A stretch of DNA of 64,000 bases from Flavobacteriales bacterium (GTDB taxonomy: Bacteria; Bacteroidota; Bacteroidia; CAIKAF01). Positions 1-64,000 of the stretch are shown here, piece by piece. The notes below the pieces were generated by a model that saw nothing but the letters and a program-made list of their open reading frames with translations, was not told the origin of the DNA and searched no databases. The DNA is taken from the NCBI GenBank assembly GCA_018401695.1, contig JAGYKD010000001.1, forward strand, positions 536,016 through 600,015. The letters run 5' to 3'. Each line of letters opens with the position of its first letter. Position 1 is the stretch's first letter. The translations under genes and the position numbers were made by a program.

Positions 1-946
1 TGTTGTCGTAATTGATATGGCCCCCGCCGCCGCCGCCGGCCACCATAATGCGATCGCTTAAATTCTGACCACCATAGCGCAAATCACTTGCCCCACCGCC
101 TCCGGCCGCACCACTGGGCGTAGGATAACCATGGGCATTGCCATATCCGCCCCCATTAAATGCCGCACTGGTCGGTCCTCCATTGGAATAGCTTACCCCC
201 CCTTGTTGCCCTACATACACATAATACGTTTCACCGGGATTTACCACCAAATCACCCTTAACATAGCCCCCACGCCCCGACTGGCCCGAACCACCCGTAC
301 TGCTGCCTCCGCCTGAGGCACCCCAAAGTTCTACGGTAATGGAAGTAACGCAGGCCGGCACCACCCAAGATTGCGCCGAACCCGTATAATTAAAGGTTAC
401 GCTGCCGCTCACCACCCCGCAAGAACTTACGGTTACCGATTGCGTATCGCTCGCCGTACATCCATTGGCATCCGTTACCTGCAATACCACCGCATAGCTT
501 CCCGCCTGCGACCAGGTGACCGTAGGGCTTTGACTTACCGAACTTGCAGGCGTGCCGCCGGCAAATTGCCAGGCATAGGTCAAACCGGCCGAAGCAGCCG
601 AAAACTGCACCCCTTGCCCGGTTCCCGGTTGAGCGGGAGCAAAACTAAACTGCGCAGAGGGCGGCTGCGGACACTGACACGATAAGGTCTGCCAGCCATT
701 GCCATGCCTAATTTCCAAACAATTGCTTGTGGTATTGTACAACACCAAGCCTTGGGCCGGATTGGCAATGGCATTGCGCTGCACAGCCGTCATCCGCGGC
801 GGCAAAAATCCACGATCCGTATAATCGACTTCCAAACCCGCACTAGAGTCGGGCTGCCCGGGCGTATCGGCAATGCGCACCCCTTGTGCACTGAGCAGTC
901 CGGACAAAACAAAAGCCACAAAAATCAAAGGGAATCGAAGTTTCAT
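1..946 (-). CDS. Secreted PKD / glycine-rich surface protein (partial)
   Basis: This reading frame is open from an ATG at 946 down to the window edge, so its C-terminus is missing and the ORF track omits it. It starts with a signal peptide (MKLRFPLIFVAFVLSGLLSA). Next comes a segment typical of Bacteroidetes surface proteins (GFLPPRMTAVQRNAI...LVLYNTTSNCLEI), then a PKD-like domain (FAGGTPASSVSQSPTVTW...YAVVLQVTDANGCTAS). The last part is a glycine-rich domain opening VTFNYTGSAQSWVVPACVTS with many GGG runs. The protein is probably exported and displayed or secreted; a type IX sorting tail may lie beyond the edge. The exact role is unknown. The frame and signal peptide are seen directly; the domain names rest on motif recognition. 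Confidence 0.8.
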   Translation of the reverse strand, partial: MKLRFPLIFVAFVLSGLLSAQGVRIADTPGQPDSSAGLEVDYTDRGFLPPRMTAVQRNAIANPAQGLVLYNTTSNCLEIRHGNGWQTLSCQCPQPPSAQFSFAPAQPGTGQGVQFSAASAGLTYAWQFAGGTPASSVSQSPTVTWSQAGSYAVVLQVTDANGCTASDTQSVTVSSCGVVSGSVTFNYTGSAQSWVVPACVTSITVELWGASGGGSSTGGSGQSGRGGYVKGDLVVNPGETYYVYVGQQGGVSYSNGGPTSAAFNGGGYGNAHGYPTPSGAAGGGGASDLRYGGQNLSDRIMVAGGGGGGHINYDN

Positions 947-1026
947 TAGATTGGTTTTGAGTGGACTAAGGTACGGAGCATCACTAAAAAAAATTAGGAA
1001 TAGACCCAAAAGGTGATAAAAAGGTA

Positions 1027-1190
1027 ATTTGATGTTGGCCGCCGGCCGGGCCCTCCCTGCTGCTCCTCGCTTCGGGGCCAAGGCCCAGGGGCCGCGCAGT
1101 GGTTCCGCAAAGCTCCACCCCGCCCGGCCACCTGGGCCTAAGCCCCGCCGCTGTGGGGCATCCGTGCCGGTCCCTGGCGGAGATCGCGAT
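1027..1190. repeat. GC-rich hairpin element, copy A
   Basis: A GC-rich block in the gap between the secreted protein and the CRISPR array. On the minus strand GGGGCTTAGGCCCAGG pairs with CCTGGGCCTTGGCCCC around a GC-rich apex. Its ends (GGGCCCTCCCT and CCGGTCCCTGGCGGA) match copy J at 27470-27620. The 76-aa ORF called across it is low-complexity and looks spurious. Confidence 0.65.
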
Positions 1191-1225
1191 CCTATAGCGT
1201 TTTAGGTATGCCAATGAATGTAAGC

Positions 1226-1424
1226 GTGGAAACCGTTAAAACGGTTGACCCGGACACGGCATTTCATATCGCCCACGGTTTAAACCGTGGGCTATGGGGC
1301 GTTTGCCGCGCTCATGGAATGGATTTATCCATTTCCTTTTGCACAAACGCGGTGGAAACCGTTAAAACGGTTGGCCCGGACACGGCATTTCATATAGCCC
1401 ACGGTTTAAACCGTGGGCTATGGG
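1226..1424. repeat. Two 73-bp direct repeats carrying GCCCACGG palindromes
   Basis: Two near-identical 73-bp units (1226-1298 and 1352-1424) each begin GTGGAAACCGTTAAAACGGT and each hold the perfect 22-bp palindrome made of GCCCACGGTTT and its complement (1271-1292 and 1397-1418). The same palindrome recurs near 11879, 14239, 16935 and 37733, mostly beside GC-rich hairpin elements. The 116-aa ORF over this stretch is a translation of the repeat. Between here and the array (1430-1576) I see nothing else. Confidence 0.8.
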
Positions 1425-1576
1425 TGTTTCGCAGCAAAATGCACCTGGGTTTCTCCGCTTTGACGCCATTCTGCTACCAGAGCGAGCATAGCTTCTCTTT
1501 TTTGATTGCTTATGGATATAATTTTATGGTTTGCCCAAAGTTGAGGGGAGTTTTTTAGTTGGAGAATATGGGGTTG

Positions 1577-4500
1577 GCCGAATGCTTACGAAATTTGGAG
1601 GGTCTTCTAGGGAACAGCAAAATCGTACCACCCCGATTATCTACAACAGTAGAAATTTGGAGGGTCTTCTAGGGACCCTTGTAAAACTTTTCTTCAAACT
1701 CAATCTACAACAGTAGAAATTTGGAGGGTCTTCTAGGGTAATTGAGGCTAACACAACTATACCTACATCTACAACAGTAGAAATTTGGAGGGTCTTCTAG
1801 GGCATAAACAAACCACCGTTAAGGATACATCTACAACAGTAGAAATTTGGAGGGTCTTCTAGGGTTTTTGAAATACAAATTTTTTGGTAAATCTACAACA
1901 GTAGAAATTTGGAGGGTCTTCTAGGGAACAAATTGCTGACTTCTGGATGGTCAAATCTACAACAGTAGAAATTTGGAGGGTCTTCTAGGGCTTGAATTTC
2001 ACCACCGTATCTTCCTCCATCTACAACAGTAGAAATTTGGAGGGTCTTCTAGGGGGGCGAAAAATTTCCTACCCTGAAAAAATCTACAACAGTAGAAATT
2101 TGGAGGGTCTTCTAGGGAATTGATACGAAAAGGCCCGAAAGTAGCATCTACAACAGTAGAAATTTGGAGGGTCTTCTAGGGCAATTCCCCAAGCTAACCG
2201 ACAGCCACATCTACAACAGTAGAAATTTGGAGGGTCTTCTAGGGTTAACTTCACCGGTGGAAGGTGGCCCCATCTACAACAGTAGAAATTTGGAGGGTCT
2301 TCTAGGGCAGGATTTGGCGGATTTGGCCGTAATTATCTACAACAGTAGAAATTTGGAGGGTCTTCTAGGGACCGTTTTTCTATGGGCATGGCCCAGATCT
2401 ACAACAGTAGAAATTTGGAGGGTCTTCTAGGGCTTAGGTTTCGATTGTTGACCATTCCAATCTACAACAGTAGAAATTTGGAGGGTCTTCTAGGGGTATA
2501 AGGCTTTTGGATATGCTGACCTTATCTACAACAGTAGAAATTTGGAGGGTCTTCTAGGGCAGGTGATGTTAGCAGCCGTTTATTATTAATCTACAACAGT
2601 AGAAATTTGGAGGGTCTTCTAGGGGATTAAAGGCTCCGGTTAGCAATGCATCTACAACAGTAGAAATTTGGAGGGTCTTCTAGGGAAAAAGCATGGTCTT
2701 GAAAGTTAGCAGATCTACAACAGTAGAAATTTGGAGGGTCTTCTAGGGCCATTGACATTACCGATGAATTTTTACATCTACAACAGTAGAAATTTGGAGG
2801 GTCTTCTAGGGGTCTCCCTTGAACCGCAACGGAGTGGTTATCTACAACAGTAGAAATTTGGAGGGTCTTCTAGGGACACCAATGCAGCAAAAATTTTGCT
2901 CATCTACAACAGTAGAAATTTGGAGGGTCTTCTAGGGGCCGCGCCAATCGCTTTGATATACTTCATCTACAACAGTAGAAATTTGGAGGGTCTTCTAGGG
3001 AACTTAAAGCCGCGCTCGAGAAGCTCATCTACAACAGTAGAAATTTGGAGGGTCTTCTAGGGTGTATTATAATAGGAACCAATGGAACCGATCTACAACA
3101 GTAGAAATTTGGAGGGTCTTCTAGGGCAACGGCGATTCAAGAGTAGGTTGGATATCTACAACAGTAGAAATTTGGAGGGTCTTCTAGGGCACGAGGCGGA
3201 CGACTTGACTACCTCATCTACAACAGTAGAAATTTGGAGGGTCTTCTAGGGAACAATCGAAAACAAAGAAACAATGAATCTACAACAGTAGAAATTTGGA
3301 GGGTCTTCTAGGGGTTGACCGTTGCCGCCACCACGACACCATCTACAACAGTAGAAATTTGGAGGGTCTTCTAGGGAATCCCGTAAAAATCCCGTATGGC
3401 ACAATCTACAACAGTAGAAATTTGGAGGGTCTTCTAGGGTTCTAGCAGCAGGTTAGAACCATCTTCATCTACAACAGTAGAAATTTGGAGGGTCTTCTAG
3501 GGCTTATGGCTATCCACGGGCTTTTCATATATCTACAACAGTAGAAATTTGGAGGGTCTTCTAGGGTGCACCCGACTTGCTTTGCCCGGCGTTATCTACA
3601 ACAGTAGAAATTTGGAGGGTCTTCTAGGGGGGCGGTTGTTCAGCTTGCGGAAGCCATCTACAACAGTAGAAATTTGGAGGGTCTTCTAGGGCGTGAGGAA
3701 TTTATGGCAACCATTCAATCTACAACAGTAGAAATTTGGAGGGTCTTCTAGGGGGAAATTCAAGCCATTCTTATCAACTTGATCTACAACAGTAGAAATT
3801 TGGAGGGTCTTCTAGGGGTGGAATTGAACGTGCCCCGACCATCATCTACAACAGTAGAAATTTGGAGGGTCTTCTAGGGAAAGCGAAGCGAGAAGCAGAA
3901 GCCAAAATCTACAACAGTAGAAATTTGGAGGGTCTTCTAGGGCTTGAACTGGTAATAACTGTGGCCGTCATCTACAACAGTAGAAATTTGGAGGGTCTTC
4001 TAGGGCGAAGCGGAGCAGCGCATTGAGCAGTAATCTACAACAGTAGAAATTTGGAGGGTCTTCTAGGGCTAAGGTACGCCATTTGCCTTTTCGGTATCTA
4101 CAACAGTAGAAATTTGGAGGGTCTTCTAGGGATTGGAATCGGGCTAGGCTATTCGACTATCTACAACAGTAGAAATTTGGAGGGTCTTCTAGGGTATGTC
4201 GTTTGCTTGTGCTTGTGTGAGATCTACAACAGTAGAAATTTGGAGGGTCTTCTAGGGCGATGTACAAATAACAAACAGCCCCGAAATCTACAACAGTAGA
4301 AATTTGGAGGGTCTTCTAGGGAAGAAGATGGAGAAAAATGGTTTGAAATCTACAACAGTAGAAATTTGGAGGGTCTTCTAGGGTTCTAGCAGCAGGTTGA
4401 AACCATCTTCATCTACAACAGTAGAAATTTGGAGGGTCTTCTAGGGTGGAAACATAGACCGACAAGATTCCGATCTACAACAGTAGAAATTTGGAGGGTC

Positions 4501-4820
4501 TTCTAGGGTTATCTGGTCAATGTCTTATGCCAAAATCTACAACAGTAGAAATTTGGAGGGTCTTCTAGGGATGTATATGCCACAAAATCAACTGAATCTA
4601 CAACAGTAGAAATTTGGAGGGTCTTCTAGGGGAAGTGAAAATAAACCTAATCATAAAAATCTACAACAGTAGAAATTTGGAGGGTCTTCTAGGGCCATTG
4701 AGAGAAGCTGCCATGAATTCAAATCTACAACAGTAGAAATTTGGAGGGTCTTCTAGGGTTATGGTCATGAAGGAGGAGGTCCAAATCTACAACAGTAGAA
4801 ATTTGGAGGGTCTTCTAGGG
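1577..4820 (-). CRISPR. Type V-A CRISPR array, 51 intact repeats plus one decayed terminal repeat
   Basis: The repeat is 36 bp and recurs about every 63 bp with unique 26-29-bp spacers. I counted 51 intact copies, the first at 1639 and the last at 4785-4820, plus one degenerate copy at 1577-1612, giving 51 spacers. On the minus strand the repeat ends AATTTCTACTGTTGTAGAT, whose UCUAC-UGUU-GUAGA hairpin is the crRNA handle recognised by Cas12a. This fixes transcription as leftward, with the leader on the cas2 side. The 5' half of the repeat (CCCTAGAAGACCCTCC) differs from the better-known GTCTAA-type repeats. Two spacers, at 3440-3466 and 4384-4410, are nearly identical. All ORFs called inside the array are artefacts. 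Confidence 0.99.
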
Positions 4821-4943
4821 AGCTAACCCTTGAAAACCCCAATTGAATTGAATTTTGGCATATAAAAGCCCTGCTTTTTGGCTTATTAGCATAATTCACC
4901 CTTAGATAACGCTCCATTTTTAATATTAAGACCGAGGTTTGCA
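4821..4943 (-). promoter_or_regulatory. CRISPR leader
   Basis: A 123-bp AT-rich gap lies between the cas2 stop codon and the first repeat on the transcribed strand. By position it is the leader where Cas1-Cas2 insert new spacers and where pre-crRNA transcription would start or pass through. On the minus strand it has a small inverted pair, AAAAAGC and GGCTTTTAT. No convincing promoter of its own is visible, so the array may be co-transcribed with cas2. The 60-aa ORF here is not supported. Confidence 0.6.
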
Positions 4944-5246
4944 TCAAACAATAATTAAATCAGAATCATCGTCTGCTGCAAAACCGTATTTTATGATTTT
5001 ACACTGTTGACTCATTCGAAACAAGTACACGCTGTCGCTTTGGCTAAAACTCTTGGCAAATTTGCCCTCTATGCCGGTTGCAATGTTTTCCAAAACGCGC
5101 GGACTGTTCCTTATTTCAAAGACCGAATATTGCAACCTATGCCCAAATTTACTTAAAAATTTGGCAAACCTAGTGCGCAATTTATCATCACTTATGTCGT
5201 ACGAAACCAATAAAGTAGGTCTAATTTCCTTCTGACTTTTTATCAT
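4944..5246 (-). CDS. cas2: CRISPR-associated endoribonuclease/integration protein Cas2
   Basis: A 100-residue protein of the usual Cas2 size. It has the ferredoxin-like first strand LLVSYDISDDKLRTRFAKFL with the conserved Asp after the strand, then RLQYSVFEIRNSP, the typical second strand. Cas2 dimers bridge two Cas1 dimers in the spacer-integration complex. Its ATG shares one base with the cas1 stop codon (TAATG), so translation is probably coupled. It is the last protein gene before the leader and array. Family assignment is by motif, length and position. Confidence 0.95.
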   Translation of the reverse strand: MIKSQKEIRPTLLVSYDISDDKLRTRFAKFLSKFGHRLQYSVFEIRNSPRVLENIATGIEGKFAKSFSQSDSVYLFRMSQQCKIIKYGFAADDDSDLIIV

Positions 5247-6217
5247 TATTCCTCTGGTATTATAGCAAAGTTGGGATACGAGCCAACCTCTGCTTCACGC
5301 ATGAAGTTGCGGTAATAGCTTTGTACATATATGAACATCCGCTCCTTTTCTTCCAATAAGGCTTCCAAAAGCCATTTAGTATATATCTTGTTCTGTTCCC
5401 AAGTCAATTGATAGCGCCCTTGGTCCTTCCGAAAATGGTCTGCCTTTAATTGCCCCAAATTCCAAGCCTTTCTCAACTTTCTATCTATAACACTCCTAAA
5501 GGGCTCCACCAAATCGCAAACCAAGCTTTTTCTTTGGTAAAACTCCTGATGGTATACCCCTTTATACACATCGAAACCAAAGGAGTCTAATATACCTTCC
5601 ATCATGCAAAACAAGTAGGTATAACCGATATCTAAAGTTGCATTTAGAGGGTCTACTTTAGTCCTTGGCTTTCTTCCCAACCAATCCATTCCCTCAAACC
5701 ACCGCTTAAAGAACATGCGCGATGCAGAACCTTCATAACCAAGAATGGAATGAAGTGCTTTACTTTCCCAAACTCCCTGCTTGTACTCCTCCAAGGCGTG
5801 TATGGCTTGCTTTTGATCATCACTCTTTTTCCGAAGGCTTTTTAATAATGCATTTTGATTCTCTATTTTATTTGAAATCAGTTTTTGCGCTACATCTAAA
5901 GCCTCATAAGCATACTGCCTTTTTCTTAGCAATACATTGCCTTCCGTTGGATTTCTAAAACTGCCATACAACCTATGCCCATAGCTAAAAAGCATGATGG
6001 GAAAACCAAATTTGCGGCTCCTCTCCAAAATGCCGGATGTAAGACTGGTTTGCCCAACAATCCATAATGCGAATAGTCGGTGGCAGCTGCGCTGCACCAA
6101 AACTTTACCTTCCGAATCTGAAATTAGAAGGTTGTCGTTTTTAAAGGAAACCTTTTGGCCTTCTCTCGCGTAGCAAACGACCAACTGGCGTTCTTTAAAA
6201 TCAGGCAAACTCAACAT
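5246..6217 (-). CDS. cas1: CRISPR-associated integrase Cas1
   Basis: A 323-residue Cas1. The C-terminal helical domain has the expected metal-binding region: GYTYLFCMMEGILDSFGF supplies the Glu, GVYHQEF the His, and CDLVEPFRSVIDRK the acidic DLxEPFR motif. The N-terminal beta part includes VVCYAREGQKVSFKND. Cas1 catalyses insertion of spacers at the leader end. The start codon lies inside the cas4 3' end (17-bp overlap), and the stop overlaps cas2 by one base, so cas4-cas1-cas2 behave as one translational unit. The length is normal for type V-A Cas1. Confidence 0.95.
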   Translation of the reverse strand: MLSLPDFKERQLVVCYAREGQKVSFKNDNLLISDSEGKVLVQRSCHRLFALWIVGQTSLTSGILERSRKFGFPIMLFSYGHRLYGSFRNPTEGNVLLRKRQYAYEALDVAQKLISNKIENQNALLKSLRKKSDDQKQAIHALEEYKQGVWESKALHSILGYEGSASRMFFKRWFEGMDWLGRKPRTKVDPLNATLDIGYTYLFCMMEGILDSFGFDVYKGVYHQEFYQRKSLVCDLVEPFRSVIDRKLRKAWNLGQLKADHFRKDQGRYQLTWEQNKIYTKWLLEALLEEKERMFIYVQSYYRNFMREAEVGSYPNFAIIPEE

Positions 6218-6770
6218 AGGCGTTCTGGTCGCATAATTCGGAATAAATACATCTTTTACACTTTTCGGGATTTGCCTTGAATGGTGCTTCCAGGCTAAAA
6301 CTCTTTAGATGCTCCAAAGTGCTCAAAAAACCATTCCAACGCTCCGGGGCATCATGAGGTAAAGGAACTTTATGCACGGTGTTTTGATCCATGGCATAAA
6401 GCTCCAACCGTCGCACCTTAAAACCCATTTCTTCCAGACAAACCATTTGCCCGTACAACTGGTATATGTACCCATCGTATATGCGTACAATATTTTTCTT
6501 CCGTTCTCTCAGCAAACCTTTTGCCTTAGAAAAGGTATCAATCTTACCACAAAGTTTGTAACGCTCCGAATACACTTCAACCCCTTGCAAAACATCCGAC
6601 CTAGTGCTATACCCGCCGGAATCGATGGCTTCATGCGCATAACTACCTGCCCATTGAGGTTTCTGTTTGTATAGGTTTGGATTGTACTTCCCATACAAAT
6701 GATGGAAATAAATGGACCTTGGGCAAAAAACAAAGTCATTAAGGTAGGCTATGGAAACATAAGACTCCAT
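6201..6770 (-). CDS. cas4: CRISPR-associated exonuclease Cas4
   Basis: A PD-(D/E)XK nuclease with an iron-sulfur cluster, which trims prespacers and helps select those with a PAM. I use the ATG at 6770 (MESYVSIAYLNDFVFCPR), which shares one base with the cas12a stop (TAATG). The ORF track's upstream start at 6809 lies inside cas12a. The first cluster cysteine is in FVFCPRSIYFHH and the other three in CKRCIYSELC near the C-terminus. The catalytic Asp is probably in LCGKIDTF, followed by LELYAMD and the QMVCLEE helix. With this start the protein is 189 residues, normal for Cas4. Confidence 0.93.
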   Translation of the reverse strand: MESYVSIAYLNDFVFCPRSIYFHHLYGKYNPNLYKQKPQWAGSYAHEAIDSGGYSTRSDVLQGVEVYSERYKLCGKIDTFSKAKGLLRERKKNIVRIYDGYIYQLYGQMVCLEEMGFKVRRLELYAMDQNTVHKVPLPHDAPERWNGFLSTLEHLKSFSLEAPFKANPEKCKRCIYSELCDQNAYVEFA

Positions 6771-9700
6771 TATCCTTGGTTTGACCTTTGCTGCATAAAG
6801 CAAAGCCAAGCGCTTTTGTCGAGCTTTGGAATCTCAAGCTTTCCATTGGGCTTTTCTTTTAATTGACCTAAAGTCATTAAGCCCTTCATGGCAATATGGT
6901 AGGCTCCATTGGCGTCTGCATCTAAAGGCAAGCCTTGCTTGGCCTTTCTAGTGTCAAAGGGTTCCATGCCCGGGTTTGCTACCGCACTAAGAATAAAATC
7001 TTCTTCCTCTGCACCTGATTTCCCGTTATTGTAACGCAATTGAGTTAGTGTTCTAAGAAAGAAGAACAATGTTTTGAAAAAGGACGCATCTTTTACCGCT
7101 TGGATATCCTCCAAGAGTTTTGAATTTCCGTTGTAGCTGATATTTTGCCTTGCCAATAAATCTTCAAATTGCTCTTTCAAGCGAATAGGGCTATACGCTC
7201 CTTTTCCATTGGTGCCCTCTGCTTTACTATTCCAATGCCAGCGCTCTTGATTGTCCATACGTAATACCCACTGGTGTTTACAACCCGCAGGATTTGACAA
7301 AAAGTCTCTTTGGTCTAAGACCCACTCAAATAAGTCTAGCTCGGCATGGTAGCTAATGCGTTTGAAATTTCCTATCCACTTTTGGGCAGCCTCCAAGTTG
7401 GTGTACTTCCACGGGACTTGGTTGATAAAGCCGGTGAGTGGATCTATTTTACTGGTGTAAGCGGCAGGTAAATAGAATAATATGCCTGACTGTTTCCCAA
7501 GTTTGGTAAAAGAGGTGAATTGATCTGTTAGCTGAAGGGCTTTTAACAAACCTCCCGGTTCCTGTGGGGCAACCTCTTTGAAGACCAAATGATTCAACTT
7601 TTCAATGAGCTTACGTTCAAACTTTTGATATACTTGCCTTTCAACTTTGAACCGTCCTCGTTTGAATCCAAAATTCAAGTCTTCTAAAATCACCACCGCA
7701 TTGTACTTAACCACCAATTGTGCTATTTCATGCACAATAATAGACATATAGCCCTCTTTGAGTTCTTTAATGGACTCGACGGCATCCCAATCTTTACGAG
7801 CGCTGTCCCTATTCCTTTCCTTTTCTAACAGCTTTCCTTGATAGTCGTGTGTATAAGGCTTTCCGTCTTTAACAAAACCATTGCCTATTTTATTAAGACT
7901 TCTTTGCTCTATTATTTCTCCTTTGGCATTTACTACGCTTAAGTACAACAAATGTCTTTCACCTCGATCCAAACCGATATAATGCAGCTCTTCCTTGTGC
8001 TTCTGAATGTACCTTAAAACCTGAGGCCCGACCGCTTGGTTTTTACGAGCATGGTTTAAGGTGATTGGGACATGAAACTGGAACTTATCAAAGGCAAAGC
8101 GTCTGTCCTTTACAATGGGATAATCAAATTTCCCTTTCAACTCTTCTCTGTGATGTCCTGTATCTAGCTGTTCTTGGGTGTACTCCAAGGATTTCTTCCG
8201 AAAAAAGACTTCCGCTTCTCCATTAAGCTTGTAAATAGGAGCCTTTAAGTTTTGAGGGTCAAATATTGCTTTCCAGTACATGGTATGCAAATTGGGTTTC
8301 CCCTTTGAATACTTAGAAAAATCCTTGTTGTAAATCTGGAAAAGATATAGCTTTCCACTCTCTACCAAATCATTGATGTAGCGTTTTGGGATGTCAACAA
8401 AATCAAGACAATACCCCTGCTCGGTTACTTCTTGGTAAAAGTCACTAACGTCTTTGTAGGCACTGGTTGGCTTAAATTTAAAATCAAAAACGTGCCAATC
8501 CGGGTGCTTTTGCGCCCCTTCTTTAAAATATTCAACGACCTGCTCAAAACCATTTCTTTGGAAATTTTCCTTGGTATGCTTTTTATGCGCATATGCATCC
8601 AGTACATCAAGCTTGGGTTTAATTAGCCCTTTTTCTTTTGAATACTCAGAGACTATTTGTTCAGGATCCTTTGTTTTTTCCTTAGCAATTCTTCTAAAGT
8701 ACGGCGCAGTAAAACATTTTGGAAGCATTTTGCTTGGATCGGGTAGTAGATTATACACCACCTTTTGCATAACGGGTTCCTCTTCTTTCGCCATAGGAGG
8801 CTTTACAAAGCTTTTATTATGCTTTCTATCCATAATTCCGAGAAAAAAATTGTTTCCTTCTCGGAAAAGCACACAAAGATTGTCCGTCTCTTTGGATTGA
8901 GACCAACCATCCAAAAGCGTTCCCTTATTAAAATTAAGCTTGAATTTTTCGTAGGAATAAGGCTTTTTGGTCATGTAGTTTCTTACTTTATTGTAAAGAG
9001 GAACTAAATCGTCCATTTCATGGTATAGGCTTAAAAAGTCGCCATAAAATGTTGGGGAGGCCTCGCATTGCTCAAGGTCAACAACCAAAGGTTTAATAAA
9101 ATGCAGCAAATCCAAACAGGCATCGAAATAGGCTTTAATGGCGTCTTTGGTCTCTTTGGTTTTTAATTTCGGGTTTTCATGGTTTTGCAATTCTCTTAAA
9201 ATATTTTCGGCATGCCCCCAAGCGGCTTTGGCAGTATCCACTTTGGTTTTTTCGGCCTCTTTGGTTAAACCATAATTAAAGTATTGCACCAAGGGCTTTT
9301 CCAGCCAAACATTCCATTTGGAAGCATTTTCTTTACCTTCCGCACCCATGTAGTGTCTCAGAGCAAGTTCGATTTCTTGAAAAGAAAAATAAGGTTGTTT
9401 TAACCACTTTTCTTTTGCCGTTAAGGCTTTTCCCTTGAGGGCATTCTCTTTAACATCATGCACATGGTTCCAATAACTGCTTAAGGCCTCCCCTAACACA
9501 GCCCAATGGCCAAGGGTAGCTTGAGAAACCGCACTTAAGGCATTGGCTTTATTGTTAACAAATAATTGATCTTGTTCCTCGTCTTTTAATTTGGTTAAGT
9601 GGGCCACCAATTGAGGGACAAATCCTTCAGGATTAAACCATTGGTCGCCTAATTTTAGTAAATCTTCTACTACAGTATTTTCGTCTCCATCTTCATAAGG

Positions 9701-10621
9701 CTCTGGTCTAAAACTACTGCTTTCCCTATCGCTCAAAATTTGCTTGTGGAGTGGGAACAAGGTAGGCAGCTCCCTGCTTTTAAGCTTATGCTTTTGCCTA
9801 TATAGGTTTATCAACATATTAAGCCCTGGTATTCCTTCTTCTTCTTCGCCCTTAACCCCTCCAAGAATGGTATTGTATTGATGTATGCCACTTCCATTTA
9901 AGCAAAGGTTAAACCCTTCTTCGGAAAAGAACTCCTCTACTCTTAAACCATCCAATTCCTTGCCCAAACGCTCTTGTATTTGAGGAAAAAATTGCTCAAA
10001 GACCTCCCTATGCTTTTCCACCAACAACAAATTCTGCATATATCTGGGTAGGTTTTCGTCAATCAACCTAAAGGCAATTGCCGTGCTTTTATCCTCAGCT
10101 ACGTACAAATTTTTCCGGTTCTCATGAAAACCTTTAAAATAAGTTGTAAAATTCCCGAACTCTTCAAGCAACATGGTTGCCTCTTCATGCATACCTTGCT
10201 CTCTTAGGAAATCAGGCAAGTCTGCTTTGATGAGTTCTTTATCAAACAAGCGTTTGTAAAATGTCTTATTTGGCTCATCTTTGAAAAAGCTACTGATTTT
10301 TTTTCGCAAGTCACTTTTAAGCTTTTTGAAAGCCTCCTCATCTTTCTCATTCCTCTGTTTATTTTCAAAAAATACCCGGTATTCACTTAACCCTTCCAAT
10401 TTGGGCTCCCGCAACACCTTTTCAATAAAAGCTTTATGGTACAAATCAATCCACTCCTTTACTTGCTTGTAGCGATTGGCCTTTAACTCATCGGCCTCAA
10501 GTAAGCCGTTCTTCTCAATATGCTCCAATGTCCTGCCTTGCGGAATCAATTCAAATCGCAGGGTCTTTTGTAGCTGGAACTGATGCGTTAAATTCTGAAA
10601 AATGAATTTGGATGTATTCAT
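6770..10621 (-). CDS. cas12a: Type V-A CRISPR effector nuclease Cas12a (Cpf1)
   Basis: A full-length 1283-residue Cas12a. The N-terminus has the WED motif LQKTLRFELIPQGRTLEHI (19-36). The REC lobe fills about 40-560. The crRNA-processing segment IVKDRRFAFDKFQFHVP contains K838 and H850, in place of the processing residues of FnCas12a. The RuvC triad is intact: D885 in GLDRGERHLLY, E980 in VVILEDLNFGFKRGR and D1236 in DADANGAYHIA. A Nuc-domain Arg (R1196, TLTQLRYNN) is present. The enzyme should process its own crRNAs and cut DNA beside a T-rich PAM. It is first of the cas genes, 53 bp after the WYL gene. No frameshift or missing catalytic residue was seen. Residue numbers were counted by hand. 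Confidence 0.98.
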   Translation of the reverse strand: MNTSKFIFQNLTHQFQLQKTLRFELIPQGRTLEHIEKNGLLEADELKANRYKQVKEWIDLYHKAFIEKVLREPKLEGLSEYRVFFENKQRNEKDEEAFKKLKSDLRKKISSFFKDEPNKTFYKRLFDKELIKADLPDFLREQGMHEEATMLLEEFGNFTTYFKGFHENRKNLYVAEDKSTAIAFRLIDENLPRYMQNLLLVEKHREVFEQFFPQIQERLGKELDGLRVEEFFSEEGFNLCLNGSGIHQYNTILGGVKGEEEEGIPGLNMLINLYRQKHKLKSRELPTLFPLHKQILSDRESSSFRPEPYEDGDENTVVEDLLKLGDQWFNPEGFVPQLVAHLTKLKDEEQDQLFVNNKANALSAVSQATLGHWAVLGEALSSYWNHVHDVKENALKGKALTAKEKWLKQPYFSFQEIELALRHYMGAEGKENASKWNVWLEKPLVQYFNYGLTKEAEKTKVDTAKAAWGHAENILRELQNHENPKLKTKETKDAIKAYFDACLDLLHFIKPLVVDLEQCEASPTFYGDFLSLYHEMDDLVPLYNKVRNYMTKKPYSYEKFKLNFNKGTLLDGWSQSKETDNLCVLFREGNNFFLGIMDRKHNKSFVKPPMAKEEEPVMQKVVYNLLPDPSKMLPKCFTAPYFRRIAKEKTKDPEQIVSEYSKEKGLIKPKLDVLDAYAHKKHTKENFQRNGFEQVVEYFKEGAQKHPDWHVFDFKFKPTSAYKDVSDFYQEVTEQGYCLDFVDIPKRYINDLVESGKLYLFQIYNKDFSKYSKGKPNLHTMYWKAIFDPQNLKAPIYKLNGEAEVFFRKKSLEYTQEQLDTGHHREELKGKFDYPIVKDRRFAFDKFQFHVPITLNHARKNQAVGPQVLRYIQKHKEELHYIGLDRGERHLLYLSVVNAKGEIIEQRSLNKIGNGFVKDGKPYTHDYQGKLLEKERNRDSARKDWDAVESIKELKEGYMSIIVHEIAQLVVKYNAVVILEDLNFGFKRGRFKVERQVYQKFERKLIEKLNHLVFKEVAPQEPGGLLKALQLTDQFTSFTKLGKQSGILFYLPAAYTSKIDPLTGFINQVPWKYTNLEAAQKWIGNFKRISYHAELDLFEWVLDQRDFLSNPAGCKHQWVLRMDNQERWHWNSKAEGTNGKGAYSPIRLKEQFEDLLARQNISYNGNSKLLEDIQAVKDASFFKTLFFFLRTLTQLRYNNGKSGAEEEDFILSAVANPGMEPFDTRKAKQGLPLDADANGAYHIAMKGLMTLGQLKEKPNGKLEIPKLDKSAWLCFMQQRSNQG

Positions 10622-10643
10622 AATATATGTGTTATTAGAAATT

Positions 10644-10677
10644 CAAAAATAAATATGGATTTTGACAGAGGATGTCA
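10644..10677 (-). promoter_or_regulatory. cas12a promoter with TGACA-N5-TGTCA inverted repeat
   Basis: On the minus strand a TAnnTTTG-type minus-7 box (TATTTTTG, 10651-10644) lies 22 bp before the cas12a ATG. No TTTG-like minus-33 box is clear at 19 bp upstream. Instead a perfect inverted repeat, TGACATCCTCTGTCA (10677-10663), occupies that area and overlaps the WYL stop codon. It could be the operator of the adjacent WYL protein. The repeat and box are seen; the regulatory role is inferred. Confidence 0.45.
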
Positions 10678-11568
10678 GTAGGGGACCTTTTCATGCTTTT
10701 TTACTAAATAGGCTTTAAAATCTTCGTCTCCAACAACAAAAACGTCTCCAGGCAATCCAAGAACAAACCTTCCTACTGCTCTATAGTCATAAACCTCTGC
10801 TTCATAAACGTAGGGCATTTCCTTTTCTTGGTTTGTTTTTCGTATTCTTTCGCCAGCTTTTGGAAAATCGTCCCTCAATAAATTTGCGGCCAGTTGATTC
10901 ATAAAAAGGGTAATTCGCCTCACCTCTTTGCCCTTCATTCCAAAGTCATCGGTTTGATTCTTATTACTCCTATTGCTCACTACTCTTTTAGGCAATATTT
11001 CAACCCAGCCAATTCGAGAAACCTTATAATCCCTCCAGCTCTTCTTCTGTAAATCCCAAGCTTCCAACACTTCACCCTGGTTTACCAAAGCGTGCGGTTC
11101 GACTTTTCGAGTTTGTGGCTTGGCTGTCTTATTAGATTGGTAGTCATGGAGAGTAATACAATGGCCTGTATCTAAAGCATCCACAATGTTTTGGATGTTT
11201 TGAGAAAACTTTACTGCTTCTTTATTAATCGCCTCGTTAGGGTCAATATAGTCGTCTAATTTTTTTAAAATATTGACAAGAAGCCCATGCTTGGGTTGCA
11301 CGGCCAACAGTCCACGCCTAATTGCTATAAGTTCTTCAATAGTAAACCGCTCAACCAACAAGTGCTGATTCAAGTAAAGACTCTCTTTAGACCTATGCTG
11401 AACATCAAAGCCATTGACTCGCAATTCATCTAAATCTCTGTAAAATGTTCGCTCACTGATGGCTTTCCTGTTTAACCAAGCAACTTTATCTAAACCTGAA
11501 GGCTTGGATAATTCCAACAAAAATTCAAGTATTCGCTGCTTAGAATTGGAAGGGTTGGATTTATTCAT
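10675..11568 (-). CDS. WYL-domain transcriptional regulator linked to CRISPR-Cas12a
   Basis: A 297-residue protein. The N-terminal part is a helix-turn-helix with SERTFYRDLDELRVNGFDV (about 39-56), a DeoR/HTH_11-like recognition helix. A linker follows, then a WYL domain around 135-185 (CITLHDYQS...VEPHALVNQGEVLEAWDL...YKVSRIGWVEIL), with WDL in place of the WYL triad. WYL domains bind nucleic acids or small ligands and often regulate defence loci. The gene lies just upstream of cas12a on the same strand, and its stop overlaps an inverted repeat that could be its operator. Upstream (11569-11745) I see only AT-rich DNA. Which ligand it senses cannot be told. Confidence 0.85.
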   Translation of the reverse strand: MNKSNPSNSKQRILEFLLELSKPSGLDKVAWLNRKAISERTFYRDLDELRVNGFDVQHRSKESLYLNQHLLVERFTIEELIAIRRGLLAVQPKHGLLVNILKKLDDYIDPNEAINKEAVKFSQNIQNIVDALDTGHCITLHDYQSNKTAKPQTRKVEPHALVNQGEVLEAWDLQKKSWRDYKVSRIGWVEILPKRVVSNRSNKNQTDDFGMKGKEVRRITLFMNQLAANLLRDDFPKAGERIRKTNQEKEMPYVYEAEVYDYRAVGRFVLGLPGDVFVVGDEDFKAYLVKKHEKVPY

Positions 11569-11745
11569 AGGTACAATTTAACCATAAGATGGATTTTTTT
11601 AAAAAATCTTGACGGAAAAGAGTGCAATTTCCATTCCCCCACTTAACCGCCTGCCAAGTCTAACATTCAACTCCCTCCTTCATGTTTCTGTTAATTTAAA
11701 GTGCGCCAAAAAACCAACCCATAGCAGCAATTTCATCCATTTTTT

Positions 11746-11832
11746 TATATTTGCCTTTCGTTTCGATTAAATGAGCCGGGGTTTAGGCCTGGGTAGCGAA
11801 GCGACGGCCCGTAGGAAGCGGGCCTTTTTTTT
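11746..11832 (+). ncRNA. Candidate short RNA with its own promoter box and terminator
   Basis: A TATATTTG minus-7 box (11746-11753) is followed about 50 bp later by a strong intrinsic terminator: GGCCCG (11806-11811), a 7-nt loop, CGGGCC (11819-11824) and eight T residues (11825-11832). The predicted transcript of about 70 nt has no good open frame and diverges from the CRISPR operon. No clear minus-33 box is present. Type V-A systems need no tracrRNA, so this is probably not one. It may be an independent small RNA, or just a terminator for readthrough from the left. Confidence 0.4.
11806..11832 (+). terminator. Intrinsic terminator
   Basis: A perfect 6-bp G/C stem (GGCCCG and CGGGCC) with loop TAGGAAG is followed directly by eight T residues. 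It faces away from the CRISPR operon and would end any plus-strand transcript from the 11569-11805 region. Confidence 0.75.
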
Positions 11833-11878
11833 GTCCGGGGATGCCGGGGTTGAAACCGGGGGCCTTGTTGAAACCACC

Positions 11879-12078
11879 GCCCACAGTTAAAACCGTGGGC
11901 TATGGGAAAACATCCACACGGAGCTTAATGCGCCCCGGCGCAGGCCAATTAGCCTGGCAAAGTGGGCTGCTCAGCCGCCGCGGAGGCAAGAGCGACCAGC
12001 GGAAGCTCCTTGCCTGCGCTTGGCGGCGTAGCTAGCCCACAAGGCAGCTAATGGCCGGAGACGGATGAGGCGCCCAAA
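11879..12078. repeat. GCCCACGG-type palindrome plus GC-rich hairpin element, copy B
   Basis: An imperfect palindrome (GCCCACAGTTAAAACCGTGGGC without full symmetry, 11879-11900) is followed by an element starting CGGAGCTTAATGCGCCCCGG at 11919 and ending GGAGACGGATGAGGCGCCC near 12075. Inside, AGGCCAATTAGCCTG pairs loosely with CAGCTAATGGCC. It is closely related to copies C (14283-14443) and D (37550-37723). Unlike them it has no integrase fragment attached. The short plus-strand ORFs across it look spurious. Confidence 0.75.
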
Positions 12079-12167
12079 ACCAAAGATGGTCAGCGGTGGG
12101 TTACTACCCCAATGCTGTCTTCATGTTGCAGTAGTTCTACAAATTCTTCTTGCAGGTTTTGGATACG

Positions 12168-12962
12168 CTAATTCATTTTCTCAATTACTTCAGCTTTCAA
12201 CCATTCAAAGGCGTCTTGCTGATTGTATTCAATTTCGGGCCTTAACAGGGCTTCCATGTCACCCCTAAAGTCCTTGTCCTTTTCTTTGGCTTCTATGTTT
12301 TGAAGAAACTCATTTTTTGATGGCGGTTTCTTTTCTGTGGCAAATTCTATGTACTTGTAAAAGCATTGGAGTATCTCATCCACATTAATCTCCATGTTGA
12401 GCCTTGCATAGTTGAGATCAAACAAATCTCGACCTTTGCTGCGCTGATACAATGCCCGTAGTTTGGTGCCAAGCAATTCATTAATGCTGTAGGTTCTTAT
12501 TTTACATGCTCCTTGGAACCAATCGCTCTCCACTTTATAGGGGAAGTCTGTCCAATCCAACACCTTGAAATGCTCCCGGCAATTGATTTCCAGCTTTAGG
12601 CGCATGCGTATTTCTTCATATTCAGAAGTGAAGCGATACAGGGCCTTAATGCCGTGCCCTCGGTTTTCTGTTCTCCTGTCTTCTTCAAAAAAGGTAATCA
12701 CCTCACCTATGCGTTGCATTATAGGTTTTATAGGTCCGGGTTTTATCTGTACTAAATCAATATCTTCTGAATACCGCGGGGCGGGGTTTAGGTATAGTTT
12801 ATGTAACGCTGTACCTCCTCTAAATGCCAAATGCTCACGTAAGAAGGGGTCAGAGAAAATTTCAACTAAAGCCCGGCTAATGATCAGGTCTTGCTCCACC
12901 TGCGCAAATTCTTTCCAGGGTGCGCGTTCTTGCCATTTTGCTATTTCGGGTTTGGCAATCGT
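12168..12962 (-). CDS. abiEii: AbiEii-family nucleotidyltransferase toxin
   Basis: The toxin half of a type IV abortive-infection pair. The nucleotidyltransferase core is visible: FRGGTALHKLYLN, then RYSEDIDLVQI with the two catalytic Asp residues, then LKLEINCRE and later YSINELLGTKLRALYQRSKGRDLFDL, the usual AbiEii/GrpB-like second motif. The ORF track starts at a GTG (12899), but homologous sequence continues upstream in frame (AKPEIAKWQERAPWKEFAQV) to an ACG-ATT pair at 12962-12957 just after a stop. No in-frame ATG exists there, so the start is ATT, the ACG is a decayed ATG, or the GTG is used. It follows abiEi on the same strand with a short overlap. AbiEii kills or arrests phage-infected cells by modifying a nucleotide or tRNA target. 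Confidence 0.85.
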   Translation of the reverse strand, partial: TIAKPEIAKWQERAPWKEFAQVEQDLIISRALVEIFSDPFLREHLAFRGGTALHKLYLNPAPRYSEDIDLVQIKPGPIKPIMQRIGEVITFFEEDRRTENRGHGIKALYRFTSEYEEIRMRLKLEINCREHFKVLDWTDFPYKVESDWFQGACKIRTYSINELLGTKLRALYQRSKGRDLFDLNYARLNMEINVDEILQCFYKYIEFATEKKPPSKNEFLQNIEAKEKDKDFRGDMEALLRPEIEYNQQDAFEWLKAEVIEKMN

Positions 12963-13771
12963 AGGTCGGATTCAAGCATTAGGTTAACATCTACTTTCCA
13001 GCGATTATCTACGCTACCGGGCTTCTCGTTCATTTTCGGACTCAACAGTATTGGATAGAAAGGCTGTTGCTGGAGTTTCTGAAAAATCATGTCAGAAAAA
13101 CTGTTTGAGCCGAGTAGTTCCTCTAGTAAGAATCCTGTTCTCTGTAAGGAACTTTTAGTATCGTACCAATCAAGTAAGGCCTGAACATCCTGCTCAATTA
13201 ATGCTTCTGTGAGTTCTTCTAAAGAAGCTAACATACGGTTCAAGCCTCCAAGTTTTGAGTGATGGTGTATCAAGTCAATGAAGGTGAGGGTGGGAGAAGC
13301 TACATTATAGAATCCGGCATCCGACTTCTTCTTTTCAATATTGTTTTTGGGCCAGTTGCCAGTGGTATGAAATTGAATATCAAAATTCTTTTTTTTTATG
13401 GCATTTAACTTAGGGGTTTCAATGATGAGGTAGTCTCGCTGAGTTTGCTGGTGACTTGCACCGTGAATTTTGGCAGCTGAATACAGTCCAATGTAGTATT
13501 TCCGCTTGAGGTAACTAAACAGCTTTTCGGAATAGAGTTGTAGCGGAAGTTTTTGTAAGTGGGAATATCTGGGAGGAATGATAAGGTAAAACCCTTTTCT
13601 GAGGTTTACAATTTCCTTTTTTTCAATCAATCGGTTTAGTTCTCTCCTTACGGCATTAGAATCTTTAGAAGACTTTGCCGTCACTTCTTCAAGAGAGAAG
13701 GAATACTCTTCGTATGAGAGTAGTTGCCTTGTATATTCTGAAACTGTCAACCTTAGAATTTTTTCGAGCAA
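12941..13771 (-). CDS. abiEi: AbiEi-family antitoxin / transcriptional autoregulator
   Basis: The antitoxin of the AbiE pair. The N-terminal winged helix (FSLEEVTAKSSKDSNAVRRELNRLIEKKEIVNLRKGFYLIIPPRY) is typical of AbiEi, which represses its own promoter. The larger C-terminal part includes YYIGLYSAAKIHGASHQQTQRDYLIIE and the later VASPTLTFIDLIHHHSKLGG. The frame is open to a TTG at 13882, but residues before ILLEKILRLTVSEYT do not resemble the family, so I place the start at the TTG at 13771. No in-frame ATG exists in the N-terminal region. The gene ends inside the conceptual start of abiEii. Promoter not identified. Confidence 0.8.
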   Translation of the reverse strand: MLEKILRLTVSEYTRQLLSYEEYSFSLEEVTAKSSKDSNAVRRELNRLIEKKEIVNLRKGFYLIIPPRYSHLQKLPLQLYSEKLFSYLKRKYYIGLYSAAKIHGASHQQTQRDYLIIETPKLNAIKKKNFDIQFHTTGNWPKNNIEKKKSDAGFYNVASPTLTFIDLIHHHSKLGGLNRMLASLEELTEALIEQDVQALLDWYDTKSSLQRTGFLLEELLGSNSFSDMIFQKLQQQPFYPILLSPKMNEKPGSVDNRWKVDVNLMLESDLRLPNPK

Positions 13772-14024
13772 GATATGGTTTTTCGGTGCAAATCTCGTAT
13801 AATTTCTAAAACAACATAAGAGAAAGGAAGAAATAGGGTCTTTTGCTTGCGAAGCGTCAGCCTTGAGTGTTTGGGTAAGCAAATGTGCCTATTTGAGCGG
13901 TGGGTTTTTAGCATGTGCCCTAACTTACTTATTGCCTTACCAAATGGCACTTCACCCCACAAACGCTTGTATGGAAAAGTGACCTTTATGCCCATTATTC
14001 ATAACACTAAAATAGCCAAATTCG

Positions 14025-14204
14025 CTACAAATCATTGAATGGACTCCGAATTTGTCCCAACGCAGGTCTGCTGACCTGGGTGTAGCTTACAGTGGTACGT
14101 GAACTCTTGGGCCCAAACAATTGCTGAATGTACCGTAAATCAGTGCCCGCCTCAAACAAATGCGTAGCATAGCCGTGCATCAGCAAATGAAGCGTAGCAT
14201 TCTC
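14025..14204 (-). pseudogene. Tyrosine recombinase C-terminal remnant, copy 1
   Basis: A 59-codon open frame ending in TAG matches the last part of a Bacteroidetes XerC/D-like integrase: HGYATHLFEAGTDLRYIQQL, then FGPKSSRTT, then SYTQVSRPALGQIRSPFNDL. The normal RH(S/G)xATH Arg is replaced by MH, and the LGHxS His by Pro, so catalysis is lost. No upstream catalytic domain is present. Directly upstream on the same strand are a GCCCACGG palindrome and GC-rich hairpin copy C. The same arrangement recurs at 37550-37969. Confidence 0.75.
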
Positions 14205-14238
14205 GTTGACTGCTGTTTAGCCTACCGTTGAAACCATA

Positions 14239-14443
14239 GCCCACGGTTTCAACCGTGGGCCATCATTCAAAAAACAGCCAAACGGAGCTTAACGCGCCCC
14301 GGCGTAGGCCAATTAGCCTGCCGATGTGGGCTGCTCAGCCGCTGCCCGACTAAGAGCGACCACAGGAAGCTCCTTGGGTGGGCATTGCGGCGTAGCTAGC
14401 CCACAAGGCAGCTTATGGCCGGAGACGGATAAGGCGCCCAAAA
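14239..14443. repeat. GCCCACGG palindrome plus GC-rich hairpin element, copy C
   Basis: A near-perfect palindrome (GCCCACGGTTTCAACCGTGG, 14239-14260) is followed by the element from CGGAGCTTAACGCGCCCCGG (14283) to GGAGACGGATAAGGCGCCCA (about 14440). It matches copies B and D in order and ends. The interior folds back on itself (AGGCCAATTAGCCTG with GCAGCTTATGGCC). The remaining DNA up to 14528 shows nothing recognisable. Confidence 0.8.
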
Positions 14444-14528
14444 ACTAAGGGATCAGCGCGGGGTATCCCACGATTGAAATCTTGGCTTAGGTCGCGATTG
14501 AAACACAGCATTCGACAGGCTCATCGGA

Positions 14529-15404
14529 TCACTCATCCATGTTCGCCTTTTGAAGGTTTGAAACTAAGATTTCCGTCATCCCTTCCATCTTCGAGAAGGC
14601 AAACCATTTTTTACCCAAGTCTTTGAGTGATGCGCCAATATGGTAGCAGTCGTTTTCATCCAAAATCAAAAATCGGTCGTGGGCAGCTTTGAACTCCACT
14701 ACGTTGATTTCCGGGTATTGGCTGTTGTGTTTTTTCAGGTCGAGCGCTAACTGCTTGTTGATGCTTTTGGTGTAGATGGTGGCGGTAACGTTCTTGGCTC
14801 TTTTAGAAAGCAGGGTGAGTACCGTTTCATCTACATAATTGTCTATCAGATAGATGTTCTTTTCAGCTCTCTTGATAAGATCTGCAACAAATACGTAAGC
14901 GTCAAAAACCTGTCCATCAAAAAATACACCTTGCTTTGGAGTTAGGTTGGCGTTGATTTGAAGTTCCAGATGATCCATTCGGCCAACTAAGCCATTCATA
15001 TTTTTTTCGAGCTGCCCTATGCGTTCATTCACTGCATAGCCTTTTAATAAATAGGATTTAAGCACCTCATTGGCCCAGATCCTGAATTGAGTACCTCGAA
15101 TAGAATTAACTCGATAACCCACAGAGATAATCACATCCAAACTATAGTGCGCAAGCTCACGGCTTACCTTACGGTTGCCCTCGGTTCGAACTGTTCGGAA
15201 ATTCCGAACAGTTGCCGTTTCCTTCAATTCCCCAGATTCAAAAATGTGCTTGATATGCTCGCTGATGTTTGCTTTACTGCTGTCAAACAATTCCACGATT
15301 TGTTGCTGTGTAAGCCAAATGGTTTCTTCTTCTAAGCGAACTTCTAAACGAGTACTTAGCTCATCGGACTGATAAACCACAATTTCATTCAACTCAGGCA
15401 TCAT
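14529..15404 (-). CDS. RhuM-family protein with PLD-like C-terminal domain
   Basis: A 291-residue protein. The first 125 residues are the RhuM domain: TIWLTQQQIVELFDSSKANISEHIKHIFESGEL, ATVRNFRTVRTEGNRKVSRELAHYSLDVIISVGYRV and GTQFRIWANEVLKSYLLKGY. The last 120 residues resemble a phospholipase-D-like domain: RAEKNIYLIDNYVDETVLTLL and HDRFLILDENDCYHIGASLKDLGKKWFAFSKM, with one HxK/D-type motif. RhuM genes are often found inside type I restriction-modification operons and defence islands; the function is not established. The ATG ATG start overlaps the stop of a small HsdM-like tail (15394-15510). Paralogue of the next RhuM gene. Confidence 0.8.
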   Translation of the reverse strand: MMPELNEIVVYQSDELSTRLEVRLEEETIWLTQQQIVELFDSSKANISEHIKHIFESGELKETATVRNFRTVRTEGNRKVSRELAHYSLDVIISVGYRVNSIRGTQFRIWANEVLKSYLLKGYAVNERIGQLEKNMNGLVGRMDHLELQINANLTPKQGVFFDGQVFDAYVFVADLIKRAEKNIYLIDNYVDETVLTLLSKRAKNVTATIYTKSINKQLALDLKKHNSQYPEINVVEFKAAHDRFLILDENDCYHIGASLKDLGKKWFAFSKMEGMTEILVSNLQKANMDE

Positions 15405-15510
15405 CTAGCTTGATTTTAGAAAGGTTAGCGGCAATGCGTTCGTTGAGTTCGGCTTCTTCTTTTAGTTTGGCTTCAAATTCGCTTTTGTAAATTTCACTTT
15501 TTCGGGTGCG
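15394..15510 (-). pseudogene. Possible HsdM C-terminal remnant between the two rhuM genes
   Basis: A 38-codon minus-strand frame between two rhuM genes reads SEIYKSEFEAKLKEEAELNE then RIAANLSKIKLDDA. This resembles the coiled-coil tail of type I DNA methyltransferases (HsdM). A TGA just upstream closes the frame, so only the tail is left. Its own stop codon overlaps the rhuM start (ATGATGCCTGA), the spacing expected if rhuM once followed an intact hsdM. The family call is from memory of similar tails and is tentative. Confidence 0.35.
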
Positions 15511-16489
15511 TCAAATTTTTTATATCCTCCTCCAACTCTTTCAGGCTGGCTTCTTTTTCAATGGCTTTTTGCTGTTGTTTGAATTTCTCATATTCTTCAC
15601 CTGATTTCTCTAATGCCATTTTATGCGAAATTTTTCCTGCGTGGGTCAACAACTCTCTTCCGTTTAATTGCAAAATGGTGTCCAACCGCTCCACCCAATC
15701 TTTCATGTACATTGGTGTTTGCTGCTGTGCCATTGCCTCAGCAAATGCCAAATATTGCTCCACCAACAAGCCCACAAGCTTCATTTCATCTTCATTCAAG
15801 TAATTTTTGGCAATGCTTACCTCCGCCTTTTTAATAGAAGCCACTTGTTTCTTATCGTAAGAAAGCATTCCCATCAAAGGCAAGCGGGCATCTACACGTC
15901 TGTATACCAATTCTGCCGCGGTTTGCTCGCTGATTGCCCAAAGCAGTTTATTTTGTACGACTTTGAAAAACTCCATGGTTTTTTCGTCTTTCGGGTCATA
16001 ATCGATACTGGTGGCGTAGATGTCTTTGATTTTTTGGTAGAAGAATTTCTCAGAAAGGCGTATCTCACGAATCCGCTCTTGCAGTTCGTTGAAATAGTTC
16101 ATTGAGCCGCCCGACTTAAAACGGTCGTCATTGAGCGTAAAGCCTTTGATGATGTATTCCTTTAAGCGCTGTGTTGCCCAAATACGGAACTGTGTGCCTT
16201 GCACCGACTTTACCCGATACCCAACCGAAATGATAACATCTAAATTGTAGTGGTTGGTGGCATATTTTTTACCGTCTGCTGCAGTTGTCCGGAAATTCCG
16301 GACAACTGAATTTTCATCCAATTCGCCTTCACTGAATATATTGCTGATATGCTCGCTGATGGTGCGTTTGTCCTTGCCAAACAGCGTAGCCATCTGTGCC
16401 TGGGTCAACCATACCGTTTCCTCCTGCAAGCGAACATCTATTTTGATATTGCCTTCTTGGTTTTGGTATATTAGGATGTCGCTGGTCAT
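15494..16489 (-). CDS. RhuM-family protein with long C-terminal helical region
   Basis: Same N-terminal RhuM domain as its neighbour (VWLTQAQMATLFGKDKRTISEHISNIFSEGEL, SVVRNFRTTAADGKKYATNHYNLDVIISVGYRV, GTQFRIWATQRLKEYIIKGF). The C-terminal half is different: EKFFYQKIKDIYATSIDYD, KTMEFFKVVQNKLLWAISEQTAAELVYRRVDA and YLAFAEAMAQQQTPMYMKDW, ending in a charged coiled coil. Proteins of this layout are annotated as RhuM or cell-filamentation-like. I use the ATG at 16489 (MTSDILIY); an ATG six codons upstream is also possible. It lies upstream of the other rhuM on the same strand. Function unknown; defence-island context. Confidence 0.8.
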   Translation of the reverse strand: MTSDILIYQNQEGNIKIDVRLQEETVWLTQAQMATLFGKDKRTISEHISNIFSEGELDENSVVRNFRTTAADGKKYATNHYNLDVIISVGYRVKSVQGTQFRIWATQRLKEYIIKGFTLNDDRFKSGGSMNYFNELQERIREIRLSEKFFYQKIKDIYATSIDYDPKDEKTMEFFKVVQNKLLWAISEQTAAELVYRRVDARLPLMGMLSYDKKQVASIKKAEVSIAKNYLNEDEMKLVGLLVEQYLAFAEAMAQQQTPMYMKDWVERLDTILQLNGRELLTHAGKISHKMALEKSGEEYEKFKQQQKAIEKEASLKELEEDIKNLTHPKK

Positions 16490-16859
16490 ATTTATTCTAA
16501 TTTGCAATTACTCTAACCAAAATACAACACGATTTTCTTCAAAATGTCCGCTTAATACAACCGCTGGTCCATGGCATATAATAATTTTTGAAGTCGGCTT
16601 CAGATGGAACTTAATATGCGCTATTTGCAACCGGAACTTACCCTTATTTTTAATTTACCCGAAGTCAATTTCCTTTGATTTTGCTGATTTGTGGTCTTAT
16701 TTGGCTTGATGAAAAATACGTTTTTTTCATTTATCCAATTAAGCTAAAGGAGTTGGTGTTAGGTATGCTTCAAAATTTATGGATTGGGGCTTTGTTGTTG
16801 GGAGGGCCGGAACACTACACGATTGGTATCTATTCCATAAAGCAAAGATAGGCGAATGA

Positions 16860-16896
16860 ATTAGCGAAACTTGCAATTTTTGCAAGTTTCGCTAAT
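16860..16896. terminator. Long inverted repeat, possible bidirectional terminator
   Basis: ATTAGCGAAACTTGC and its exact complement GCAAGTTTCGCTAAT are separated by a short AT loop, giving a 15-bp perfect stem. No long T run follows on either strand, so terminator function is uncertain. It could equally be a binding site or a small repeat. Confidence 0.4.
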
Positions 16897-17045
16897 TTCA
16901 AGATGTTGCTTGGTCGAAATCTCCCTCCATGGAAACCGTGGGCCTCGGTTGAAACCCTGGGTTTCCATAATCCCCCACGATTGAAACCGTGGGTTGAGTT
17001 CGGAGCGCCCGGAAAACTACCCAAGGTTTAGCCAATACCATAGAA

Positions 17046-17205
17046 TAGCCCCCCGCCCCCAACGGAGGGCCAGACCCTGACCCGAGCTAGCCGCCCTTGG
17101 GCGAGGATTCCGGAATTAGGAGGAACCCAAAGCCCTAGGGCGGCTTGCTTGGGGCAGTGGGCTGACCGAAGTCAAGGGGCGGATAGCTTACAAACACCAT
17201 CTATG
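17046..17205. repeat. GC-rich hairpin element, copy H
   Basis: AGCCGCCCTTGGGC (about 17090) pairs with GCCCTAGGGCGGCT (about 17132) around the apex GAGGATTCCGGAATTAGGAG. The flanks are GC-rich. It belongs by structure, not by strict sequence, to the element family seen at ten or more gaps in the window. Confidence 0.55.
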
Positions 17206-17227
17206 GAACCGGGGCCCAATTCCTCCC

Positions 17228-19654
17228 TCATCCTCGAATGGAGGCAAATAGTGGCTTATGCTGTGGGTTTTGCTCCAACCAGCGGTCTATGGTTATCCGA
17301 TGCCGATGGGTGCCGTAAAAGTCTTTGAGGGTGGCCGCAACAGGTCCGGCAAGTCGGCGGTTGGCATGCCCCAAGGCCTGTGGTGCGGTTTCGAGCATGG
17401 CCTCCGTGAGGACGTTGAGCCGGTATAAGGCTTGCCAAGCTTGGGTACGGGCAATGAATTCATGGGCCGGGCTGCACAAATCTTGCAGGGCCGCCAAGGC
17501 TTCTTCGGCCTTTAGGCCATGCTGCACTTGCATTTCGAGCCGGGCTACCTCAAGGTTTTGACCCCGGTTGCCTTTGCCTTTTCCTGAAGCGGCTATCCAC
17601 CGAGCGGCCTCCTCAGGACGATGGCGGCACAACAGGCGCAGGGTGCTTTCCTGCAATTGATAAGAGGCATGGTCGAGCGCAAACTGAGCCACTAGCGGTT
17701 CTACCAGTGCGTCGGGTACCTGCTGCAACAATTCTACCGCTGCCTTTCGCACTTCTTGATCGGTGTCGCTCAGGGCCTTGGCAAACAGCTGCTGAACGGC
17801 CGGGTCTTCCCTGTGGCCGGTCAACTGCTGCAAGGCTTCGGCCTTTAGGGCGTGGAATTCTCCCTTGCGTTGAATGACTTGGCTGAGCAGGGGCAGGCGT
17901 TGGGCAAAATCCATGCTGCGCAGTTGTTGCAAGGCATAAAAGCGGTCCAAAACGCCTTCGGCCTTCTCTAGCATGGCCTTGAAATGCGTTTCCGGCTGTA
18001 CTTGCTTCATGCTTCCTAAAATGTGGCGGTTGGGATCTGCCAGCCAATAGCTTAGGTTCTTTTTGTCGGGAAGTTCAAGCCTTACGGTTTGCTCGGTTTT
18101 ATGGATTCGGGCTTCGGTTTGGACCTTGCTGCCGTCCTCAAAATGGGCTTCAAAGCGCATGGGCATGTCAAACACCGAATTGAGGGGACTTAGGTCCTGG
18201 CTTTGTTTTACGGTAAAGACCAAGACGCGGTTGGTGCCGGTTCCGCCCAATATTTCAGCGTTTACTTCGTACTGGGGTTCGCCGCCTTTGTACACCCATT
18301 GGTCCCAAAAATAATCGAGCGAAAGACCCAGGCCGTCTTGAAAGGCATTGAGCAAATCGTCGGAGTCTACATTGGCAAAGGCATGCCGCTGAAGGTATAG
18401 GCGTATGGCTTTGTTGTAGTTTTCGCGGCCTACCAAATGCCTCAGCATGTGCAGCACCACGGCACCTTTGGGGTAATAGCGCACCGTACCGGCTTGGGTG
18501 TGGGCAATGGGCATAAGGTCGGCCTGGGAGGCTTTAAGGGCGCTTTGGGCGGCCTGGTAGCGTTTCCAATCGTAATGGTCTTTGCCAAACACCTCCTGCT
18601 CGTACATCATATTGTAAAAGGTGGCAAAGCTTTCTTGGAGCCAATGGTGTTGCAAGGAGCGGGCGGTAACCAGGTCGCCAAACCATTGGTGGGCCAATTC
18701 GTGGGCATTCACAGCTACATAATTTCGGTCGTGGTAGCCATGATTGTCCACCAAAAAGAAGTCGCCAAAAATGGTGGCCGTGGTGTTTTCCATGGCGCCG
18801 TACATAAAGTCTTGCACGGGCACCTGAGCATAGCTGCCCCAGGGGTATGGATATCCGATTTCTTTTTCGAAGAAATCAAACATTTCCACCGAATAGCGGT
18901 AGGTGGGTTCGGCCTGTTCGGGATGTTCCGGGTAGTACAGCAAACGCATGGGTACTCCGGAGGCGGATTGTTTCTCCAGCACCTCATATTTGCCGATGCC
19001 CAGCATCATTAAATAGGAGGCGTGGGGGTAGGGCATGCGGTAGTGCCAGCGTGTGGTGCCGTTGCCTTGTTTTTTCTTTTCTATGAGTTTTCCGTTGGAA
19101 ACCACTTCAAAATCGGAATCAAATTCCAATTGAATTTCGGAGATTACCTTGTCGTTTTGGCCATCGTACATGGGAATCCAATGGCGGTTGTCGATGCCCT
19201 GGCCCTGGGTCCAAATTTGCTTGCGGCACCGTCCGGTGGGGTCGTCCCAGCCAATAAAGTAGAGGCCTTTTTTGGGTTTTGCCCGGTAGCTTATGCGCAG
19301 GCTGTGGAGGGTAGCAGTATCCGGACTTTGGGCAAAGGGGATGCGAATGCCATTTGCTTCGGGCGCATAGGCATGGGGTTTTCCGTCTAAGCTAAGGGAT
19401 TGGATGCTCATTCCGGGGGCATCTAAAAAGAAAGATTCCACCCCCAGGCGTTTGGCTTTGAAGGTATGGGTAACGGTACCTTTAACCAGGCCGGAGTCGG
19501 GAACAAAGTTTAGGTTCAGTTTCAGCTCTAAAAAATCCAGGCCATGTTCGCGTGGGGCGGCGTCTTGGTCTTGGGCATAGGTGCGCAAGGGATGCTGAGC
19601 GGTCAATACCGTAGTCAGGCCAAGACCTGCCAAAACAAAAAGCTTACGAAGCAT
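17228..19654 (-). CDS. M1-family zinc aminopeptidase, secreted
   Basis: A protein of 808 residues from the ATG at 19654. The ORF track's earlier start at 19669 is a TTG. It begins with a signal peptide (MLRKLFVLAGLGLTTVLTAQ). The M1 signatures are intact: substrate motif GAMENTTATIFGD, zinc site HELAHQWFGDLVT and the third ligand Glu 18 residues on in HHWLQESFATF. A HEAT-like C-terminal region follows. It would remove N-terminal residues from peptides in the periplasm or outside. It lies 18 bp after the M16 peptidase gene on the same strand, so the two probably form one peptide-degrading operon. Confidence 0.93.
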   Translation of the reverse strand: MLRKLFVLAGLGLTTVLTAQHPLRTYAQDQDAAPREHGLDFLELKLNLNFVPDSGLVKGTVTHTFKAKRLGVESFFLDAPGMSIQSLSLDGKPHAYAPEANGIRIPFAQSPDTATLHSLRISYRAKPKKGLYFIGWDDPTGRCRKQIWTQGQGIDNRHWIPMYDGQNDKVISEIQLEFDSDFEVVSNGKLIEKKKQGNGTTRWHYRMPYPHASYLMMLGIGKYEVLEKQSASGVPMRLLYYPEHPEQAEPTYRYSVEMFDFFEKEIGYPYPWGSYAQVPVQDFMYGAMENTTATIFGDFFLVDNHGYHDRNYVAVNAHELAHQWFGDLVTARSLQHHWLQESFATFYNMMYEQEVFGKDHYDWKRYQAAQSALKASQADLMPIAHTQAGTVRYYPKGAVVLHMLRHLVGRENYNKAIRLYLQRHAFANVDSDDLLNAFQDGLGLSLDYFWDQWVYKGGEPQYEVNAEILGGTGTNRVLVFTVKQSQDLSPLNSVFDMPMRFEAHFEDGSKVQTEARIHKTEQTVRLELPDKKNLSYWLADPNRHILGSMKQVQPETHFKAMLEKAEGVLDRFYALQQLRSMDFAQRLPLLSQVIQRKGEFHALKAEALQQLTGHREDPAVQQLFAKALSDTDQEVRKAAVELLQQVPDALVEPLVAQFALDHASYQLQESTLRLLCRHRPEEAARWIAASGKGKGNRGQNLEVARLEMQVQHGLKAEEALAALQDLCSPAHEFIARTQAWQALYRLNVLTEAMLETAPQALGHANRRLAGPVAATLKDFYGTHRHRITIDRWLEQNPQHKPLFASIRG

Positions 19655-19672
19655 AAAAGATAAAGTCAAAAA

Positions 19673-22498
19673 TTAGGGAATGGGATTGCCTTGGGCATCG
19701 ATTACCTCCATGGGGTAACCCAGTTTTTCAAGGGGTTTTCGGATGGATTCGGCATCGCCTACGACTACAATAAATCCGCGGTCGTAGCGCAATTCCTGTT
19801 GCATAAGGTCGGCATAGGTTTGCTTGGTCATATCGGCCAGCATGTCTTGTTGAATTTTGGTGTATTCCAGAGGGAGGTTGTATTCCAAAATTTGAGCAAT
19901 CATGCCGGCACGTTGCCATGGAGCCTCATAATTAAGGGCATCGCGTTGACCGATAGAGCTTCGGGTAAAGGCGATTTCTTCGTCGCTTGGTCCTTCTTCT
20001 TTGTATTTCTTGAGTTCTTTAACGATTTCCACAATGGTTTTGTCGGTAGATTCTTTAAGAAAAGCACCGGAGACCAGGTAATACCCATAGAATCGATTCC
20101 CTCTAAAACCGCTGCGCACGCCATAGGTATAGCCTTTGTCCTCGCGCAAATTGAGATTCAATCGGCTGTTGAACGCACCCCCAAGCACGTAATTGGCAAC
20201 GTTGAGTTGGTAATACAGTCCGGTGGCGCTGTAGGGAGGCCCGTCAAACGCGTAGCGAATTTCGGATTGAGCCGCACCGGGTTTATCTACCAAAATAATT
20301 TTTGTTTTTTCGGGAAAACGCGTGTCGGCTGCCCCCAAATATGCTTTTTGCATGCGGGAAGGCATTTTGGAAAGGAAGGACAATGAGGGTAAAATATTGT
20401 CGGGGTGGTCGATTCCAACCACTGCGACCCGCACCAAGGCGGGAGAAAAGACTCGGTCGCGGAAGCCCATTACGTCGGCCAATTCCATACGGCTAATGAT
20501 TTCTTTGGTTCCATTGCCGCTGATGCCCAACACATGGTTGGGGAACATGTATTTGAATAGGGTTTTATTGGCTAATTCGCCTGCATTGTTTTCCTCGTTG
20601 GCAACGTCTTCGAGCTGTTCTTTTTTAACCCGCTGAAATTCTTCTTCATTAAAGGCGGGTTCCAGGAGCATTTCTTCCAAAATAGCCAATGCCTTGTCAA
20701 TGTTGGCAAAGGGAGCACGGACATTAAAGCCCATTTCGTCCTGGGTGGCAAAGGCAGAGACTTCGGCTCCGAGCAAATCCATGCGGTCGCGCAAATCCTC
20801 TTTGCTGCTCTTTTTGGTCGATTCATTGAGCATGGCCGCCGTGAGTTTTGCCAATCCTGCTTCGTGTATGCCTTCGGCCATTCGGCCACCCGGCCAGCTT
20901 AGGCGTACCGAAACCAGAGGAACCTCATCGTAAGGTGCGCCCATAACTTTGCCGCCTTCGGGCAAATCGGCTTCCCAGGTAGGGGGCAATTGCACCACAG
21001 GATTTGGTCCTGGTATGGGACGAAGGCTTCGGTCAAAGGTATCTTTGGCTTTGCGATAGTTTAGGTTATCGTACATGCTCAAATCGGGCGAAAAGCCTTT
21101 GGGTACTTCCGGCCTTCCGGCATTGTCAGGTGCTGCAATTAGGTCTGAGCCCCCTTTGGGGACACAACTTAAATGCACGGCATAAGCCCCTTTGATGTAT
21201 TTCTTGAACACCCGCATCAAGTCTTCGGGCCTAAGCTTCTTGTACTTTTCTAAATCTTCACCTATTTGGTTGGGATTACCGGTAAAGGTTTCGTAGGCGG
21301 CTAAAGCAGAAGCCTTTCCACGAATGGTGGCCAAAGTACTGAGCTGGCCAGACTCGTATTGAGCCGCAAACCGGTCAATATCCTCTTGCTTAAAGCCGCG
21401 TTTTTCTACCGCATCAAATAAGGAGTCCAGGAGTCGGTGCATTTCCGCCAAGGGCTTGTTGGGATAAGCCATAATGCCAAAGCCCATTGCTCCGGCCAAC
21501 TCACTGCAAGGATGGCTGGCATAAGCGGTTCGAGCCAAACCTCCTTTTACAAAGGTTTGGTACATCATGGAGCTTTCGCCACCGCCCAAAACATCGGCCA
21601 CCACATCCAGAGCCGGCTCATCGGGGTGACGGGCCTCCACGGTTGGGGAACTAATGTACAGCATGGGGAACCTCACCTTATCTTCGTAGGAAACGTATTT
21701 GTCACCATCCAATTGGGTGGGCATAGGATCCATATCTTCTACCTCATGGCCTTTAGGAATGGAGCCAAAATATTTCTCTACCCAAGCTAATGCTTGCTCT
21801 TTTTCAAAATCACCTGCAATGGTTAGGGTGGCATTGTTGGGTCCATACCAGCGCAAAAAGAAACGCTTGAGGTCGTCTAGCGTTGCCGCATTCAAATCTT
21901 CGATGTACCCAATGGTTGACCAAGAATAGGGATGGCCAAAGGGATACAATGCTTCAATGGTTTTTTCGTACACCAAACCATAGGGGCGGTTGTCGTAGCG
22001 CTGGCCTCTTTCATTTTTTACGGTGGCGCGCTGCACTTCAAATTTTTCTTGAGTCACCGCGTCCAGAAAAAATCCCATGCGGTCGGCTTCCAGCCAAAGC
22101 GCTGTTTCCAATTGATTGGCCGGCATGGTTTCAAAATAGTTGGTGCGGTCGGTATTGGTGGTTCCGTTGAGGGTGCCTCCCGACTCGGTAACTATTTTAA
22201 AATGCTCTTCGTCGGCCACGTTGTCGGAGCCCTGAAACATCATGTGTTCAAAGAAGTGGGCAAATCCGGATCTGCCGGGTACTTCTCGTGCCGATCCCAC
22301 ATGGTAGGTTACGTCTACGTGTACCATGGGGTCGGAATTGTCTTGGTGTAGCAGTACCACCAGGCCGTTGGGCAGGCTATACTTTTCGTAAGGAATAACC
22401 AAGCCGTTCGACTCCGTATCTTCCACTTTTTCAATCAATGTAGGCTGCGCAAAGGCTACTGCAGATGCGGCCCAGAAGCAAACAAATAAAGCTTTCAT
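19673..22498 (-). CDS. M16-family (pitrilysin-like) zinc protease, secreted
   Basis: A 941-residue protein with signal peptide MKALFVCFWAASAVAFA. The active N-terminal half has the inverted zinc motif HFFEH in GFAHFFEHMMFQGSDNV, followed by the distal Glu region (NERGQRYDNRPYGLVYEKT). The second half is the inactive M16_C-type repeat, with the usual R/Y region (FNSRLNLNLREDKGYTYGVRSGF). Two tandem M16 modules in one chain are the usual Bacteroidetes layout. It probably cuts short peptides in the periplasm. First gene of a likely operon with the M1 peptidase. Confidence 0.93.
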   Translation of the reverse strand: MKALFVCFWAASAVAFAQPTLIEKVEDTESNGLVIPYEKYSLPNGLVVLLHQDNSDPMVHVDVTYHVGSAREVPGRSGFAHFFEHMMFQGSDNVADEEHFKIVTESGGTLNGTTNTDRTNYFETMPANQLETALWLEADRMGFFLDAVTQEKFEVQRATVKNERGQRYDNRPYGLVYEKTIEALYPFGHPYSWSTIGYIEDLNAATLDDLKRFFLRWYGPNNATLTIAGDFEKEQALAWVEKYFGSIPKGHEVEDMDPMPTQLDGDKYVSYEDKVRFPMLYISSPTVEARHPDEPALDVVADVLGGGESSMMYQTFVKGGLARTAYASHPCSELAGAMGFGIMAYPNKPLAEMHRLLDSLFDAVEKRGFKQEDIDRFAAQYESGQLSTLATIRGKASALAAYETFTGNPNQIGEDLEKYKKLRPEDLMRVFKKYIKGAYAVHLSCVPKGGSDLIAAPDNAGRPEVPKGFSPDLSMYDNLNYRKAKDTFDRSLRPIPGPNPVVQLPPTWEADLPEGGKVMGAPYDEVPLVSVRLSWPGGRMAEGIHEAGLAKLTAAMLNESTKKSSKEDLRDRMDLLGAEVSAFATQDEMGFNVRAPFANIDKALAILEEMLLEPAFNEEEFQRVKKEQLEDVANEENNAGELANKTLFKYMFPNHVLGISGNGTKEIISRMELADVMGFRDRVFSPALVRVAVVGIDHPDNILPSLSFLSKMPSRMQKAYLGAADTRFPEKTKIILVDKPGAAQSEIRYAFDGPPYSATGLYYQLNVANYVLGGAFNSRLNLNLREDKGYTYGVRSGFRGNRFYGYYLVSGAFLKESTDKTIVEIVKELKKYKEEGPSDEEIAFTRSSIGQRDALNYEAPWQRAGMIAQILEYNLPLEYTKIQQDMLADMTKQTYADLMQQELRYDRGFIVVVGDAESIRKPLEKLGYPMEVIDAQGNPIP

Positions 22499-22779
22499 GG
22501 CATGAAAATACAGAAAAGTGCCATAAGTTTTCGGTACAATCGTGCTAGTTTTGGCTCCTTTGAGAAGGGATGGTTGGCTTAGAAAGCTACCAAGCTCCTG
22601 TGTCCAGGCAAGGTTTCGAAAGGCAAAACCGAAAAAACAACTACCTTTAGTAGCGAAAAACGCGATTCAATGCCTTGGTTTTTATTTCGTGCATGGTGCA
22701 TTGGGCGGCTACAATGTTGCCTTTTCGCCTGCTGTTTTTCGAAAGCATGGAACAGCTTTCCTAAAAAGGAGGTAGAGCT

Positions 22780-23853
22780 ATGCCCATAAAACGTATCCTC
22801 TGGTTTGCCAATTATAGCCCGGAAGGCATTAGCGTTCGGTACCGGGGCCTGTTTGTATTGCAAGAATTGCAAAAATCACAGGGCATCCGCTACCATTTTG
22901 TTTACCCCGGCTATCGGCCCAAACAACTGCTTCATTTTGGGCTTGGCCTACTCATGGCGCTTTTTTATTCAAGAAAACATACCGTGGTGGTGTTTCAAAA
23001 GCTGCATACCGATGGAACATATGTGCGTTTACTCAAAGTATTGCTTAGGTTAAGACCTAAGTCTTGCTTTTACGATACCGACGATGCGGACTTTTTGAGG
23101 TATCCCCCAAACAACATTCTTTTTTTCATTAAGCATTGCTCGGCGACCCTTGTAGGCAGCCAATGGCTTTGCCGGTATGTGGCATCGGAGGGCGGTACAC
23201 CTGTTTTTCTCAGCTCGGCGGTTATAGACCATAAGCACCAAAAAAGCCAAAAAAACGCCTTATTTCATGTAGGTTGGATAGGCGACTATGCTGCACTAAA
23301 CACCAGAGACCATGCGGAGCTTAGCCATAGAGAAAGTTTGCATCGGCTGTTGTTTCCGGCATTGAAAACACTAAACTTCACGTTCAAATTAACGCTCTTA
23401 GGAATTATTCATCCGGAGGACAAGCAAGAAGTGGAGCAGCTTTTTAAACACCACCCCAACATCCAACTGAACCTCCCCTTAGACGTAGATTGGCTTGACG
23501 AAGACAAGGTCTATTCCGTAATTAAAACATTTGATGTAGGCGTTTCGCCCATGCTAGACCACGACTACAACCAAGCCAAGTCGGCATTCAAAGCCAAGCA
23601 ATACTTGTCGTGCAAAGTCCCCGTTTTGGCCAGCCCCACGGGCGAAAATTCAGCGGTGGTTCATCACCAAAAAAACGGGTTTCTGTGCCACACGGCGGAG
23701 GATTTCGCCCGCTATTTAACGTTTTTTCATGATATGCCGGCACAGGAGTACCAAAACCGGTTGGAGCACATAGAAGATTACAAGGCTTCCTTTGGTATGG
23801 CTCAATACGCTCAAAAACTCCTAAGCCATTTGAATTTTGAGGGCGATTCCTAA
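22780..23853 (+). CDS. Glycosyltransferase, GT-B fold
   Basis: A 357-residue protein. The N-terminus (KRILWFANYSPEGISVRYRG) and the C-terminal donor-binding part (VGVSPMLDHDYNQAKSAFKAKQYLSCKVPVLASPTGENSAVVHHQKNGFL) match group-1/4 glycosyltransferases; the FKAKQYLSCKVPVLASP stretch is the usual nucleotide-sugar region. No signal peptide; it is probably a cytoplasmic or membrane-associated enzyme making a surface glycan. The sugar and acceptor are unknown and no other glycan genes are near. The 280-bp gap before it holds nothing recognisable. Confidence 0.85.
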   Translation: MPIKRILWFANYSPEGISVRYRGLFVLQELQKSQGIRYHFVYPGYRPKQLLHFGLGLLMALFYSRKHTVVVFQKLHTDGTYVRLLKVLLRLRPKSCFYDTDDADFLRYPPNNILFFIKHCSATLVGSQWLCRYVASEGGTPVFLSSAVIDHKHQKSQKNALFHVGWIGDYAALNTRDHAELSHRESLHRLLFPALKTLNFTFKLTLLGIIHPEDKQEVEQLFKHHPNIQLNLPLDVDWLDEDKVYSVIKTFDVGVSPMLDHDYNQAKSAFKAKQYLSCKVPVLASPTGENSAVVHHQKNGFLCHTAEDFARYLTFFHDMPAQEYQNRLEHIEDYKASFGMAQYAQKLLSHLNFEGDS

Positions 23854-23953
23854 TGCCTATGGAACGTGTTCGCCGGCCCTCCTTCGCCTTTTGCTCCATG
23901 AAAAACCCTAAACATTTTCAGCGCTTTGGCCTTTATTCCCATAAACACCGCCT

Positions 23954-25255
23954 GTGACTCCCAAAAAAGCGCTTCTTTGGTTCCGCAACGACCTGCGCCT
24001 CGACGACCATGAGGTCCTCGCTCAATTGCCCGAATCGGTATACCAATTGCTTTGCGTCTTCTGCATAGACCCCAGAGATTGGGAAAGCCAAGACCCGGGA
24101 ATTTCCAGAACCGGGCCCTTTAGAACTCAGTTTTTATTGGAAAGTCTGCATCAGTTAAGGCATGATTTGCGGGCCCGCGGCAACGACCTTTTGGTGCGCA
24201 TGGGACCTCCCGAATTGGTGATCCCTGAAATCTCTCAAGCCTGGGATCCCGACATCATTTATTTCGAAAAAGAAATGGCTCCCTACGAAAACCAGGTAGA
24301 GGTGGAGCTTATAAATAACGTGCGCAGCCGCTGGTTCATTAAAACCTATTACGGAAAAAGCCTCATCCACCCCCTGGATTTACCTTTCGACATCGATCAA
24401 CTGCCGGATGTATTCACCAAATTCAGAAACTTGGTCGAAAAAAAAGCTTCTTTACGGCCTCCCTACCCGGCCCCCGAAAAGTTGCCTCCCTATCCTCATG
24501 AAGAATGGCCCGTGCACGACATTCCCGAATTTGAGGAGCTTTGTAAGGAAGCACTACCCAACCAGGAAGCAAAGGCCCAATTCCAATATTCCGGCGGCGA
24601 AAAAAAAGCCCTGGAACACCTAAACGCCTATTTTTCGGTGCCCGAAAAAGCACAGAATTACAAGGAAACCCGCAACGGACTTCTGGGCGGCCATTTTTCG
24701 ACCCGTTTTAGCGCCTGGTTATCCATGGGCAATCTGTCTCCCAGACGCATTATGCAGCAGCTCAAGGAATTTGAAGCCGAACATGGGGCCAACGATTCTA
24801 CCTATTGGATATTCTTTGAACTGCTTTGGAGGGACTATTTTCGCTTTGCCGTGTGGAAATACGAAGAAAAGTTTTTCCAAAAAAACGGCATCAAAAACCA
24901 AGCTCCTGCCATGCAAGCCCATTTGGGAAGATTCGAACAATGGCGCACCGGACAAACCGGACAGCCCTTTGTAGATGCTTGCATGCGCGAATTGCTCCAT
25001 ACCGGATTTATGAGCAATAGGGGCAGACAAAATGTGGCCAGCTATTTGGTTAAAGATTTGAATGTAGACTGGCGCTGGGGAGCTGCCTGGTTCGAAAATC
25101 GACTCATTGACTACGACCCTTGTTCCAATTACGGCAATTGGGCCTACGTGGCCGGAGTGGGCAACGACCCAAGGCCCAACCGATGGTTCAATGTAGAACG
25201 CCAAGCCGAAATGTACGACCCCGAACAAAGCTTTCAGCACCATTGGCTCTCCTAA
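23954..25255 (+). CDS. Cryptochrome DASH / deoxyribodipyrimidine photolyase
   Basis: A 433-residue flavoprotein of the photolyase/cryptochrome family. The start is a GTG (GTGACTCCC). The N-terminal alpha/beta antenna domain begins KKALLWFRNDLRLDDHE. The FAD domain has YFSVPEKAQNYKETRNGLLG, FSTRFSAWLSMGNLSPRRI, WRDYFRFAVWKYEEKFF and the DASH-type end ENRLIDYDPCSNYGNWAYVAGVGNDPRPNRWFN. DASH proteins repair pyrimidine dimers, mainly in single-stranded DNA, using blue light. The stop overlaps the likely start of the next gene, and a second photolyase follows, so this is a light-repair cluster. Confidence 0.93.
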   Translation: MTPKKALLWFRNDLRLDDHEVLAQLPESVYQLLCVFCIDPRDWESQDPGISRTGPFRTQFLLESLHQLRHDLRARGNDLLVRMGPPELVIPEISQAWDPDIIYFEKEMAPYENQVEVELINNVRSRWFIKTYYGKSLIHPLDLPFDIDQLPDVFTKFRNLVEKKASLRPPYPAPEKLPPYPHEEWPVHDIPEFEELCKEALPNQEAKAQFQYSGGEKKALEHLNAYFSVPEKAQNYKETRNGLLGGHFSTRFSAWLSMGNLSPRRIMQQLKEFEAEHGANDSTYWIFFELLWRDYFRFAVWKYEEKFFQKNGIKNQAPAMQAHLGRFEQWRTGQTGQPFVDACMRELLHTGFMSNRGRQNVASYLVKDLNVDWRWGAAWFENRLIDYDPCSNYGNWAYVAGVGNDPRPNRWFNVERQAEMYDPEQSFQHHWLS

Positions 25256-25848
25256 GCTTTGCCGGTATTGATTTCGGGGCAAAAACCGCCGGAACTACCG
25301 CCTGGTGTCAACTCGGCCCTCTGGGGTGGGTATGGGAACAGTGCCCCAAAGGACAGGATGCCGACCTTTGGCTGGAACACATGGTGCAAAACCACGCTCC
25401 CCAAGCTTTATATATCGACGCCCCTTTAAGTCTTCCCAGGGCATGCATCGCTCCCAGCCCCACCGGCGATTTTGCCTTCCGAAGCGCCGACCGGCAGCTC
25501 CAAGCCATGAGCCCCATGTTTTTGGGAGGCCTCACCGCCCGTGCCATGCGCCTGGCTTGCCGATTTAGAGAACAAGGCATTCCATGCCACGAAGTATATC
25601 CCGCCCACAGCGCTTCTTTGCTCTTCCCTAAACCGTGGTACAAAAAAGGGAAATACCAAATCCCGGAACTCGTTTCCGCTCTTGCTCCTCGCCTGCCCAA
25701 AGCTCCGCCTTCCTTTGACCAACGCAACGAACATCGCTTCGACGCCCTTTTGGCTTGGTTTACGGGTCTTCAACATCAGCTGGGCAACACCGAGTGGATT
25801 GGCGATCCCGAAGAAGGCTGTGTTTTAACTGTCCGTATACCTAACTAA
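25243..25848 (+). CDS. DUF429-like predicted nuclease-fold protein
   Basis: A protein of about 200 residues. The ORF track starts at 25120, inside the photolyase in another frame; the family-like sequence begins at LALLSFAGIDFGAKTAGTTAW, so I place the start at the TTG at 25243, overlapping the photolyase stop. The RNase H-like first strand with Asp (FAGIDFG), a second acidic strand (ALYIDAPLSLP) and a late HRFDALLAWFTG are typical of DUF429. The molecular function is not known. Position between two photolyase genes suggests a DNA-related role, but that is only context. Confidence 0.7.
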   Translation: MALLSFAGIDFGAKTAGTTAWCQLGPLGWVWEQCPKGQDADLWLEHMVQNHAPQALYIDAPLSLPRACIAPSPTGDFAFRSADRQLQAMSPMFLGGLTARAMRLACRFREQGIPCHEVYPAHSASLLFPKPWYKKGKYQIPELVSALAPRLPKAPPSFDQRNEHRFDALLAWFTGLQHQLGNTEWIGDPEEGCVLTVRIPN

Positions 25849-25872
25849 ACCCTACGTTAATCCAACTAAACC

Positions 25873-27405
25873 ATGGAAGTACGACTTATACTGGGAGATC
25901 AACTCAATGCAGGCCACCCCTGGTTCAAAGAAACCCATCCAAAGGTGTTGTACCTCATGATGGAAATGCGCCAAGAAACCGACTACGTGCGCCACCACGC
26001 CCAAAAAGTACTCGGATTCTTCGCCGCTATGCGACGCTTTGCCGAACATCTTGAATCTCAGGGACACGCGGTGCGCTACCTAAAAATTAACGATGCCCAA
26101 AACCGCCAAAACCTAAAAGAAAACCTCGAAACCGTAATTAAAGCAGCAAAGGCCAAGGCCTGGGCCTACCAAGCGCCCGACGAATACCGTTTGGACCAAC
26201 AACTCCAAGAAATAGCCAAGCATTTAGCCCTGCCCTACCGAATGGAGGACAGCCACCACTTTTTGACCCAAAGGCAAGACCTGGCCGAGCATTTCAAAGG
26301 CAAGAAAACCTACCTTATGGAATCCTTTTACCGGGCCATGCGCAAAAAGTACGGCATCCTCATGGACCCCGGACAACAGCCCGCCGGGGGAAAATGGAAC
26401 TTTGACGCACAAAACCGCAAAAAATATCAGGGAAGCCCAAGCATTCCTAAACCCTGGGTAAAAAATCACAACCTAGAGTATTTGTGGAAAGAACTAGAAC
26501 AAGCCGGTATTCAAACCCTGGGCCAACCTGCAGCAGAGGCATTCCCATGGCCTTTGGACAGGCAGGAAGCCCTCGACCAGCTGAACGATTTTACCGAACG
26601 CCTACTGCCTTGGTTTGGAGATTTCCAAGACGCCATGGTGCGCCAAACCTGGACCTTATGGCATAGCCGACTTAGCTTTGCCCTCAACACCAAAATGCTG
26701 CAGCCCCTCGAGGTCATTCAAGCCGCCGAAAAGGCCTGGAGGCAGAACCCCGAAGTCTATCCCCTGCACGCCGTAGAGGGATTCATCCGCCAAATCCTCG
26801 GTTGGCGCGAATACATGCGTGGCATCTATTGGGCACACATGCCCTCCTACGCTCAAATGAATTTCTTCGATCACCAAAACCCGCTCCCCGCTTGGTTTTG
26901 GACCGGAAAAACCAAAATGCGCTGCTTAAGCGAAGCCATTGGGCAGTCCCTAGACAAAGCCTACGCCCACCACATTCAACGACTTATGGTCACCGGAGCC
27001 TTTGGACTCATGGCCGGCATTCACCCCGACGAATTGGACCGTTGGTACCTGGGCATCTACATCGACGCCATCGAATGGGTCGAAATCACCAACACCCGCG
27101 GCATGAGCCAATTCGCCGACGGCGGCATCGTAGGCACCAAACCCTACCTGGGCACGGCCGCATACATGCACCGCATGGGCGATTACTGCAGCAGCTGCCC
27201 CTACGACCGCAACGACAAAACCGGCCCGAACGCCTGCCCCCTCAACAGCTTATATTGGGACTTTTACGCGCGCAACCGCAACAAACTCCACAACAACCCG
27301 CGCATTGGCATGATGTACCGCACCTGGGACAAAATGCCCCCCGACACCCAAAAAGAAATCCGCAGCCGCGCCGCATGGCTCTTGGAACACATGGACAAGC
27401 TCTAA
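25873..27405 (+). CDS. FeS-containing bacterial photolyase (6-4 type, PhrB/DPRP family)
   Basis: A 510-residue protein of the iron-sulfur bacterial cryptochrome/photolyase family. The N-terminal domain opens MEVRLILGDQLNAGHPWF. The C-terminal FAD domain has VEGFIRQILGWREYMRGIYWAHMP and GIYIDAIEWVEITNTRGMSQFADGG. The four cluster cysteines fit CLSEAIGQ, YCSSCPYD and NACPLN. Members repair (6-4) photoproducts with light. It follows the DUF429-like gene by 24 bp and is probably co-transcribed with the DASH gene, giving complementary repair of the two main UV lesions. Confidence 0.9.
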   Translation: MEVRLILGDQLNAGHPWFKETHPKVLYLMMEMRQETDYVRHHAQKVLGFFAAMRRFAEHLESQGHAVRYLKINDAQNRQNLKENLETVIKAAKAKAWAYQAPDEYRLDQQLQEIAKHLALPYRMEDSHHFLTQRQDLAEHFKGKKTYLMESFYRAMRKKYGILMDPGQQPAGGKWNFDAQNRKKYQGSPSIPKPWVKNHNLEYLWKELEQAGIQTLGQPAAEAFPWPLDRQEALDQLNDFTERLLPWFGDFQDAMVRQTWTLWHSRLSFALNTKMLQPLEVIQAAEKAWRQNPEVYPLHAVEGFIRQILGWREYMRGIYWAHMPSYAQMNFFDHQNPLPAWFWTGKTKMRCLSEAIGQSLDKAYAHHIQRLMVTGAFGLMAGIHPDELDRWYLGIYIDAIEWVEITNTRGMSQFADGGIVGTKPYLGTAAYMHRMGDYCSSCPYDRNDKTGPNACPLNSLYWDFYARNRNKLHNNPRIGMMYRTWDKMPPDTQKEIRSRAAWLLEHMDKL

Positions 27406-27439
27406 ACCTTTATTTTCTTTGAAGGAAAGGGTGTGAGGC

Positions 27440-27625
27440 CACCTGCCCCGCCTTCCCGCAGGCCTGCGCAGGGCACCGGGCCCTCCCTCCAAGTCCTCGT
27501 TTGGCGGCTAAGGGCAGTCATGCCCTGCGGGGTCCCCCCAAGTTTCGGGGGCCTCCTCGGGCAGCCTGCCCTAAACCGCCAAACTCCGGGCTTTCCGTAC
27601 CGGTCCCTGGTGGATGGTATCTTCT
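27440..27625. repeat. GC-rich hairpin element, copy J
   Basis: TTTGGCGGCTAAGGGCAG pairs with CTGCCCTAAACCGCCAAA. The apex, read on the minus strand, contains GGAGGCCCCCGAAACTTGGG, close to the apices of copies E and I. Its ends resemble copy A. It fills the gap between two converging genes. Confidence 0.75.
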
Positions 27626-27665
27626 AATATCCCCTTAACCAAGAAAAAATGGGGATACTCCCTCC

Positions 27666-30600
27666 TTAAAAAAAAGCCCGCAACTGCGCCGAAGCCAAAT
27701 GCACCGTAGGGTTTCCGGGCGATTGACGGCCTTCGTATTGCACCGTAAGTTGTAAATTATCGCCCAAACTTCGAAGTACGGTTAAGCCCCAGGTGAAATT
27801 ACTCCCCGGAACCAAACTTTCCAGCATTTCAAACTGCAAAGGACTTTGCTCCGGTCCGTCAAACACATTGTAAATGTAGCGCATCCGTAGTTCCACGCTT
27901 CCTTTCCCCGGGTCGTTCCACTTCACCTCTGCTGCCGGTTGAAACATTTGAGCCATTTCCCCTCCCTCCTGCACGATGCCCGCACTTTCAAAAGCTTGGT
28001 TCAAGCGCTCCGTATAATTAAAACTTAAGCCTGCCCGCCAACGTACCCCCGGCTGAAACCAAAGTTTGGGCTGCACCGAGGCTTCCCGCAATTCAAATTC
28101 CCGGTTGCGCAACAAATCGGCACGTCGGCTTCTATTGCCCAACCTAGCTTCTGTTTCCAAGGTCCAGTATTTATGAAAACTCCAACGCACGCGTCCCAAA
28201 TGCCCCGCTTGACTCTGCAATTCCCGCCCTCCGGAAAGCAAACTTTGCCGCATTTGCTCCTGCCAGGTGTATTCCAAACTCAAATCTCCTCCAAACCGGT
28301 TCCAATACACCGACTGCCGAAATTGGTATTGAATGGAAAGCAAATTGGTGTCGCGAATGTCGGGTGGCAAGGGATTTAGTACCTCTATGGGTTGATCCGT
28401 AGCGGTTTTGCGGTCGGTTCTAAACACCGTCTGTGAGGAGGCTCGATGCAAGGCACGTTTCCACCAGGCACTTTCTTTCTTTTTCCAGGCGGCCGGACTG
28501 CGCAGGTTCAATTGCCCGGTAAATCGATTGAACCAAGCGCGAACGTATTCGTTGGTGGGCAACCAAACCCGAACATAGCTTAGTCCGTCGGTTCCTGTTA
28601 CGGTGCCGCTTCTGGGTTCAAACTCATCCCGCGCCTGCAATCCGTCCTTGTTGTAATCAATCCATACAAAATCGCCCAAACCATTTAAGCTGGGAATAAA
28701 CTGGTAATCTCTCTGATTTTCAAGTCCGGCGCCGGTTTCATAAAACAGGTCCAGTTTAATGGCTTGTTTAAACCAGGAGGCCTGATAATCGGCTCGGGTA
28801 AGGATGTTTGAAGCCGCCTGAACATTGGTTAAGCCGCTGTCTAGAATGTTCAATTCCCTCCAAGTGACCGTAAGATCTAAGCGATTGCCCTTGGCTCCTT
28901 TAACGGCGGCTTGCATGCCGGCATGGTGGGCCACCGATGCATTCCTAAGTTCGGTGGTGTCGGGCAGTTCATCCAACCTCCAGCGATAAAACATGCGCCA
29001 ACTGAGTCTGCTGCTGTCGCCGCTTCCAAACCAGCCTTCCACATCATGAAACGTGTAGGAAGATGCCAACAAACTGTCGGAGTTCAATAGGCGCTGTGGG
29101 TTGACCTCATTTTCTCCTTTGGCACCCAAGGCAAAAAACTTCCAAGATCTAGTCAGGGCCCAGTTTTGCCTCAAAAAAAGTCCCTCCCACACTTGGTCGC
29201 GGGTGCGCGTAGAGGAGCCTTGCCAATCCAGACTCCATCCCTTGCGCAGGAATTTCAAAGCGGCTTTTTGCCGAAGCCCACTAAAGCTGTTGCCTTTCTC
29301 ATAGGCTTGCAATTGGTAGAAAAACTCCTGTGCTCCGTTTTTAAGACGTATTCCGGCCTGGGGAAGGTAATCGATGCCCTCCAATTGCCGCTCCAATACT
29401 TGGTTTGGATTGTTTCTGTTCACCAAATTCCAATCCCGCTCAAACTCCACCGACCTAAAGCGAATAAAAGGTCTAAAATGGCGGTCCACCTGTTCCATAG
29501 CCAGCGATGGCTCCAGAATCAATGAATCGCCCCAAAGCTTGGTTAAGGCAAAAGGCCTTGACAACTCCATTCGATAGGCATAGCCTTGATTGTCGGCAGC
29601 ATCCAAATCCGAAAAACGGTTTTGGTCAAAATGACTCAAGGCAGCCTCTACTTTCCAACGCCAAGGCCCTTGGGTAGACTGGGCCCCTAAAACCAGCATT
29701 TGTTGCAAGCGTGGGGCTACTAAAGGTTCCACCGGCGCATAGCTTCCGGAAGAGCTGCCGTCGGCATTTGGAGCCACCCAGCCATACACCCGGCCATTGG
29801 ACTCGGTGGCTACGGGCTCGTAATCGCCATTTCCGGGTCCTACATAGCTAAAGCGTACCCTCCAAAGCGCCGTTTGGGGATCGGTAGAAATCACAAAAAT
29901 GGGATAGGAAGTCCCATTGACCAAGCTGTCTACCTTTTTGTACCTCAGCTCGTCGGGACTATAGCCCACCGAATCGGCGGTGGAACTTAAGGCCTGCAAG
30001 CTGCTATCGCCCGCAGCGGCAAGCAGTGCTTTGTCTTCTTCGGAGAGGGAAGTATTGACGGGACTGTTGCCATCGTCGAATTCCGTAAAAAATTGCAAAG
30101 TGGTGCGCACAGAACCCAAATCCCAGGCGTGACCGGCCTGCACCATCCATCGTTGGTACCTGCGGTCGGCATATTCAAACTCAACCACAATACGGTTGTC
30201 TTTGGTAATCATCCGCTTGGAAGTGAACTGAAGCTCCGCCGTATTGTAATCGATGATGTAATCGTAGTCTTGGCCTCGGGTCATTTTTTGCCCATCTACA
30301 TACACTGCTTCGGAGCCGGACAAAATAATGATGAAACTCTCTCCGTCGTTTCCGTTTAATCGATAGGGGCCTAAATTTCCCTCTTGTCCTTGGAATTCTT
30401 GCCGTCGAAATTTTCCGCGGGAAACAGCCCCGGCAGCACGTAGCTCCTGTGCCCCTTGTGGCCAAGATTTTCCCAACAGGCGGTTGGGGATTTTGGTAGA
30501 GGCCATAAGCCCTTGTCCTCGTTTGCGCAATACCAAAAAATAGCCGGGTAGAGGATTCAACCAAAAGTCTCCGGCGGTAAGGGAGTGCTCGTCTTTGTGC

Positions 30601-31217
30601 AAACGCACATAAATTTGGTCAAAATCTTGGAGTTGCCGGGTATTTCCATCGGGTTGCACGGGAATGTTCTCGTCGGTAATGGCCGCCTCAATGCCAATAT
30701 CCTCGTTGAGCATACCGCTCAATTGCAAATTAAAGGAAGAGAGTAAGGTAGCGTCGGTGGCGCTTCCAAAAGCTACCCCACGGGTCAAGCTTCCCGATTT
30801 GCGCAGCTGACCGTTATTGCCCATGAGTCGGTCCACCAAATCCGGTTCGGGCCGGTTTAGAATTCGAAAGTCCGGAAAAGGGTTAGAATCAATGGGTACC
30901 GGATTCCAATACGGATCGCGTAAGGTATCGTACAGACGAAAAGGGAGAACCCTAAAGCTAACCCAAAGGGTGTCTTTCAATTTCTGGGGCAAGCACCATT
31001 GATTGTTGGCCAAATCCAAAATCCAGTCTTGAGATGCAGGGCTTAAAAGTCCGGGTTTGGGCCCTGTGACCAAAGTCCCCGGCATAAGGTTTAGGCTATC
31101 GCCCACACAAGATTGCCCGGGCAACAAGCGTAGGGTGCGCAAAGAGCTTTGCGCATGCCCCTGAATAAAGACCGGCATCCAAAGCATGGAAACATAAAAA
31201 AAGAGGGCGGCTCTCAT
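27666..31217 (-). CDS. Large outer-membrane beta-barrel-like protein
   Basis: From the ATG at 31217, chosen because it starts a signal peptide (MRAALFFYVSMLWMPVFIQGHAQ), the protein is 1183 residues; the upstream start at 31280 adds a tail that does not look like a signal. The part SGSLTRGVAFGSATDATLLS then NEDIGIEAAITDENIPVQPD, ending in QLQDFDQIYVRL, resembles segments of SprA-type gliding/type IX secretion proteins. The rest is rich in alternating aromatic strands (WRWKVEAALSHFD, YRMELSRPF, LRFSNR-like) ending in FF, as in outer-membrane barrels. The function is unknown; it is too short to be SprA itself. No partner genes adjoin it. Confidence 0.6.
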   Translation of the reverse strand: MRAALFFYVSMLWMPVFIQGHAQSSLRTLRLLPGQSCVGDSLNLMPGTLVTGPKPGLLSPASQDWILDLANNQWCLPQKLKDTLWVSFRVLPFRLYDTLRDPYWNPVPIDSNPFPDFRILNRPEPDLVDRLMGNNGQLRKSGSLTRGVAFGSATDATLLSSFNLQLSGMLNEDIGIEAAITDENIPVQPDGNTRQLQDFDQIYVRLHKDEHSLTAGDFWLNPLPGYFLVLRKRGQGLMASTKIPNRLLGKSWPQGAQELRAAGAVSRGKFRRQEFQGQEGNLGPYRLNGNDGESFIIILSGSEAVYVDGQKMTRGQDYDYIIDYNTAELQFTSKRMITKDNRIVVEFEYADRRYQRWMVQAGHAWDLGSVRTTLQFFTEFDDGNSPVNTSLSEEDKALLAAAGDSSLQALSSTADSVGYSPDELRYKKVDSLVNGTSYPIFVISTDPQTALWRVRFSYVGPGNGDYEPVATESNGRVYGWVAPNADGSSSGSYAPVEPLVAPRLQQMLVLGAQSTQGPWRWKVEAALSHFDQNRFSDLDAADNQGYAYRMELSRPFALTKLWGDSLILEPSLAMEQVDRHFRPFIRFRSVEFERDWNLVNRNNPNQVLERQLEGIDYLPQAGIRLKNGAQEFFYQLQAYEKGNSFSGLRQKAALKFLRKGWSLDWQGSSTRTRDQVWEGLFLRQNWALTRSWKFFALGAKGENEVNPQRLLNSDSLLASSYTFHDVEGWFGSGDSSRLSWRMFYRWRLDELPDTTELRNASVAHHAGMQAAVKGAKGNRLDLTVTWRELNILDSGLTNVQAASNILTRADYQASWFKQAIKLDLFYETGAGLENQRDYQFIPSLNGLGDFVWIDYNKDGLQARDEFEPRSGTVTGTDGLSYVRVWLPTNEYVRAWFNRFTGQLNLRSPAAWKKKESAWWKRALHRASSQTVFRTDRKTATDQPIEVLNPLPPDIRDTNLLSIQYQFRQSVYWNRFGGDLSLEYTWQEQMRQSLLSGGRELQSQAGHLGRVRWSFHKYWTLETEARLGNRSRRADLLRNREFELREASVQPKLWFQPGVRWRAGLSFNYTERLNQAFESAGIVQEGGEMAQMFQPAAEVKWNDPGKGSVELRMRYIYNVFDGPEQSPLQFEMLESLVPGSNFTWGLTVLRSLGDNLQLTVQYEGRQSPGNPTVHLASAQLRAFF

Positions 31218-31326
31218 GGGCAAACTCAAAGGTACATCAAGGAGGGGATTTGAAGCAAGCGGGCTGAACAAGCTTCCCATGGCAGTTTCCTTAGCCTGAG
31301 CAAAAACAAGATTTAATCAAGCTTTG

Positions 31327-31334
31327 TATCTTTG
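31327..31334 (+). promoter_or_regulatory. Minus-7 box for tRNA-Arg
   Basis: TATCTTTG fits the Bacteroidetes TAnnTTTG minus-7 consensus and lies 28 bp before the tRNA 5' end. A matching minus-33 box is not clear. Confidence 0.45.
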
Positions 31335-31361
31335 GCGACCGATAAGCGCAGCTGATCGATT

Positions 31362-31433
31362 GGCTCCATAGTTCAAGGGATAGAATAGAAGTTTCCTAAA
31401 CTTTAGATCCAGGTTCGAGTCCTGGTGGAGCCA
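31362..31433 (+). tRNA. tRNA-Arg (anticodon CCT)
   Basis: A 72-nt cloverleaf. The acceptor GGCTCCA pairs with TGGAGCC. The D arm is GTTC-AAGGGATA-GAAT, the anticodon stem GAAGT pairs with ACTTT around loop TTCCTAA (anticodon CCT, reading AGG). The T arm is CCAGG-TTCGAGT-CCTGG, and the discriminator is A. No CCA is encoded. It stands alone between a large minus-strand gene and a lipoprotein gene. Confidence 0.95.
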
Positions 31434-31498
31434 CAACGTAGTGCATATGCCTTAAATAAACTATCTTTCAATCTTTGGAGGGTTTTTTTTAGATGGTT

Positions 31499-31693
31499 TT
31501 ACCTTGAGCTTTTACCTACAGCAATCTCCGCCTTGAGCCCACAACTCCACCCATTCAAATGCTGTGGTTGCGCATCTTGTAGCATAAAGGAAATTTCAAA
31601 ATTGATTCGAGAGAACGTCCCTCCTGAAATCAAGCTTCCACCAAATGTAAAACCAAAAATTAACGCACTGAATGTTAGTAATTTATTTTTCAC
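31499..31693 (-). CDS. Doubtful small exported peptide
   Basis: A 64-codon frame with a GTG start in the 320-bp gap after tRNA-Arg. Its first 28 residues (KNKLLTFSALIFGFTFGGSL) look like a signal peptide, followed by a short mature part with two cysteines. No homology is recognised and there is no promoter box in a good place, so it may be chance. Confidence 0.2.
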   Translation of the reverse strand: MKNKLLTFSALIFGFTFGGSLISGGTFSRINFEISFMLQDAQPQHLNGWSCGLKAEIAVGKSSR

Positions 31694-31701
31694 CCAGTGT
31701 G

Positions 31702-31732
31702 TTGTTTTATATGTTTCTTCCGCCTAAATTTG
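31702..31732 (+). promoter_or_regulatory. Promoter of lipoprotein gene 31758
   Basis: A TAAATTTG minus-7 box (31725-31732) is preceded at about 19-20 bp by GTTG (31701-31704), a partial minus-33 match. The lipoprotein ATG follows 25 bp later. Confidence 0.5.
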
Positions 31733-31757
31733 GAATAGAATTGAACATTATTATACT

Positions 31758-32150
31758 ATGAAGACAACTTTCCTTTTTATTGCTGCATCCACTGCACTCC
31801 TTTTGGCCTCATGCGGCCAAAGCGAAACCGAAATTCTTCAAGACGGACCTTGGAATGTAGACGAAATTTTGGTGGATGGTCAAGATGCCACCCCCGAACA
31901 AACTACCTGGACTTTTAGTGAAGGGGGGACTTTTACACAAAGTTCTCCGGCTGATGGCACCGAAACAGGCACTTATACCTTTGATGAGGAAACCAATGCC
32001 TTGTCCATAACTATAGATATGGATGGCATTCAAGGTACTTTAAGTGCCACCTTATCCGAATTGGAATCCAACAGCATGTCCGGAACAGGAAACATTAGTG
32101 TTTTAGGGATGAATGTGGCTACGTTTAGCGCCAAAGCCAGCCGGCCTTAA
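31758..32150 (+). CDS. Small lipocalin-like lipoprotein, paralogue 1
   Basis: A 130-residue protein with a lipoprotein signal (MKTTFLFIAASTALLLASCG), so it is anchored by Cys19. The mature part, ETEILQDGPWNVDEILVDGQ then TWTFSEGGTFTQ and GTYTFDEETNALSI, looks like a small beta-sandwich or lipocalin-like fold. A close paralogue lies at 32456 (both have TEILQDGPW and end in EASRP/KASRP), and a distant one may lie at 47302. Own promoter and a strong terminator make this a single-gene unit. Function unknown. Confidence 0.8.
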   Translation: MKTTFLFIAASTALLLASCGQSETEILQDGPWNVDEILVDGQDATPEQTTWTFSEGGTFTQSSPADGTETGTYTFDEETNALSITIDMDGIQGTLSATLSELESNSMSGTGNISVLGMNVATFSAKASRP

Positions 32151-32170
32151 TCTTAAGACCTTTTTTTGGA

Positions 32171-32199
32171 CGGCAAACCGACTTCGGTTTGCCGTTTTT
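32171..32199 (+). terminator. Intrinsic terminator after lipoprotein 1
   Basis: A perfect 10-bp stem, CGGCAAACCG with CGGTTTGCCG around loop ACTT, is followed by five T residues. It begins 21 bp after the lipoprotein stop codon. Confidence 0.9.
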
Positions 32200-32214
32200 G
32201 TTTAAGCACTTCAT

Positions 32215-32375
32215 AAAATGGCCTCCCGGCCCCCACGGAGGACCCGCTGCAGCCGAGTGGCTTGGGGCATGCAGGCCTGCCGAAGCCCCAAAGCCTTTTG
32301 GGGATCTCGGTCAGGCCGCAAGCCCCGCCACTCGGCAAAGCTGGCCGAAGCCAAGGGCCGGATACGGAGCAGGAT
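32215..32375. repeat. GC-rich hairpin element, copy G
   Basis: GAGTGGCTTGGGGC pairs loosely with GCCCCGCCACTC, with inner GGCCTGCCGAAGCCCC and GGGGATCTCGGTCAGGCC. The right end GGCCGGATACGGAGC resembles the GGCCGGAGACGGAT end of copies B-D. It lies between the two paralogous lipoproteins. Confidence 0.55.
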
Positions 32376-32455
32376 GTATTAGATAGGAAGGCCCAAATTC
32401 ATTATGCAACGAAAAACTTGTTTAGAACATCTTTGTTTTAGTAAAAACTAGACAC

Positions 32456-32842
32456 ATGCGTAGCGTATTTTTATTTTCGGTGGTGTTGATGCTGTTGGCA
32501 TCTTGCTCCTCCAGCAAAACCGAAATTTTGCAAGATGGCCCTTGGATTGTGGAGTCGGCCGGTTTGGAGGGGGTTGCATTCACTCCGCAAGGCACCCAAT
32601 GGTTTTTCTTGGAAAGTGGGATTTTTCGGCAGGTGGATCCAAATACCGGCACTACCGAAGGCAGCTATACTTTTAACGAAGAGCTTAACAAATTGATTCT
32701 AAATATTGATTTCAATGGGCTTTCGGCCAATATTGACCTTACGCTTTCGGCCTTGGACGACAACCTTATGGTGGGTTCCGGTCCGCTGTCTGCGCTTAGT
32801 TTTCCGATTGGCACCGTTACGGTAGAGGCAAGTCGGCCGTAA
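32456..32842 (+). CDS. Small lipocalin-like lipoprotein, paralogue 2
   Basis: A 128-residue lipoprotein with lipobox MLLASCSSS. After the Cys it reads KTEILQDGPWIVESAGLEGV, then TQWFFLESGIFRQVDPNTGT and GSYTFNEELNKL, clearly related to the gene at 31758. It ends VTVEASRP. The pair probably arose by duplication, now separated by a terminator and a GC-rich element. No partner protein is indicated. The next gene, the TolC-like outer-membrane protein, starts 63 bp later but may have its own promoter. Confidence 0.8.
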   Translation: MRSVFLFSVVLMLLASCSSSKTEILQDGPWIVESAGLEGVAFTPQGTQWFFLESGIFRQVDPNTGTTEGSYTFNEELNKLILNIDFNGLSANIDLTLSALDDNLMVGSGPLSALSFPIGTVTVEASRP

Positions 32843-32905
32843 ATCAATCCATCAATTGCACATTTTTAACAGGGCGAATTGCAGAACATTCTGCAACTTT
32901 ACCCC

Positions 32906-34264
32906 ATGAGAACGCTGCCGGTTTTATGGCTGAGCCTTAGCATGATGTTGGCTCTTGGGCTTAGAGCACAGAACTCAGAGTCTTTGACTCTCACCAAATG
33001 CTTGGAAGTAGCCAAAGAAAACAACATCAATCTGCGCCAGATTCAATGGCAAAGAGCACAAGCCAAAGCCAATTTGACGCAATCTTGGGCTAGGCTGTTT
33101 CCTACCTTAAATACTTCTGCCAGCGCTTCTGAAAATTTCGGACTCAATTTTGACCCCAACTCACTTACCCTGCAATCGAGCAACTACAGCAGCATGTCGC
33201 TGGGGGCCAGCAGCACCCTGAATGTATTCGATGGATTGCAGCGCTACCATACCATTCGGTCGGGCAGCAGCAGTTACAAAGCGGCCCAACTGGACTTTCA
33301 GCAGGCCTTGGACGATTTGTACCTCAACGTGGCGGACCTATTTTTGCAAGTAGTTTTTGCGGAAGAGCGGCTATCCATAGCGGAAAAGCAAATGGAATTG
33401 TTAGAGGCTCAAGTAGAACGCACCCAACTGCTCTACGAGAGCGGCAGTTTGGTCAAAGGAGAATACCTGAGCATGAAAGCCCAGGCCGCCAGTCAAGAAA
33501 CCCAAGTAATTACGGCACAAAACGCCCTAAATATTGCCAAGCTTTCGCTTGCTCAAGCCTTAAACATAGAAGATACCCAACCCGACATTCAACGTCCGGA
33601 TTTTGGGGCCTTGCAGTTGCCCAAACCTACGGCTTTGCCTGCTGCACAATTGGTTTATGAAGAGGCTGTGGGCATAAGACCTGCGGTAGAAGCCGCAGGT
33701 CTCCGTGTAAATGCCCGGCGCTACGATTTGGCCACCAGCCGAGGCGCCTACCTTCCCAACCTAAATTTTAATGCCAATATGGGAACGGTGTATTCGGAAC
33801 TGAGGCTGCAAAACCCTTTTGACCCGACCTCTCCTCCTATTCCCCTTGGTGAACAACTTCGGCAAAACAACGCGCAGACCCTGAGTTTTGGCCTCAGTAT
33901 CCCCATTTTTAATGGGTTGAGCGTTCGGACCCAAGTGCAACAGGCCAAAATTGGACTGGAAACGGCCAAACTAAATTTGGAAAACGAAAAGCTTCAGCTC
34001 AAAAACACGATTTTCAGAGCCTATGCCGATGCACAGGCTGCCTATGCAGTGTACCGTGCCAATTTAGAAAATGCGGCAGCACTCGAAGAAGCCTTCAGCT
34101 ATGCTCAGGAACGCTTTGAATTGCAAGCCATACAGCCGGTAGAATACAACGATGCGGCTACGCGTCTGTTCAATGCCAAAGCCGAACTGCTCATTGCCGA
34201 ATTTGATTATATTTTTAAAACCTTGGTACTTGAATTTTACCGGGGCAAACGTTACGACTTTTAA
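32906..34264 (+). CDS. TolC-family outer-membrane efflux protein
   Basis: I use the ATG at 32906 (MRTLPVLWLSLSMMLALGLRAQ), which begins a signal peptide; the ORF track's 32879 start is a TTG. The protein is 452 residues. Two repeated alpha-hairpin units of the TolC fold are visible: AQAKANLTQSWARLFPTLNTSAS early, and YDLATSRGAYLPNLNFNANM and RTQVQQAKIGLETAKLNLENEKLQLK late. TolC trimers form the outer-membrane duct of a tripartite pump. The periplasmic adaptor follows 3 bp later. No inner-membrane transporter gene is in this cluster. Confidence 0.93.
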   Translation: MRTLPVLWLSLSMMLALGLRAQNSESLTLTKCLEVAKENNINLRQIQWQRAQAKANLTQSWARLFPTLNTSASASENFGLNFDPNSLTLQSSNYSSMSLGASSTLNVFDGLQRYHTIRSGSSSYKAAQLDFQQALDDLYLNVADLFLQVVFAEERLSIAEKQMELLEAQVERTQLLYESGSLVKGEYLSMKAQAASQETQVITAQNALNIAKLSLAQALNIEDTQPDIQRPDFGALQLPKPTALPAAQLVYEEAVGIRPAVEAAGLRVNARRYDLATSRGAYLPNLNFNANMGTVYSELRLQNPFDPTSPPIPLGEQLRQNNAQTLSFGLSIPIFNGLSVRTQVQQAKIGLETAKLNLENEKLQLKNTIFRAYADAQAAYAVYRANLENAAALEEAFSYAQERFELQAIQPVEYNDAATRLFNAKAELLIAEFDYIFKTLVLEFYRGKRYDF

Positions 34265-34267
34265 ACC

Positions 34268-35563
34268 ATGCTGCACCTAAACCCACGTATTCCGGTATAC
34301 CTATCCTTAGTACTGTTAAGTGCCTGCGGTGGCGGCGGCGGCACTCAAGTGTATGCAGATAAAGCGGAGGCCCGCACCATTATAGAAACCATTTCAGCCT
34401 CCGGCAAAATTCAACCGGAGGTTGAGGTAAATATATCTTCGGACGTCTCCGGCGAAATCGTTGCTTTATTTGTTAAAGAAGGCGACTCGGTGCAGGAGGG
34501 ACAGCTATTGCTCGAAATCAATCCGGAAATTTATGCCTCGGAAACAGACCGGGTGGAGGCCTTGGTGCAACAGTCCGAGTCAAATTTAGCCTCTGCTGAA
34601 GCGCGGCTGAAACAGGCACAGGCACAATGGGTACAAGCCCAGGCTGCTTTTAAACGCAGTAAAAGTCTTTATGCTAAGGAGGCTATTTCGACCGCCGAAT
34701 GGGAGCAGGCCCAAGCCAATTATGAGGTGGCACAAAGCGAAGTTAAAGCCGCCGAAGAAGCCGCCGAAGGAGCCAAATACAATGTGGAAAGTGCCCAAGC
34801 TTCCCTTAAAGCAGCCCGCGAAAACCTAACCCGCACCCGAATTTTGGCGCCTATGGACGGAGTGGTATCGCGGCTTGTGGTGGAAAAAGGCGAACGGGTG
34901 GTTGGAACGGCGCAAATGACCGGTACTGAAATGCTGCGTGTGGCCAACTTAAGCAATATGGAGGTGAGCGTAGAAGTCAACGAAAACGACATCATTAAAG
35001 TGAGCCTAAGCGATACGGCCTTTATTGAAGTAGACGCCTATACCAATCGCCAGTTCACCGGCATAGTTACTTCCATTGCGAATTCACCGGTGGCAAACGC
35101 CGCGGCTCTATCGACCGATGAGGTAACCAATTTCGAAGTAAAAATTCGCATTTTGCGCAGCTCGTATCAGGATTTATTGCAGGGGCAAAATTCGAGAATG
35201 TCTCCCTTTAGACCCGGCATGTCCGCCTCTGTGGACATCCGGACCGAACGCAAAGAAAATGTGCTTTCGGTGCCTGTGGGAGCGGTAACCGCCAGAGCCG
35301 ACTCTTCCATAGGTAGCAGTAAATCTACCTACAAAGAATTTGTTTTCCTTATTGATTCGGGGAAAGTAGCCTTGGTTGAAGTAAAAACCGGCATTCAAGA
35401 CCTCAAGTTTATTGAAATTTTAGAGGGGCTAAAGGTCAATGATCAAATAGTAGCCGGACCTTATGAGGCCATTTCCAAAACATTGCAGAACGGAGACCCT
35501 GTAGAAGTAATGGACCAAGAAAGCTTTTATAATCAGTTTATGACCATGCCCGGGCAGCCATGA
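34268..35563 (+). CDS. Periplasmic adaptor (HlyD/MacA-like) of a tripartite efflux pump
   Basis: A 431-residue protein with a lipoprotein signal (YLSLVLLSACGG). The biotinyl-lipoyl-like halves are IQPEVEVNISSDVSGEIVAL and RTRILAPMDGVVSRLVVEKG, separated by a long coiled coil (QSESNLASAEARLKQAQAQW...EAAEGAKYNVESAQASLKAA). The beta-barrel and membrane-proximal domains follow. It links an inner-membrane transporter to the TolC-like protein encoded just upstream. MacA-type proteins usually pair with an ABC transporter (MacB), but none is adjacent here; tsaB comes next with a 4-bp overlap. Confidence 0.93.
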   Translation: MLHLNPRIPVYLSLVLLSACGGGGGTQVYADKAEARTIIETISASGKIQPEVEVNISSDVSGEIVALFVKEGDSVQEGQLLLEINPEIYASETDRVEALVQQSESNLASAEARLKQAQAQWVQAQAAFKRSKSLYAKEAISTAEWEQAQANYEVAQSEVKAAEEAAEGAKYNVESAQASLKAARENLTRTRILAPMDGVVSRLVVEKGERVVGTAQMTGTEMLRVANLSNMEVSVEVNENDIIKVSLSDTAFIEVDAYTNRQFTGIVTSIANSPVANAAALSTDEVTNFEVKIRILRSSYQDLLQGQNSRMSPFRPGMSASVDIRTERKENVLSVPVGAVTARADSSIGSSKSTYKEFVFLIDSGKVALVEVKTGIQDLKFIEILEGLKVNDQIVAGPYEAISKTLQNGDPVEVMDQESFYNQFMTMPGQP

Positions 35564-36210
35564 TACTGCTCTTAGATACCAGCGGTCCGGTTTGCCGTTG
35601 CGGTTTGGCCAACGCAACTAAACTCTTGGTCTGGGAAGAAATCCATGAGCCTATGGCTCATGGAGAAAGGCTTGCTCCTATGGTTCAGCAGCAATTGGCA
35701 CAAGCAAAAGATAAGCTCAGCGCTATCGCATTGGTGAGTGGTCCGGGCTCATATACCGGTCTGCGTATTGGTGCCGGCCTGGCTAAAGGCTTGGCCTATG
35801 GACTCCACCTCCCCATGTATGCGCTGCCCATGACGGAGGTTTTGGCATTGGCTGCACTGCCTTTGGTTCAAGAGGCCGGCTTAATTCAGCCGATGATAGA
35901 TGCCCGACGCATGGAAGTGTATACTGCACGGTTCAACAACCTGGGAGAACGTTTAAGTGAGGACGAAGCTTTGGTGATTGAGGACTCCTTTTTTGAGGAG
36001 CCAAAATATTTGATAGGCGATGGCGTGCCCAAAATCCGTGCGGAGTTTGGGGAAAAGAAGGGTATACATTACCTGGAACTTCCTCCGCTGGGCCATGCCA
36101 TGCAGCAAGCTGCCCTAAAGGCTGTAGAACATAGAAATCCTATAGATACGGCTTATTGGGAACCGCACTATCTAAAAACCTTTCAACCCGGTCCAAAGCG
36201 ATCGGCTTAG
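35560..36210 (+). CDS. tsaB: tRNA threonylcarbamoyladenosine biosynthesis protein TsaB
   Basis: A 216-residue ASKHA-fold protein. MILLLDTSGPVCRCGLA is the phosphate-1-like N-terminus, and LVSGPGSYTGLRIGAGLAKGLAYGL is the hallmark TsaB segment. TsaB is the non-catalytic partner of TsaD in making t6A at position 37 of ANN-reading tRNAs. The start codon overlaps the adaptor stop (ATGA). The C-terminus converges with ytxJ, the two genes overlapping by 4 bp. Length is normal for TsaB. Confidence 0.93.
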   Translation: MILLLDTSGPVCRCGLANATKLLVWEEIHEPMAHGERLAPMVQQQLAQAKDKLSAIALVSGPGSYTGLRIGAGLAKGLAYGLHLPMYALPMTEVLALAALPLVQEAGLIQPMIDARRMEVYTARFNNLGERLSEDEALVIEDSFFEEPKYLIGDGVPKIRAEFGEKKGIHYLELPPLGHAMQQAALKAVEHRNPIDTAYWEPHYLKTFQPGPKRSA

Positions 36211-36596
36211 GCCACTTGCAAAGCCATTAAAGCTTCGGGTTCAATCAAATGGTGGCTTGCGTCAAAGAGCAGTTTTCCTTTGTGAAATACCAGTACTTGA
36301 GGGGAAGCGTGTGGAATTCCGGAGGCTTGCGTTATGGCATCGGTCACCGGTCGGTAGGCGATTAAATCTAAATAATGCAAATCGTAGGTGTTGGCCAAGG
36401 CCTCTTCTTGGGCAAGGATTCTATGCCAGGCCATAGAGGAGATGGAGCAACGGGTGCTGTGTTTAAATACCAGTTGGGGACGCTCCTTGGAAGCTTCTAA
36501 AACCTCATTAACTTGGTCCTGTTCGTTTAATATGTGCCAATTTGAGGAGAGACCTTGTTGTTTCTTTCTAAAAAATATCATAAATCGCCGGTACAT
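36207..36596 (-). CDS. ytxJ: Bacillithiol-system redox protein YtxJ-like
   Basis: A 129-residue thioredoxin-fold protein. The active region is VFKHSTRCSISSMAWHRI, with a single Cys in TRCSIS, as in YtxJ/monothiol bacilliredoxin-like proteins, followed by YDLHYLDLIAYRPVTDAI and the cis-Pro strand HASPQVLVFHKGKLLFDASHHLI. It probably removes bacillithiol from proteins in the cytoplasm. Two ATGs 15 bp apart are possible starts (36596, 36581). Bacillithiol biosynthesis genes are not in the window. Confidence 0.85.
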   Translation of the reverse strand: MYRRFMIFFRKKQQGLSSNWHILNEQDQVNEVLEASKERPQLVFKHSTRCSISSMAWHRILAQEEALANTYDLHYLDLIAYRPVTDAITQASGIPHASPQVLVFHKGKLLFDASHHLIEPEALMALQVA

Positions 36597-36647
36597 TTGC
36601 TCCCTCTAAATTTACATAAATTTAAATTAGCCCTTAGAACAAGCCCT

Positions 36648-37085
36648 ATGAAAGCAGATATGCACATGCAAGAAGCCATTCGCCAAGCCAAAAAAAGTCT
36701 GAGCGAGGGAGGCATCCCCATAGGCTCGGTTTTGGTAAAAGAGGAAGTCGCTATTGCGGCCGGCCACAACCAACGCGTACAGTTAAACAACCCCATTTTG
36801 CATGGCGAAATGGACTGTTTGACCCAAGCCGGACGATTAGGAAGTTTTCACGACACCACCATATACTCCACGCTCATGCCTTGTTACATGTGTGCCGGCA
36901 CCATCGTTCAGTTTGGAATAAAAAAGGTGATTGTAGGAGAGTCTCGAAATTTCGCTGGAGCAAGGGCCTTTATGGAGTCGCATGGGGTAGAAGTGGTGGA
37001 TTTGGATTTGCCGGAATGCATAAGCATGATGGAGGAGTTTATAAAAGAGAAGCCGGAGCTATGGAATGAAGATATTGGAAAGTGA
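36648..37085 (+). CDS. Cytosine deaminase (yeast Fcy1-like nucleoside/base deaminase)
   Basis: From the ATG at 36648 the protein has 145 residues; the ORF track's 36555 start would run into ytxJ. It has the zinc motifs of the CDA fold: LHGEMDCLTQAGRL (His and catalytic Glu) and TLMPCYMCAGTIVQFG (PCxxC). The tail (VIVGESRNFAGARAFMESHGVEVVDLDLPECISMM...PELWNEDIG) closely resembles yeast cytosine deaminase. The protein should convert cytosine to uracil and ammonia. No operon partner. Confidence 0.85.
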   Translation: MKADMHMQEAIRQAKKSLSEGGIPIGSVLVKEEVAIAAGHNQRVQLNNPILHGEMDCLTQAGRLGSFHDTTIYSTLMPCYMCAGTIVQFGIKKVIVGESRNFAGARAFMESHGVEVVDLDLPECISMMEEFIKEKPELWNEDIGK

Positions 37086-37240
37086 AGCTATGTATTTAGG
37101 TATCCCTTTGGTCAAAAGCTTGGAGTGCCTTTGTACTTAAGATCAAGTCGGAAAATGCATTAACTTCTTCCATAACCGCTTTTAAGAAATCACCACAGCC
37201 CACAATATTTAAGTTTTACAACGTTATTCTAGGAAAAAAC

Positions 37241-37534
37241 ATGCCAAGTAGAATCTTTGCACTTTTACTTGCAGGAGTATTGACTTTTGGATGCTCCGAG
37301 GAACCAAAAGAAATGGTAGTAGAAGGAATCTTGCTAAAAGCCTCGGATGCATTTGCTACGACCTACCAATACGGCTCCTATGGCATTGCGCCTTATGCCT
37401 TACGTAGCCAGACCCTAGATTTGGAAGCTTGGGTGAATCAACAAGTACGCGTGGTAGGGACGCCCATCGAAGGATATCCTTTAAGTGGCGGACCGGAGTA
37501 TTTGGAAGTGGTGTCCATTCGGTCTTTGCCATAA
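37241..37534 (+). CDS. Small lipoprotein, duplicate copy 1
   Basis: A 97-residue lipoprotein (lipobox LTFGC). The mature part, EMVVEGILLKASDAFATTYQ then GSYGIAPYALRSQTLDLEAW and VRVVGTPIEGYPLSGGPEYL, suggests a small beta-barrel such as an OB fold. It is almost identical in DNA and protein to the gene at 38999-39292; by eye about nine residues differ. Function unknown. No promoter of the TAnnTTTG type is clear in the 155-bp gap before it. Confidence 0.8.
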   Translation: MPSRIFALLLAGVLTFGCSEEPKEMVVEGILLKASDAFATTYQYGSYGIAPYALRSQTLDLEAWVNQQVRVVGTPIEGYPLSGGPEYLEVVSIRSLP

Positions 37535-37549
37535 TCTTTTTTTGGGACA

Positions 37550-37756
37550 GTATCCTTATTTGGGCGCCTTATCCGTCTCCGGCCATTAGCTGCCTTGTGT
37601 GGGGTTACGCCGCTCTGCGCAGCCAAGGAGCTTCCTATGGTCGCTCTTGCCTCCGCAGCGGCTGTGCCCCCACATCGGCAGGCTAATTGGCCTGCGCCGG
37701 GGCGCGTTAAGCTCCGTTTGGGGTTTTTCCTATAGCCCACGGTTTTAACCGTGGGC
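37550..37756. repeat. GC-rich hairpin element copy D plus GCCCACGG palindrome
   Basis: Reverse orientation relative to copies B and C: it begins GGGCGCCTTATCCGTCTCCG and ends CGCGTTAAGCTCCG near 37720, followed by the palindrome GCCCACGGTTTTAACCGTGG (37735-37756). The arms GGCCATTAGCTGCC and GGCAGGCTAATTGGCC pair over the length of the element. It is joined directly to an integrase remnant, as at 14025-14443. Confidence 0.8.
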
Positions 37757-37790
37757 TGTCGGTGAAACCGTTAGCTAAACAGCAGTCAAC

Positions 37791-37969
37791 GAGAAAGCTA
37801 CGCTTCATTTGCTACGGTACAGTTTTGCAACAAATCTATTGGAATCAGGCATCGCTTTACGGGTCATTCAACAGTTATCTGGGCATAAGAGCAGCAAGAC
37901 AACAGAGATTAACACGCATGTTAGCAACCGGCCGCTTCAACAGGTTCGTTCCCCTTCGATGATTTGTGA
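37791..37969 (+). pseudogene. Tyrosine recombinase C-terminal remnant, copy 2
   Basis: The frame reads LHLLRYSFATNLLESGIALR then VIQQLSGHKSSKTTEINTHV and SNRPLQQVRSP, the C-terminal part of an XerC/D-like integrase. Near the end one base is missing, so the expected FDDL-stop is found only one frame over (TTCGATGATTTGTGA). The Tyr nucleophile position reads INTHV rather than IYTHV. No N-terminal half is present. The ORF track's 66-aa ORF is in the wrong frame. Confidence 0.75.
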
Positions 37970-38130
37970 AAACAACTTATATTAGCAATGAGGAAACGAA
38001 TGAGGAAAACCATCACTTTGCCTCCCATTGAGGGTGGATAAATGAGGTTTGGCTTCGTTTATAAATGAGCTGGGCGTCATGCTGTATTTAATAACGGTAT
38101 GAGGTAAAGGAATTTCACGGTACTTTTCAT

Positions 38131-38138
38131 TAAATTTG
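38131..38138 (+). promoter_or_regulatory. Minus-7 box of the PIN toxin-antitoxin pair
   Basis: TAAATTTG fits the Bacteroidetes minus-7 consensus, only 5 bp before the antitoxin ATG at 38143, which would make the mRNA nearly leaderless. The minus-33 element is weak. Confidence 0.4.
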
Positions 38139-38142
38139 AATT

Positions 38143-38355
38143 ATGAATACGATGAGAATTGACATATTGAATCCAAAGGCGGTAAAGTTGTTAAAAACCT
38201 TAGCAGATCTCAACCTCATTGCCATCCAGGACACATCAAAAAACGGATTTGAAGACATTCTGAGGAAACTACGAGCAAAATCGAAATCCGCTCCATCACT
38301 GGAAGAGATTACCAAAGAGGTTGAGTTAGTCAGAAGCAAACGGTATGAAAAATGA
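38143..38355 (+). CDS. Antitoxin of a PIN-type toxin-antitoxin pair
   Basis: A 70-residue protein, MRIDILNPKAVKLLKTLADL, then SKNGFEDILRKLRAKSKSAP and ITKEVELVRSKRYEK. The small size, charged C-terminus and 11-bp overlap with a downstream PIN gene are typical of an antitoxin that binds and blocks the toxin and represses the operon. The family is not certain. The pair lies in an accessory patch between two copies of a lipoprotein gene. Confidence 0.8.
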   Translation: MNTMRIDILNPKAVKLLKTLADLNLIAIQDTSKNGFEDILRKLRAKSKSAPSLEEITKEVELVRSKRYEK

Positions 38356-38752
38356 GGTTAGGAGAATTGTATTAGACACTAACCTTTGGATTAGCTTTTT
38401 AATAAGTCAAGACTTCTCAAAACTTGACGAATTAATATTTAGCAATCAATGCACCTTAATATTCAGTGAAGAATTACTACAAGAATTCTTAACGGTAACA
38501 ACAAGACCGAAATTCAGACGCTTCTTTTCCCAAATTGACATTGAAGAGCTTATTGAGACCATTGAGGAATACGCGGAATTTATAGAAGTCAAAACAGAAG
38601 TAAACCTATGCCGGGATCCAAAAGACAACTTTCTCCTTTCATTATCGAAAGATGGACAAGTAGATTATTTATTGACAGGCGATAAAGATTTATTGGCGTT
38701 GAACAACTTTGGATCAACAACCATATTAACAATTTCAGATTTCTTAAAATAA
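38345..38752 (+). CDS. PIN-domain ribonuclease toxin
   Basis: A 135-residue PIN protein. The acidic residues are in place: RIVLDTNLWISFLI (first Asp), FSEELLQEFLTV (Glu), NLCRDPKDNFLLSL (Asp pair) and VDYLLTGDKDLLAL (last Asp). It belongs to the putative PIN toxin group annotated in toxin-antitoxin systems and would cut RNA when free of its antitoxin. Translation is coupled to the antitoxin by the overlap. A 50-bp sequence just after the gene recurs after the MNT/HEPN pair. Confidence 0.88.
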   Translation: MKNEVRRIVLDTNLWISFLISQDFSKLDELIFSNQCTLIFSEELLQEFLTVTTRPKFRRFFSQIDIEELIETIEEYAEFIEVKTEVNLCRDPKDNFLLSLSKDGQVDYLLTGDKDLLALNNFGSTTILTISDFLK

Positions 38753-38770
38753 AAGAGCACGAACGCACAA

Positions 38771-38822
38771 CACACGCTTAGCTGCAATATGGGTTTTAGT
38801 GCTAAACGGAAACCTTTTCGTA
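38771..38822. repeat. Cassette tail repeat, copy 1
   Basis: This ~50-bp sequence, including GGGTTTTAGTGCTAAACGG and ACCTTTTCGTA, matches 40198-40252 almost base for base. Both copies follow a toxin-antitoxin pair. It could be a recombination site of gene cassettes. The following 176 bp to 38998 show nothing else. Confidence 0.7.
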
Positions 38823-38998
38823 CTTTAATACATCGTTCTGAAAATCAAATGTAGTGCTCCTTATCCGCCACTTCGCCAAGCCCAAAACCCTTAGCCCAAG
38901 CAGGGCAAGCTATTGACTCCTTGTAAAATCATGCTTAAGCAATCGCAGCAAAACACAATATTCCTGTATTTCAACGTTCTTTTTTAAAGAAAAAAATT

Positions 38999-39292
38999 AT
39001 GACAAGTAGAATCTTTACACTTTTACTTGCAGGAGTATTGACTTTTGGATGCTCCGAGGAACCAAAAAAAATGGTAGTAGAAGGAATCTTGCTAAAAGCC
39101 TCGGATGCATTTGCTACGACCTACCAATACGGCTCCTATGGCATTGCGCCTTATGCCTTACGTAGCCAGACCATAGATTTGGAACCTTGGGTGAATCAAC
39201 AAGTACGCGTGGTAGGGACGCCCATCGAAGGGTATCCTTTAAGTGGCGGACCGGAGTATTTGGAAGTGGAGTCCATTGAGGCAATGCCCTAA
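38999..39292 (+). CDS. Small lipoprotein, duplicate copy 2
   Basis: Near-identical copy of 37241-37534, starting MTSRIFTLLLAGVLTFGCSE. By eye the differences are scattered substitutions, such as E24K and A62P, with most changes at the two ends. A duplication with the PIN toxin-antitoxin pair between the copies explains the arrangement. A run of ten G residues follows the stop (39300-39310). Function unknown. Confidence 0.8.
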   Translation: MTSRIFTLLLAGVLTFGCSEEPKKMVVEGILLKASDAFATTYQYGSYGIAPYALRSQTIDLEPWVNQQVRVVGTPIEGYPLSGGPEYLEVESIEAMP

Positions 39293-39521
39293 TCCAAAGG
39301 GGGGGGGGCCGTTTATGAACTAAGGCACAAAGGCTCGTAAAAAACTAGGTTCCCTTGGTCTTTGCCATCAAGTGCCTTTAAGCTCTTTTTGGAAGGCCCG
39401 TAGATTCCGATTTCCATGCCAAGGAAAGAGCTTTTGTCATTAACTTTGAGCTTTTTGGTTGTTTGCTCTAAAAAATACACCCTTTCTTTTATTGCACACT
39501 TTTTGGGGACAGTATCACCAA

Positions 39522-39553
39522 TTTGGCGAAATAGCAGTAAAATCCTACTTTTG
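39522..39553 (+). promoter_or_regulatory. Promoter of the MNT/HEPN pair
   Basis: TTTGG (39522-39526) and TACTTTTG (39546-39553) are spaced by 19 bp, a textbook Bacteroidetes minus-33/minus-7 promoter. The mntA start follows 4 bp after the minus-7 box, so the mRNA would be leaderless. Confidence 0.75.
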
Positions 39554-39556
39554 AGT

Positions 39557-39859
39557 ATGAAAATCGACAAGTTCCAAATAGAATTGATACAAGAGCTTTG
39601 CAAAACAAGCAAGGTAAAGTCTCTTTTTGCTTTTGGTTCAGTCACAAGAGATGATTTTAATGAATCTTCTGATATTGACTTGGTAGTAGATTTTGACGAA
39701 AAAGACCCTTTTAAGTACGCAGACCTTTATTTCAGCTTAAAAACAAAGCTAGAGGACATATTGAAAAGACAAGTTGATTTGCTTGAAGAAAGAGGTATTC
39801 GAAATCGGCTTTTTAGAAAAGAACTCGACGATACCAAAGTTAAAATCTATGGATATTAA
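39557..39859 (+). CDS. MNT-type nucleotidyltransferase antitoxin
   Basis: From the ATG at 39557 (MKIDKFQIELIQELCKTSKV) the protein has 100 residues; the ORF track extends further upstream through the promoter. The nucleotidyltransferase core is FAFGSVTRDDFNESSDIDLVVDF, with GSxxR and DxD. In known MNT/HEPN pairs the MNT protein modifies and silences the HEPN RNase. It overlaps the HEPN gene by 11 bp. The preceding 260-bp gap holds only the G run and the promoter. Confidence 0.88.
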   Translation: MKIDKFQIELIQELCKTSKVKSLFAFGSVTRDDFNESSDIDLVVDFDEKDPFKYADLYFSLKTKLEDILKRQVDLLEERGIRNRLFRKELDDTKVKIYGY

Positions 39860-40187
39860 AATTAAGGTTTGGTTGCTGGACATCCAGCAAGCCATTGAAG
39901 AGATTTTTCTATTCCTAGGTGAAAAAAGAAATTTCATCACCTATCAAGAAGATTTAAAAACGAAAAAAGCTGTAGAGCGAAACCTAGAAATCATAGGTGA
40001 GGCAGTAAACAGGATTTTGAAAGCCGATTCTTCTATACAAATTAAAAATGCCAAGAACATTATTGGCACAAGAAATCGTATCATTCATAGTTACGACAAT
40101 ATTTCCGACGAAGTAATTTGGACGATAGCCACAAGAGAATTACCTGATTTATTTGAAGAGGTAAAAAGTCTTATTGACAGAAACTAA
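39849..40187 (+). CDS. HEPN-domain ribonuclease toxin (DUF86)
   Basis: A 112-residue all-alpha protein from the ATG at 39849 (MDIKIKVWLLDIQQAIEEIF); the ORF track's 39774 start is inside the antitoxin. The HEPN RNase motif RNxxxH is visible in IGTRNRIIHSYDNI. Conserved AVERNLEIIGEAVNRI is typical of DUF86 toxins. It would cut RNA unless silenced by the MNT partner. The pair sits in the same accessory patch as the PIN system. Confidence 0.9.
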   Translation: MDIKIKVWLLDIQQAIEEIFLFLGEKRNFITYQEDLKTKKAVERNLEIIGEAVNRILKADSSIQIKNAKNIIGTRNRIIHSYDNISDEVIWTIATRELPDLFEEVKSLIDRN

Positions 40188-40197
40188 GTACTGGCCA

Positions 40198-40252
40198 TAA
40201 GACGCGTTTGGCTGCAATGGGGGTTTTAGTGCTAAACGGGAACCTTTTCGTA
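40198..40252. repeat. Cassette tail repeat, copy 2
   Basis: Same ~50-bp sequence as 38771-38822: GGCTGCAATGGGGGTTTTAG then TGCTAAACGGGAACCTTTTC. It starts 11 bp after the HEPN stop codon. The two toxin-antitoxin pairs before the copies are unrelated. Confidence 0.7.
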
Positions 40253-40280
40253 TCTATTTGCCTTGGCCTTAATTTGCCCC

Positions 40281-40333
40281 AGACCCTGCGGTCAGGACAA
40301 AAAAGCTTGAAAACACAACGCGTCAACGGTCTC
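40281..40333. mobile_element. Half MITE (one end only)
   Basis: GACCCTGCGGTCAGGAC then TTGAAAACACAACGCGTCAA and CGGTCTC match the right half of the 145-bp elements at 48876-49021 and 51940-52082. The other terminus is not present, so it is a truncated copy. Confidence 0.6.
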
Positions 40334-40364
40334 AATACATTTTTCCAAGATTTCTTTTGCGGCA

Positions 40365-40515
40365 GGGATGGAAGCGGCAGCCCGGAGGAACGGGCTCTTG
40401 GGAGCGCTTGGCGGGTGGAGGCCCCCGATGGTTTGAGGGGGACCCCGCACCGCCTAGCGCTCCCGAGCTCGGGGCGAGGACTATAGCTGACAGCCCGGTT
40501 CAGCCGCCCCAAAAA
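40365..40515. repeat. GC-rich hairpin element, copy I
   Basis: GGGAGCGCTTGGCGG pairs with CCGCCTAGCGCTCCC around an apex with GGAGGCCCCCGATGGTTTGA. This apex is shared with copies E and J. Confidence 0.75.
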
Positions 40516-40525
40516 AAACTTCAAA

Positions 40526-41758
40526 TTAACCCCTTAAAAGACTCAGCCAAAAGCCGGGACGGGCCATCTGTTTGCGCTCTTCGGGTCTGTCCAACATCAT
40601 TTCTAAGCTTTGATGCCATTTGGGACTTCGGTTGCAGCGCGCCACTACGGCATCGAATAGGGGCGGAAAGCGCAAGAGCCTTTGCAGGAGCAAGCTGATT
40701 CGAAAATCGTCGCCTACATGCTTCCACAAACGGTCGGTAAAGGATTCAAAATCGCGGTGCATCCAAGTTTTGCCGTTCCAAGCTTCATGCATAAGCGCTG
40801 CGGCCAATCGACCGCTGGCCATGGCCGGGCCTATGCCCTCGCCGGAAAAAGGATCAATCAAACCGGCTGCATCGCCTAGCACCACAAAACCGGTTCCGCC
40901 GGCTTTGCGCCTGGTGCTTCCTAGGGGCAGACCAAATCCCTGCGGTTGTTCCAAAGCGCTTGCTTCGGAGAATCGCTCCCCAAGAACGCTTTGCTCGTGC
41001 ACAATTTCCAAGAGTTTTGGCCTGAGCTTCAGCCGCTTGCGGGCAACCACGTCGGAGCGTACGCCCAAACCCACATTGGCTCGATTGCCCGGCATGGGAA
41101 ACATCCAAAAATAGCCCGGCAGCAGGTCCTTTCTAAAATGCAGCTCAATCAAACCATCCGAGCTGAAGCCCTGTACGTTTTCCATATACATGCGCAGACC
41201 GGCCGAATGGTGCTTTCGGTGGATGGCTTCTCCCTTTTGGAGCTCCCGTACGAATCGGCTTTGAGCACCATCGGCAGCTACAATAACTTCGGCTTTTATG
41301 CTGCCTTGGGAGGTTTGTATGTTCCAACCCAGAGGCAAAGCCTCTATCTGCTGCACCTTGCATTGTACAAATTCTACCGTAGGCCAAGCGGTGGCTTGCT
41401 GCCACAAAAAGGCATCAAAATCCATCCTTTTAGCCACCAAACCCGAGGAGGGAAAACCCTTTCGGGTGCGCTTCAACTTTAGATCGAGCACCTTGCCTCC
41501 GGGAGCTACGAAGCGAATGCCACCGGAGGCTGTGGCAGGAACCCGCTCCAAAAAGTCGGGCACAGGAGATCCGGGGAGTTTTTCCAGCTCATAGGTGGTG
41601 TTTCCGCTGAGGGCATCGCCACAAATTTTGTCGCGTGGAAACGTATGGGCGTCCAGCAACAGCACCGGCATACCTAAAGCGCCGGCATGAGCAGCAAAGG
41701 TAGCGCCAGCAGGACCGGCCCCAAGCACTACTAAGGGATAAGATTCCCCTGCTTCCAT
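40526..41758 (-). CDS. FAD-dependent oxidoreductase, geranylgeranyl-reductase family
   Basis: A 410-residue flavoprotein. The FAD motifs are LVVLGAGPAGATFAAHAGALG near the start, DKICGDALSG, VIVAADGAQSRFVRE and FVVLGDAAGLIDPFSGEGIGPAMASG. This pattern matches the geranylgeranyl-reductase/halogenase-like group; the closest recognisable role is reduction of prenyl chains, but the substrate is unproven. The start codon follows the stop of the gene upstream (41759-43288) directly. Possibly in one operon with the sigma factor and barrel protein. Confidence 0.85.
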   Translation of the reverse strand: MEAGESYPLVVLGAGPAGATFAAHAGALGMPVLLLDAHTFPRDKICGDALSGNTTYELEKLPGSPVPDFLERVPATASGGIRFVAPGGKVLDLKLKRTRKGFPSSGLVAKRMDFDAFLWQQATAWPTVEFVQCKVQQIEALPLGWNIQTSQGSIKAEVIVAADGAQSRFVRELQKGEAIHRKHHSAGLRMYMENVQGFSSDGLIELHFRKDLLPGYFWMFPMPGNRANVGLGVRSDVVARKRLKLRPKLLEIVHEQSVLGERFSEASALEQPQGFGLPLGSTRRKAGGTGFVVLGDAAGLIDPFSGEGIGPAMASGRLAAALMHEAWNGKTWMHRDFESFTDRLWKHVGDDFRISLLLQRLLRFPPLFDAVVARCNRSPKWHQSLEMMLDRPEERKQMARPGFWLSLLRG

Positions 41759-43288
41759 TTAAAAAAGTTGATAGACCAGGTTCAGGTTGGCCGCAAAAAA
41801 TACGGGGCGCATTTGCGTGTCGGAGGTATTGCTCCAATCGGTGAGGCTATAACTTAGGCTGGGCTCAAAGCCAAAGGACCAGTGCCTGCCCGGAGTTACA
41901 TGGAAACCGGCACCAAGTCGTGCCGCCAAATGCACATCGCGGATGCCCGAGGTGCGTCCAATTTCAATGGCCGAACGATTGTTTTCGGCAAACACGCGGT
42001 TGCTTACCAAAACGCCCGGTTCTAGCGCTACAGAAGAAGTGAAGCGTACCAAGCCATGGCCCAACTCGGTCCGTATTCCTATTGGCACGGAAACCAAGGC
42101 AAACTCTTGCACCAAACGCTCCATGGGTTCGCTCATTACCTGATCTACAGACAAGTAGGGGTCACTGCCCTGCACGCTGTTGTTGTCTATGGAAGCTGTT
42201 AGTCCCTCCACCATACCCGCCGAAGTTACCACGGGAGCCGAGCCTCCCATACCTTTTCCTGTGGGTAAGCTTTGCAATTGACTTCTTGGGGTAAAATGTC
42301 CAAAACGCTGGTATTGAACACCGCTAAACACCGCTAAATTTCGACCTACAAACTTCCCAGATTGCATGCCGATTCTCAAGCCATTGATGGGTTGTTCTCT
42401 AAAGCCCATATTCGGTCCAAACAAAGGAGCAGCAGCCGGTTTATCGACTGGGCTTGCATTTTGCCAGACATATAAGGGGCCTGCATGAGCCTGCAGGTAC
42501 CAGCTTTGGGAAACAGGACTAAGGCTCTTAAGCGCAATTCGTTCCACAGGCTCTATTTCCTGATTTACAGAAAGATTTTGGAGGGCCCAATCCAGAACTC
42601 CTGAAGCCAATAATTTCGATTCTTGAGGGATAAGGTCGACAGGCTGGAGAAGCACTCGTTTGTTTTCATGTTCCCCATTCATAAAGGCCAAGCTTGGCTT
42701 GTCGGCTATGGTATTGGACAAAGCCGGTGTTTGATCCGAAGATGGGGTCGCTGACCGACCATTTACCTTATTTTGGCGGGCAGAAGCCAAAGGTTCAGAA
42801 GGAGCGGTAGCCATGCCCTGCTGTGAGGATTTCTTTGGAGTTACCTGGGCGTGTAAAGCAGGGGGCGCCCCACCGGCTAAGGATTTTGAGGCTTTGGCAT
42901 GAGAAGAAACCTCTGGGGAAGTAGTGCTTATGGGATCTGGCAGTCCAGCAAAAGGTCTTGAGCCGCCATTGTTGCCATCGATTCCCGGGCGAGCCAAATA
43001 ACCTGCCATAAAGGCGAGGATAACCGTTGCCACCATGCCGGAACTATACCACCAGGCCAAAGCACGGCGACGACGCCTGCGGTCCATGCGGGCTTGCAAG
43101 TCCTGTTTTACCCAATAGCCCGGAATTTCTATATGCCTTTCAGCGGCACGCTTAAACATCAGGTCAACCGGGTGGTGGGATTCGTCCATCCGCTCCATAA
43201 GCCTACCGAAAGAACCTTGAGGCGGATGTACCTCATGTCCTTGAAGTCCTTGGGCAAACAAACGATCTATGGAAGCATGCTCTTTCAC
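41759..43288 (-). CDS. Anti-sigma-like transmembrane protein with outer-membrane-type C-terminus
   Basis: A 509-residue protein starting with GTG. Residues 1-75 are soluble (DRLFAQGLQGHEVHPPQGSF...DLQARMDRRRRRRAL), followed by one transmembrane helix (WWYSSGMVATVILAFMAGYL), a low-complexity linker and a C-terminal part that looks like outer-membrane beta strands ending YQLF. The order sigma factor-then-this gene is common for Bacteroidetes ECF sigma/anti-sigma pairs, so it may control the sigma factor from the inner membrane. How the C-terminal strands fit is unclear. Confidence 0.6.
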   Translation of the reverse strand: MKEHASIDRLFAQGLQGHEVHPPQGSFGRLMERMDESHHPVDLMFKRAAERHIEIPGYWVKQDLQARMDRRRRRRALAWWYSSGMVATVILAFMAGYLARPGIDGNNGGSRPFAGLPDPISTTSPEVSSHAKASKSLAGGAPPALHAQVTPKKSSQQGMATAPSEPLASARQNKVNGRSATPSSDQTPALSNTIADKPSLAFMNGEHENKRVLLQPVDLIPQESKLLASGVLDWALQNLSVNQEIEPVERIALKSLSPVSQSWYLQAHAGPLYVWQNASPVDKPAAAPLFGPNMGFREQPINGLRIGMQSGKFVGRNLAVFSGVQYQRFGHFTPRSQLQSLPTGKGMGGSAPVVTSAGMVEGLTASIDNNSVQGSDPYLSVDQVMSEPMERLVQEFALVSVPIGIRTELGHGLVRFTSSVALEPGVLVSNRVFAENNRSAIEIGRTSGIRDVHLAARLGAGFHVTPGRHWSFGFEPSLSYSLTDWSNTSDTQMRPVFFAANLNLVYQLF

Positions 43289-43849
43289 TTATCCACCTAT
43301 TTTAGTTGCTACTTTCCTTCTGGAGTGCATGGTTTTTACTTTTTGTTGCAGGGTTTGCCTGGCTCTGGCCAATTGAGATTTTGAAGTTCCTTCAGAAATG
43401 CCCAGTTGTTCTGAAATTTCTTTGTGGGAATAGCCTTCAATGGCGTACAAGTTAAACACTACCCGGTAGCCGGTGGGCAGGCTACGTACCAAATCCATGA
43501 GTTCTTTGGCCGAAATATGGGCCTCAACGCTATATAAGTCGGGCAAGTCGCCGGCCACATCGTGAATTTCGCCTACCGGATACAGTTGATTCTTTTTTCG
43601 AAACCGCTCCAGAGCGGTGTTTACCATAATGCGACGCACCCAGCCCTCAAACGAGCCTTCGAATTTAAAACTTTGGATATTTTGGTACACTTTGATAAAG
43701 CCATCTTGGAGCATGTCTTCGGCTTCGGATGCATCACGGGCATAACGTAGACACACCGCATACATAAGGCCGCTAAGCCACTCGTACAAGGCCGATTGGG
43801 CATGGCGCTCGCCGCGCTGGCAGCCTATGATGATGTCATTTACTTCCAT
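43289..43849 (-). CDS. ECF-family RNA polymerase sigma factor
   Basis: A 186-residue sigma-70 family protein. Region 2 has LMYAVCLRYARDASEAEDML then QDGFIKVYQNIQSFKFEGSF, and region 4 has LPTGYRVVFNLYAIEGYSHK then EISEQLGISEGTSKSQLARA. It directs RNA polymerase to a stress or surface-related regulon. The likely anti-sigma partner follows with no gap. The Kazal lipoprotein gene upstream overlaps its start by 14 bp, which suggests one transcript. Confidence 0.93.
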   Translation of the reverse strand: MEVNDIIIGCQRGERHAQSALYEWLSGLMYAVCLRYARDASEAEDMLQDGFIKVYQNIQSFKFEGSFEGWVRRIMVNTALERFRKKNQLYPVGEIHDVAGDLPDLYSVEAHISAKELMDLVRSLPTGYRVVFNLYAIEGYSHKEISEQLGISEGTSKSQLARARQTLQQKVKTMHSRRKVATKIGG

Positions 43850-44090
43850 GCTCCGTTGAATCCGGACAAGCTCCTTGGGTAAATCGTAAAATTCCGGCGG
43901 CTTCGGCCATGCAATCGTTGCTGTAAGTCAAACCATCGCAGCCACATACCGGCTCGTAGATTTGTGGACACATCAAACCCAAGTCAGGAGCGCCTTGGCA
44001 CTTTTCTTCTTTGGCCCCGCTTCCCTCACTGCTTTTGCAAGCAATTAAACAAACGAAGGACACACACAAACTCCAAAGCTTTAATTTCAT
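43836..44090 (-). CDS. Kazal-domain lipoprotein
   Basis: An 84-residue lipoprotein (lipobox CLIAC). The mature part has one Kazal-type fold: CQGAPDLGLMCPQIYEPVCG then CDGLTYSNDCMAEAAGILRF, with six cysteines in the usual order. Kazal domains inhibit serine proteases, so it may protect the cell surface. It overlaps the sigma factor gene on the same strand. The 81-bp gap to the divergent cyclase gene must hold both promoters. Confidence 0.9.
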   Translation of the reverse strand: MKLKLWSLCVSFVCLIACKSSEGSGAKEEKCQGAPDLGLMCPQIYEPVCGCDGLTYSNDCMAEAAGILRFTQGACPDSTEHGSK

Positions 44091-44171
44091 TCCATTAATT
44101 TAGATGCTGAAGGCAGGCAAAGCGTTGCCTCCATTAGCGTAATTTACAAAATATTTGCCAAACCCTTAGCT

Positions 44172-44933
44172 ATGAAGCTTAAATGCAGTCTACACTGGAA
44201 CGGTATAAATTACCACGCCAGCCTCCATAAGGGAGTTTCTCTTACCATTCCCATAGCCCCGGGCAAACATCCAAGAGCATGGTTTTCGTCCCCTTTCTCT
44301 ATAGAACCTGTGGTTATAGGCGACTGGGTGGGAGAAGTAAGTCGGGGCGCTCCCGTAAATTTTAGAAACGTACACTTAAATCCGCACGGCCACGGCACCC
44401 ACACCGAAAGCCTGGCACACATTAGCCAAACGCCTCTGGCTGCTTGTGAGGCCGTACCAAACCCGTGGATAATTGCCTGCCTTTGCTCGGTGGAGCCAAA
44501 ACACATAGACGGCGACAGCATCATCCTCCCCGAACAACTGCAAGAAAAGTGGCAAAAGGCACAGGCCTTGGTTATTCGAACCCTGCCCAACCATCTCGAC
44601 AAACAAACCCAGGACTATTCCGGCACAAACCCATGCTATTTGCATCCCGATTGCGGTCCTTGGCTGGTGCAACATGAAGTGGAACACCTGTTGCTGGACT
44701 TACCTTCCGTGGACCGAGAACAAGACCAAGGTTTGCTTAGCGTGCACCATAGCTTTTGGGGAGTCCCACAAAAACCTAGAAGCCACTGCAGCATCACCGA
44801 AATGATTTTTGTGCCCGACCATTTACCCGACGGCCTTTACCTGCTTCACCTGCCGGTACTCCCTTGGCAAAACGATGCAGCACCCTCCATGCCCTGTTTG
44901 TTCCCGCTTGAACCCCACAGCCATGGAAATTGA
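44172..44933 (+). CDS. Cyclase-family metal hydrolase (kynurenine formamidase-like)
   Basis: A 253-residue protein. The hallmark motif HGHGTHTESLAHIS supplies His residues of the metal site, and later DCGPWLVQHEVEHLLLDLPS and HHSFWGV complete the fold seen in the cyclase/KynB family. It could hydrolyse a formamide or related bond. The kyn neighbours are absent, so the substrate is open. The next gene overlaps by 11 bp, pointing to an operon. Confidence 0.88.
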   Translation: MKLKCSLHWNGINYHASLHKGVSLTIPIAPGKHPRAWFSSPFSIEPVVIGDWVGEVSRGAPVNFRNVHLNPHGHGTHTESLAHISQTPLAACEAVPNPWIIACLCSVEPKHIDGDSIILPEQLQEKWQKAQALVIRTLPNHLDKQTQDYSGTNPCYLHPDCGPWLVQHEVEHLLLDLPSVDREQDQGLLSVHHSFWGVPQKPRSHCSITEMIFVPDHLPDGLYLLHLPVLPWQNDAAPSMPCLFPLEPHSHGN

Positions 44934-45300
44934 CGAACTCAGAACTTTTTGCCTTAGCTTGCCGGAAACGGAGGAGTCTTTTCCCTTTGACCAAGGTACC
45001 TTGGTGTTTAAAGTGGCAGGCAAAATGTTTGCGGCTCTAGACATTGAATGGATTGATAAAACCGTAAACCTAAAATGCCATCCGGAATTGGCCCTTCGCT
45101 ACCGCAACGAGTACCCTGAGCTGGTAAAGCCCGGATACCACATGAACAAAAAACACTGGAACACCGTGGCCATTACCGAGTTGCCTAAAGCGCATTTGGC
45201 CGAACATATGGTGCGACACTCCTACGAATTGGTAGTGAGCAAACTGCCTAAATCGCTAAGGCAAGCCATTCAAAAACAATACCTGCATCCCGATCCTTAA
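44923..45300 (+). CDS. MmcQ/YjbR-family protein
   Basis: A 125-residue protein from the ATG at 44923 (MEIDELRTFCLSLPETEESF); the ORF track's longer form starts inside the cyclase. The motifs FDQGTLVFKVAGKMFAAL, VNLKCHPELALRYR and VKPGYHMNKKHWNTVAI are typical of the MmcQ/YjbR (CyaY-like fold) family, sometimes called DNA-binding, with unknown function. It overlaps the cyclase 3' end. Followed after 30 bp by a secreted-protein gene. Confidence 0.9.
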   Translation: MEIDELRTFCLSLPETEESFPFDQGTLVFKVAGKMFAALDIEWIDKTVNLKCHPELALRYRNEYPELVKPGYHMNKKHWNTVAITELPKAHLAEHMVRHSYELVVSKLPKSLRQAIQKQYLHPDP

Positions 45301-45330
45301 CTTTGGTACCATTATTGCCTAACAAAACCT

Positions 45331-45843
45331 ATGAGACATCTAATTTTCCTTGCTTTTTTGGCCTTTTCCGTATCCGCTTCTGCCCAAGAGCCCGAACTTT
45401 CTGATTGCGCCTGTTGCAGTGCGGTACACCGCATTTTTGAACCCTTGGAAGGGGAATGGACCCTCCGTGCCCTCGAAGGCCCGGATGTCAGCGGCACGGC
45501 CACTTGGTCGCAAAGCCTCAACGGTTGTGCCTGGTCGCTCAAACTTGCCATCCCCGGCGCCCACAGCCTGTGGAACCTAAGTTTCCAAAAAAACCAATTA
45601 CGCTGGATGGCTTTGGTCTCTACCGCCCTAGGCGATACCGAACTTTTGGAAGGCGCCAAACTCGACAACCGAAGCATTGTATTTATAGGAGCTTACCTAC
45701 CCGACGGCAAAGGAGGCCTCTACGCCAATCGCTGGCGCATGCTGCTTAAAGAAAACCAATGGGAGCTGCACCAAGAAACGGCGCGTGCCGATGGCAGCCT
45801 TTGGATGCTGCAGCGCAGTTGGCTTATGGAAAAACCCGATTAA
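45331..45843 (+). CDS. Small secreted protein, DUF1579-like
   Basis: A 170-residue protein with signal peptide MRHLIFLAFLAFSVSASAQ. The mature part, RIFEPLEGEWTLRALEGPDV then SGTATWSQSLNGCAWSLKLA and YANRWRMLLKENQWELHQET, looks like a lipocalin-type beta-barrel of the DUF1579 kind. Three cysteines (DCACC) follow the signal. Role unknown. Third in a likely operon with the cyclase and MmcQ/YjbR genes. The REP array 1 begins right after its stop codon. Confidence 0.7.
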   Translation: MRHLIFLAFLAFSVSASAQEPELSDCACCSAVHRIFEPLEGEWTLRALEGPDVSGTATWSQSLNGCAWSLKLAIPGAHSLWNLSFQKNQLRWMALVSTALGDTELLEGAKLDNRSIVFIGAYLPDGKGGLYANRWRMLLKENQWELHQETARADGSLWMLQRSWLMEKPD

Positions 45844-45851
45844 CAATACAA

Positions 45852-46110
45852 AGGTTACGCTCCTGCGGAGCTGTGTTTGCTCGGTACAAAGGCTGCGCTC
45901 CTGCGGAGCTGTGCTCAATGGAGCTATTTCCAAAGGGACACGTCGTTCGGTGACCATGTGCAACAGCTCCGTAGGAGCGAAACCTTTGCAGCTCCGTAGG
46001 AGCGACACCCCTGCCAGCTCCGTAGGAGCGAAACCCCTGCCAGCTCCGTAGGAGCGAAACCTTTGCAGCTCCGTAGGAGCGACACCCCTGCCAGCTCCGT
46101 AGGAGCGAAA
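45852..46110. repeat. REP array 1 (GCTCCGTAGGAGC units)
   Basis: After a 95-bp leader-like segment with GCTCCTGCGGAGC palindromes and the text CAAAGGGACACGTCGTTCGG come six GCTCCGTAGGAGC units, spaced by CGAAACCTTTGCA or CGAAACCCCTGCCA. The same leader-like segment begins REP array 2 at 47787. ORFs on both strands here (APTELQRFRSYGAG type) are translations of the repeat. The array ends next to the stop codon of the WG-repeat gene. Confidence 0.9.
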
Positions 46111-46111
46111 C

Positions 46112-47137
46112 CTAGTCCTGCTTAAAATAGGGATAGGGCAAATCGTCCGTTGTTTCATAACGGAATTCGCTTTTTTCGGTGCCATGGAGCCAATCTACCC
46201 AGCCCCATTTTCCATTTTTTTTCATGGCCAATTTTGAAACACCATCGGCACTAAAGCGCTTGTAATCTTCGTAGGCGCAGGGCAGCGTTTGGTGGGTGTC
46301 GGCTCCGTAACTCCAATAAGACAAATAAATACCCACATTCCCGCTATTATATACTGCCGTATACATGCCATTGAACGGAAAGAAACGTAGGCTGTCGTAA
46401 TCCATAGGAATTAAAGTTTGTATTTCTGATCCTCCATATTGAAACATCCCCCACTTTCCGGTGACTTTATGCCTTGCTTTAAACACACCGTCTCCGTTGC
46501 CTCCGTCAAAAAACACCAAATCTGCCTCCAAGGCCGATTTAATTTCCGGGAGTATCGATTGCATCCATGAGTCAAAATACACCAACGGAACCTCCTCTGC
46601 TTGCGCATATACAGGTTCTATGAGCCAAGTTTGAGTAAACCAATCCAGCAAGCCCCAGGCATTTCCCTGTTTTGCCTTTACATAGTCTTCGCCATCTTCC
46701 TGCATATGTTGCAACGCATCAAACCGGCAGTCTATGCGTTCCGCGGCATCGTGCACCTCCGAGGGCAACAAAAACAAACCATATTTGCCGTCTTTTTTTA
46801 CCAGTACAAAACGCTCCATACCGCAGAAAAAGCCTAAAGAATCATATTCGGCCGGAGCCAAGGTATCCACGCGCTCCAGCCGACCTTCGTAGTGATGAAT
46901 AACAAATAAGCCCCAGCGCTTACTGCCTTTAGGCCTCACCAAGGCTTGGCCTTCACAAGCTTCCGGCCCCCATTGCACTTCTTTGGCCTTAAGTTGACGT
47001 AAAAAGTCGCGCCCTTCAGGCCCTTGAGCACTCAAGCTATCCCAAACCATCAAACCCAAAAGAAAGGTCAACACAAAAAACCAGGGGCGATTAAAACCCT
47101 CACAATCGCTCCACACACAGGCACTCTTGCTTCTCAT
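46112..47137 (-). CDS. WG-repeat protein
   Basis: A 341-residue protein with an N-terminal membrane or signal segment (PWFFVLTFLLGLMVWDSLSAQ). Four or more WG-type repeats are visible: SKRWGLFVIHH, KDGKYGLFLLP, QGNAWGLLDWF, TGKWGMFQYGG and NGKWGWVDWLH. WG repeats form beta-propeller-like or solenoid structures of unclear function in Bacteroidetes surface proteins. Single gene; the REP array 1 lies just after its stop codon on the transcribed strand. Confidence 0.8.
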   Translation of the reverse strand: MRSKSACVWSDCEGFNRPWFFVLTFLLGLMVWDSLSAQGPEGRDFLRQLKAKEVQWGPEACEGQALVRPKGSKRWGLFVIHHYEGRLERVDTLAPAEYDSLGFFCGMERFVLVKKDGKYGLFLLPSEVHDAAERIDCRFDALQHMQEDGEDYVKAKQGNAWGLLDWFTQTWLIEPVYAQAEEVPLVYFDSWMQSILPEIKSALEADLVFFDGGNGDGVFKARHKVTGKWGMFQYGGSEIQTLIPMDYDSLRFFPFNGMYTAVYNSGNVGIYLSYWSYGADTHQTLPCAYEDYKRFSADGVSKLAMKKNGKWGWVDWLHGTEKSEFRYETTDDLPYPYFKQD

Positions 47138-47301
47138 ACTTACTGCATTTTTTTATCCCCAAGCCAACCCCATTAGAATAAACTATTTATTCCCGATTAT
47201 ATTTTACCGACACATACTACCCTTCCCCTGCTTTCGTTTTATGGGTGACAAAAGTCATAGACACCCAAAAAAAAGAAGCTAACTTGCCTAAAATTCAAAT
47301 C

Positions 47302-47727
47302 ATGAAGAAGCTAGTTTTCCCCATCCTTGCTCTTGTGGCCCTCAGCGCCTGCTCCGACGACAACAATAAAGCGGAATTGGAAAGTTTTGCTCAGGACGGA
47401 GAATGGGTCATAAGCAAGCTCATCGATTCCGGAACCGACGAATCCTCCTATTTTGTGGATTACCGCTTCACCTTCGAATCCGGCGGCACGCTTAAAGCCA
47501 GCAGCTCAAGCGACACCATAACAGGCACTTGGTCGGTAACCAACGACGACAGCAGCGACGACAGCAACAGCAGCAACGATCTGGACTTCCTAATTTCCTT
47601 TAACCAGCCTTTCCCTTGGGACGAATTAAACGACGACTGGGACGTACAAAGCTTTAGCAACACCCAAATAGCACTGGTAGATGAAAGCAGCGACGGCGAT
47701 AACGACGAGCTGACCTTTAGCAGATAA
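47302..47727 (+). CDS. Acidic lipoprotein, distant relative of the 31758 family
   Basis: From the ATG at 47302 the protein has 141 residues, with lipobox VALSACSDD; the ORF track starts 19 codons too early. The mature part is acidic and Ser/Asp-rich (TNDDSSDDSNSSNDLDFLIS). The order DGEWVISKLIDSG, YRFTFESGGTLKAS and TGTWSV echoes the DGPW...WTFSEGGTF...GTYTF order of 31758-32150, so it may be a diverged lipocalin-like relative. Function unknown. Confidence 0.75.
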   Translation: MKKLVFPILALVALSACSDDNNKAELESFAQDGEWVISKLIDSGTDESSYFVDYRFTFESGGTLKASSSSDTITGTWSVTNDDSSDDSNSSNDLDFLISFNQPFPWDELNDDWDVQSFSNTQIALVDESSDGDNDELTFSR

Positions 47728-47786
47728 GCTTTAGCTTAAAGAGGCTGTTTTTGGGCTTGGGCCCCGGTTCCAAAGCACAATCCTTT

Positions 47787-48359
47787 ACTCGGTACAAAGG
47801 CTGCGCTCCTGCGGAGCTGTGCTCAATGGAGCTATTTCCAAAGGGACACGTCGTTCGGTGACCATGTGCAACAGCTCCGCAGGAGCGACACCTTTGCAGC
47901 TCCGTAGGTGCGACATCCCTGCCAGCTCCGTAGGAGCGAAACCTTTGCAGCTCCATAGGAGCGAAACCCCTGCCAGCTCCGTAGGAGCGAAACCTTTGCA
48001 GCTCCGTAGGAGCGAAACCCCTGCCAGCTCCGTAGGAGCGCGAAACCTTTGCAGCTCCGTAGGAGCGAAACCCCTGCCAGCTCCGTAGGAGCGACACCTT
48101 TGCAGCTCCGTAGGAGCGAAACCCCTGCCAGCTCCGTAGGAGCGAAACCTTTGCAGCTCCATAGGAGCGAAACCCCTGCCAGCTCCGTAGGAGCGAAACC
48201 TTTGCAGCTCCATAGGAGCGAAACCCCTGCCAGCTCCGTAGGAGCGAAACCTTTGCAGCTCCATAGGAGCGAAACCCCTGCCAGCTCCGTAGGAGCGAAA
48301 CCTTTGCAGCTCCATAGGAGCGAAACCCCTGCCAGCTCCGTAGGAGCGAAACCTTAGTT
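47787..48359. repeat. REP array 2 (19 GCTCC-GGAGC units)
   Basis: The same leader-like segment as array 1 is followed by about 19 units. They alternate strictly between CCTTTGCA-type and CCCCTGCCA-type spacers, so the true period is about 51 bp; many of the second type carry GCTCCATAGGAGC. The array ends 6 bp before the stop codon of the REP-associated transposase. All ORFs over it are artefacts. Confidence 0.93.
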
Positions 48360-48364
48360 ATCTC

Positions 48365-48826
48365 TCAGTCGAACCAGTCAAATAAATATTGTTCGTCATA
48401 ATCAACATGGAAAATGTTTAAAAAATGAATGTACTCTTTCTTAAAGGTTCTTTTTCGATGATTTTCCGGTTGATTCAAAATGTACTTAACCACCCTATCC
48501 AATTCGCTTTTGGCATAGCTGAATGCCCCAAAACCTTCCTGCCATTGGAATTTGGAATTGGTGTATTGATGGTCGTTTATCCATTTGGAAGAATTCGATT
48601 TGATATCTCTTACTAAATCGGATAGGGATTGTGCAGGGTGAAGGCCTACCAAAATATGGCAGTGGTCCGGCATGCAATAAATTGCAAGTAGCTTATGCTT
48701 GTTGTTCTGAATGATTCCGGTCATGTATTTTTCAAGCGGCTCCCGAAAATCTTCATGTATCATCGACCTCCGGTATTTTACCGCACATACAATTTGAACC
48801 AACAATTGCGTATAAGTATTCCCCAT
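48365..48826 (-). CDS. REP-associated tyrosine transposase (RAYT, Y1_Tnp)
   Basis: From the ATG at 48826 (MGNTYTQLLVQIVCAVKYRR) the protein has 153 residues; the ORF track's extra 25 residues translate the MITE end. The HUH motif is in YCMPDHCHILVGLHP (HxH), and the nucleophile Tyr is likely in FGAFSYAKSELDRVVKYILN. The fold matches IS200/IS605-like TnpA domains. RAYTs nick and move REP palindromes. It lies between REP array 2 and a MITE, so it is the best candidate for spreading the GCTCCGTAGGAGC repeats. Confidence 0.88.
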   Translation of the reverse strand: MGNTYTQLLVQIVCAVKYRRSMIHEDFREPLEKYMTGIIQNNKHKLLAIYCMPDHCHILVGLHPAQSLSDLVRDIKSNSSKWINDHQYTNSKFQWQEGFGAFSYAKSELDRVVKYILNQPENHRKRTFKKEYIHFLNIFHVDYDEQYLFDWFD

Positions 48827-48875
48827 CGTTCTTTGTTTCGTTGTTAATCTAATGAAATTGCGCTTCCAAGAAACA

Positions 48876-49021
48876 AGACCCTCGACGCGTTGTGTTTTCA
48901 AGACAAAGTCCCTGACCGGAGCGCCAGGTTTTTAATCCTGACTCAAAGATGCTGACCTCAGCGTCAGTAAAGAGGGACAGGAACAAAATCACCGCTAGAA
49001 TAGCAAGGCGTCAACGGTCTC
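48876..49021. mobile_element. MITE-like element, copy 1 (146 bp)
   Basis: The element is bounded by inverted ends: AGACCCTCGACGCGTTGTG on the left and, reversed, GGAGACCGTTGACGCCTTGC on the right. Internal CCTGAC/GTCAGG motifs resemble copy 2 at 51940-52082. No coding capacity. It lies just upstream of the RAYT start. Confidence 0.8.
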
Positions 49022-49065
49022 CAAACGGCATTTTATTGCGTCTGCTTTCACCTGCACCGAGCAGC

Positions 49066-50184
49066 CTATTGCTTCTCAAACTCCAACACGCTCAGCAAAG
49101 GAGAAAAAGTAGCGGTTCCGGTAAATTGCGCAGGGCCGCAACGCATTTGATTGTTGTTCAAATAATACACCCCCTGAGCAGGAATGGAAACACCACTGTT
49201 GTGACTGCATGAGCTTCCTTCCAATTCAATACTGTTTCCCGCAGAAAGCCAAAGATTATAATCTTCAAAATACACTTGGTCTCTATAACGCAGGTGCGTA
49301 CCATTGAGCTTTATCCCGGAGCCGTTGCAACAGCTGCCCATTTGCAAATCCCAACGGGTATAGGTTCCTGTTGTGTCGCCGGTGCATGGATTGGGTTGAG
49401 CAGGAGAGGCCTGAATGGTTTGAGTACTATGACTTTGTACTTGTTGTATCTGACTATTGCCCATTATTTTGGCAAGCTTCCACTGTCGGTTGCCAGGTAC
49501 CGTTTGGATTCCATCGCTTGCCGAAAAGGTATGCACTTGCACAAAGCTCAGACTGCTTTGAGGATTGGCAGTCGCATCAAATTCCAACACATTTACCCAA
49601 CGACTAACGCGCACCACAGCTCCGGGAATTGCCGAAGTGCCACATTGCCTCACATCCGGGGTGCAGTCATTATAATTTTCATTAAAAATAGTGCCGCAAT
49701 TGCCACAACTGCCGGTAGGTTGCTGCACGACTGGAATGGAATAACAAGGGGCACTATGTCCCACTTGCAAACTGTCTCCGGCCTTAAGCCACAAAGGCGC
49801 TTTGAGTCTAACCAAACTGGTGGACTGGTAATTTTCCAAAGCTGCTTCTTGCCCGTTAATGTAAATAGCTGCGTATCTGGAACTGCAATCCGACCAAGAA
49901 TAGCTGCGCATCTCCCGATTGTTGCAGGAGCTGTTGGCACAACCATTGCAGGCATCGGGCGTACTGGCATTGCCTCTGGGATAACTCACCGAAACCGAAG
50001 ATCGATAGGGCTTGGTTTCATCGATCACAGCAATGACCTTCCAGACCTTTCCCGAAGGTACGGTAACTGAGCCGCTGTCGCTGTTAAACAAGAGCACCCG
50101 GCTAAACTCCAAAGACTGGGTCTGTCCGTACCCTATTTTCGCAGCCGAGCAAAAGAGCATCAAAGAAATCAGGCTTACTTTCAT
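49066..50184 (-). CDS. Secreted cysteine-rich surface protein
   Basis: From the ATG at 50184 (MKVSLISLMLFCSAAKIGYG) the protein has 372 residues with a signal peptide; the ORF track's first 46 residues translate a REP palindrome and are spurious. Two similar halves are visible, each with a strand like VTVPSGKVWKVIAVIDE / QTVPGNRQWKLAKIMGN, then CNGCANSSCNN, SCGNCGTIF and GSCCNGSGIKLNG. It ends SVLEFEKQ. Fold and function are unknown; it is likely exported. A REP pair precedes it. Confidence 0.65.
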   Translation of the reverse strand: MKVSLISLMLFCSAAKIGYGQTQSLEFSRVLLFNSDSGSVTVPSGKVWKVIAVIDETKPYRSSVSVSYPRGNASTPDACNGCANSSCNNREMRSYSWSDCSSRYAAIYINGQEAALENYQSTSLVRLKAPLWLKAGDSLQVGHSAPCYSIPVVQQPTGSCGNCGTIFNENYNDCTPDVRQCGTSAIPGAVVRVSRWVNVLEFDATANPQSSLSFVQVHTFSASDGIQTVPGNRQWKLAKIMGNSQIQQVQSHSTQTIQASPAQPNPCTGDTTGTYTRWDLQMGSCCNGSGIKLNGTHLRYRDQVYFEDYNLWLSAGNSIELEGSSCSHNSGVSIPAQGVYYLNNNQMRCGPAQFTGTATFSPLLSVLEFEKQ

Positions 50185-50253
50185 ATAGTAAAAATACAAA
50201 AAGAGCTTTGACTTAAAATCCTCCGGCAAAAGCATAGAAATTGCCGCCCCCCT

Positions 50254-50300
50254 AGCTCCGCAGGAGCGCAACCCGTGCCAAATCCTTAGGAGCGCAACCG
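50254..50300. repeat. Two isolated REP-like palindromes
   Basis: GCTCCGCAGGAGC followed by a degenerate unit (CCTTAGGAGC) with the same CGCAACC spacing as in the REP arrays. It lies in the gap between the divergent genes at 50184 and 50377. Confidence 0.6.
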
Positions 50301-50376
50301 TTGTTCGCCCTTCAAGTTTCAAAAATTAAACCTTTGAACCATGGCGAAGTCTAAAGATTAAACAGTAACTTTCAAC

Positions 50377-51936
50377 ATGAAAAAGCTTTTCGCTCTGTGT
50401 TTTGTTGCGCTGCTTGGCCAGTCCATAAAGGCACATTCCCCCACCTGGACCGACGGCATTGCCTGCATCATTTACTCGCATTGCTCAAGCTGTCACAACA
50501 GCAACGGAATAGCTCCCTTTAGTCTAACTACCTACGACGAGGTATACGCCAACCGCTTTTCCATTGCCGCTTCCGTTCAAGCCAAAAGCATGCCTCCTTT
50601 CCCTCCCGACATGTCTAAGCAGCGCCTGGCACATGCCAATGTGTTGAGCCAACATGAAATCGATGAAATTGTGGATTGGGTCAACAATTTTGCGCCCTTG
50701 GGCAATGTCGCCGATATGCCTACGCCTCCGGTGTATCCCAACGGCTATGAACTCCAAAATGCAGATGTGGTATTGCGCATGCCCAACTATACCGTGAATA
50801 CCGTAAACGACTTATACCGAGTTTTTGTGCTTCCGGTGGGCAACACCGGCACCCAATACATTTCAGAAATTGAGGTGGTTCCTGGCAACCGAGATATTGT
50901 GCACCATGCCTTGGTGTATCAAGACAATAGTCAAGTACCGGTAAATCTGGACGCCAACGATCCGGGACCGGGCTATACGGCTTTTGGGGGCACCAATTCA
51001 CAAAACTCCACCTTGCTTTGGGGCTATACTCCCGGTCAAAAGGTGTTTAAATATGCGCCGGGCTTTGGGGTTAAGCTGGAGCCCAACACCAACATTCTTT
51101 TGCAGGTTCATTATCCCGGAGGTATAAGCAATCAGGTGGATTCCACCTCCGTGCGCATAAAGTATGCATCTGCTACGCCCAGGGAGTTGGCCGTTTTGCC
51201 CGTGATAAACCATGTAACTACCCTCACCAACGGTCCTTTGTTTATTCCTGCGAACACGGTAAAGACCATGTATGCAGAATTTCAGGTTCCCTCCGACGTT
51301 ACGGTGACCAGCGTTATGCCGCACATGCATTTGATTGGAACATCCATTAAAGCCTATGCGCTTACGCCTACTCAAGACACCATTCATCTCATAGATATTC
51401 CCCAATGGGATTTCCATTGGCAAGGCTTTTATCAATTCCCCAAGCCTTTGCGCATTCCGGCCAATAGTGTGGTGCATGCCGAAGCCGTTTACGACAATAC
51501 TAGCAACAACCCCTATAATCCAAACAATCCGCCCCAAAATGTAAGTGCCGGCGAAGGCACCGAAGACGAAATGATGCTCATCTATTTTAACGTATCGAAT
51601 TATTTTCCCGGAGACACCAATATTATAGTAGATACGGTAAGTCACTTGCCCCACCACCCTTCTTGCTACGCCCTTACCGGCTTGAGCGAAACGGAAAAAA
51701 CCGGTGCTATGCTTCGGTTTTACCCTAACCCAAGTTCGTATGAAGTCCGTTTGGCCGGATTGAACCAAGACGCTACCGTACGTTTGTTTGATCAGCGAGG
51801 AAAAACCGCCGGAATATGGTCGGTTAGCTCAGAGGCCAACCTATTGAAAGTGCAGAACTTGTCCTCCGGACTGTATTATGCCCAAATTCGACTGAAGGAC
51901 GGAACGGTGTATTACCAAAAGCTGGTGCTTCAGTAA
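50377..51936 (+). CDS. PHM-like copper monooxygenase with cytochrome c and T9SS sorting domain
   Basis: A 519-residue exported protein (signal MKKLFALCFVALLGQSIKA). A haem-c motif CSSCH with distal SMPPFPPD follows within the first 80 residues. The middle resembles the copper type II, ascorbate-dependent monooxygenase family: VHHALVYQD, LQVHYPGG and MPHMHLIG supply the His and Met ligand regions. The last 75 residues (LRFYPNPSSYEVRLAGLNQD...GLYYAQIRLKDGTVYYQKLVL) are a type IX secretion sorting domain. It would be secreted and may oxidise organics using haem-delivered electrons. A MITE starts 4 bp after its stop. Confidence 0.8.
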   Translation: MKKLFALCFVALLGQSIKAHSPTWTDGIACIIYSHCSSCHNSNGIAPFSLTTYDEVYANRFSIAASVQAKSMPPFPPDMSKQRLAHANVLSQHEIDEIVDWVNNFAPLGNVADMPTPPVYPNGYELQNADVVLRMPNYTVNTVNDLYRVFVLPVGNTGTQYISEIEVVPGNRDIVHHALVYQDNSQVPVNLDANDPGPGYTAFGGTNSQNSTLLWGYTPGQKVFKYAPGFGVKLEPNTNILLQVHYPGGISNQVDSTSVRIKYASATPRELAVLPVINHVTTLTNGPLFIPANTVKTMYAEFQVPSDVTVTSVMPHMHLIGTSIKAYALTPTQDTIHLIDIPQWDFHWQGFYQFPKPLRIPANSVVHAEAVYDNTSNNPYNPNNPPQNVSAGEGTEDEMMLIYFNVSNYFPGDTNIIVDTVSHLPHHPSCYALTGLSETEKTGAMLRFYPNPSSYEVRLAGLNQDATVRLFDQRGKTAGIWSVSSEANLLKVQNLSSGLYYAQIRLKDGTVYYQKLVLQ

Positions 51937-51939
51937 GTG

Positions 51940-52082
51940 GAGACTGTTGATGCGATGCTATTCTGGCGGCAATCCTGTCCTGACAGGAACGTCAGGGTCT
52001 GCGTTGCAGGCAAATCTCAAGTATTTTATCCTGACCGCAGCGTCAGGACTAGGTCTTGAAAACGCAACGCATCAACCGTCTC
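51940..52082. mobile_element. MITE-like element, copy 2 (143 bp)
   Basis: GAGACTGTTGATGCGATGC (left) and the reverse of CGCAACGCATCAACCGTCTC (right) form imperfect inverted ends. Internal palindromes CCTGACAGGAACGTCAGGG and CCTGACCGCAGCGTCAGG are shared with copy 1. No coding capacity. It directly follows the PHM-like gene. Confidence 0.85.
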
Positions 52083-52164
52083 AAGTTGGTTTGTTTTGGA
52101 AGGGGCTTGTTTCAACCGCGGGCGAGTGGCCATAATATTAAGGCTTCCAAAAAGAACTTTGGTT

Positions 52165-52330
52165 CGGAGCTTAAGCGCCCCGGCGGAGTTGGAAAGCCCG
52201 GAGGTTTTGGCCTTAGGGCAGCAAGCGCTGAGGAGGCCCCCGATATTTGGAGGGGGACCCCGGAAGCCTTGCTGCCCTTAGGCTGAAACCGAGGACTTGG
52301 AAACGGAGACGGAAAAGGCGCCCAAAAAAA
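52165..52330. repeat. GC-rich hairpin element, copy E
   Basis: Ends CGGAGCTTAAGCGCCCCGGC and GGAGACGGAAAAGGCGCCC match copies B-D, and the apex GGAGGCCCCCGATATTTGGA matches copies I and J. The arms CCTTAGGGCAGCAAG and CTTGCTGCCCTTAGG pair perfectly. This copy joins the two sub-groups into one family. Confidence 0.85.
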
Positions 52331-52381
52331 CACTCCTTGGAATGGCAAACCAGAAACCTCCTTGTTTAGGAGAATTTTGGG

Positions 52382-55303
52382 TCAGTCGTAGGGAATGAAA
52401 AACTCTACGCGGGTGCCGCGGGGCCTGCCGTCTTGGTCGTAGAGGTCGGTGATTTTAAAATTGGCAGGACGGTCTCTCAATTCATTAACCAATTGCAGGC
52501 GGTCCTTGGTAATTTGAATGCCTTTGCTGATGTAATCGCTTTGCTGGCTGCCTTCTTTTAGGGCTTCGCGTTTGACTCGACCGATGCCGTTGTCTTCGAT
52601 GAGACAATAAAGCATTCGGTTGGGCTTGGTTTCAAAAGAGATGAGCAATTTGGCGCCTTCTTTTTTAGGCAAGAGGCCATGTTTTATGGCGTTTTCAACG
52701 AAGGGTTGAATGATCATGGGCGGGATTCGGATGCTGGCTTGGTCCAACTCTTCGGGGACCAGAATGTGGTACTGAAAACGGTTGCTAAAGCGCAGGGTTT
52801 CAAGGCCGAGATAAAGCTCAAGTAGGGCAATCTTGTCCATTAGGCTTACGTCTTTTTGGTCCGATTGGTCCAAAATCATGCGCAATAAGCGGGCAAATTT
52901 GCTCAGGTATTGGTTGGCTTCCTTTTTGCGGTCGGTGTTGATTAGGTTTTGAATGGACCCCAGGCTATTGAACAGAAAATGTGGATTCATTTGCGCTTTA
53001 AGGGCCGTGAGTTTAAGCTCATTGAGCACTTTGTTGTATTCCGTTTTTTCCTTTTCTCTTTTTTTAATGTATTTGACTCTAAGCAAAATAAATATGGCCA
53101 CCAGACCAAGGGCCAACAGAACCATAAAGATGCGAAAGAGCAGGGTTTGCCAATATGCCGGTTTAATGGAAATACGGATATCGATGGGCTGCAGGGATTT
53201 TTGTCCATAATGATCTAATGCATAGGCAACGAAGTGGTAATTCCCTGGGGGTAAGCCGGCAAAGTTTATGATGTTACTTTTGGTTTGATACCAATTGCTG
53301 TCGAGTCCGTCCAATCGGTACGTATAGCTAATTCCCTTGGGGTTGCTGTACGAAATTCCATGCAACTCCAGCTCTAGGTTGTTGCTGTTGTGGTCCAGCT
53401 GCTCCAAGGTTTTTATTTGGGCCTGTTGGTCGTTGATTTTTATCCCGGCGAGATGAATGGGAGGTGGCGGGGATTGTTTTCGCATGCGTGAGCGGACAAA
53501 TAAATTAAGTCCTTCGTTGGAGGCTGCCCAGACCGAGTCGCCCTGAACCAGCACCTGATTGATTTCTTCGGCAAGCAAGCCTTCGGCCTCTCCAAAATGG
53601 CGCATTTGGTTGGATTCCGGATGAATTTTATCCAGTCCTTTTCTTCCGGAAACCCATAAGTTGCCTTGTTCATCCAAAAACACATGGTTTACCATATTTG
53701 AAGCCAATCCTACGCCGCTGTGGTAATGATAAATGGCTTCTTTTCCTTTTAATCCAAACAAGCCTGCGCCTAAAGTGCTCACCCACATTAAGCCACGCTT
53801 AGGATCGGAACAAATACTTGAAACCCGTTGGTTTTTAAAGGTGGATCCATCGACCCAAAAGCGATTGACTCCGCTTCGAAACAAACTCAGGCCCCATTCG
53901 GAAGCGTAGAGCAGGCCATCTTGGCTAAAATCGAACTCCATGGAACCGATTCGGCCAATAAGCTGGCGGTTCAAGACTTTCCCTTGGGCATTAAGCTGAA
54001 TCAAACTTTTACCGGCGCCGACCCAAACTTCTTGATCCAAACCCTCCACAAGAGAGCGACCTGGCTGGTCCAAAACACGAGTTAATCGTCCGGCCTTCCA
54101 GCGAAAAACACCGCGTTCGGTGGCTATCCAAATGCTTTCGTCGCTGTGTTGAATCAACTGGTTCACCCTTGAAGTAACGTACCCGGCTTTGCCCTCCAGC
54201 AGGGTTTGCATGGCGCCGTTTTTCCATGTAAACACCGCTCCATCGTCGGAACCCACTGCAATTCCCTCTTTTTTTAAATGGAGCAAGCTGGTGATATGAT
54301 TGGCTGCAGGTCTATTGCTGCGTCCAAAGCGCAGGGTACGGGCTTGGGGGACAAAATAAAGGCCGGAACCAGGGGTGGCGGCCCAAATGTTTCCTTCAAA
54401 ATCAAGCGCTAAAGATTGGACCCTTAATTCTTTTAAAAAATGGCTTTGAACAAACCAACCCACTTGGGAATCATAGGTCAATTGCACAACGCCCATGCTG
54501 GTACCCATCCACAAGTCGCCCTTGGAGTCGACCAAAAGGGCTTGGACAACCAAGTCGGGGACTTGGGTTTTCCAAAGGGGCAAAGGCTCTAATCCCGGAT
54601 CAATGCCGTATAGGCTGCCCCCATAAGCCATTAGCCATTGTTTGGTGGGGCCATGCCAAACCAAAGGTTGGGGCATGGCTTTTCCGGATTCGGAAAAAAC
54701 TCCGGGTTCTTTTTTCCACCGACCCAAAGAAAAGCTATACCATGAACCGCCTAGATTTCCTGAGGCAAGAAGTTGCCCCTTATGGTTTTCGGCAAAGTTC
54801 ATTACTACCTGCCCGGGGGTTTGGTAGCTACCTAAAATTGAATCGTTTCGGGTTTGAAAAACCCATTGGTCGTAACTGCTGAACCAAACCCTGTTGCTTT
54901 GGTCGTAATAGACCGAGGCAATGTTGTGGCGTGCAAGTCGTGGGATTTTATGGTAAGTTTCGGCCTGGCCTTGTACGATTCGTCCCGGAATTCCCTTTCC
55001 GGTGCTAAACCACAAGTTTCCCATAGGCGTAGGAGCCAGGACTTGTACTTCGTTGTCGGGTAAGCCTTCGCCGGTGGTAAAGGTATGGAAGGTTTGGCCG
55101 TCGAACCGAGCAATTCCGGCATTGGTGCTTATCCAAATATATCCTTGAGCATCCGTGCAGACCTGGTGTATTTCGGAGGAGGGGAGGCCATCGGAAGAGG
55201 AGAGCCGTCTATGCACCACTTCTTGCCCATATCCCTTGGAGACAGGAAACAAGCCAAAAAGTGGCAGCAAGAGCAAAAGAGAGAGCCTATGGGACAAAGG
55301 CAT
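52382..55303 (-). CDS. Sensor histidine kinase with seven-bladed propeller domain (LytS-type)
   Basis: A 973-residue kinase. Signal/first helix MPLSHRLSLLLLLPLFGLFP, then a periplasmic two-component regulator propeller with repeats such as DAQGYIWISTNAGIARFDGQ, QDGLLYASEWGLSLF and DEQGNLWVSGRKGLDKIHP, then a Y_Y_Y domain (GISYTYRLDGLDSNWYQTKS). One membrane helix (ILFRIFMVLLALGLVAIFIL) leads to the His_kinase domain (MNPHFLFNSLGSIQNLIN, phospho-His in the NPHFLFN box) and the ATPase (PPMIIQPFVENAIKHG, DNGIG). It likely signals to a LytTR-type regulator not next to it. Confidence 0.9.
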   Translation of the reverse strand: MPLSHRLSLLLLLPLFGLFPVSKGYGQEVVHRRLSSSDGLPSSEIHQVCTDAQGYIWISTNAGIARFDGQTFHTFTTGEGLPDNEVQVLAPTPMGNLWFSTGKGIPGRIVQGQAETYHKIPRLARHNIASVYYDQSNRVWFSSYDQWVFQTRNDSILGSYQTPGQVVMNFAENHKGQLLASGNLGGSWYSFSLGRWKKEPGVFSESGKAMPQPLVWHGPTKQWLMAYGGSLYGIDPGLEPLPLWKTQVPDLVVQALLVDSKGDLWMGTSMGVVQLTYDSQVGWFVQSHFLKELRVQSLALDFEGNIWAATPGSGLYFVPQARTLRFGRSNRPAANHITSLLHLKKEGIAVGSDDGAVFTWKNGAMQTLLEGKAGYVTSRVNQLIQHSDESIWIATERGVFRWKAGRLTRVLDQPGRSLVEGLDQEVWVGAGKSLIQLNAQGKVLNRQLIGRIGSMEFDFSQDGLLYASEWGLSLFRSGVNRFWVDGSTFKNQRVSSICSDPKRGLMWVSTLGAGLFGLKGKEAIYHYHSGVGLASNMVNHVFLDEQGNLWVSGRKGLDKIHPESNQMRHFGEAEGLLAEEINQVLVQGDSVWAASNEGLNLFVRSRMRKQSPPPPIHLAGIKINDQQAQIKTLEQLDHNSNNLELELHGISYSNPKGISYTYRLDGLDSNWYQTKSNIINFAGLPPGNYHFVAYALDHYGQKSLQPIDIRISIKPAYWQTLLFRIFMVLLALGLVAIFILLRVKYIKKREKEKTEYNKVLNELKLTALKAQMNPHFLFNSLGSIQNLINTDRKKEANQYLSKFARLLRMILDQSDQKDVSLMDKIALLELYLGLETLRFSNRFQYHILVPEELDQASIRIPPMIIQPFVENAIKHGLLPKKEGAKLLISFETKPNRMLYCLIEDNGIGRVKREALKEGSQQSDYISKGIQITKDRLQLVNELRDRPANFKITDLYDQDGRPRGTRVEFFIPYD

Positions 55304-55360
55304 TGAGGTTCTTTGCTCAAAAGTACATGGAATTTATATAAAACGGATGCGAAGAGGCTA

Positions 55361-56062
55361 TCAATTATTAACCAAAAGTTTAAATCCTTTACCGTGCACG
55401 TTTAGGATTTCCAAACGCTTGTCTTCTTTTAAATATTTACGCAATTTGGTAATGTACACATCCATGCTACGCGCATTGAAATAGCTATCGTCACCCCAAA
55501 TGGTTTTTAGCGCAAAGGTTCGGTCTAAGGTTTGATTGATATTTAAGGCCAATAAGCGAAGCAGCTCGCTTTCTTTGCTGGTGAGCTTTTTATCGGTGCC
55601 GTTTAGGCTCAGCATTTGGCGGGTGGAATCAAAATGATAATTTCCTATATCAAAGTGGTGGTCTTTTTCGTGCAAAGAGGGCAAGTTGGATGATCGTTTA
55701 AGGACGGCTTGCACGCGGAGCAGCAATTCTTCCATATTAAAGGGCTTGGTGAGGTAATCGTCTGCACCGGATTTAAAGCCTTCGATTCGGTCGTCGGGCA
55801 AAGATTTAGCGGTTAAAAAAATGATGGGCATGCCCTCTTTTGCTTGACGAATTTCTTTGGCTAAGGTATGGCCGTCCTTTAGGGGGAGCATAATATCCAA
55901 AATACAGAGGTCAAAACGCTCTTTTGAAAACACATTGAAGCCTTCTTGCCCGTCAGTAGCAAGCACGGTTTCAAAGCCTTTGGCAGCTAAGTATTCTTTG
56001 AGCAGATTGCCTAAATTGGTTTCGTCTTCTACCAGAAGAATTCGGGGATTCATTTGTTCCAT
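55361..56062 (-). CDS. OmpR-family response regulator
   Basis: A 233-residue regulator. The receiver domain has ILLVEDETNL, the phospho-Asp in LCILDIMLPLKDG, then LTAKS and the Lys in DDYLTKPFNMEELLLRV. The C-terminal winged helix begins DIGNYHFDSTRQMLSLNGTD and includes TLDRTFALKTIWGDDSYFNA. It pairs with the histidine kinase encoded upstream, whose stop overlaps its ATG by one base (TGATG). The pair resembles the RprX/RprY system of Bacteroidetes. The kinase domain and order support this, the signal is unknown. Confidence 0.93.
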   Translation of the reverse strand: MEQMNPRILLVEDETNLGNLLKEYLAAKGFETVLATDGQEGFNVFSKERFDLCILDIMLPLKDGHTLAKEIRQAKEGMPIIFLTAKSLPDDRIEGFKSGADDYLTKPFNMEELLLRVQAVLKRSSNLPSLHEKDHHFDIGNYHFDSTRQMLSLNGTDKKLTSKESELLRLLALNINQTLDRTFALKTIWGDDSYFNARSMDVYITKLRKYLKEDKRLEILNVHGKGFKLLVNN

Positions 56063-57624
56063 CAGTCGTCTTTTTTTTGTTTTAGTGGCAACGAAACCGT
56101 AAAACGGCTTCCTTCGTTGAGTTGGCTCTTCACCTGAATGTGTCCGTGGTGGCTTTCAACAATCGATTTTACATAGCTTAGCCCAAGGCCATAGCCTTTC
56201 ACATTGTGCACATTACCGGTTGGAACGCGGTACAATTTATCGAAAATTCGTTTTTGGTCGTCTTTTGAGATTCCAATTCCATTGTCGGCAATCTCAATAC
56301 AAAAATAGGGGTCTTGGTTCCACGTGCTTACCACCACCGAGCCCTCTTGTTTTCGGCTGTACTTAATGGCGTTGTCTACCAAATTAAACACCAAATTGGT
56401 AACCATTACTTCGTCGGCCTCCACCACAAATTGCTTTGCGTCTAAATTGCGAACCATCTGAATGCCTCTGCTTTGGGTTTGCATTTCTAGGCTTTGCAGC
56501 ACCCGTTCTACTTTTTGGTGCATATCCACTTTACGCAACTTAAGCTCTACTTCTCCCCTATCGAACACGGCCGATTGAAGCACGTTCTCTACAAGCATTC
56601 CCAAGCGCTTGTTTTCTTCTGCTATCATGTCTACATACCTGTCGCGCATGCTTGGAATCTCTTTTAAATCCGGGTCGCCCATGGCTTGACATGCAAGAGA
56701 AATGGTAGAAATAGGCGTTTTAAGCTCGTGGGTAATGTTATTGATTAGGTCGTTCTTAATTTCCTGAATTTTCTTTTGCCTAAAAATAATGAAAATGGTA
56801 GCGGCAAAACTGATAATGATAATGACAATCAATACCGCAGAGGCCACCAGCAAAAACACCAGATTTTTAATCAAAAAGCTGGTTTTATGAGGAAAATGCA
56901 ACAACAATTCCGGTCCCGGAACAAAAGGGTTTAAACCTAAAGGAACGCGGTAAGGACTTTCGGCAAGAACCTTTTTATATTCCGTGGGCGCTACTTCAAA
57001 ACCCTGGTTAGCCGCAGGCTGCACACCAAATACCCAGCTGGTCTTAATGCCCTGATTTGTGAGCCTATATTGAATAATTTCTCTAAGCAGGGAGGTGTCT
57101 ATAGCCGTAGGACGACGCATAGAAAAATCCGTCATCATTTCGCGAAACAGCTGCCCAATCATTTCTCGGCTTTGGTCCAGCATATCGCCGGGATTCAACA
57201 CGTTTCCCGAATAAAAATCGGTCTGTAACTCCTCTTCATAATAGGCCGACAAGCCATCTTCGGGCGAAAAAGGACCCAAGCGCACCGAAAAATGCTGCTT
57301 CTTGAGGCCCGGCCGAACAGCCAACATATTCAGTACGCTGCTGCTGTCCTCTTTTCGACACACCCGAAGCTGGTTCAAAGAGTCAATATGCTGTTGAACC
57401 TGAGATTCAAAGGCAGGCCAGTTAAACATTTTCTCAAAATCCTGACGCCAACTTGCCTGCTGATAATCCAGCGATATATTCGAGAGCGCCTCGTACACCC
57501 CTTGATTGAATTGCTCCTCGCGTTGGTCAACGGCCCTGCGAATCCAAATAATCTGCACCCCCACCAAACCGGTCATGGCCAGGAACATGAACAAAATAAT
57601 TAGGCGGACCACTTTTGGCTGCAT
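56062..57624 (-). CDS. Membrane histidine kinase of a two-component pair (RprX-like)
   Basis: A kinase of 520 residues from the ATG at 57624 (MQPKVVRLIILFMFLAMTGL); an ATG six codons upstream is possible but lies over a TATTTTTG box. Two membrane helices (VVRLIILFMFLAMTGLVGVQ and NLVFLLVASAVLIVIIIISF) enclose a periplasmic sensor domain. The cytoplasmic part has the HisKA box NNITHELKTPISTISLACQA and ATPase motifs NLVDNAIKYS, IEIADNGIGIS and YGLGLSYVKSIVESHHG. It phosphorylates the adjacent OmpR-type regulator. Signal not known. Confidence 0.93.
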   Translation of the reverse strand: MQPKVVRLIILFMFLAMTGLVGVQIIWIRRAVDQREEQFNQGVYEALSNISLDYQQASWRQDFEKMFNWPAFESQVQQHIDSLNQLRVCRKEDSSSVLNMLAVRPGLKKQHFSVRLGPFSPEDGLSAYYEEELQTDFYSGNVLNPGDMLDQSREMIGQLFREMMTDFSMRRPTAIDTSLLREIIQYRLTNQGIKTSWVFGVQPAANQGFEVAPTEYKKVLAESPYRVPLGLNPFVPGPELLLHFPHKTSFLIKNLVFLLVASAVLIVIIIISFAATIFIIFRQKKIQEIKNDLINNITHELKTPISTISLACQAMGDPDLKEIPSMRDRYVDMIAEENKRLGMLVENVLQSAVFDRGEVELKLRKVDMHQKVERVLQSLEMQTQSRGIQMVRNLDAKQFVVEADEVMVTNLVFNLVDNAIKYSRKQEGSVVVSTWNQDPYFCIEIADNGIGISKDDQKRIFDKLYRVPTGNVHNVKGYGLGLSYVKSIVESHHGHIQVKSQLNEGSRFTVSLPLKQKKDD

Positions 57625-57681
57625 AAGGCAAAAATAGAGCATAAACTCCCTACAAGCAGTCTCTTTTAACGTAAATTGGAT

Positions 57682-57842
57682 TTTGGGCGCCCGGGCGGGT
57701 GCTTGGCTTTACTGCCCCAAAGCGTACTTCGGACCGGCAAACCCGGCCGCCGGGCTTCCTTTGGTCGCCGGGCCGCCGGGGCCGGTCTCTTGCCCGCTTT
57801 GGCACGGTACCGCCTCGCCCCCTGGCGCTTTTAGCTCCGTGT
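57682..57842. repeat. GC-rich hairpin element, copy F
   Basis: Starts GGGCGCCCGGGCGGG and ends, reversed, CGGAGCTAAAAGCGCC, matching copies B-E at both ends. CGGGCGGGTGC with GCCCGC and CCGGCCGCCGGGC with CCGGGCCGCCGGGGCCGG form internal stems. Its right end contains the last two codons and stop of the methyltransferase gene. Confidence 0.7.
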
Positions 57843-58595
57843 AAAAACCATCTTGGCAACGTCTCGTTGCACTTTAAATAGGGGATCTACCCAACGGGTC
57901 CACGATAAATTCAACTTCTGTAAGGCCTCTGAGGTGGAATTTAAAGGCTCTCCCTCTTTCCTTCGCTTGGAATTTAAACCCTTACGAATAGCTCCACAGA
58001 CCAAATAGCTTAAATGGATATTGATAAACTCCGATTCCTCTAAAGTAAAACCGGACTTCTTTACAATTTCTCCGTAATAATCCACCGGACGACCTTTGCA
58101 CAGCTCATCTCCCTTTACGGTCTTATCTACCCGTTCAAAAAGCACTACCCGTTGCTTGCTCACCCGGCACATTTCAGTGAGCAATTTAGCCATCATTTCC
58201 TCGTCCGTATTGTGCTGCAATACCGTAGCTGAAAACACCAAGTCAAAGGTTTTATCCTCAAAAGGTAGCTGAGTTCCATTGATTTTGGTGAGGACTATCT
58301 TTCTTCCCTCCAAATTTTTGGTGGCCATTTCTACCATATCCGAAGAAATGTCTACCCCTTCCAAGCGACTTGGACGCTTTTCGTAAATGAAACGAAGGTT
58401 TCCTCCCGGCCCGTGCCCAATTTCCAGCACGCTTTTGCCGCTCACATCCAGGCTGTCGAGCATCTCTAAAAATCGCTTGCGCTTGTAGCGGTAATACGGT
58501 TCGTCGTCGCCCGCAATAACATTTTGTCCATGCCGTTCCCGTATCCGTTTTGCCACTTCTGACCAATAAGGTTCAGGATGATAATTGCCTCCCAT
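57831..58595 (-). CDS. Class I SAM-dependent methyltransferase
   Basis: A 254-residue enzyme from the ATG at 58595 (MGGNYHPEPYWSEVAKRI); the ORF track's 58616 start is a TTG. Motif I is VLEIGHGPGGNLRFI, followed by LEGVDISSDMVEMATKNL and the substrate-side FDLVFSATVLQHNTDEEMM. The acceptor is unknown; it is not the UbiE/MenG type expected in a menaquinone cluster. It is transcribed away from menD. Its last codons (Arg-Ser-stop) fall in the terminal CGGAGCTAA of hairpin element F. Confidence 0.85.
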   Translation of the reverse strand: MGGNYHPEPYWSEVAKRIRERHGQNVIAGDDEPYYRYKRKRFLEMLDSLDVSGKSVLEIGHGPGGNLRFIYEKRPSRLEGVDISSDMVEMATKNLEGRKIVLTKINGTQLPFEDKTFDLVFSATVLQHNTDEEMMAKLLTEMCRVSKQRVVLFERVDKTVKGDELCKGRPVDYYGEIVKKSGFTLEESEFINIHLSYLVCGAIRKGLNSKRRKEGEPLNSTSEALQKLNLSWTRWVDPLFKVQRDVAKMVFTRS

Positions 58596-58659
58596 GTGCT
58601 TAGAATTCTGGCCCAAAGTTAGGGAATTCTATTCGCCTGCCTTTTCGTTTCTTTGCATT

Positions 58660-60258
58660 ATGCTCCCTAAAGCTGCTTATCAGGCTATTTCTTTACTTGC
58701 ACAATTAGAAGCGTGTGGCCTGCGCAGGGTTATGCTGGCCCCGGGGTCACGCTCAGCTCCTTTAGCGCTTGCCTTGGCTTCTTTCCCCAAGCTTCAGGTC
58801 TGGACCAACCCGGACGAACGTGCCGCCGCATTTGTGGCCTTGGGCCTGGCACGGGCCTTTGAAGAACCCGTTTTGCTTCTTTGTTCCAGCGGCTCCGCAG
58901 GCTTAAATATGAGCCCTGCTGTTGCAGAAGCCTACCACCAAAATCTCCCTCTGTTGGTAGCTACCGCCGATCGGCCCAAACGCCTTATGCATACCGCCGA
59001 AGGGCAAACCATGCTGCAATCTTTTTTCTTCCAAGGCTTTTTAAAAGACCGCTTCGAACCTGAGGAGCACATCACAGATTGGCGCTCCATTGGTCAAAAA
59101 GCCTGGCAAATCGCCCGGGGACCTATTCCGGGACCGGTGCACTTAAATCTGCGCTTTGATGAACCATTGTATTTTGAAGCATCGGAAATACCCAAAACGT
59201 TAACACCGGCCCCCGAGCTTAACTACGCATCCCAAGAAAAGGTCTTGCCGGACTTCCCAACCAAACTTTTGGTCTTAGCCGGCCAATTACCTAGAAGCCT
59301 GGCCCAAGCGTTAAGGCCTATGTTGGTGCAGGCCGTTTCTAAGGGCCTAAACTTTTGGGGCGATATTTCTTCCCACCTTTGGGATCTTTCTCCCTTTGGC
59401 CCCTATCCCGAATGGTTGTGGAACCAAAAAAATCCGGCCCAACTACCCGAAGCTGTTTTGATCTTGGGTGGCACACTATTGCCCCGCCGGTGGGATGCCT
59501 TTGTGCAGTCAAATCCAAAAATTCGTTGGTTTCAAGCCCTGCATTTTGGACCTCCATCCCCTCGATTTCATCCAAATACCCAATGCCTTGATTTGGCCCT
59601 GCCGGAGCTAATGAAACAGCTAAAGGCTAAAGACTGGGAGGCCTTAACCATGCCCAAAGCTATGCCCCTCCTGCCGGAAGGTTGGCACGACCTGAGTGCT
59701 GCAGCCTTATTTTTACAATCCCTCCAAGAAGGGGATGCCCTTCACCTAGGCAACAGCATGTCTATTCGCTATGCCTCTTTTTTGCGGCATTTACTCCCCA
59801 AACACCTTGACGTATGGTGCAATAGAGGAGTAAGCGGAATAGATGGGGTACAAGCCACGGCCTGCGGGCATGCTGCGGCACATCCCCATCAAAGGCACTT
59901 TGTACTTACCGGAGATTTGGCCATGGACTACGACAACAATGGTTGGCTGAGCTCACCCCAGCCGCCTCCCATGACCCAAATGGTTCTAAACAATAGCGGA
60001 GGACAAATCTTCCGATTGCTTCCGGGAGCGTCAAAAGCAGCCCAAAGCGAGCAGCTTTTTGCCACCCAACGTCAACGAAATTTTGAATGGTTGGCGCAAC
60101 GCTTTGGTTGGCAATATCTAAGGAGCGATGGTATGCCAAGTGCTTTACCGGCCAGTCCAAAAGAGCAAAGCCTGTTGTGGGAAGCCCAAACCCTGCCAAA
60201 ACAAAGCAAAAACGCCTGGCAGGCTTGGCAGAAGTCAATTTTGGAACAAAAAGCCTGA
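58660..60258 (+). CDS. menD: SEPHCHC synthase MenD
   Basis: From the ATG at 58660 (MLPKAAYQAISLLAQLEACG) the protein has 532 residues. It is a ThDP enzyme: RVMLAPGSRSAPLALALASF and the Glu region NPDERAAAFVALGLARAFEE form the N-terminal domain; the middle has LMHTAEGQTMLQSFFFQGFL; the C-terminal ThDP site is VLTGDLAMDYDNNGWLSS with SGIDGVQATACGHAAA. MenD joins 2-oxoglutarate to isochorismate, the first step unique to menaquinone. It opens the cluster menD-menB-menA-menC-menE. Confidence 0.93.
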   Translation: MLPKAAYQAISLLAQLEACGLRRVMLAPGSRSAPLALALASFPKLQVWTNPDERAAAFVALGLARAFEEPVLLLCSSGSAGLNMSPAVAEAYHQNLPLLVATADRPKRLMHTAEGQTMLQSFFFQGFLKDRFEPEEHITDWRSIGQKAWQIARGPIPGPVHLNLRFDEPLYFEASEIPKTLTPAPELNYASQEKVLPDFPTKLLVLAGQLPRSLAQALRPMLVQAVSKGLNFWGDISSHLWDLSPFGPYPEWLWNQKNPAQLPEAVLILGGTLLPRRWDAFVQSNPKIRWFQALHFGPPSPRFHPNTQCLDLALPELMKQLKAKDWEALTMPKAMPLLPEGWHDLSAAALFLQSLQEGDALHLGNSMSIRYASFLRHLLPKHLDVWCNRGVSGIDGVQATACGHAAAHPHQRHFVLTGDLAMDYDNNGWLSSPQPPPMTQMVLNNSGGQIFRLLPGASKAAQSEQLFATQRQRNFEWLAQRFGWQYLRSDGMPSALPASPKEQSLLWEAQTLPKQSKNAWQAWQKSILEQKA

Positions 60259-60303
60259 ACAATTGCTTTTTAATGCAGTAGTTTTGTTCAAATAAATGGA
60301 AGC

Positions 60304-61125
60304 ATGAGTGCACGCGATTGGAAACCCCTAAAGTCTTACCAAGACATCTTGTTCGATTACTTTGACGGCATTGCGCGTATTACCATCAATCGCCCCGAAG
60401 TGTATAATGCCTTTCGGCCCGAAACCAACATAGAAATGTTGGACGCCATGGAAATGTGTCGCGAGAACCAAGACATTCGTGTGGTTATACTCACCGGCAC
60501 CGGCAACAAAGCCTTTTGTTCCGGAGGCGACCAAAACGTGAAAGGTACCGGAGGCTATGTAGGGCAAGACGGTGTTCCCCGTTTGAATGTACTGGATTTG
60601 CATAAAAAAATCCGTTCCCTTCCCAAGCCGGTGGTGGCCATGGTAAATGGCTACGCCATTGGCGGTGGCCATGTATTGCATGTGGTCTGCGACCTTACCA
60701 TTGCCAGCGATAATGCACGTTTTGGTCAAACGGGACCTAAAGTGGGAAGTTTTGACGCCGGTTTTGGCTCTTCCTATTTGGCAAGACATGTAGGACAAAA
60801 AAAGGCGCGAGAAATTTGGTTCCTTTGTCAACAATATACCGCTCAAGAGGCCCTAGACATGGGCATGGTAAATAAAGTGGTTCCTCTGCAAGAGCTGGAA
60901 AACACCACCGTGGAATGGTGCCAAATCATGATGAAACGCAGTCCTCTGGCCCTTAGAATGATTAAAAGAGGCCTAAACGCCGAACTGGACGGGCAGGCAG
61001 GCATTATGGAAATGGCCGGAGATGCTACGCTTATGTATTATTTGCTGGAAGAGGCGCAAGAAGGGCGCAATGCCTTTTTGGAAAAACGCGATCCGGACTT
61101 TTCTAAATTCCCCCGTTTCCCTTAA
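60304..61125 (+). CDS. menB: 1,4-dihydroxy-2-naphthoyl-CoA synthase MenB
   Basis: A 273-residue crotonase-fold protein. [20 protein letters not shown] and [20 protein letters not shown], with [20 protein letters not shown] and [20 protein letters not shown], are the hallmark MenB segments. It cyclises o-succinylbenzoyl-CoA. A TAGTTTTG box at 60279-60286 could be a local promoter, but no minus-33 box fits. It follows menD by 45 bp and is followed by menA after 3 bp. Confidence 0.95.
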
Positions 61126-61128
61126 GCC

Positions 61129-62028
61129 ATGAAATGGAAAGCCTGGATAGCAGCTATGCGGCTAAGAACCTTGCCTTTGGCCCTTTCCGGAGTTGTAGCC
61201 GGCGCTGCCGCAGCCAAACTCGAAGGGTTCTTTCGGGTAGAAGTCTTTTGGCTTACCCTTTCCACGGCTCTGTTGCTTCAAATCCTTTCGAACCTGGCCA
61301 ACGACTATGGCGATTTTAGCCATGGCACCGACAACAATGCCCGGGTAGGTCCCGAACGGGCTTTGCAAAGTGGCAAAATATCCCCTTCCGCCATGCTTAA
61401 AGCCATTTGGTTGGTGGGTCTTTTGGCTTTTGCTTCAGCCATTGCTTGCATTATGGTGGCTTTTCCTCCAAATCGATACGCCGAAATTGCGCTGTTTCTG
61501 GTGCTGGGCGGTTTTGCCATTTGGGCTGCTTTGCGCTACACCATGGGCAAAAATCCCTACGGTTACATAGGCTTGGGGGATTTGTTTGTAGGTCTGTTTT
61601 TTGGCTTGGTGGCCGTAGTTGGTTCGGCTTGGCTCCACGCCGACCACCTGCTTTGGCCGTCCCTTTTCCCCGCCATAGGTGTGGGTAGCTTTGCTATGGC
61701 CGTGCTGCATATGAACAATATGCGGGACCAAATAGGCGATGCAGCTTCAGGAAAAATTACCCTGGCCGTTCGATTGGGCATGCGGGGAGGAAAACAATAC
61801 CATGCGCTTTTGGTTGCCTTTGGCCTAGCCTGTTGGGCTGCCATTCCCTGGTATTACGAACTTGCAGGGTGGCCGCTGATTCCGGGGCTAGTTATCGCAA
61901 GCATTCAACTTACGCTAACGTTTCAAAACAAAAACTTCCGTGGCTTTGATGCCCTATTGAAAGGTATGGTACTGGCTACACTTTCCATGACCGCCGGTCT
62001 AGCCTGGATGGTTTTTGGCAATGCCTAA
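61129..62028 (+). CDS. menA: 1,4-dihydroxy-2-naphthoate polyprenyltransferase MenA
   Basis: A 299-residue membrane protein with about eight or nine hydrophobic helices. The first Asp-rich motif is NLANDYGDFSHGTDNNARVG; the second is HMNNMRDQIGDAASGKITLA, the usual UbiA-family pair. It attaches the polyprenyl tail to 1,4-dihydroxy-2-naphthoate in the inner membrane. It begins 3 bp after menB and its stop overlaps the menC start by a few bases, so the genes are co-transcribed. Confidence 0.94.
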   Translation: MKWKAWIAAMRLRTLPLALSGVVAGAAAAKLEGFFRVEVFWLTLSTALLLQILSNLANDYGDFSHGTDNNARVGPERALQSGKISPSAMLKAIWLVGLLAFASAIACIMVAFPPNRYAEIALFLVLGGFAIWAALRYTMGKNPYGYIGLGDLFVGLFFGLVAVVGSAWLHADHLLWPSLFPAIGVGSFAMAVLHMNNMRDQIGDAASGKITLAVRLGMRGGKQYHALLVAFGLACWAAIPWYYELAGWPLIPGLVIASIQLTLTFQNKNFRGFDALLKGMVLATLSMTAGLAWMVFGNA

Positions 62029-63130
62029 TCACATGCAGCAGTCACCCGATGTATTCGACCAACTTAGAGCCTTAAACTTTGGTCCTCTCGCAGCCCAATG
62101 GACTTCCCGTATTTTGGAGTTTAAAGAGCCGGCCAAAACCAGCAGAAACACCCTTAAATACCATAAGGTCTTTTATGTATACGTTTGGGAAAAGAATGCG
62201 CCGGACTGCCGGGGTATTGGAGAGGCCGCCCCCCTACCCGGCCTGTCTGTAGAGTCTGTTGATTCTGTTGAAATGGCTTTGCAAGACTTTTGCAAACAAC
62301 CCGACGCATGGGAACGCTTTTTGTACGAGCACTTTGCACAGGTTCCCTCGGCTCTATTTGCTTTGGAACAAGCCTTACTGGATTTAAGCAGCGGTGGTCG
62401 CCAAAAACCTTTTCCTTCCAAGTTCACCGACGGTAGAGACCTAATTCCCATAAATGGACTTATTTGGATGGGATCGGCCGACGTAATGGTAGAACGTATC
62501 AATCAAAAACTCAACGAAGGGTTTCCATGCTTAAAACTAAAAATTGGCGCTTTGGATAGGGCTGAAGAGTGGCATATTTTAAAAGAAATACGAAGCCATT
62601 ACGGTGCCGAAGAACTGGAAATCCGTGTAGATGCCAATGGCGCATTCGGCCCGGAAGAAGCTCCTGAGGTACTTGATTTTTTGGCAGAAATGCAGGTGCA
62701 TTCCATTGAACAGCCCATTGCGCCCGGCCAAATAGAAGACATGGCCGCTCTGTGCGCCCAATCTCCGGTGCCCATTGCCTTGGACGAAGAGCTGATTGGT
62801 TTATTCACTCGAGAAGCAAAACTGGATCTTTTAGAAACCATCCTTCCTGCCTATATAATTCTTAAGCCAAGCCTTTTGGGTGGCTTTGCACAGGCCGAAG
62901 AGTGGATTGAACTCGCCCAAGATTTACACATCGGTTGGTGGGCTACTTCGGCATTGGAGTCCAATGTGGCACTAAACCAAATAGCCCAATGGGTATACAC
63001 CCGTCAAAATCCTATGCCCCAAGGATTAGGTACCGGTCAACTGTACAGCAACAACCTTAAAAGTCCGCTTAGTATGGAGGGGCCTTTCCTTTCCTACCTT
63101 CCCGACACCTCCATGGAATGGCCGGATTAA
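62021..63130 (+). CDS. menC: o-Succinylbenzoate synthase MenC
   Basis: From the ATG at 62021, overlapping menA by 8 bp, the protein has 369 residues; the ORF track's 62015 is a TTG. Enolase-superfamily motifs are GFPCLKLKIGAL (Lys pair), LEIRVDANGAFGPEEAPEVL (Asp), SIEQPI (Glu), PVPIALDEELIG (Asp/Glu) and YIILKPSLLGGFAQ (Lys). It dehydrates SHCHC to o-succinylbenzoate. The menE gene starts inside its last codons. Confidence 0.93.
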   Translation: MPNHMQQSPDVFDQLRALNFGPLAAQWTSRILEFKEPAKTSRNTLKYHKVFYVYVWEKNAPDCRGIGEAAPLPGLSVESVDSVEMALQDFCKQPDAWERFLYEHFAQVPSALFALEQALLDLSSGGRQKPFPSKFTDGRDLIPINGLIWMGSADVMVERINQKLNEGFPCLKLKIGALDRAEEWHILKEIRSHYGAEELEIRVDANGAFGPEEAPEVLDFLAEMQVHSIEQPIAPGQIEDMAALCAQSPVPIALDEELIGLFTREAKLDLLETILPAYIILKPSLLGGFAQAEEWIELAQDLHIGWWATSALESNVALNQIAQWVYTRQNPMPQGLGTGQLYSNNLKSPLSMEGPFLSYLPDTSMEWPD

Positions 63131-64000
63131 GCATTTGTGGAGCATCGCCGGAAGTTTGGTTTCAAAGGCAAGATTCTAATCAAGCCAAAGAAATCCAAGC
63201 CATAGTAGAAGCTTGGAACAACCCTTCCATAACCCGTTTTGCTTTTCAAAGCTCGGGAACCACAGGCAAAAGAAAAACGCTTTGGTTCAGCCGGGAACAA
63301 ATTACTGCTTCCGCTCAACGCACCCATCGCTGGCTGGGAATGCGGCCGGGAAACCGCTGGCTTTTGGCCTTGCCGCTGCATTATGTCGCAGGTCGTATGA
63401 TTGTGTATCGCTGCCTGGCGGAAGGCATGGACCTTTGGCCTTTGGAGCCCTCGCTTGACCCTTGGCAAGAAGCCTTGGAGGCCGATGCGGTGTCGCTTAC
63501 CCCAAGCATGATGCTCCACATGTTAAAGCAAGCAGAAGGGAAACAAAAGTTTGAGCAAATCCGCCAAGTGCTTTTGGGCGGAGAGCCTATACCCCAAAGC
63601 CTATTGTCTATGCTAAGTACATGGCAGCGACCGGTGGTGTGGCATACCTATGGCATGACCGAAACCCTAACCCAAGTTGCGGCAAGAAGGCTTTGTCCCA
63701 ATCAAGAGTTGGAATTTAGGGGGGTGGATGATGCCCTTGAGTTTAAGAAGTCTGAATCCGGAACTCTAATAATAAACGACCCGCATTTAAACATTCTGGG
63801 GCTCGAAACCAAAGATATAATAGATTTAAAGGGTGCCGGGGCCTTTGTTTGGAAGGGGCGCCACGACGATGCAATAAACAGCGGAGGCATTAAGCTATAT
63901 CCCGAAGATTGGAAATTTGAACTAAACCACCCTTGGCTGGAAGGAAAACAATGGACGGTTGTAGGACAAAAGGACCCAAGTTTTGGCGAGGTCCCTATAC
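63118..64000 (+). CDS. menE: o-Succinylbenzoate-CoA ligase MenE (partial)
   Basis: The frame opens with ATGGCCGGATTAAGC at 63118, overlapping menC, and stays open to the window edge, so the ORF track misses it. It is an AMP-forming ligase of about 294 visible residues: FAFQSSGTTGKRKTLWFSRE is the P-loop-like motif, VVWHTYGMTETLTQVAARRL the A5 motif, and GAFVWKGRHDDAINSGGIKL the A8 region. MenE activates o-succinylbenzoate with CoA. The protein is of the short Bacteroidetes type. The last part lies outside the window. Confidence 0.93.
   Translation, partial: MAGLSICGASPEVWFQRQDSNQAKEIQAIVEAWNNPSITRFAFQSSGTTGKRKTLWFSREQITASAQRTHRWLGMRPGNRWLLALPLHYVAGRMIVYRCLAEGMDLWPLEPSLDPWQEALEADAVSLTPSMMLHMLKQAEGKQKFEQIRQVLLGGEPIPQSLLSMLSTWQRPVVWHTYGMTETLTQVAARRLCPNQELEFRGVDDALEFKKSESGTLIINDPHLNILGLETKDIIDLKGAGAFVWKGRHDDAINSGGIKLYPEDWKFELNHPWLEGKQWTVVGQKDPSFGEVPI

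What the first reader, a model, noticed from the sequence alone, without database searches (positions are those of the whole stretch)
3440..4410. Two near-identical spacers, seven and twenty-two from the leader
The spacer at 3440-3466 and the one at 4384-4410 are the same 27-nt sequence except for two adjacent bases (AG vs GA). On the crRNA strand these are bases 11-12, outside the seed. In one frame both read EDG[S/F]NLLLE, so the target may be coding DNA. This looks like two separate acquisitions from variant relatives of one phage or plasmid, or re-acquisition after escape.
Basis: partly seen in the sequence, partly recalled or inferred. Interest (0 to 1): 0.7.

Follow-up and report, generated by a model that had tools for sequence, protein, structure and literature searches.

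The report
Twin Cas12a spacers against phage tag
A bacterium's Cas12a immune array holds two spacers that differ at one codon only; both read as a short peptide motif that many unrelated tailed phages carry at the end of a structural protein, so the pair most likely records two encounters with variants of one phage lineage at the motif's variable spot.

Summary
Confirmed: in a complete type V-A (Cas12a) locus, spacers 7 and 22 of the array share 25 of 27 bases and differ by CT/TC at crRNA positions 11-12. No other pair among the 50 spacers comes close. No exact protospacer was found in the own genome, related genomes, IMG/VR, INPHARED phages or PLSDB. In their best open frame the spacers read EDG[F/S]NLLLE. 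Allowing any codon at the differing position, this peptide is strongly over-represented in virus contigs (77; reversed-peptide control 7 against 44 for the matched half). It belongs to an apparently undescribed motif, LLLEDGxxLLLE(D/S/T)Gxx(L/I)LLE, fused to the C-termini of unrelated virion proteins (head closure, attachment, tail) and almost always placed directly before a fibre-type gene whose product starts "KISxLT". Ser and Phe are two of the three commonest residues at the differing position. The pair therefore most likely records two independent acquisitions at one PAM site from sister phages differing in this variable codon; array duplication or mutation is unlikely. Re-acquisition after escape is possible but untestable here. 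The spacer pair itself is ordinary CRISPR biology. The targeted tag, a possible docking peptide for swappable fibres, is the more interesting result; its function is inferred.

The parts
3440..3466 (-). Spacer 22: GAAGATGGTTCTAACCTGCTGCTAGAA, reads EDGSNLLLE
4384..4410 (-). Spacer 7: GAAGATGGTTTCAACCTGCTGCTAGAA, reads EDGFNLLLE
1639..4820 (-). CRISPR array: 51 identical 36-nt repeats (crRNA sense CCCTAGAAGACCCTCCAAATTTCTACTGTTGTAGAT), 50 spacers of 25-29 nt
1585..1612 (-). Decayed terminal repeat at the leader-distal end (a further spacer lies at 1613-1638)
4821..4943 (-). Presumed leader between cas2 and the first repeat
   Evidence: position only; inferred
4944..5246 (-). cas2
   Evidence: TIGR01573, E 4.4e-12
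5246..6217 (-). cas1, type V
   Evidence: TIGR04329, E 4.7e-112
6201..6809 (-). cas4, type V
   Evidence: TIGR04328, E 6.9e-60
6770..10621 (-). cas12a (Cpf1), 1283 aa
   Evidence: TIGR04330, 1134.9 bits
1739..1766 (-). Spacer 49: antisense to a foreign dnaK (LIEANTTIPT), 2-3 mismatches, TTTA in front in 5 of 6 genomes; the only PAM evidence for this system

Best explanation
Spacers 7 and 22 are two independent Cas4-Cas1-Cas2 acquisitions at the same PAM site of two sister phages (or one phage lineage at two times). The site lies in the coding strand of a virion-protein gene whose C-terminus carries the LLLEDGxxLLLE tag. Spacer 22 (older) took the Ser variant (TCT), spacer 7 (newer) the Phe variant (TTC). 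The codon path TCT to TTT to TTC needs two single steps, and the TTT form is seen in the closest virus hit. The two crRNAs together cover both alleles. Shown: the pair, its position, the reading frame, the viral motif and its variable residue. Inferred: the actual protospacers, their PAM, the two acquisition events and the immune effect.
For: Complete V-A locus and confirmed pair. EDGxNLLLE-coding DNA: 44 IMG/VR contigs with GAT and 33 with GAC, against 7 for a reversed-peptide control matched to the GAT pattern. No hit in 394 other genomes of the class (about 0.3 expected by chance, so a weak negative). Of 52 distinct 27-mers in ORFs of at least 40 aa, residue x is D 11, S 11, F 9; 16 of 52 lie 17-18 aa before the stop. 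The tagged proteins fall into many unrelated groups and include Hc1, Hc2, Hc3, tail terminator, attachment and tail proteins. Homologues of one gene differ at x: L065 (A) and L076 (D) at 93% identity, L138 (F) and L062 (D) at 59%. Two unrelated motif copies would agree at all 24 other bases with probability about 1.5e-4 (1 of 1326 pairs seen), so the two sources are close relatives. Spacer neighbours 6/8 and 21/23 are unrelated and the 51 repeats carry no change. Spacers rarely mutate once acquired (stated in PMC10132644).
Against: No protospacer found: no exact hit. A scan designed to find everything within 2 mismatches outside the variable pair returned one, L138, flanked by AACT rather than TTTV. 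None of the 297 phylum genomes searched carries the double tag, so a Bacteroidota phage with it is not shown. In the pattern search, x was free by design; independent support comes only from homologue alignments and from the second repeat of the tag.
Confidence: 0.66

Rival explanations
1. Both spacers come from one phage genome that holds two copies of the motif (tandem repeat units or two tagged genes), each with its own PAM.
For: The tag is itself an 8-residue repeat; some proteins have 2-3 units, e.g. LLLEDGSDLLLEDGTNLLLED in L042.
Against: In held loci the strict 9-mer occurs once per contig and no contig shows the tag in more than one gene (contigs are partial). Spacer DNA ends CTGCTGCTAGAA; if homogenised tandem units preceded each copy the flank would be GCTA, not TTTV.
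Confidence: 0.15
2. Re-acquisition after escape: the two-base change in the phage weakened spacer 22, and the host then took spacer 7 from the escape mutant. This is a special case of the best explanation rather than a separate one.
For: Order fits (22 older, 7 newer). Mid-target mismatches reduced FnCas12a protection at low expression (PMC10132644).
Against: Mid-target mismatches had little effect at high expression (same paper). The study of V-A/V-B adaptation reports no evidence of priming (PMC9419969). Two changes were needed, one of them synonymous, and x varies anyway among phages.
Confidence: 0.2
3. Duplication of a spacer inside the array followed by mutation.
For: The two spacers share exact ends and 25 of 27 bases.
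Against: Fourteen unrelated spacers lie between them, flanking spacers differ, 51 repeats are unchanged, and both changes fall in one codon at the motif's variable residue.
Confidence: 0.05
4. The match to the viral tag is coincidence and the spacers come from some other coding or non-coding DNA.
For: No exact protospacer; a TTTV PAM was not seen beside the motif except in L018.
Against: Six-fold enrichment over control, fixed distance to the stop codon, and S/F among the commonest x residues.
Confidence: 0.14

Closest known systems
Type V-A CRISPR-Cas (Cas12a with Cas4, Cas1, Cas2), Francisella-type
   Same: Gene order, family hits, 36-nt repeat ending AATTTCTACTGTTGTAGAT, spacers of 25-29 nt; TTTA beside the dnaK match of spacer 49.
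   Different: Nothing essential. Nearest Cas12a found in named genomes is 38% identical.
Variant spacers against alleles of one phage locus (known from many CRISPR arrays; general knowledge)
   Same: Near-identical spacers, leader order giving time order.
   Different: Here the difference sits in a variable codon of a short motif shared by many viruses, and the target is known only by homology.
Phage neck and connector families: Hc1 (PF05521, phrog_25), Hc2 (PF11649, phrog_460), Hc3 (phrog_578), tail terminator (PF13554), head-tail attachment (PF05354)
   Same: Bodies of tag-bearing proteins match these; the PF05354 match is below Pfam's cut-off.
   Different: In these proteins the LLLEDG tag mostly lies outside the matched stretch, and no Pfam or PHROGs model tested is specific for it. 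A cultured homologue, S-LBS1 A08, lacks it.

Membership tests
Type V-A CRISPR-Cas | Cas12a effector | tested here: met
   TIGR04330, 1134.9 bits against cut-off 300
Type V-A CRISPR-Cas | Cas4, Cas1 and Cas2 of the V-A type next to the array | tested here: met
   TIGR04328, TIGR04329, TIGR01573
Type V-A CRISPR-Cas | Repeat 3' end forming the Cas12a handle, identical repeats | tested here: met
   AATTTCTACTGTTGTAGAT; 51 identical repeats
Type V-A CRISPR-Cas | TTTV PAM on protospacers | tested here: inconclusive
   Only spacer 49 (dnaK, 2-3 mismatches) has a credible match: TTTA in 5 of 6 genomes. None for spacers 7 and 22
Allelic (variant) spacer pair | Two protospacers at the same gene position in related phages | tested here: inconclusive
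   No protospacer found; homologues vary at the same residue
Allelic (variant) spacer pair | Not a segmental duplication within the array | tested here: met
   Neighbouring spacers unrelated
LLLEDG-tagged virion protein gene as target | Spacer reads in frame as the tag | tested here: met
   EDG[FS]NLLLE, both spacers
LLLEDG-tagged virion protein gene as target | Exact DNA match in such a gene | tested here: not met
   Closest 2 mismatches (L138) and 3 mismatches (L045/L053); the target is therefore assigned by peptide only

The most novel reading that the evidence does not exclude
The spacers point to an undescribed plug-and-socket module of tailed phages: a C-terminal LLLEDGxxLLLE tag, added to whichever virion protein gene lies upstream, docks the KISxLT N-terminus of the fibre encoded directly downstream, so that fibres can be swapped between unrelated virions. 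CRISPR samples the conserved tag inside an otherwise variable module.
Probability: 0.35. Interest if true: 0.75.

Novelty: new member of a known kind. Interest (0 to 1): 0.5.

Why it matters
The pair is a clean small record of one host meeting variants of one phage lineage, with the time order preserved. More important, following it exposed a short motif, apparently unnamed in the papers and family libraries searched, that sits on the C-termini of unrelated phage neck and tail proteins just before fibre-type genes. If it is a docking tag, it would explain how phages exchange fibres and would give a general way to predict which protein holds which fibre.

Tried and rejected
Exact and near-exact protospacer searches in own genome, order, IMG/VR, GTDB contigs, INPHARED and PLSDB: none. 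Diversity-generating retroelement as cause of the codon change: considered, rejected without a test because only one codon differs. Other spacers of the array in the motif-bearing virus loci: none within 5 mismatches. LLLE or EDG spacers in other Cas12a arrays of the class and in L061: none. Searches used a pattern one base short (out of frame); their zero results are void and not used. The genome part was repeated correctly (none); the virus scan could not be repeated (cap reached). Structure predictions of two tag proteins were of very low confidence (pLDDT 46.5 and 35.8) and were not used. Short tag peptides by tblastn against phages gave nothing, probably because of length or low-complexity masking. 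A weak match of spacer 33 to a conserved gene (5 mismatches, no TTTV) was judged chance.

Full report
WHAT IS THERE. The window carries a complete type V-A locus on the minus strand: cas12a 10621-6770, cas4, cas1, cas2 (to 4944), then about 120 bases of presumed leader and the array from 4820 down to 1639. The array has 51 identical repeats and 50 spacers; a decayed repeat closes the distal end, which together with the repeat's 3' handle fixes the orientation. The next-best spacer pair scores 13 against 23.

PROTOSPACERS. No exact match to GAAGATGGTTNNAACCTGCTGCTAGAA exists outside the array in the own genome, 15 relatives of the order, IMG/VR or GTDB contigs (the last with a slightly relaxed pattern). 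BLAST of the whole array found nothing convincing in INPHARED or PLSDB. Three drop-out patterns that together find any IMG/VR sequence within two mismatches outside the variable pair gave one: L138, GAAGATGGTTTTAACCTGCTGCAAGAA, two mismatches to spacer 7, preceded by AACT.

THE PEPTIDE. In the frame EDG[F/S]NLLLE the pattern with a free codon at x hits 44 (GAT) and 33 (GAC) IMG/VR contigs. The reversed peptide with equal degeneracy (GAT form) hits 7. The hits are mostly not random: they show a repeat LLLEDGxxLLLE[DST]Gxx[LI]LLE, often ending at the stop codon. With the motif masked, the proteins fall into about 34 groups, several of them short chance ORFs. Among 52 distinct 27-mers in ORFs of at least 40 aa, 16 lie exactly 17 or 18 residues before the stop; x is D 11, S 11, F 9, A 5, G 4 and others. 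Tag-bearing proteins match head closure Hc1, Hc2 and Hc3, tail terminator, head-tail attachment, minor tail and central tail fibre families. No held paper matching LLLED plus phage deals with it.

THE VARIABLE CODON. x was free by design in the search, so its variability there proves little. Independent support: near-identical homologues differ at x (L065 Ala and L076 Asp at 93% identity; L138 Phe and L062 Asp at 59%), and in the second repeat, which the pattern did not constrain, the two residues after DG vary while the flanks hold. Ser TCT to Phe TTC needs two single changes through TTT, the codon in L138. Two unrelated copies would agree at the other 24 bases with probability about 1.5e-4, so the two sources are close relatives.

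HOW IT AROSE. Duplication inside the array is unlikely: neighbours differ and no repeat has changed. Spacers are reported to be fixed once acquired (PMC10132644). V-A acquisition is guided to TTTV by Cas4 and no priming was seen in a heterologous test (PMC9419969), so the shared ends are explained by the same PAM used twice. A 40-kb phage has roughly 1,200 TTTV sites (my estimate), so hitting one site twice in 50 spacers is uncommon but not astonishing if many spacers come from one lineage. Escape-driven re-acquisition is possible: mid-target mismatches had weak or strong effects depending on Cas12a level.

PAM. Spacer 49 is antisense to dnaK (LIEANTTIPT), 2-3 mismatches in six genomes of the class, TTTA in front in five. 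The host's own dnaK differs at ten positions, so this is a foreign dnaK, not the present self gene. It is the only PAM evidence for this system.

WHAT THE TAG MAY DO. Of 23 distinct C-terminal tags, 20 are followed at once by a gene whose product begins M..K[ILVT][ST]xL (one more, L074, is close), against 51 of 2158 ORFs in the same loci. Several of these next genes match tail fibre, collar or YadA-head families. Other KISxLT genes in the same phages have no tag upstream, so the link is one-way. A cultured homologue of the tagged attachment protein (S-LBS1 A08) has no tag and no KISxLT neighbour; another (S-CBS1 gp09) has a different DGG-type tail and a different fibre type next door. This fits a docking tag matched to the neighbouring fibre, but it rests on few examples, a pattern defined after seeing the data, related members counted apart, and no structure (searches failed). 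Translational coupling is a simpler alternative: many tags end TTGGAG or CTGGAG just before the next ATG.

VERDICT. Observation confirmed; interpretation partly supported. The pair is a normal allelic spacer pair, assigned to its target by peptide homology only.

Noticed in passing
window 1739-1766 (spacer 49); L109, L111, L158-L161: Spacer 49 is antisense to dnaK at LIEANTTIPT, with 2-3 mismatches and mostly a TTTA PAM in six genomes of the host's class; the host's own dnaK differs at 10 of 28 bases. A CRISPR spacer from a foreign housekeeping gene (or a mobile dnaK).
   Followed up: partly
L019, L038, L041, L044, L045, L056, L062, L065, L066, L067, L069, L076, L080, L083, L087, L138, L149, L150, L154, L156: C-terminal LLLEDG tags on unrelated virion proteins stand directly before a gene starting KISxLT (20 of 23 distinct tags; background 51 of 2158 ORFs).
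   Followed up: partly
L176 1453-2480 (Synechococcus phage S-CBS1 gp09-gp10): A homologue of a tagged attachment protein ends in VLDGDG..VVMDGGAP..VLDDGAP and is followed by a fibre with an N-terminus FKLRNGTAAEWTAANP: perhaps a second tag and anchor pair.
   Followed up: no
window 4322-4347 (spacer 8): Next to spacer 7, spacer 8 read on its other strand gives EDGEKWFE, faintly like the tag; probably chance.
   Followed up: no
Leptospira phages KF114879, KF114880, KX656785: Matches of about 22 nt to the Cas12a repeat (five pieces each): these phages may carry a Cas12a-type array.
   Followed up: no
window 1226-1309 and 1352-1435: An 84-nt direct repeat (92%) with inner inverted repeats (AACCGTTAAAACGGTT, GCCCACGGTTTAAACCGTGGGC) beside the distal end of the array.
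   Followed up: no
L061 15980-16068: The array of a 38%-identical Cas12a relative carries the same spacer twice in a row, a true tandem duplication, unlike the pair studied here.
   Followed up: no
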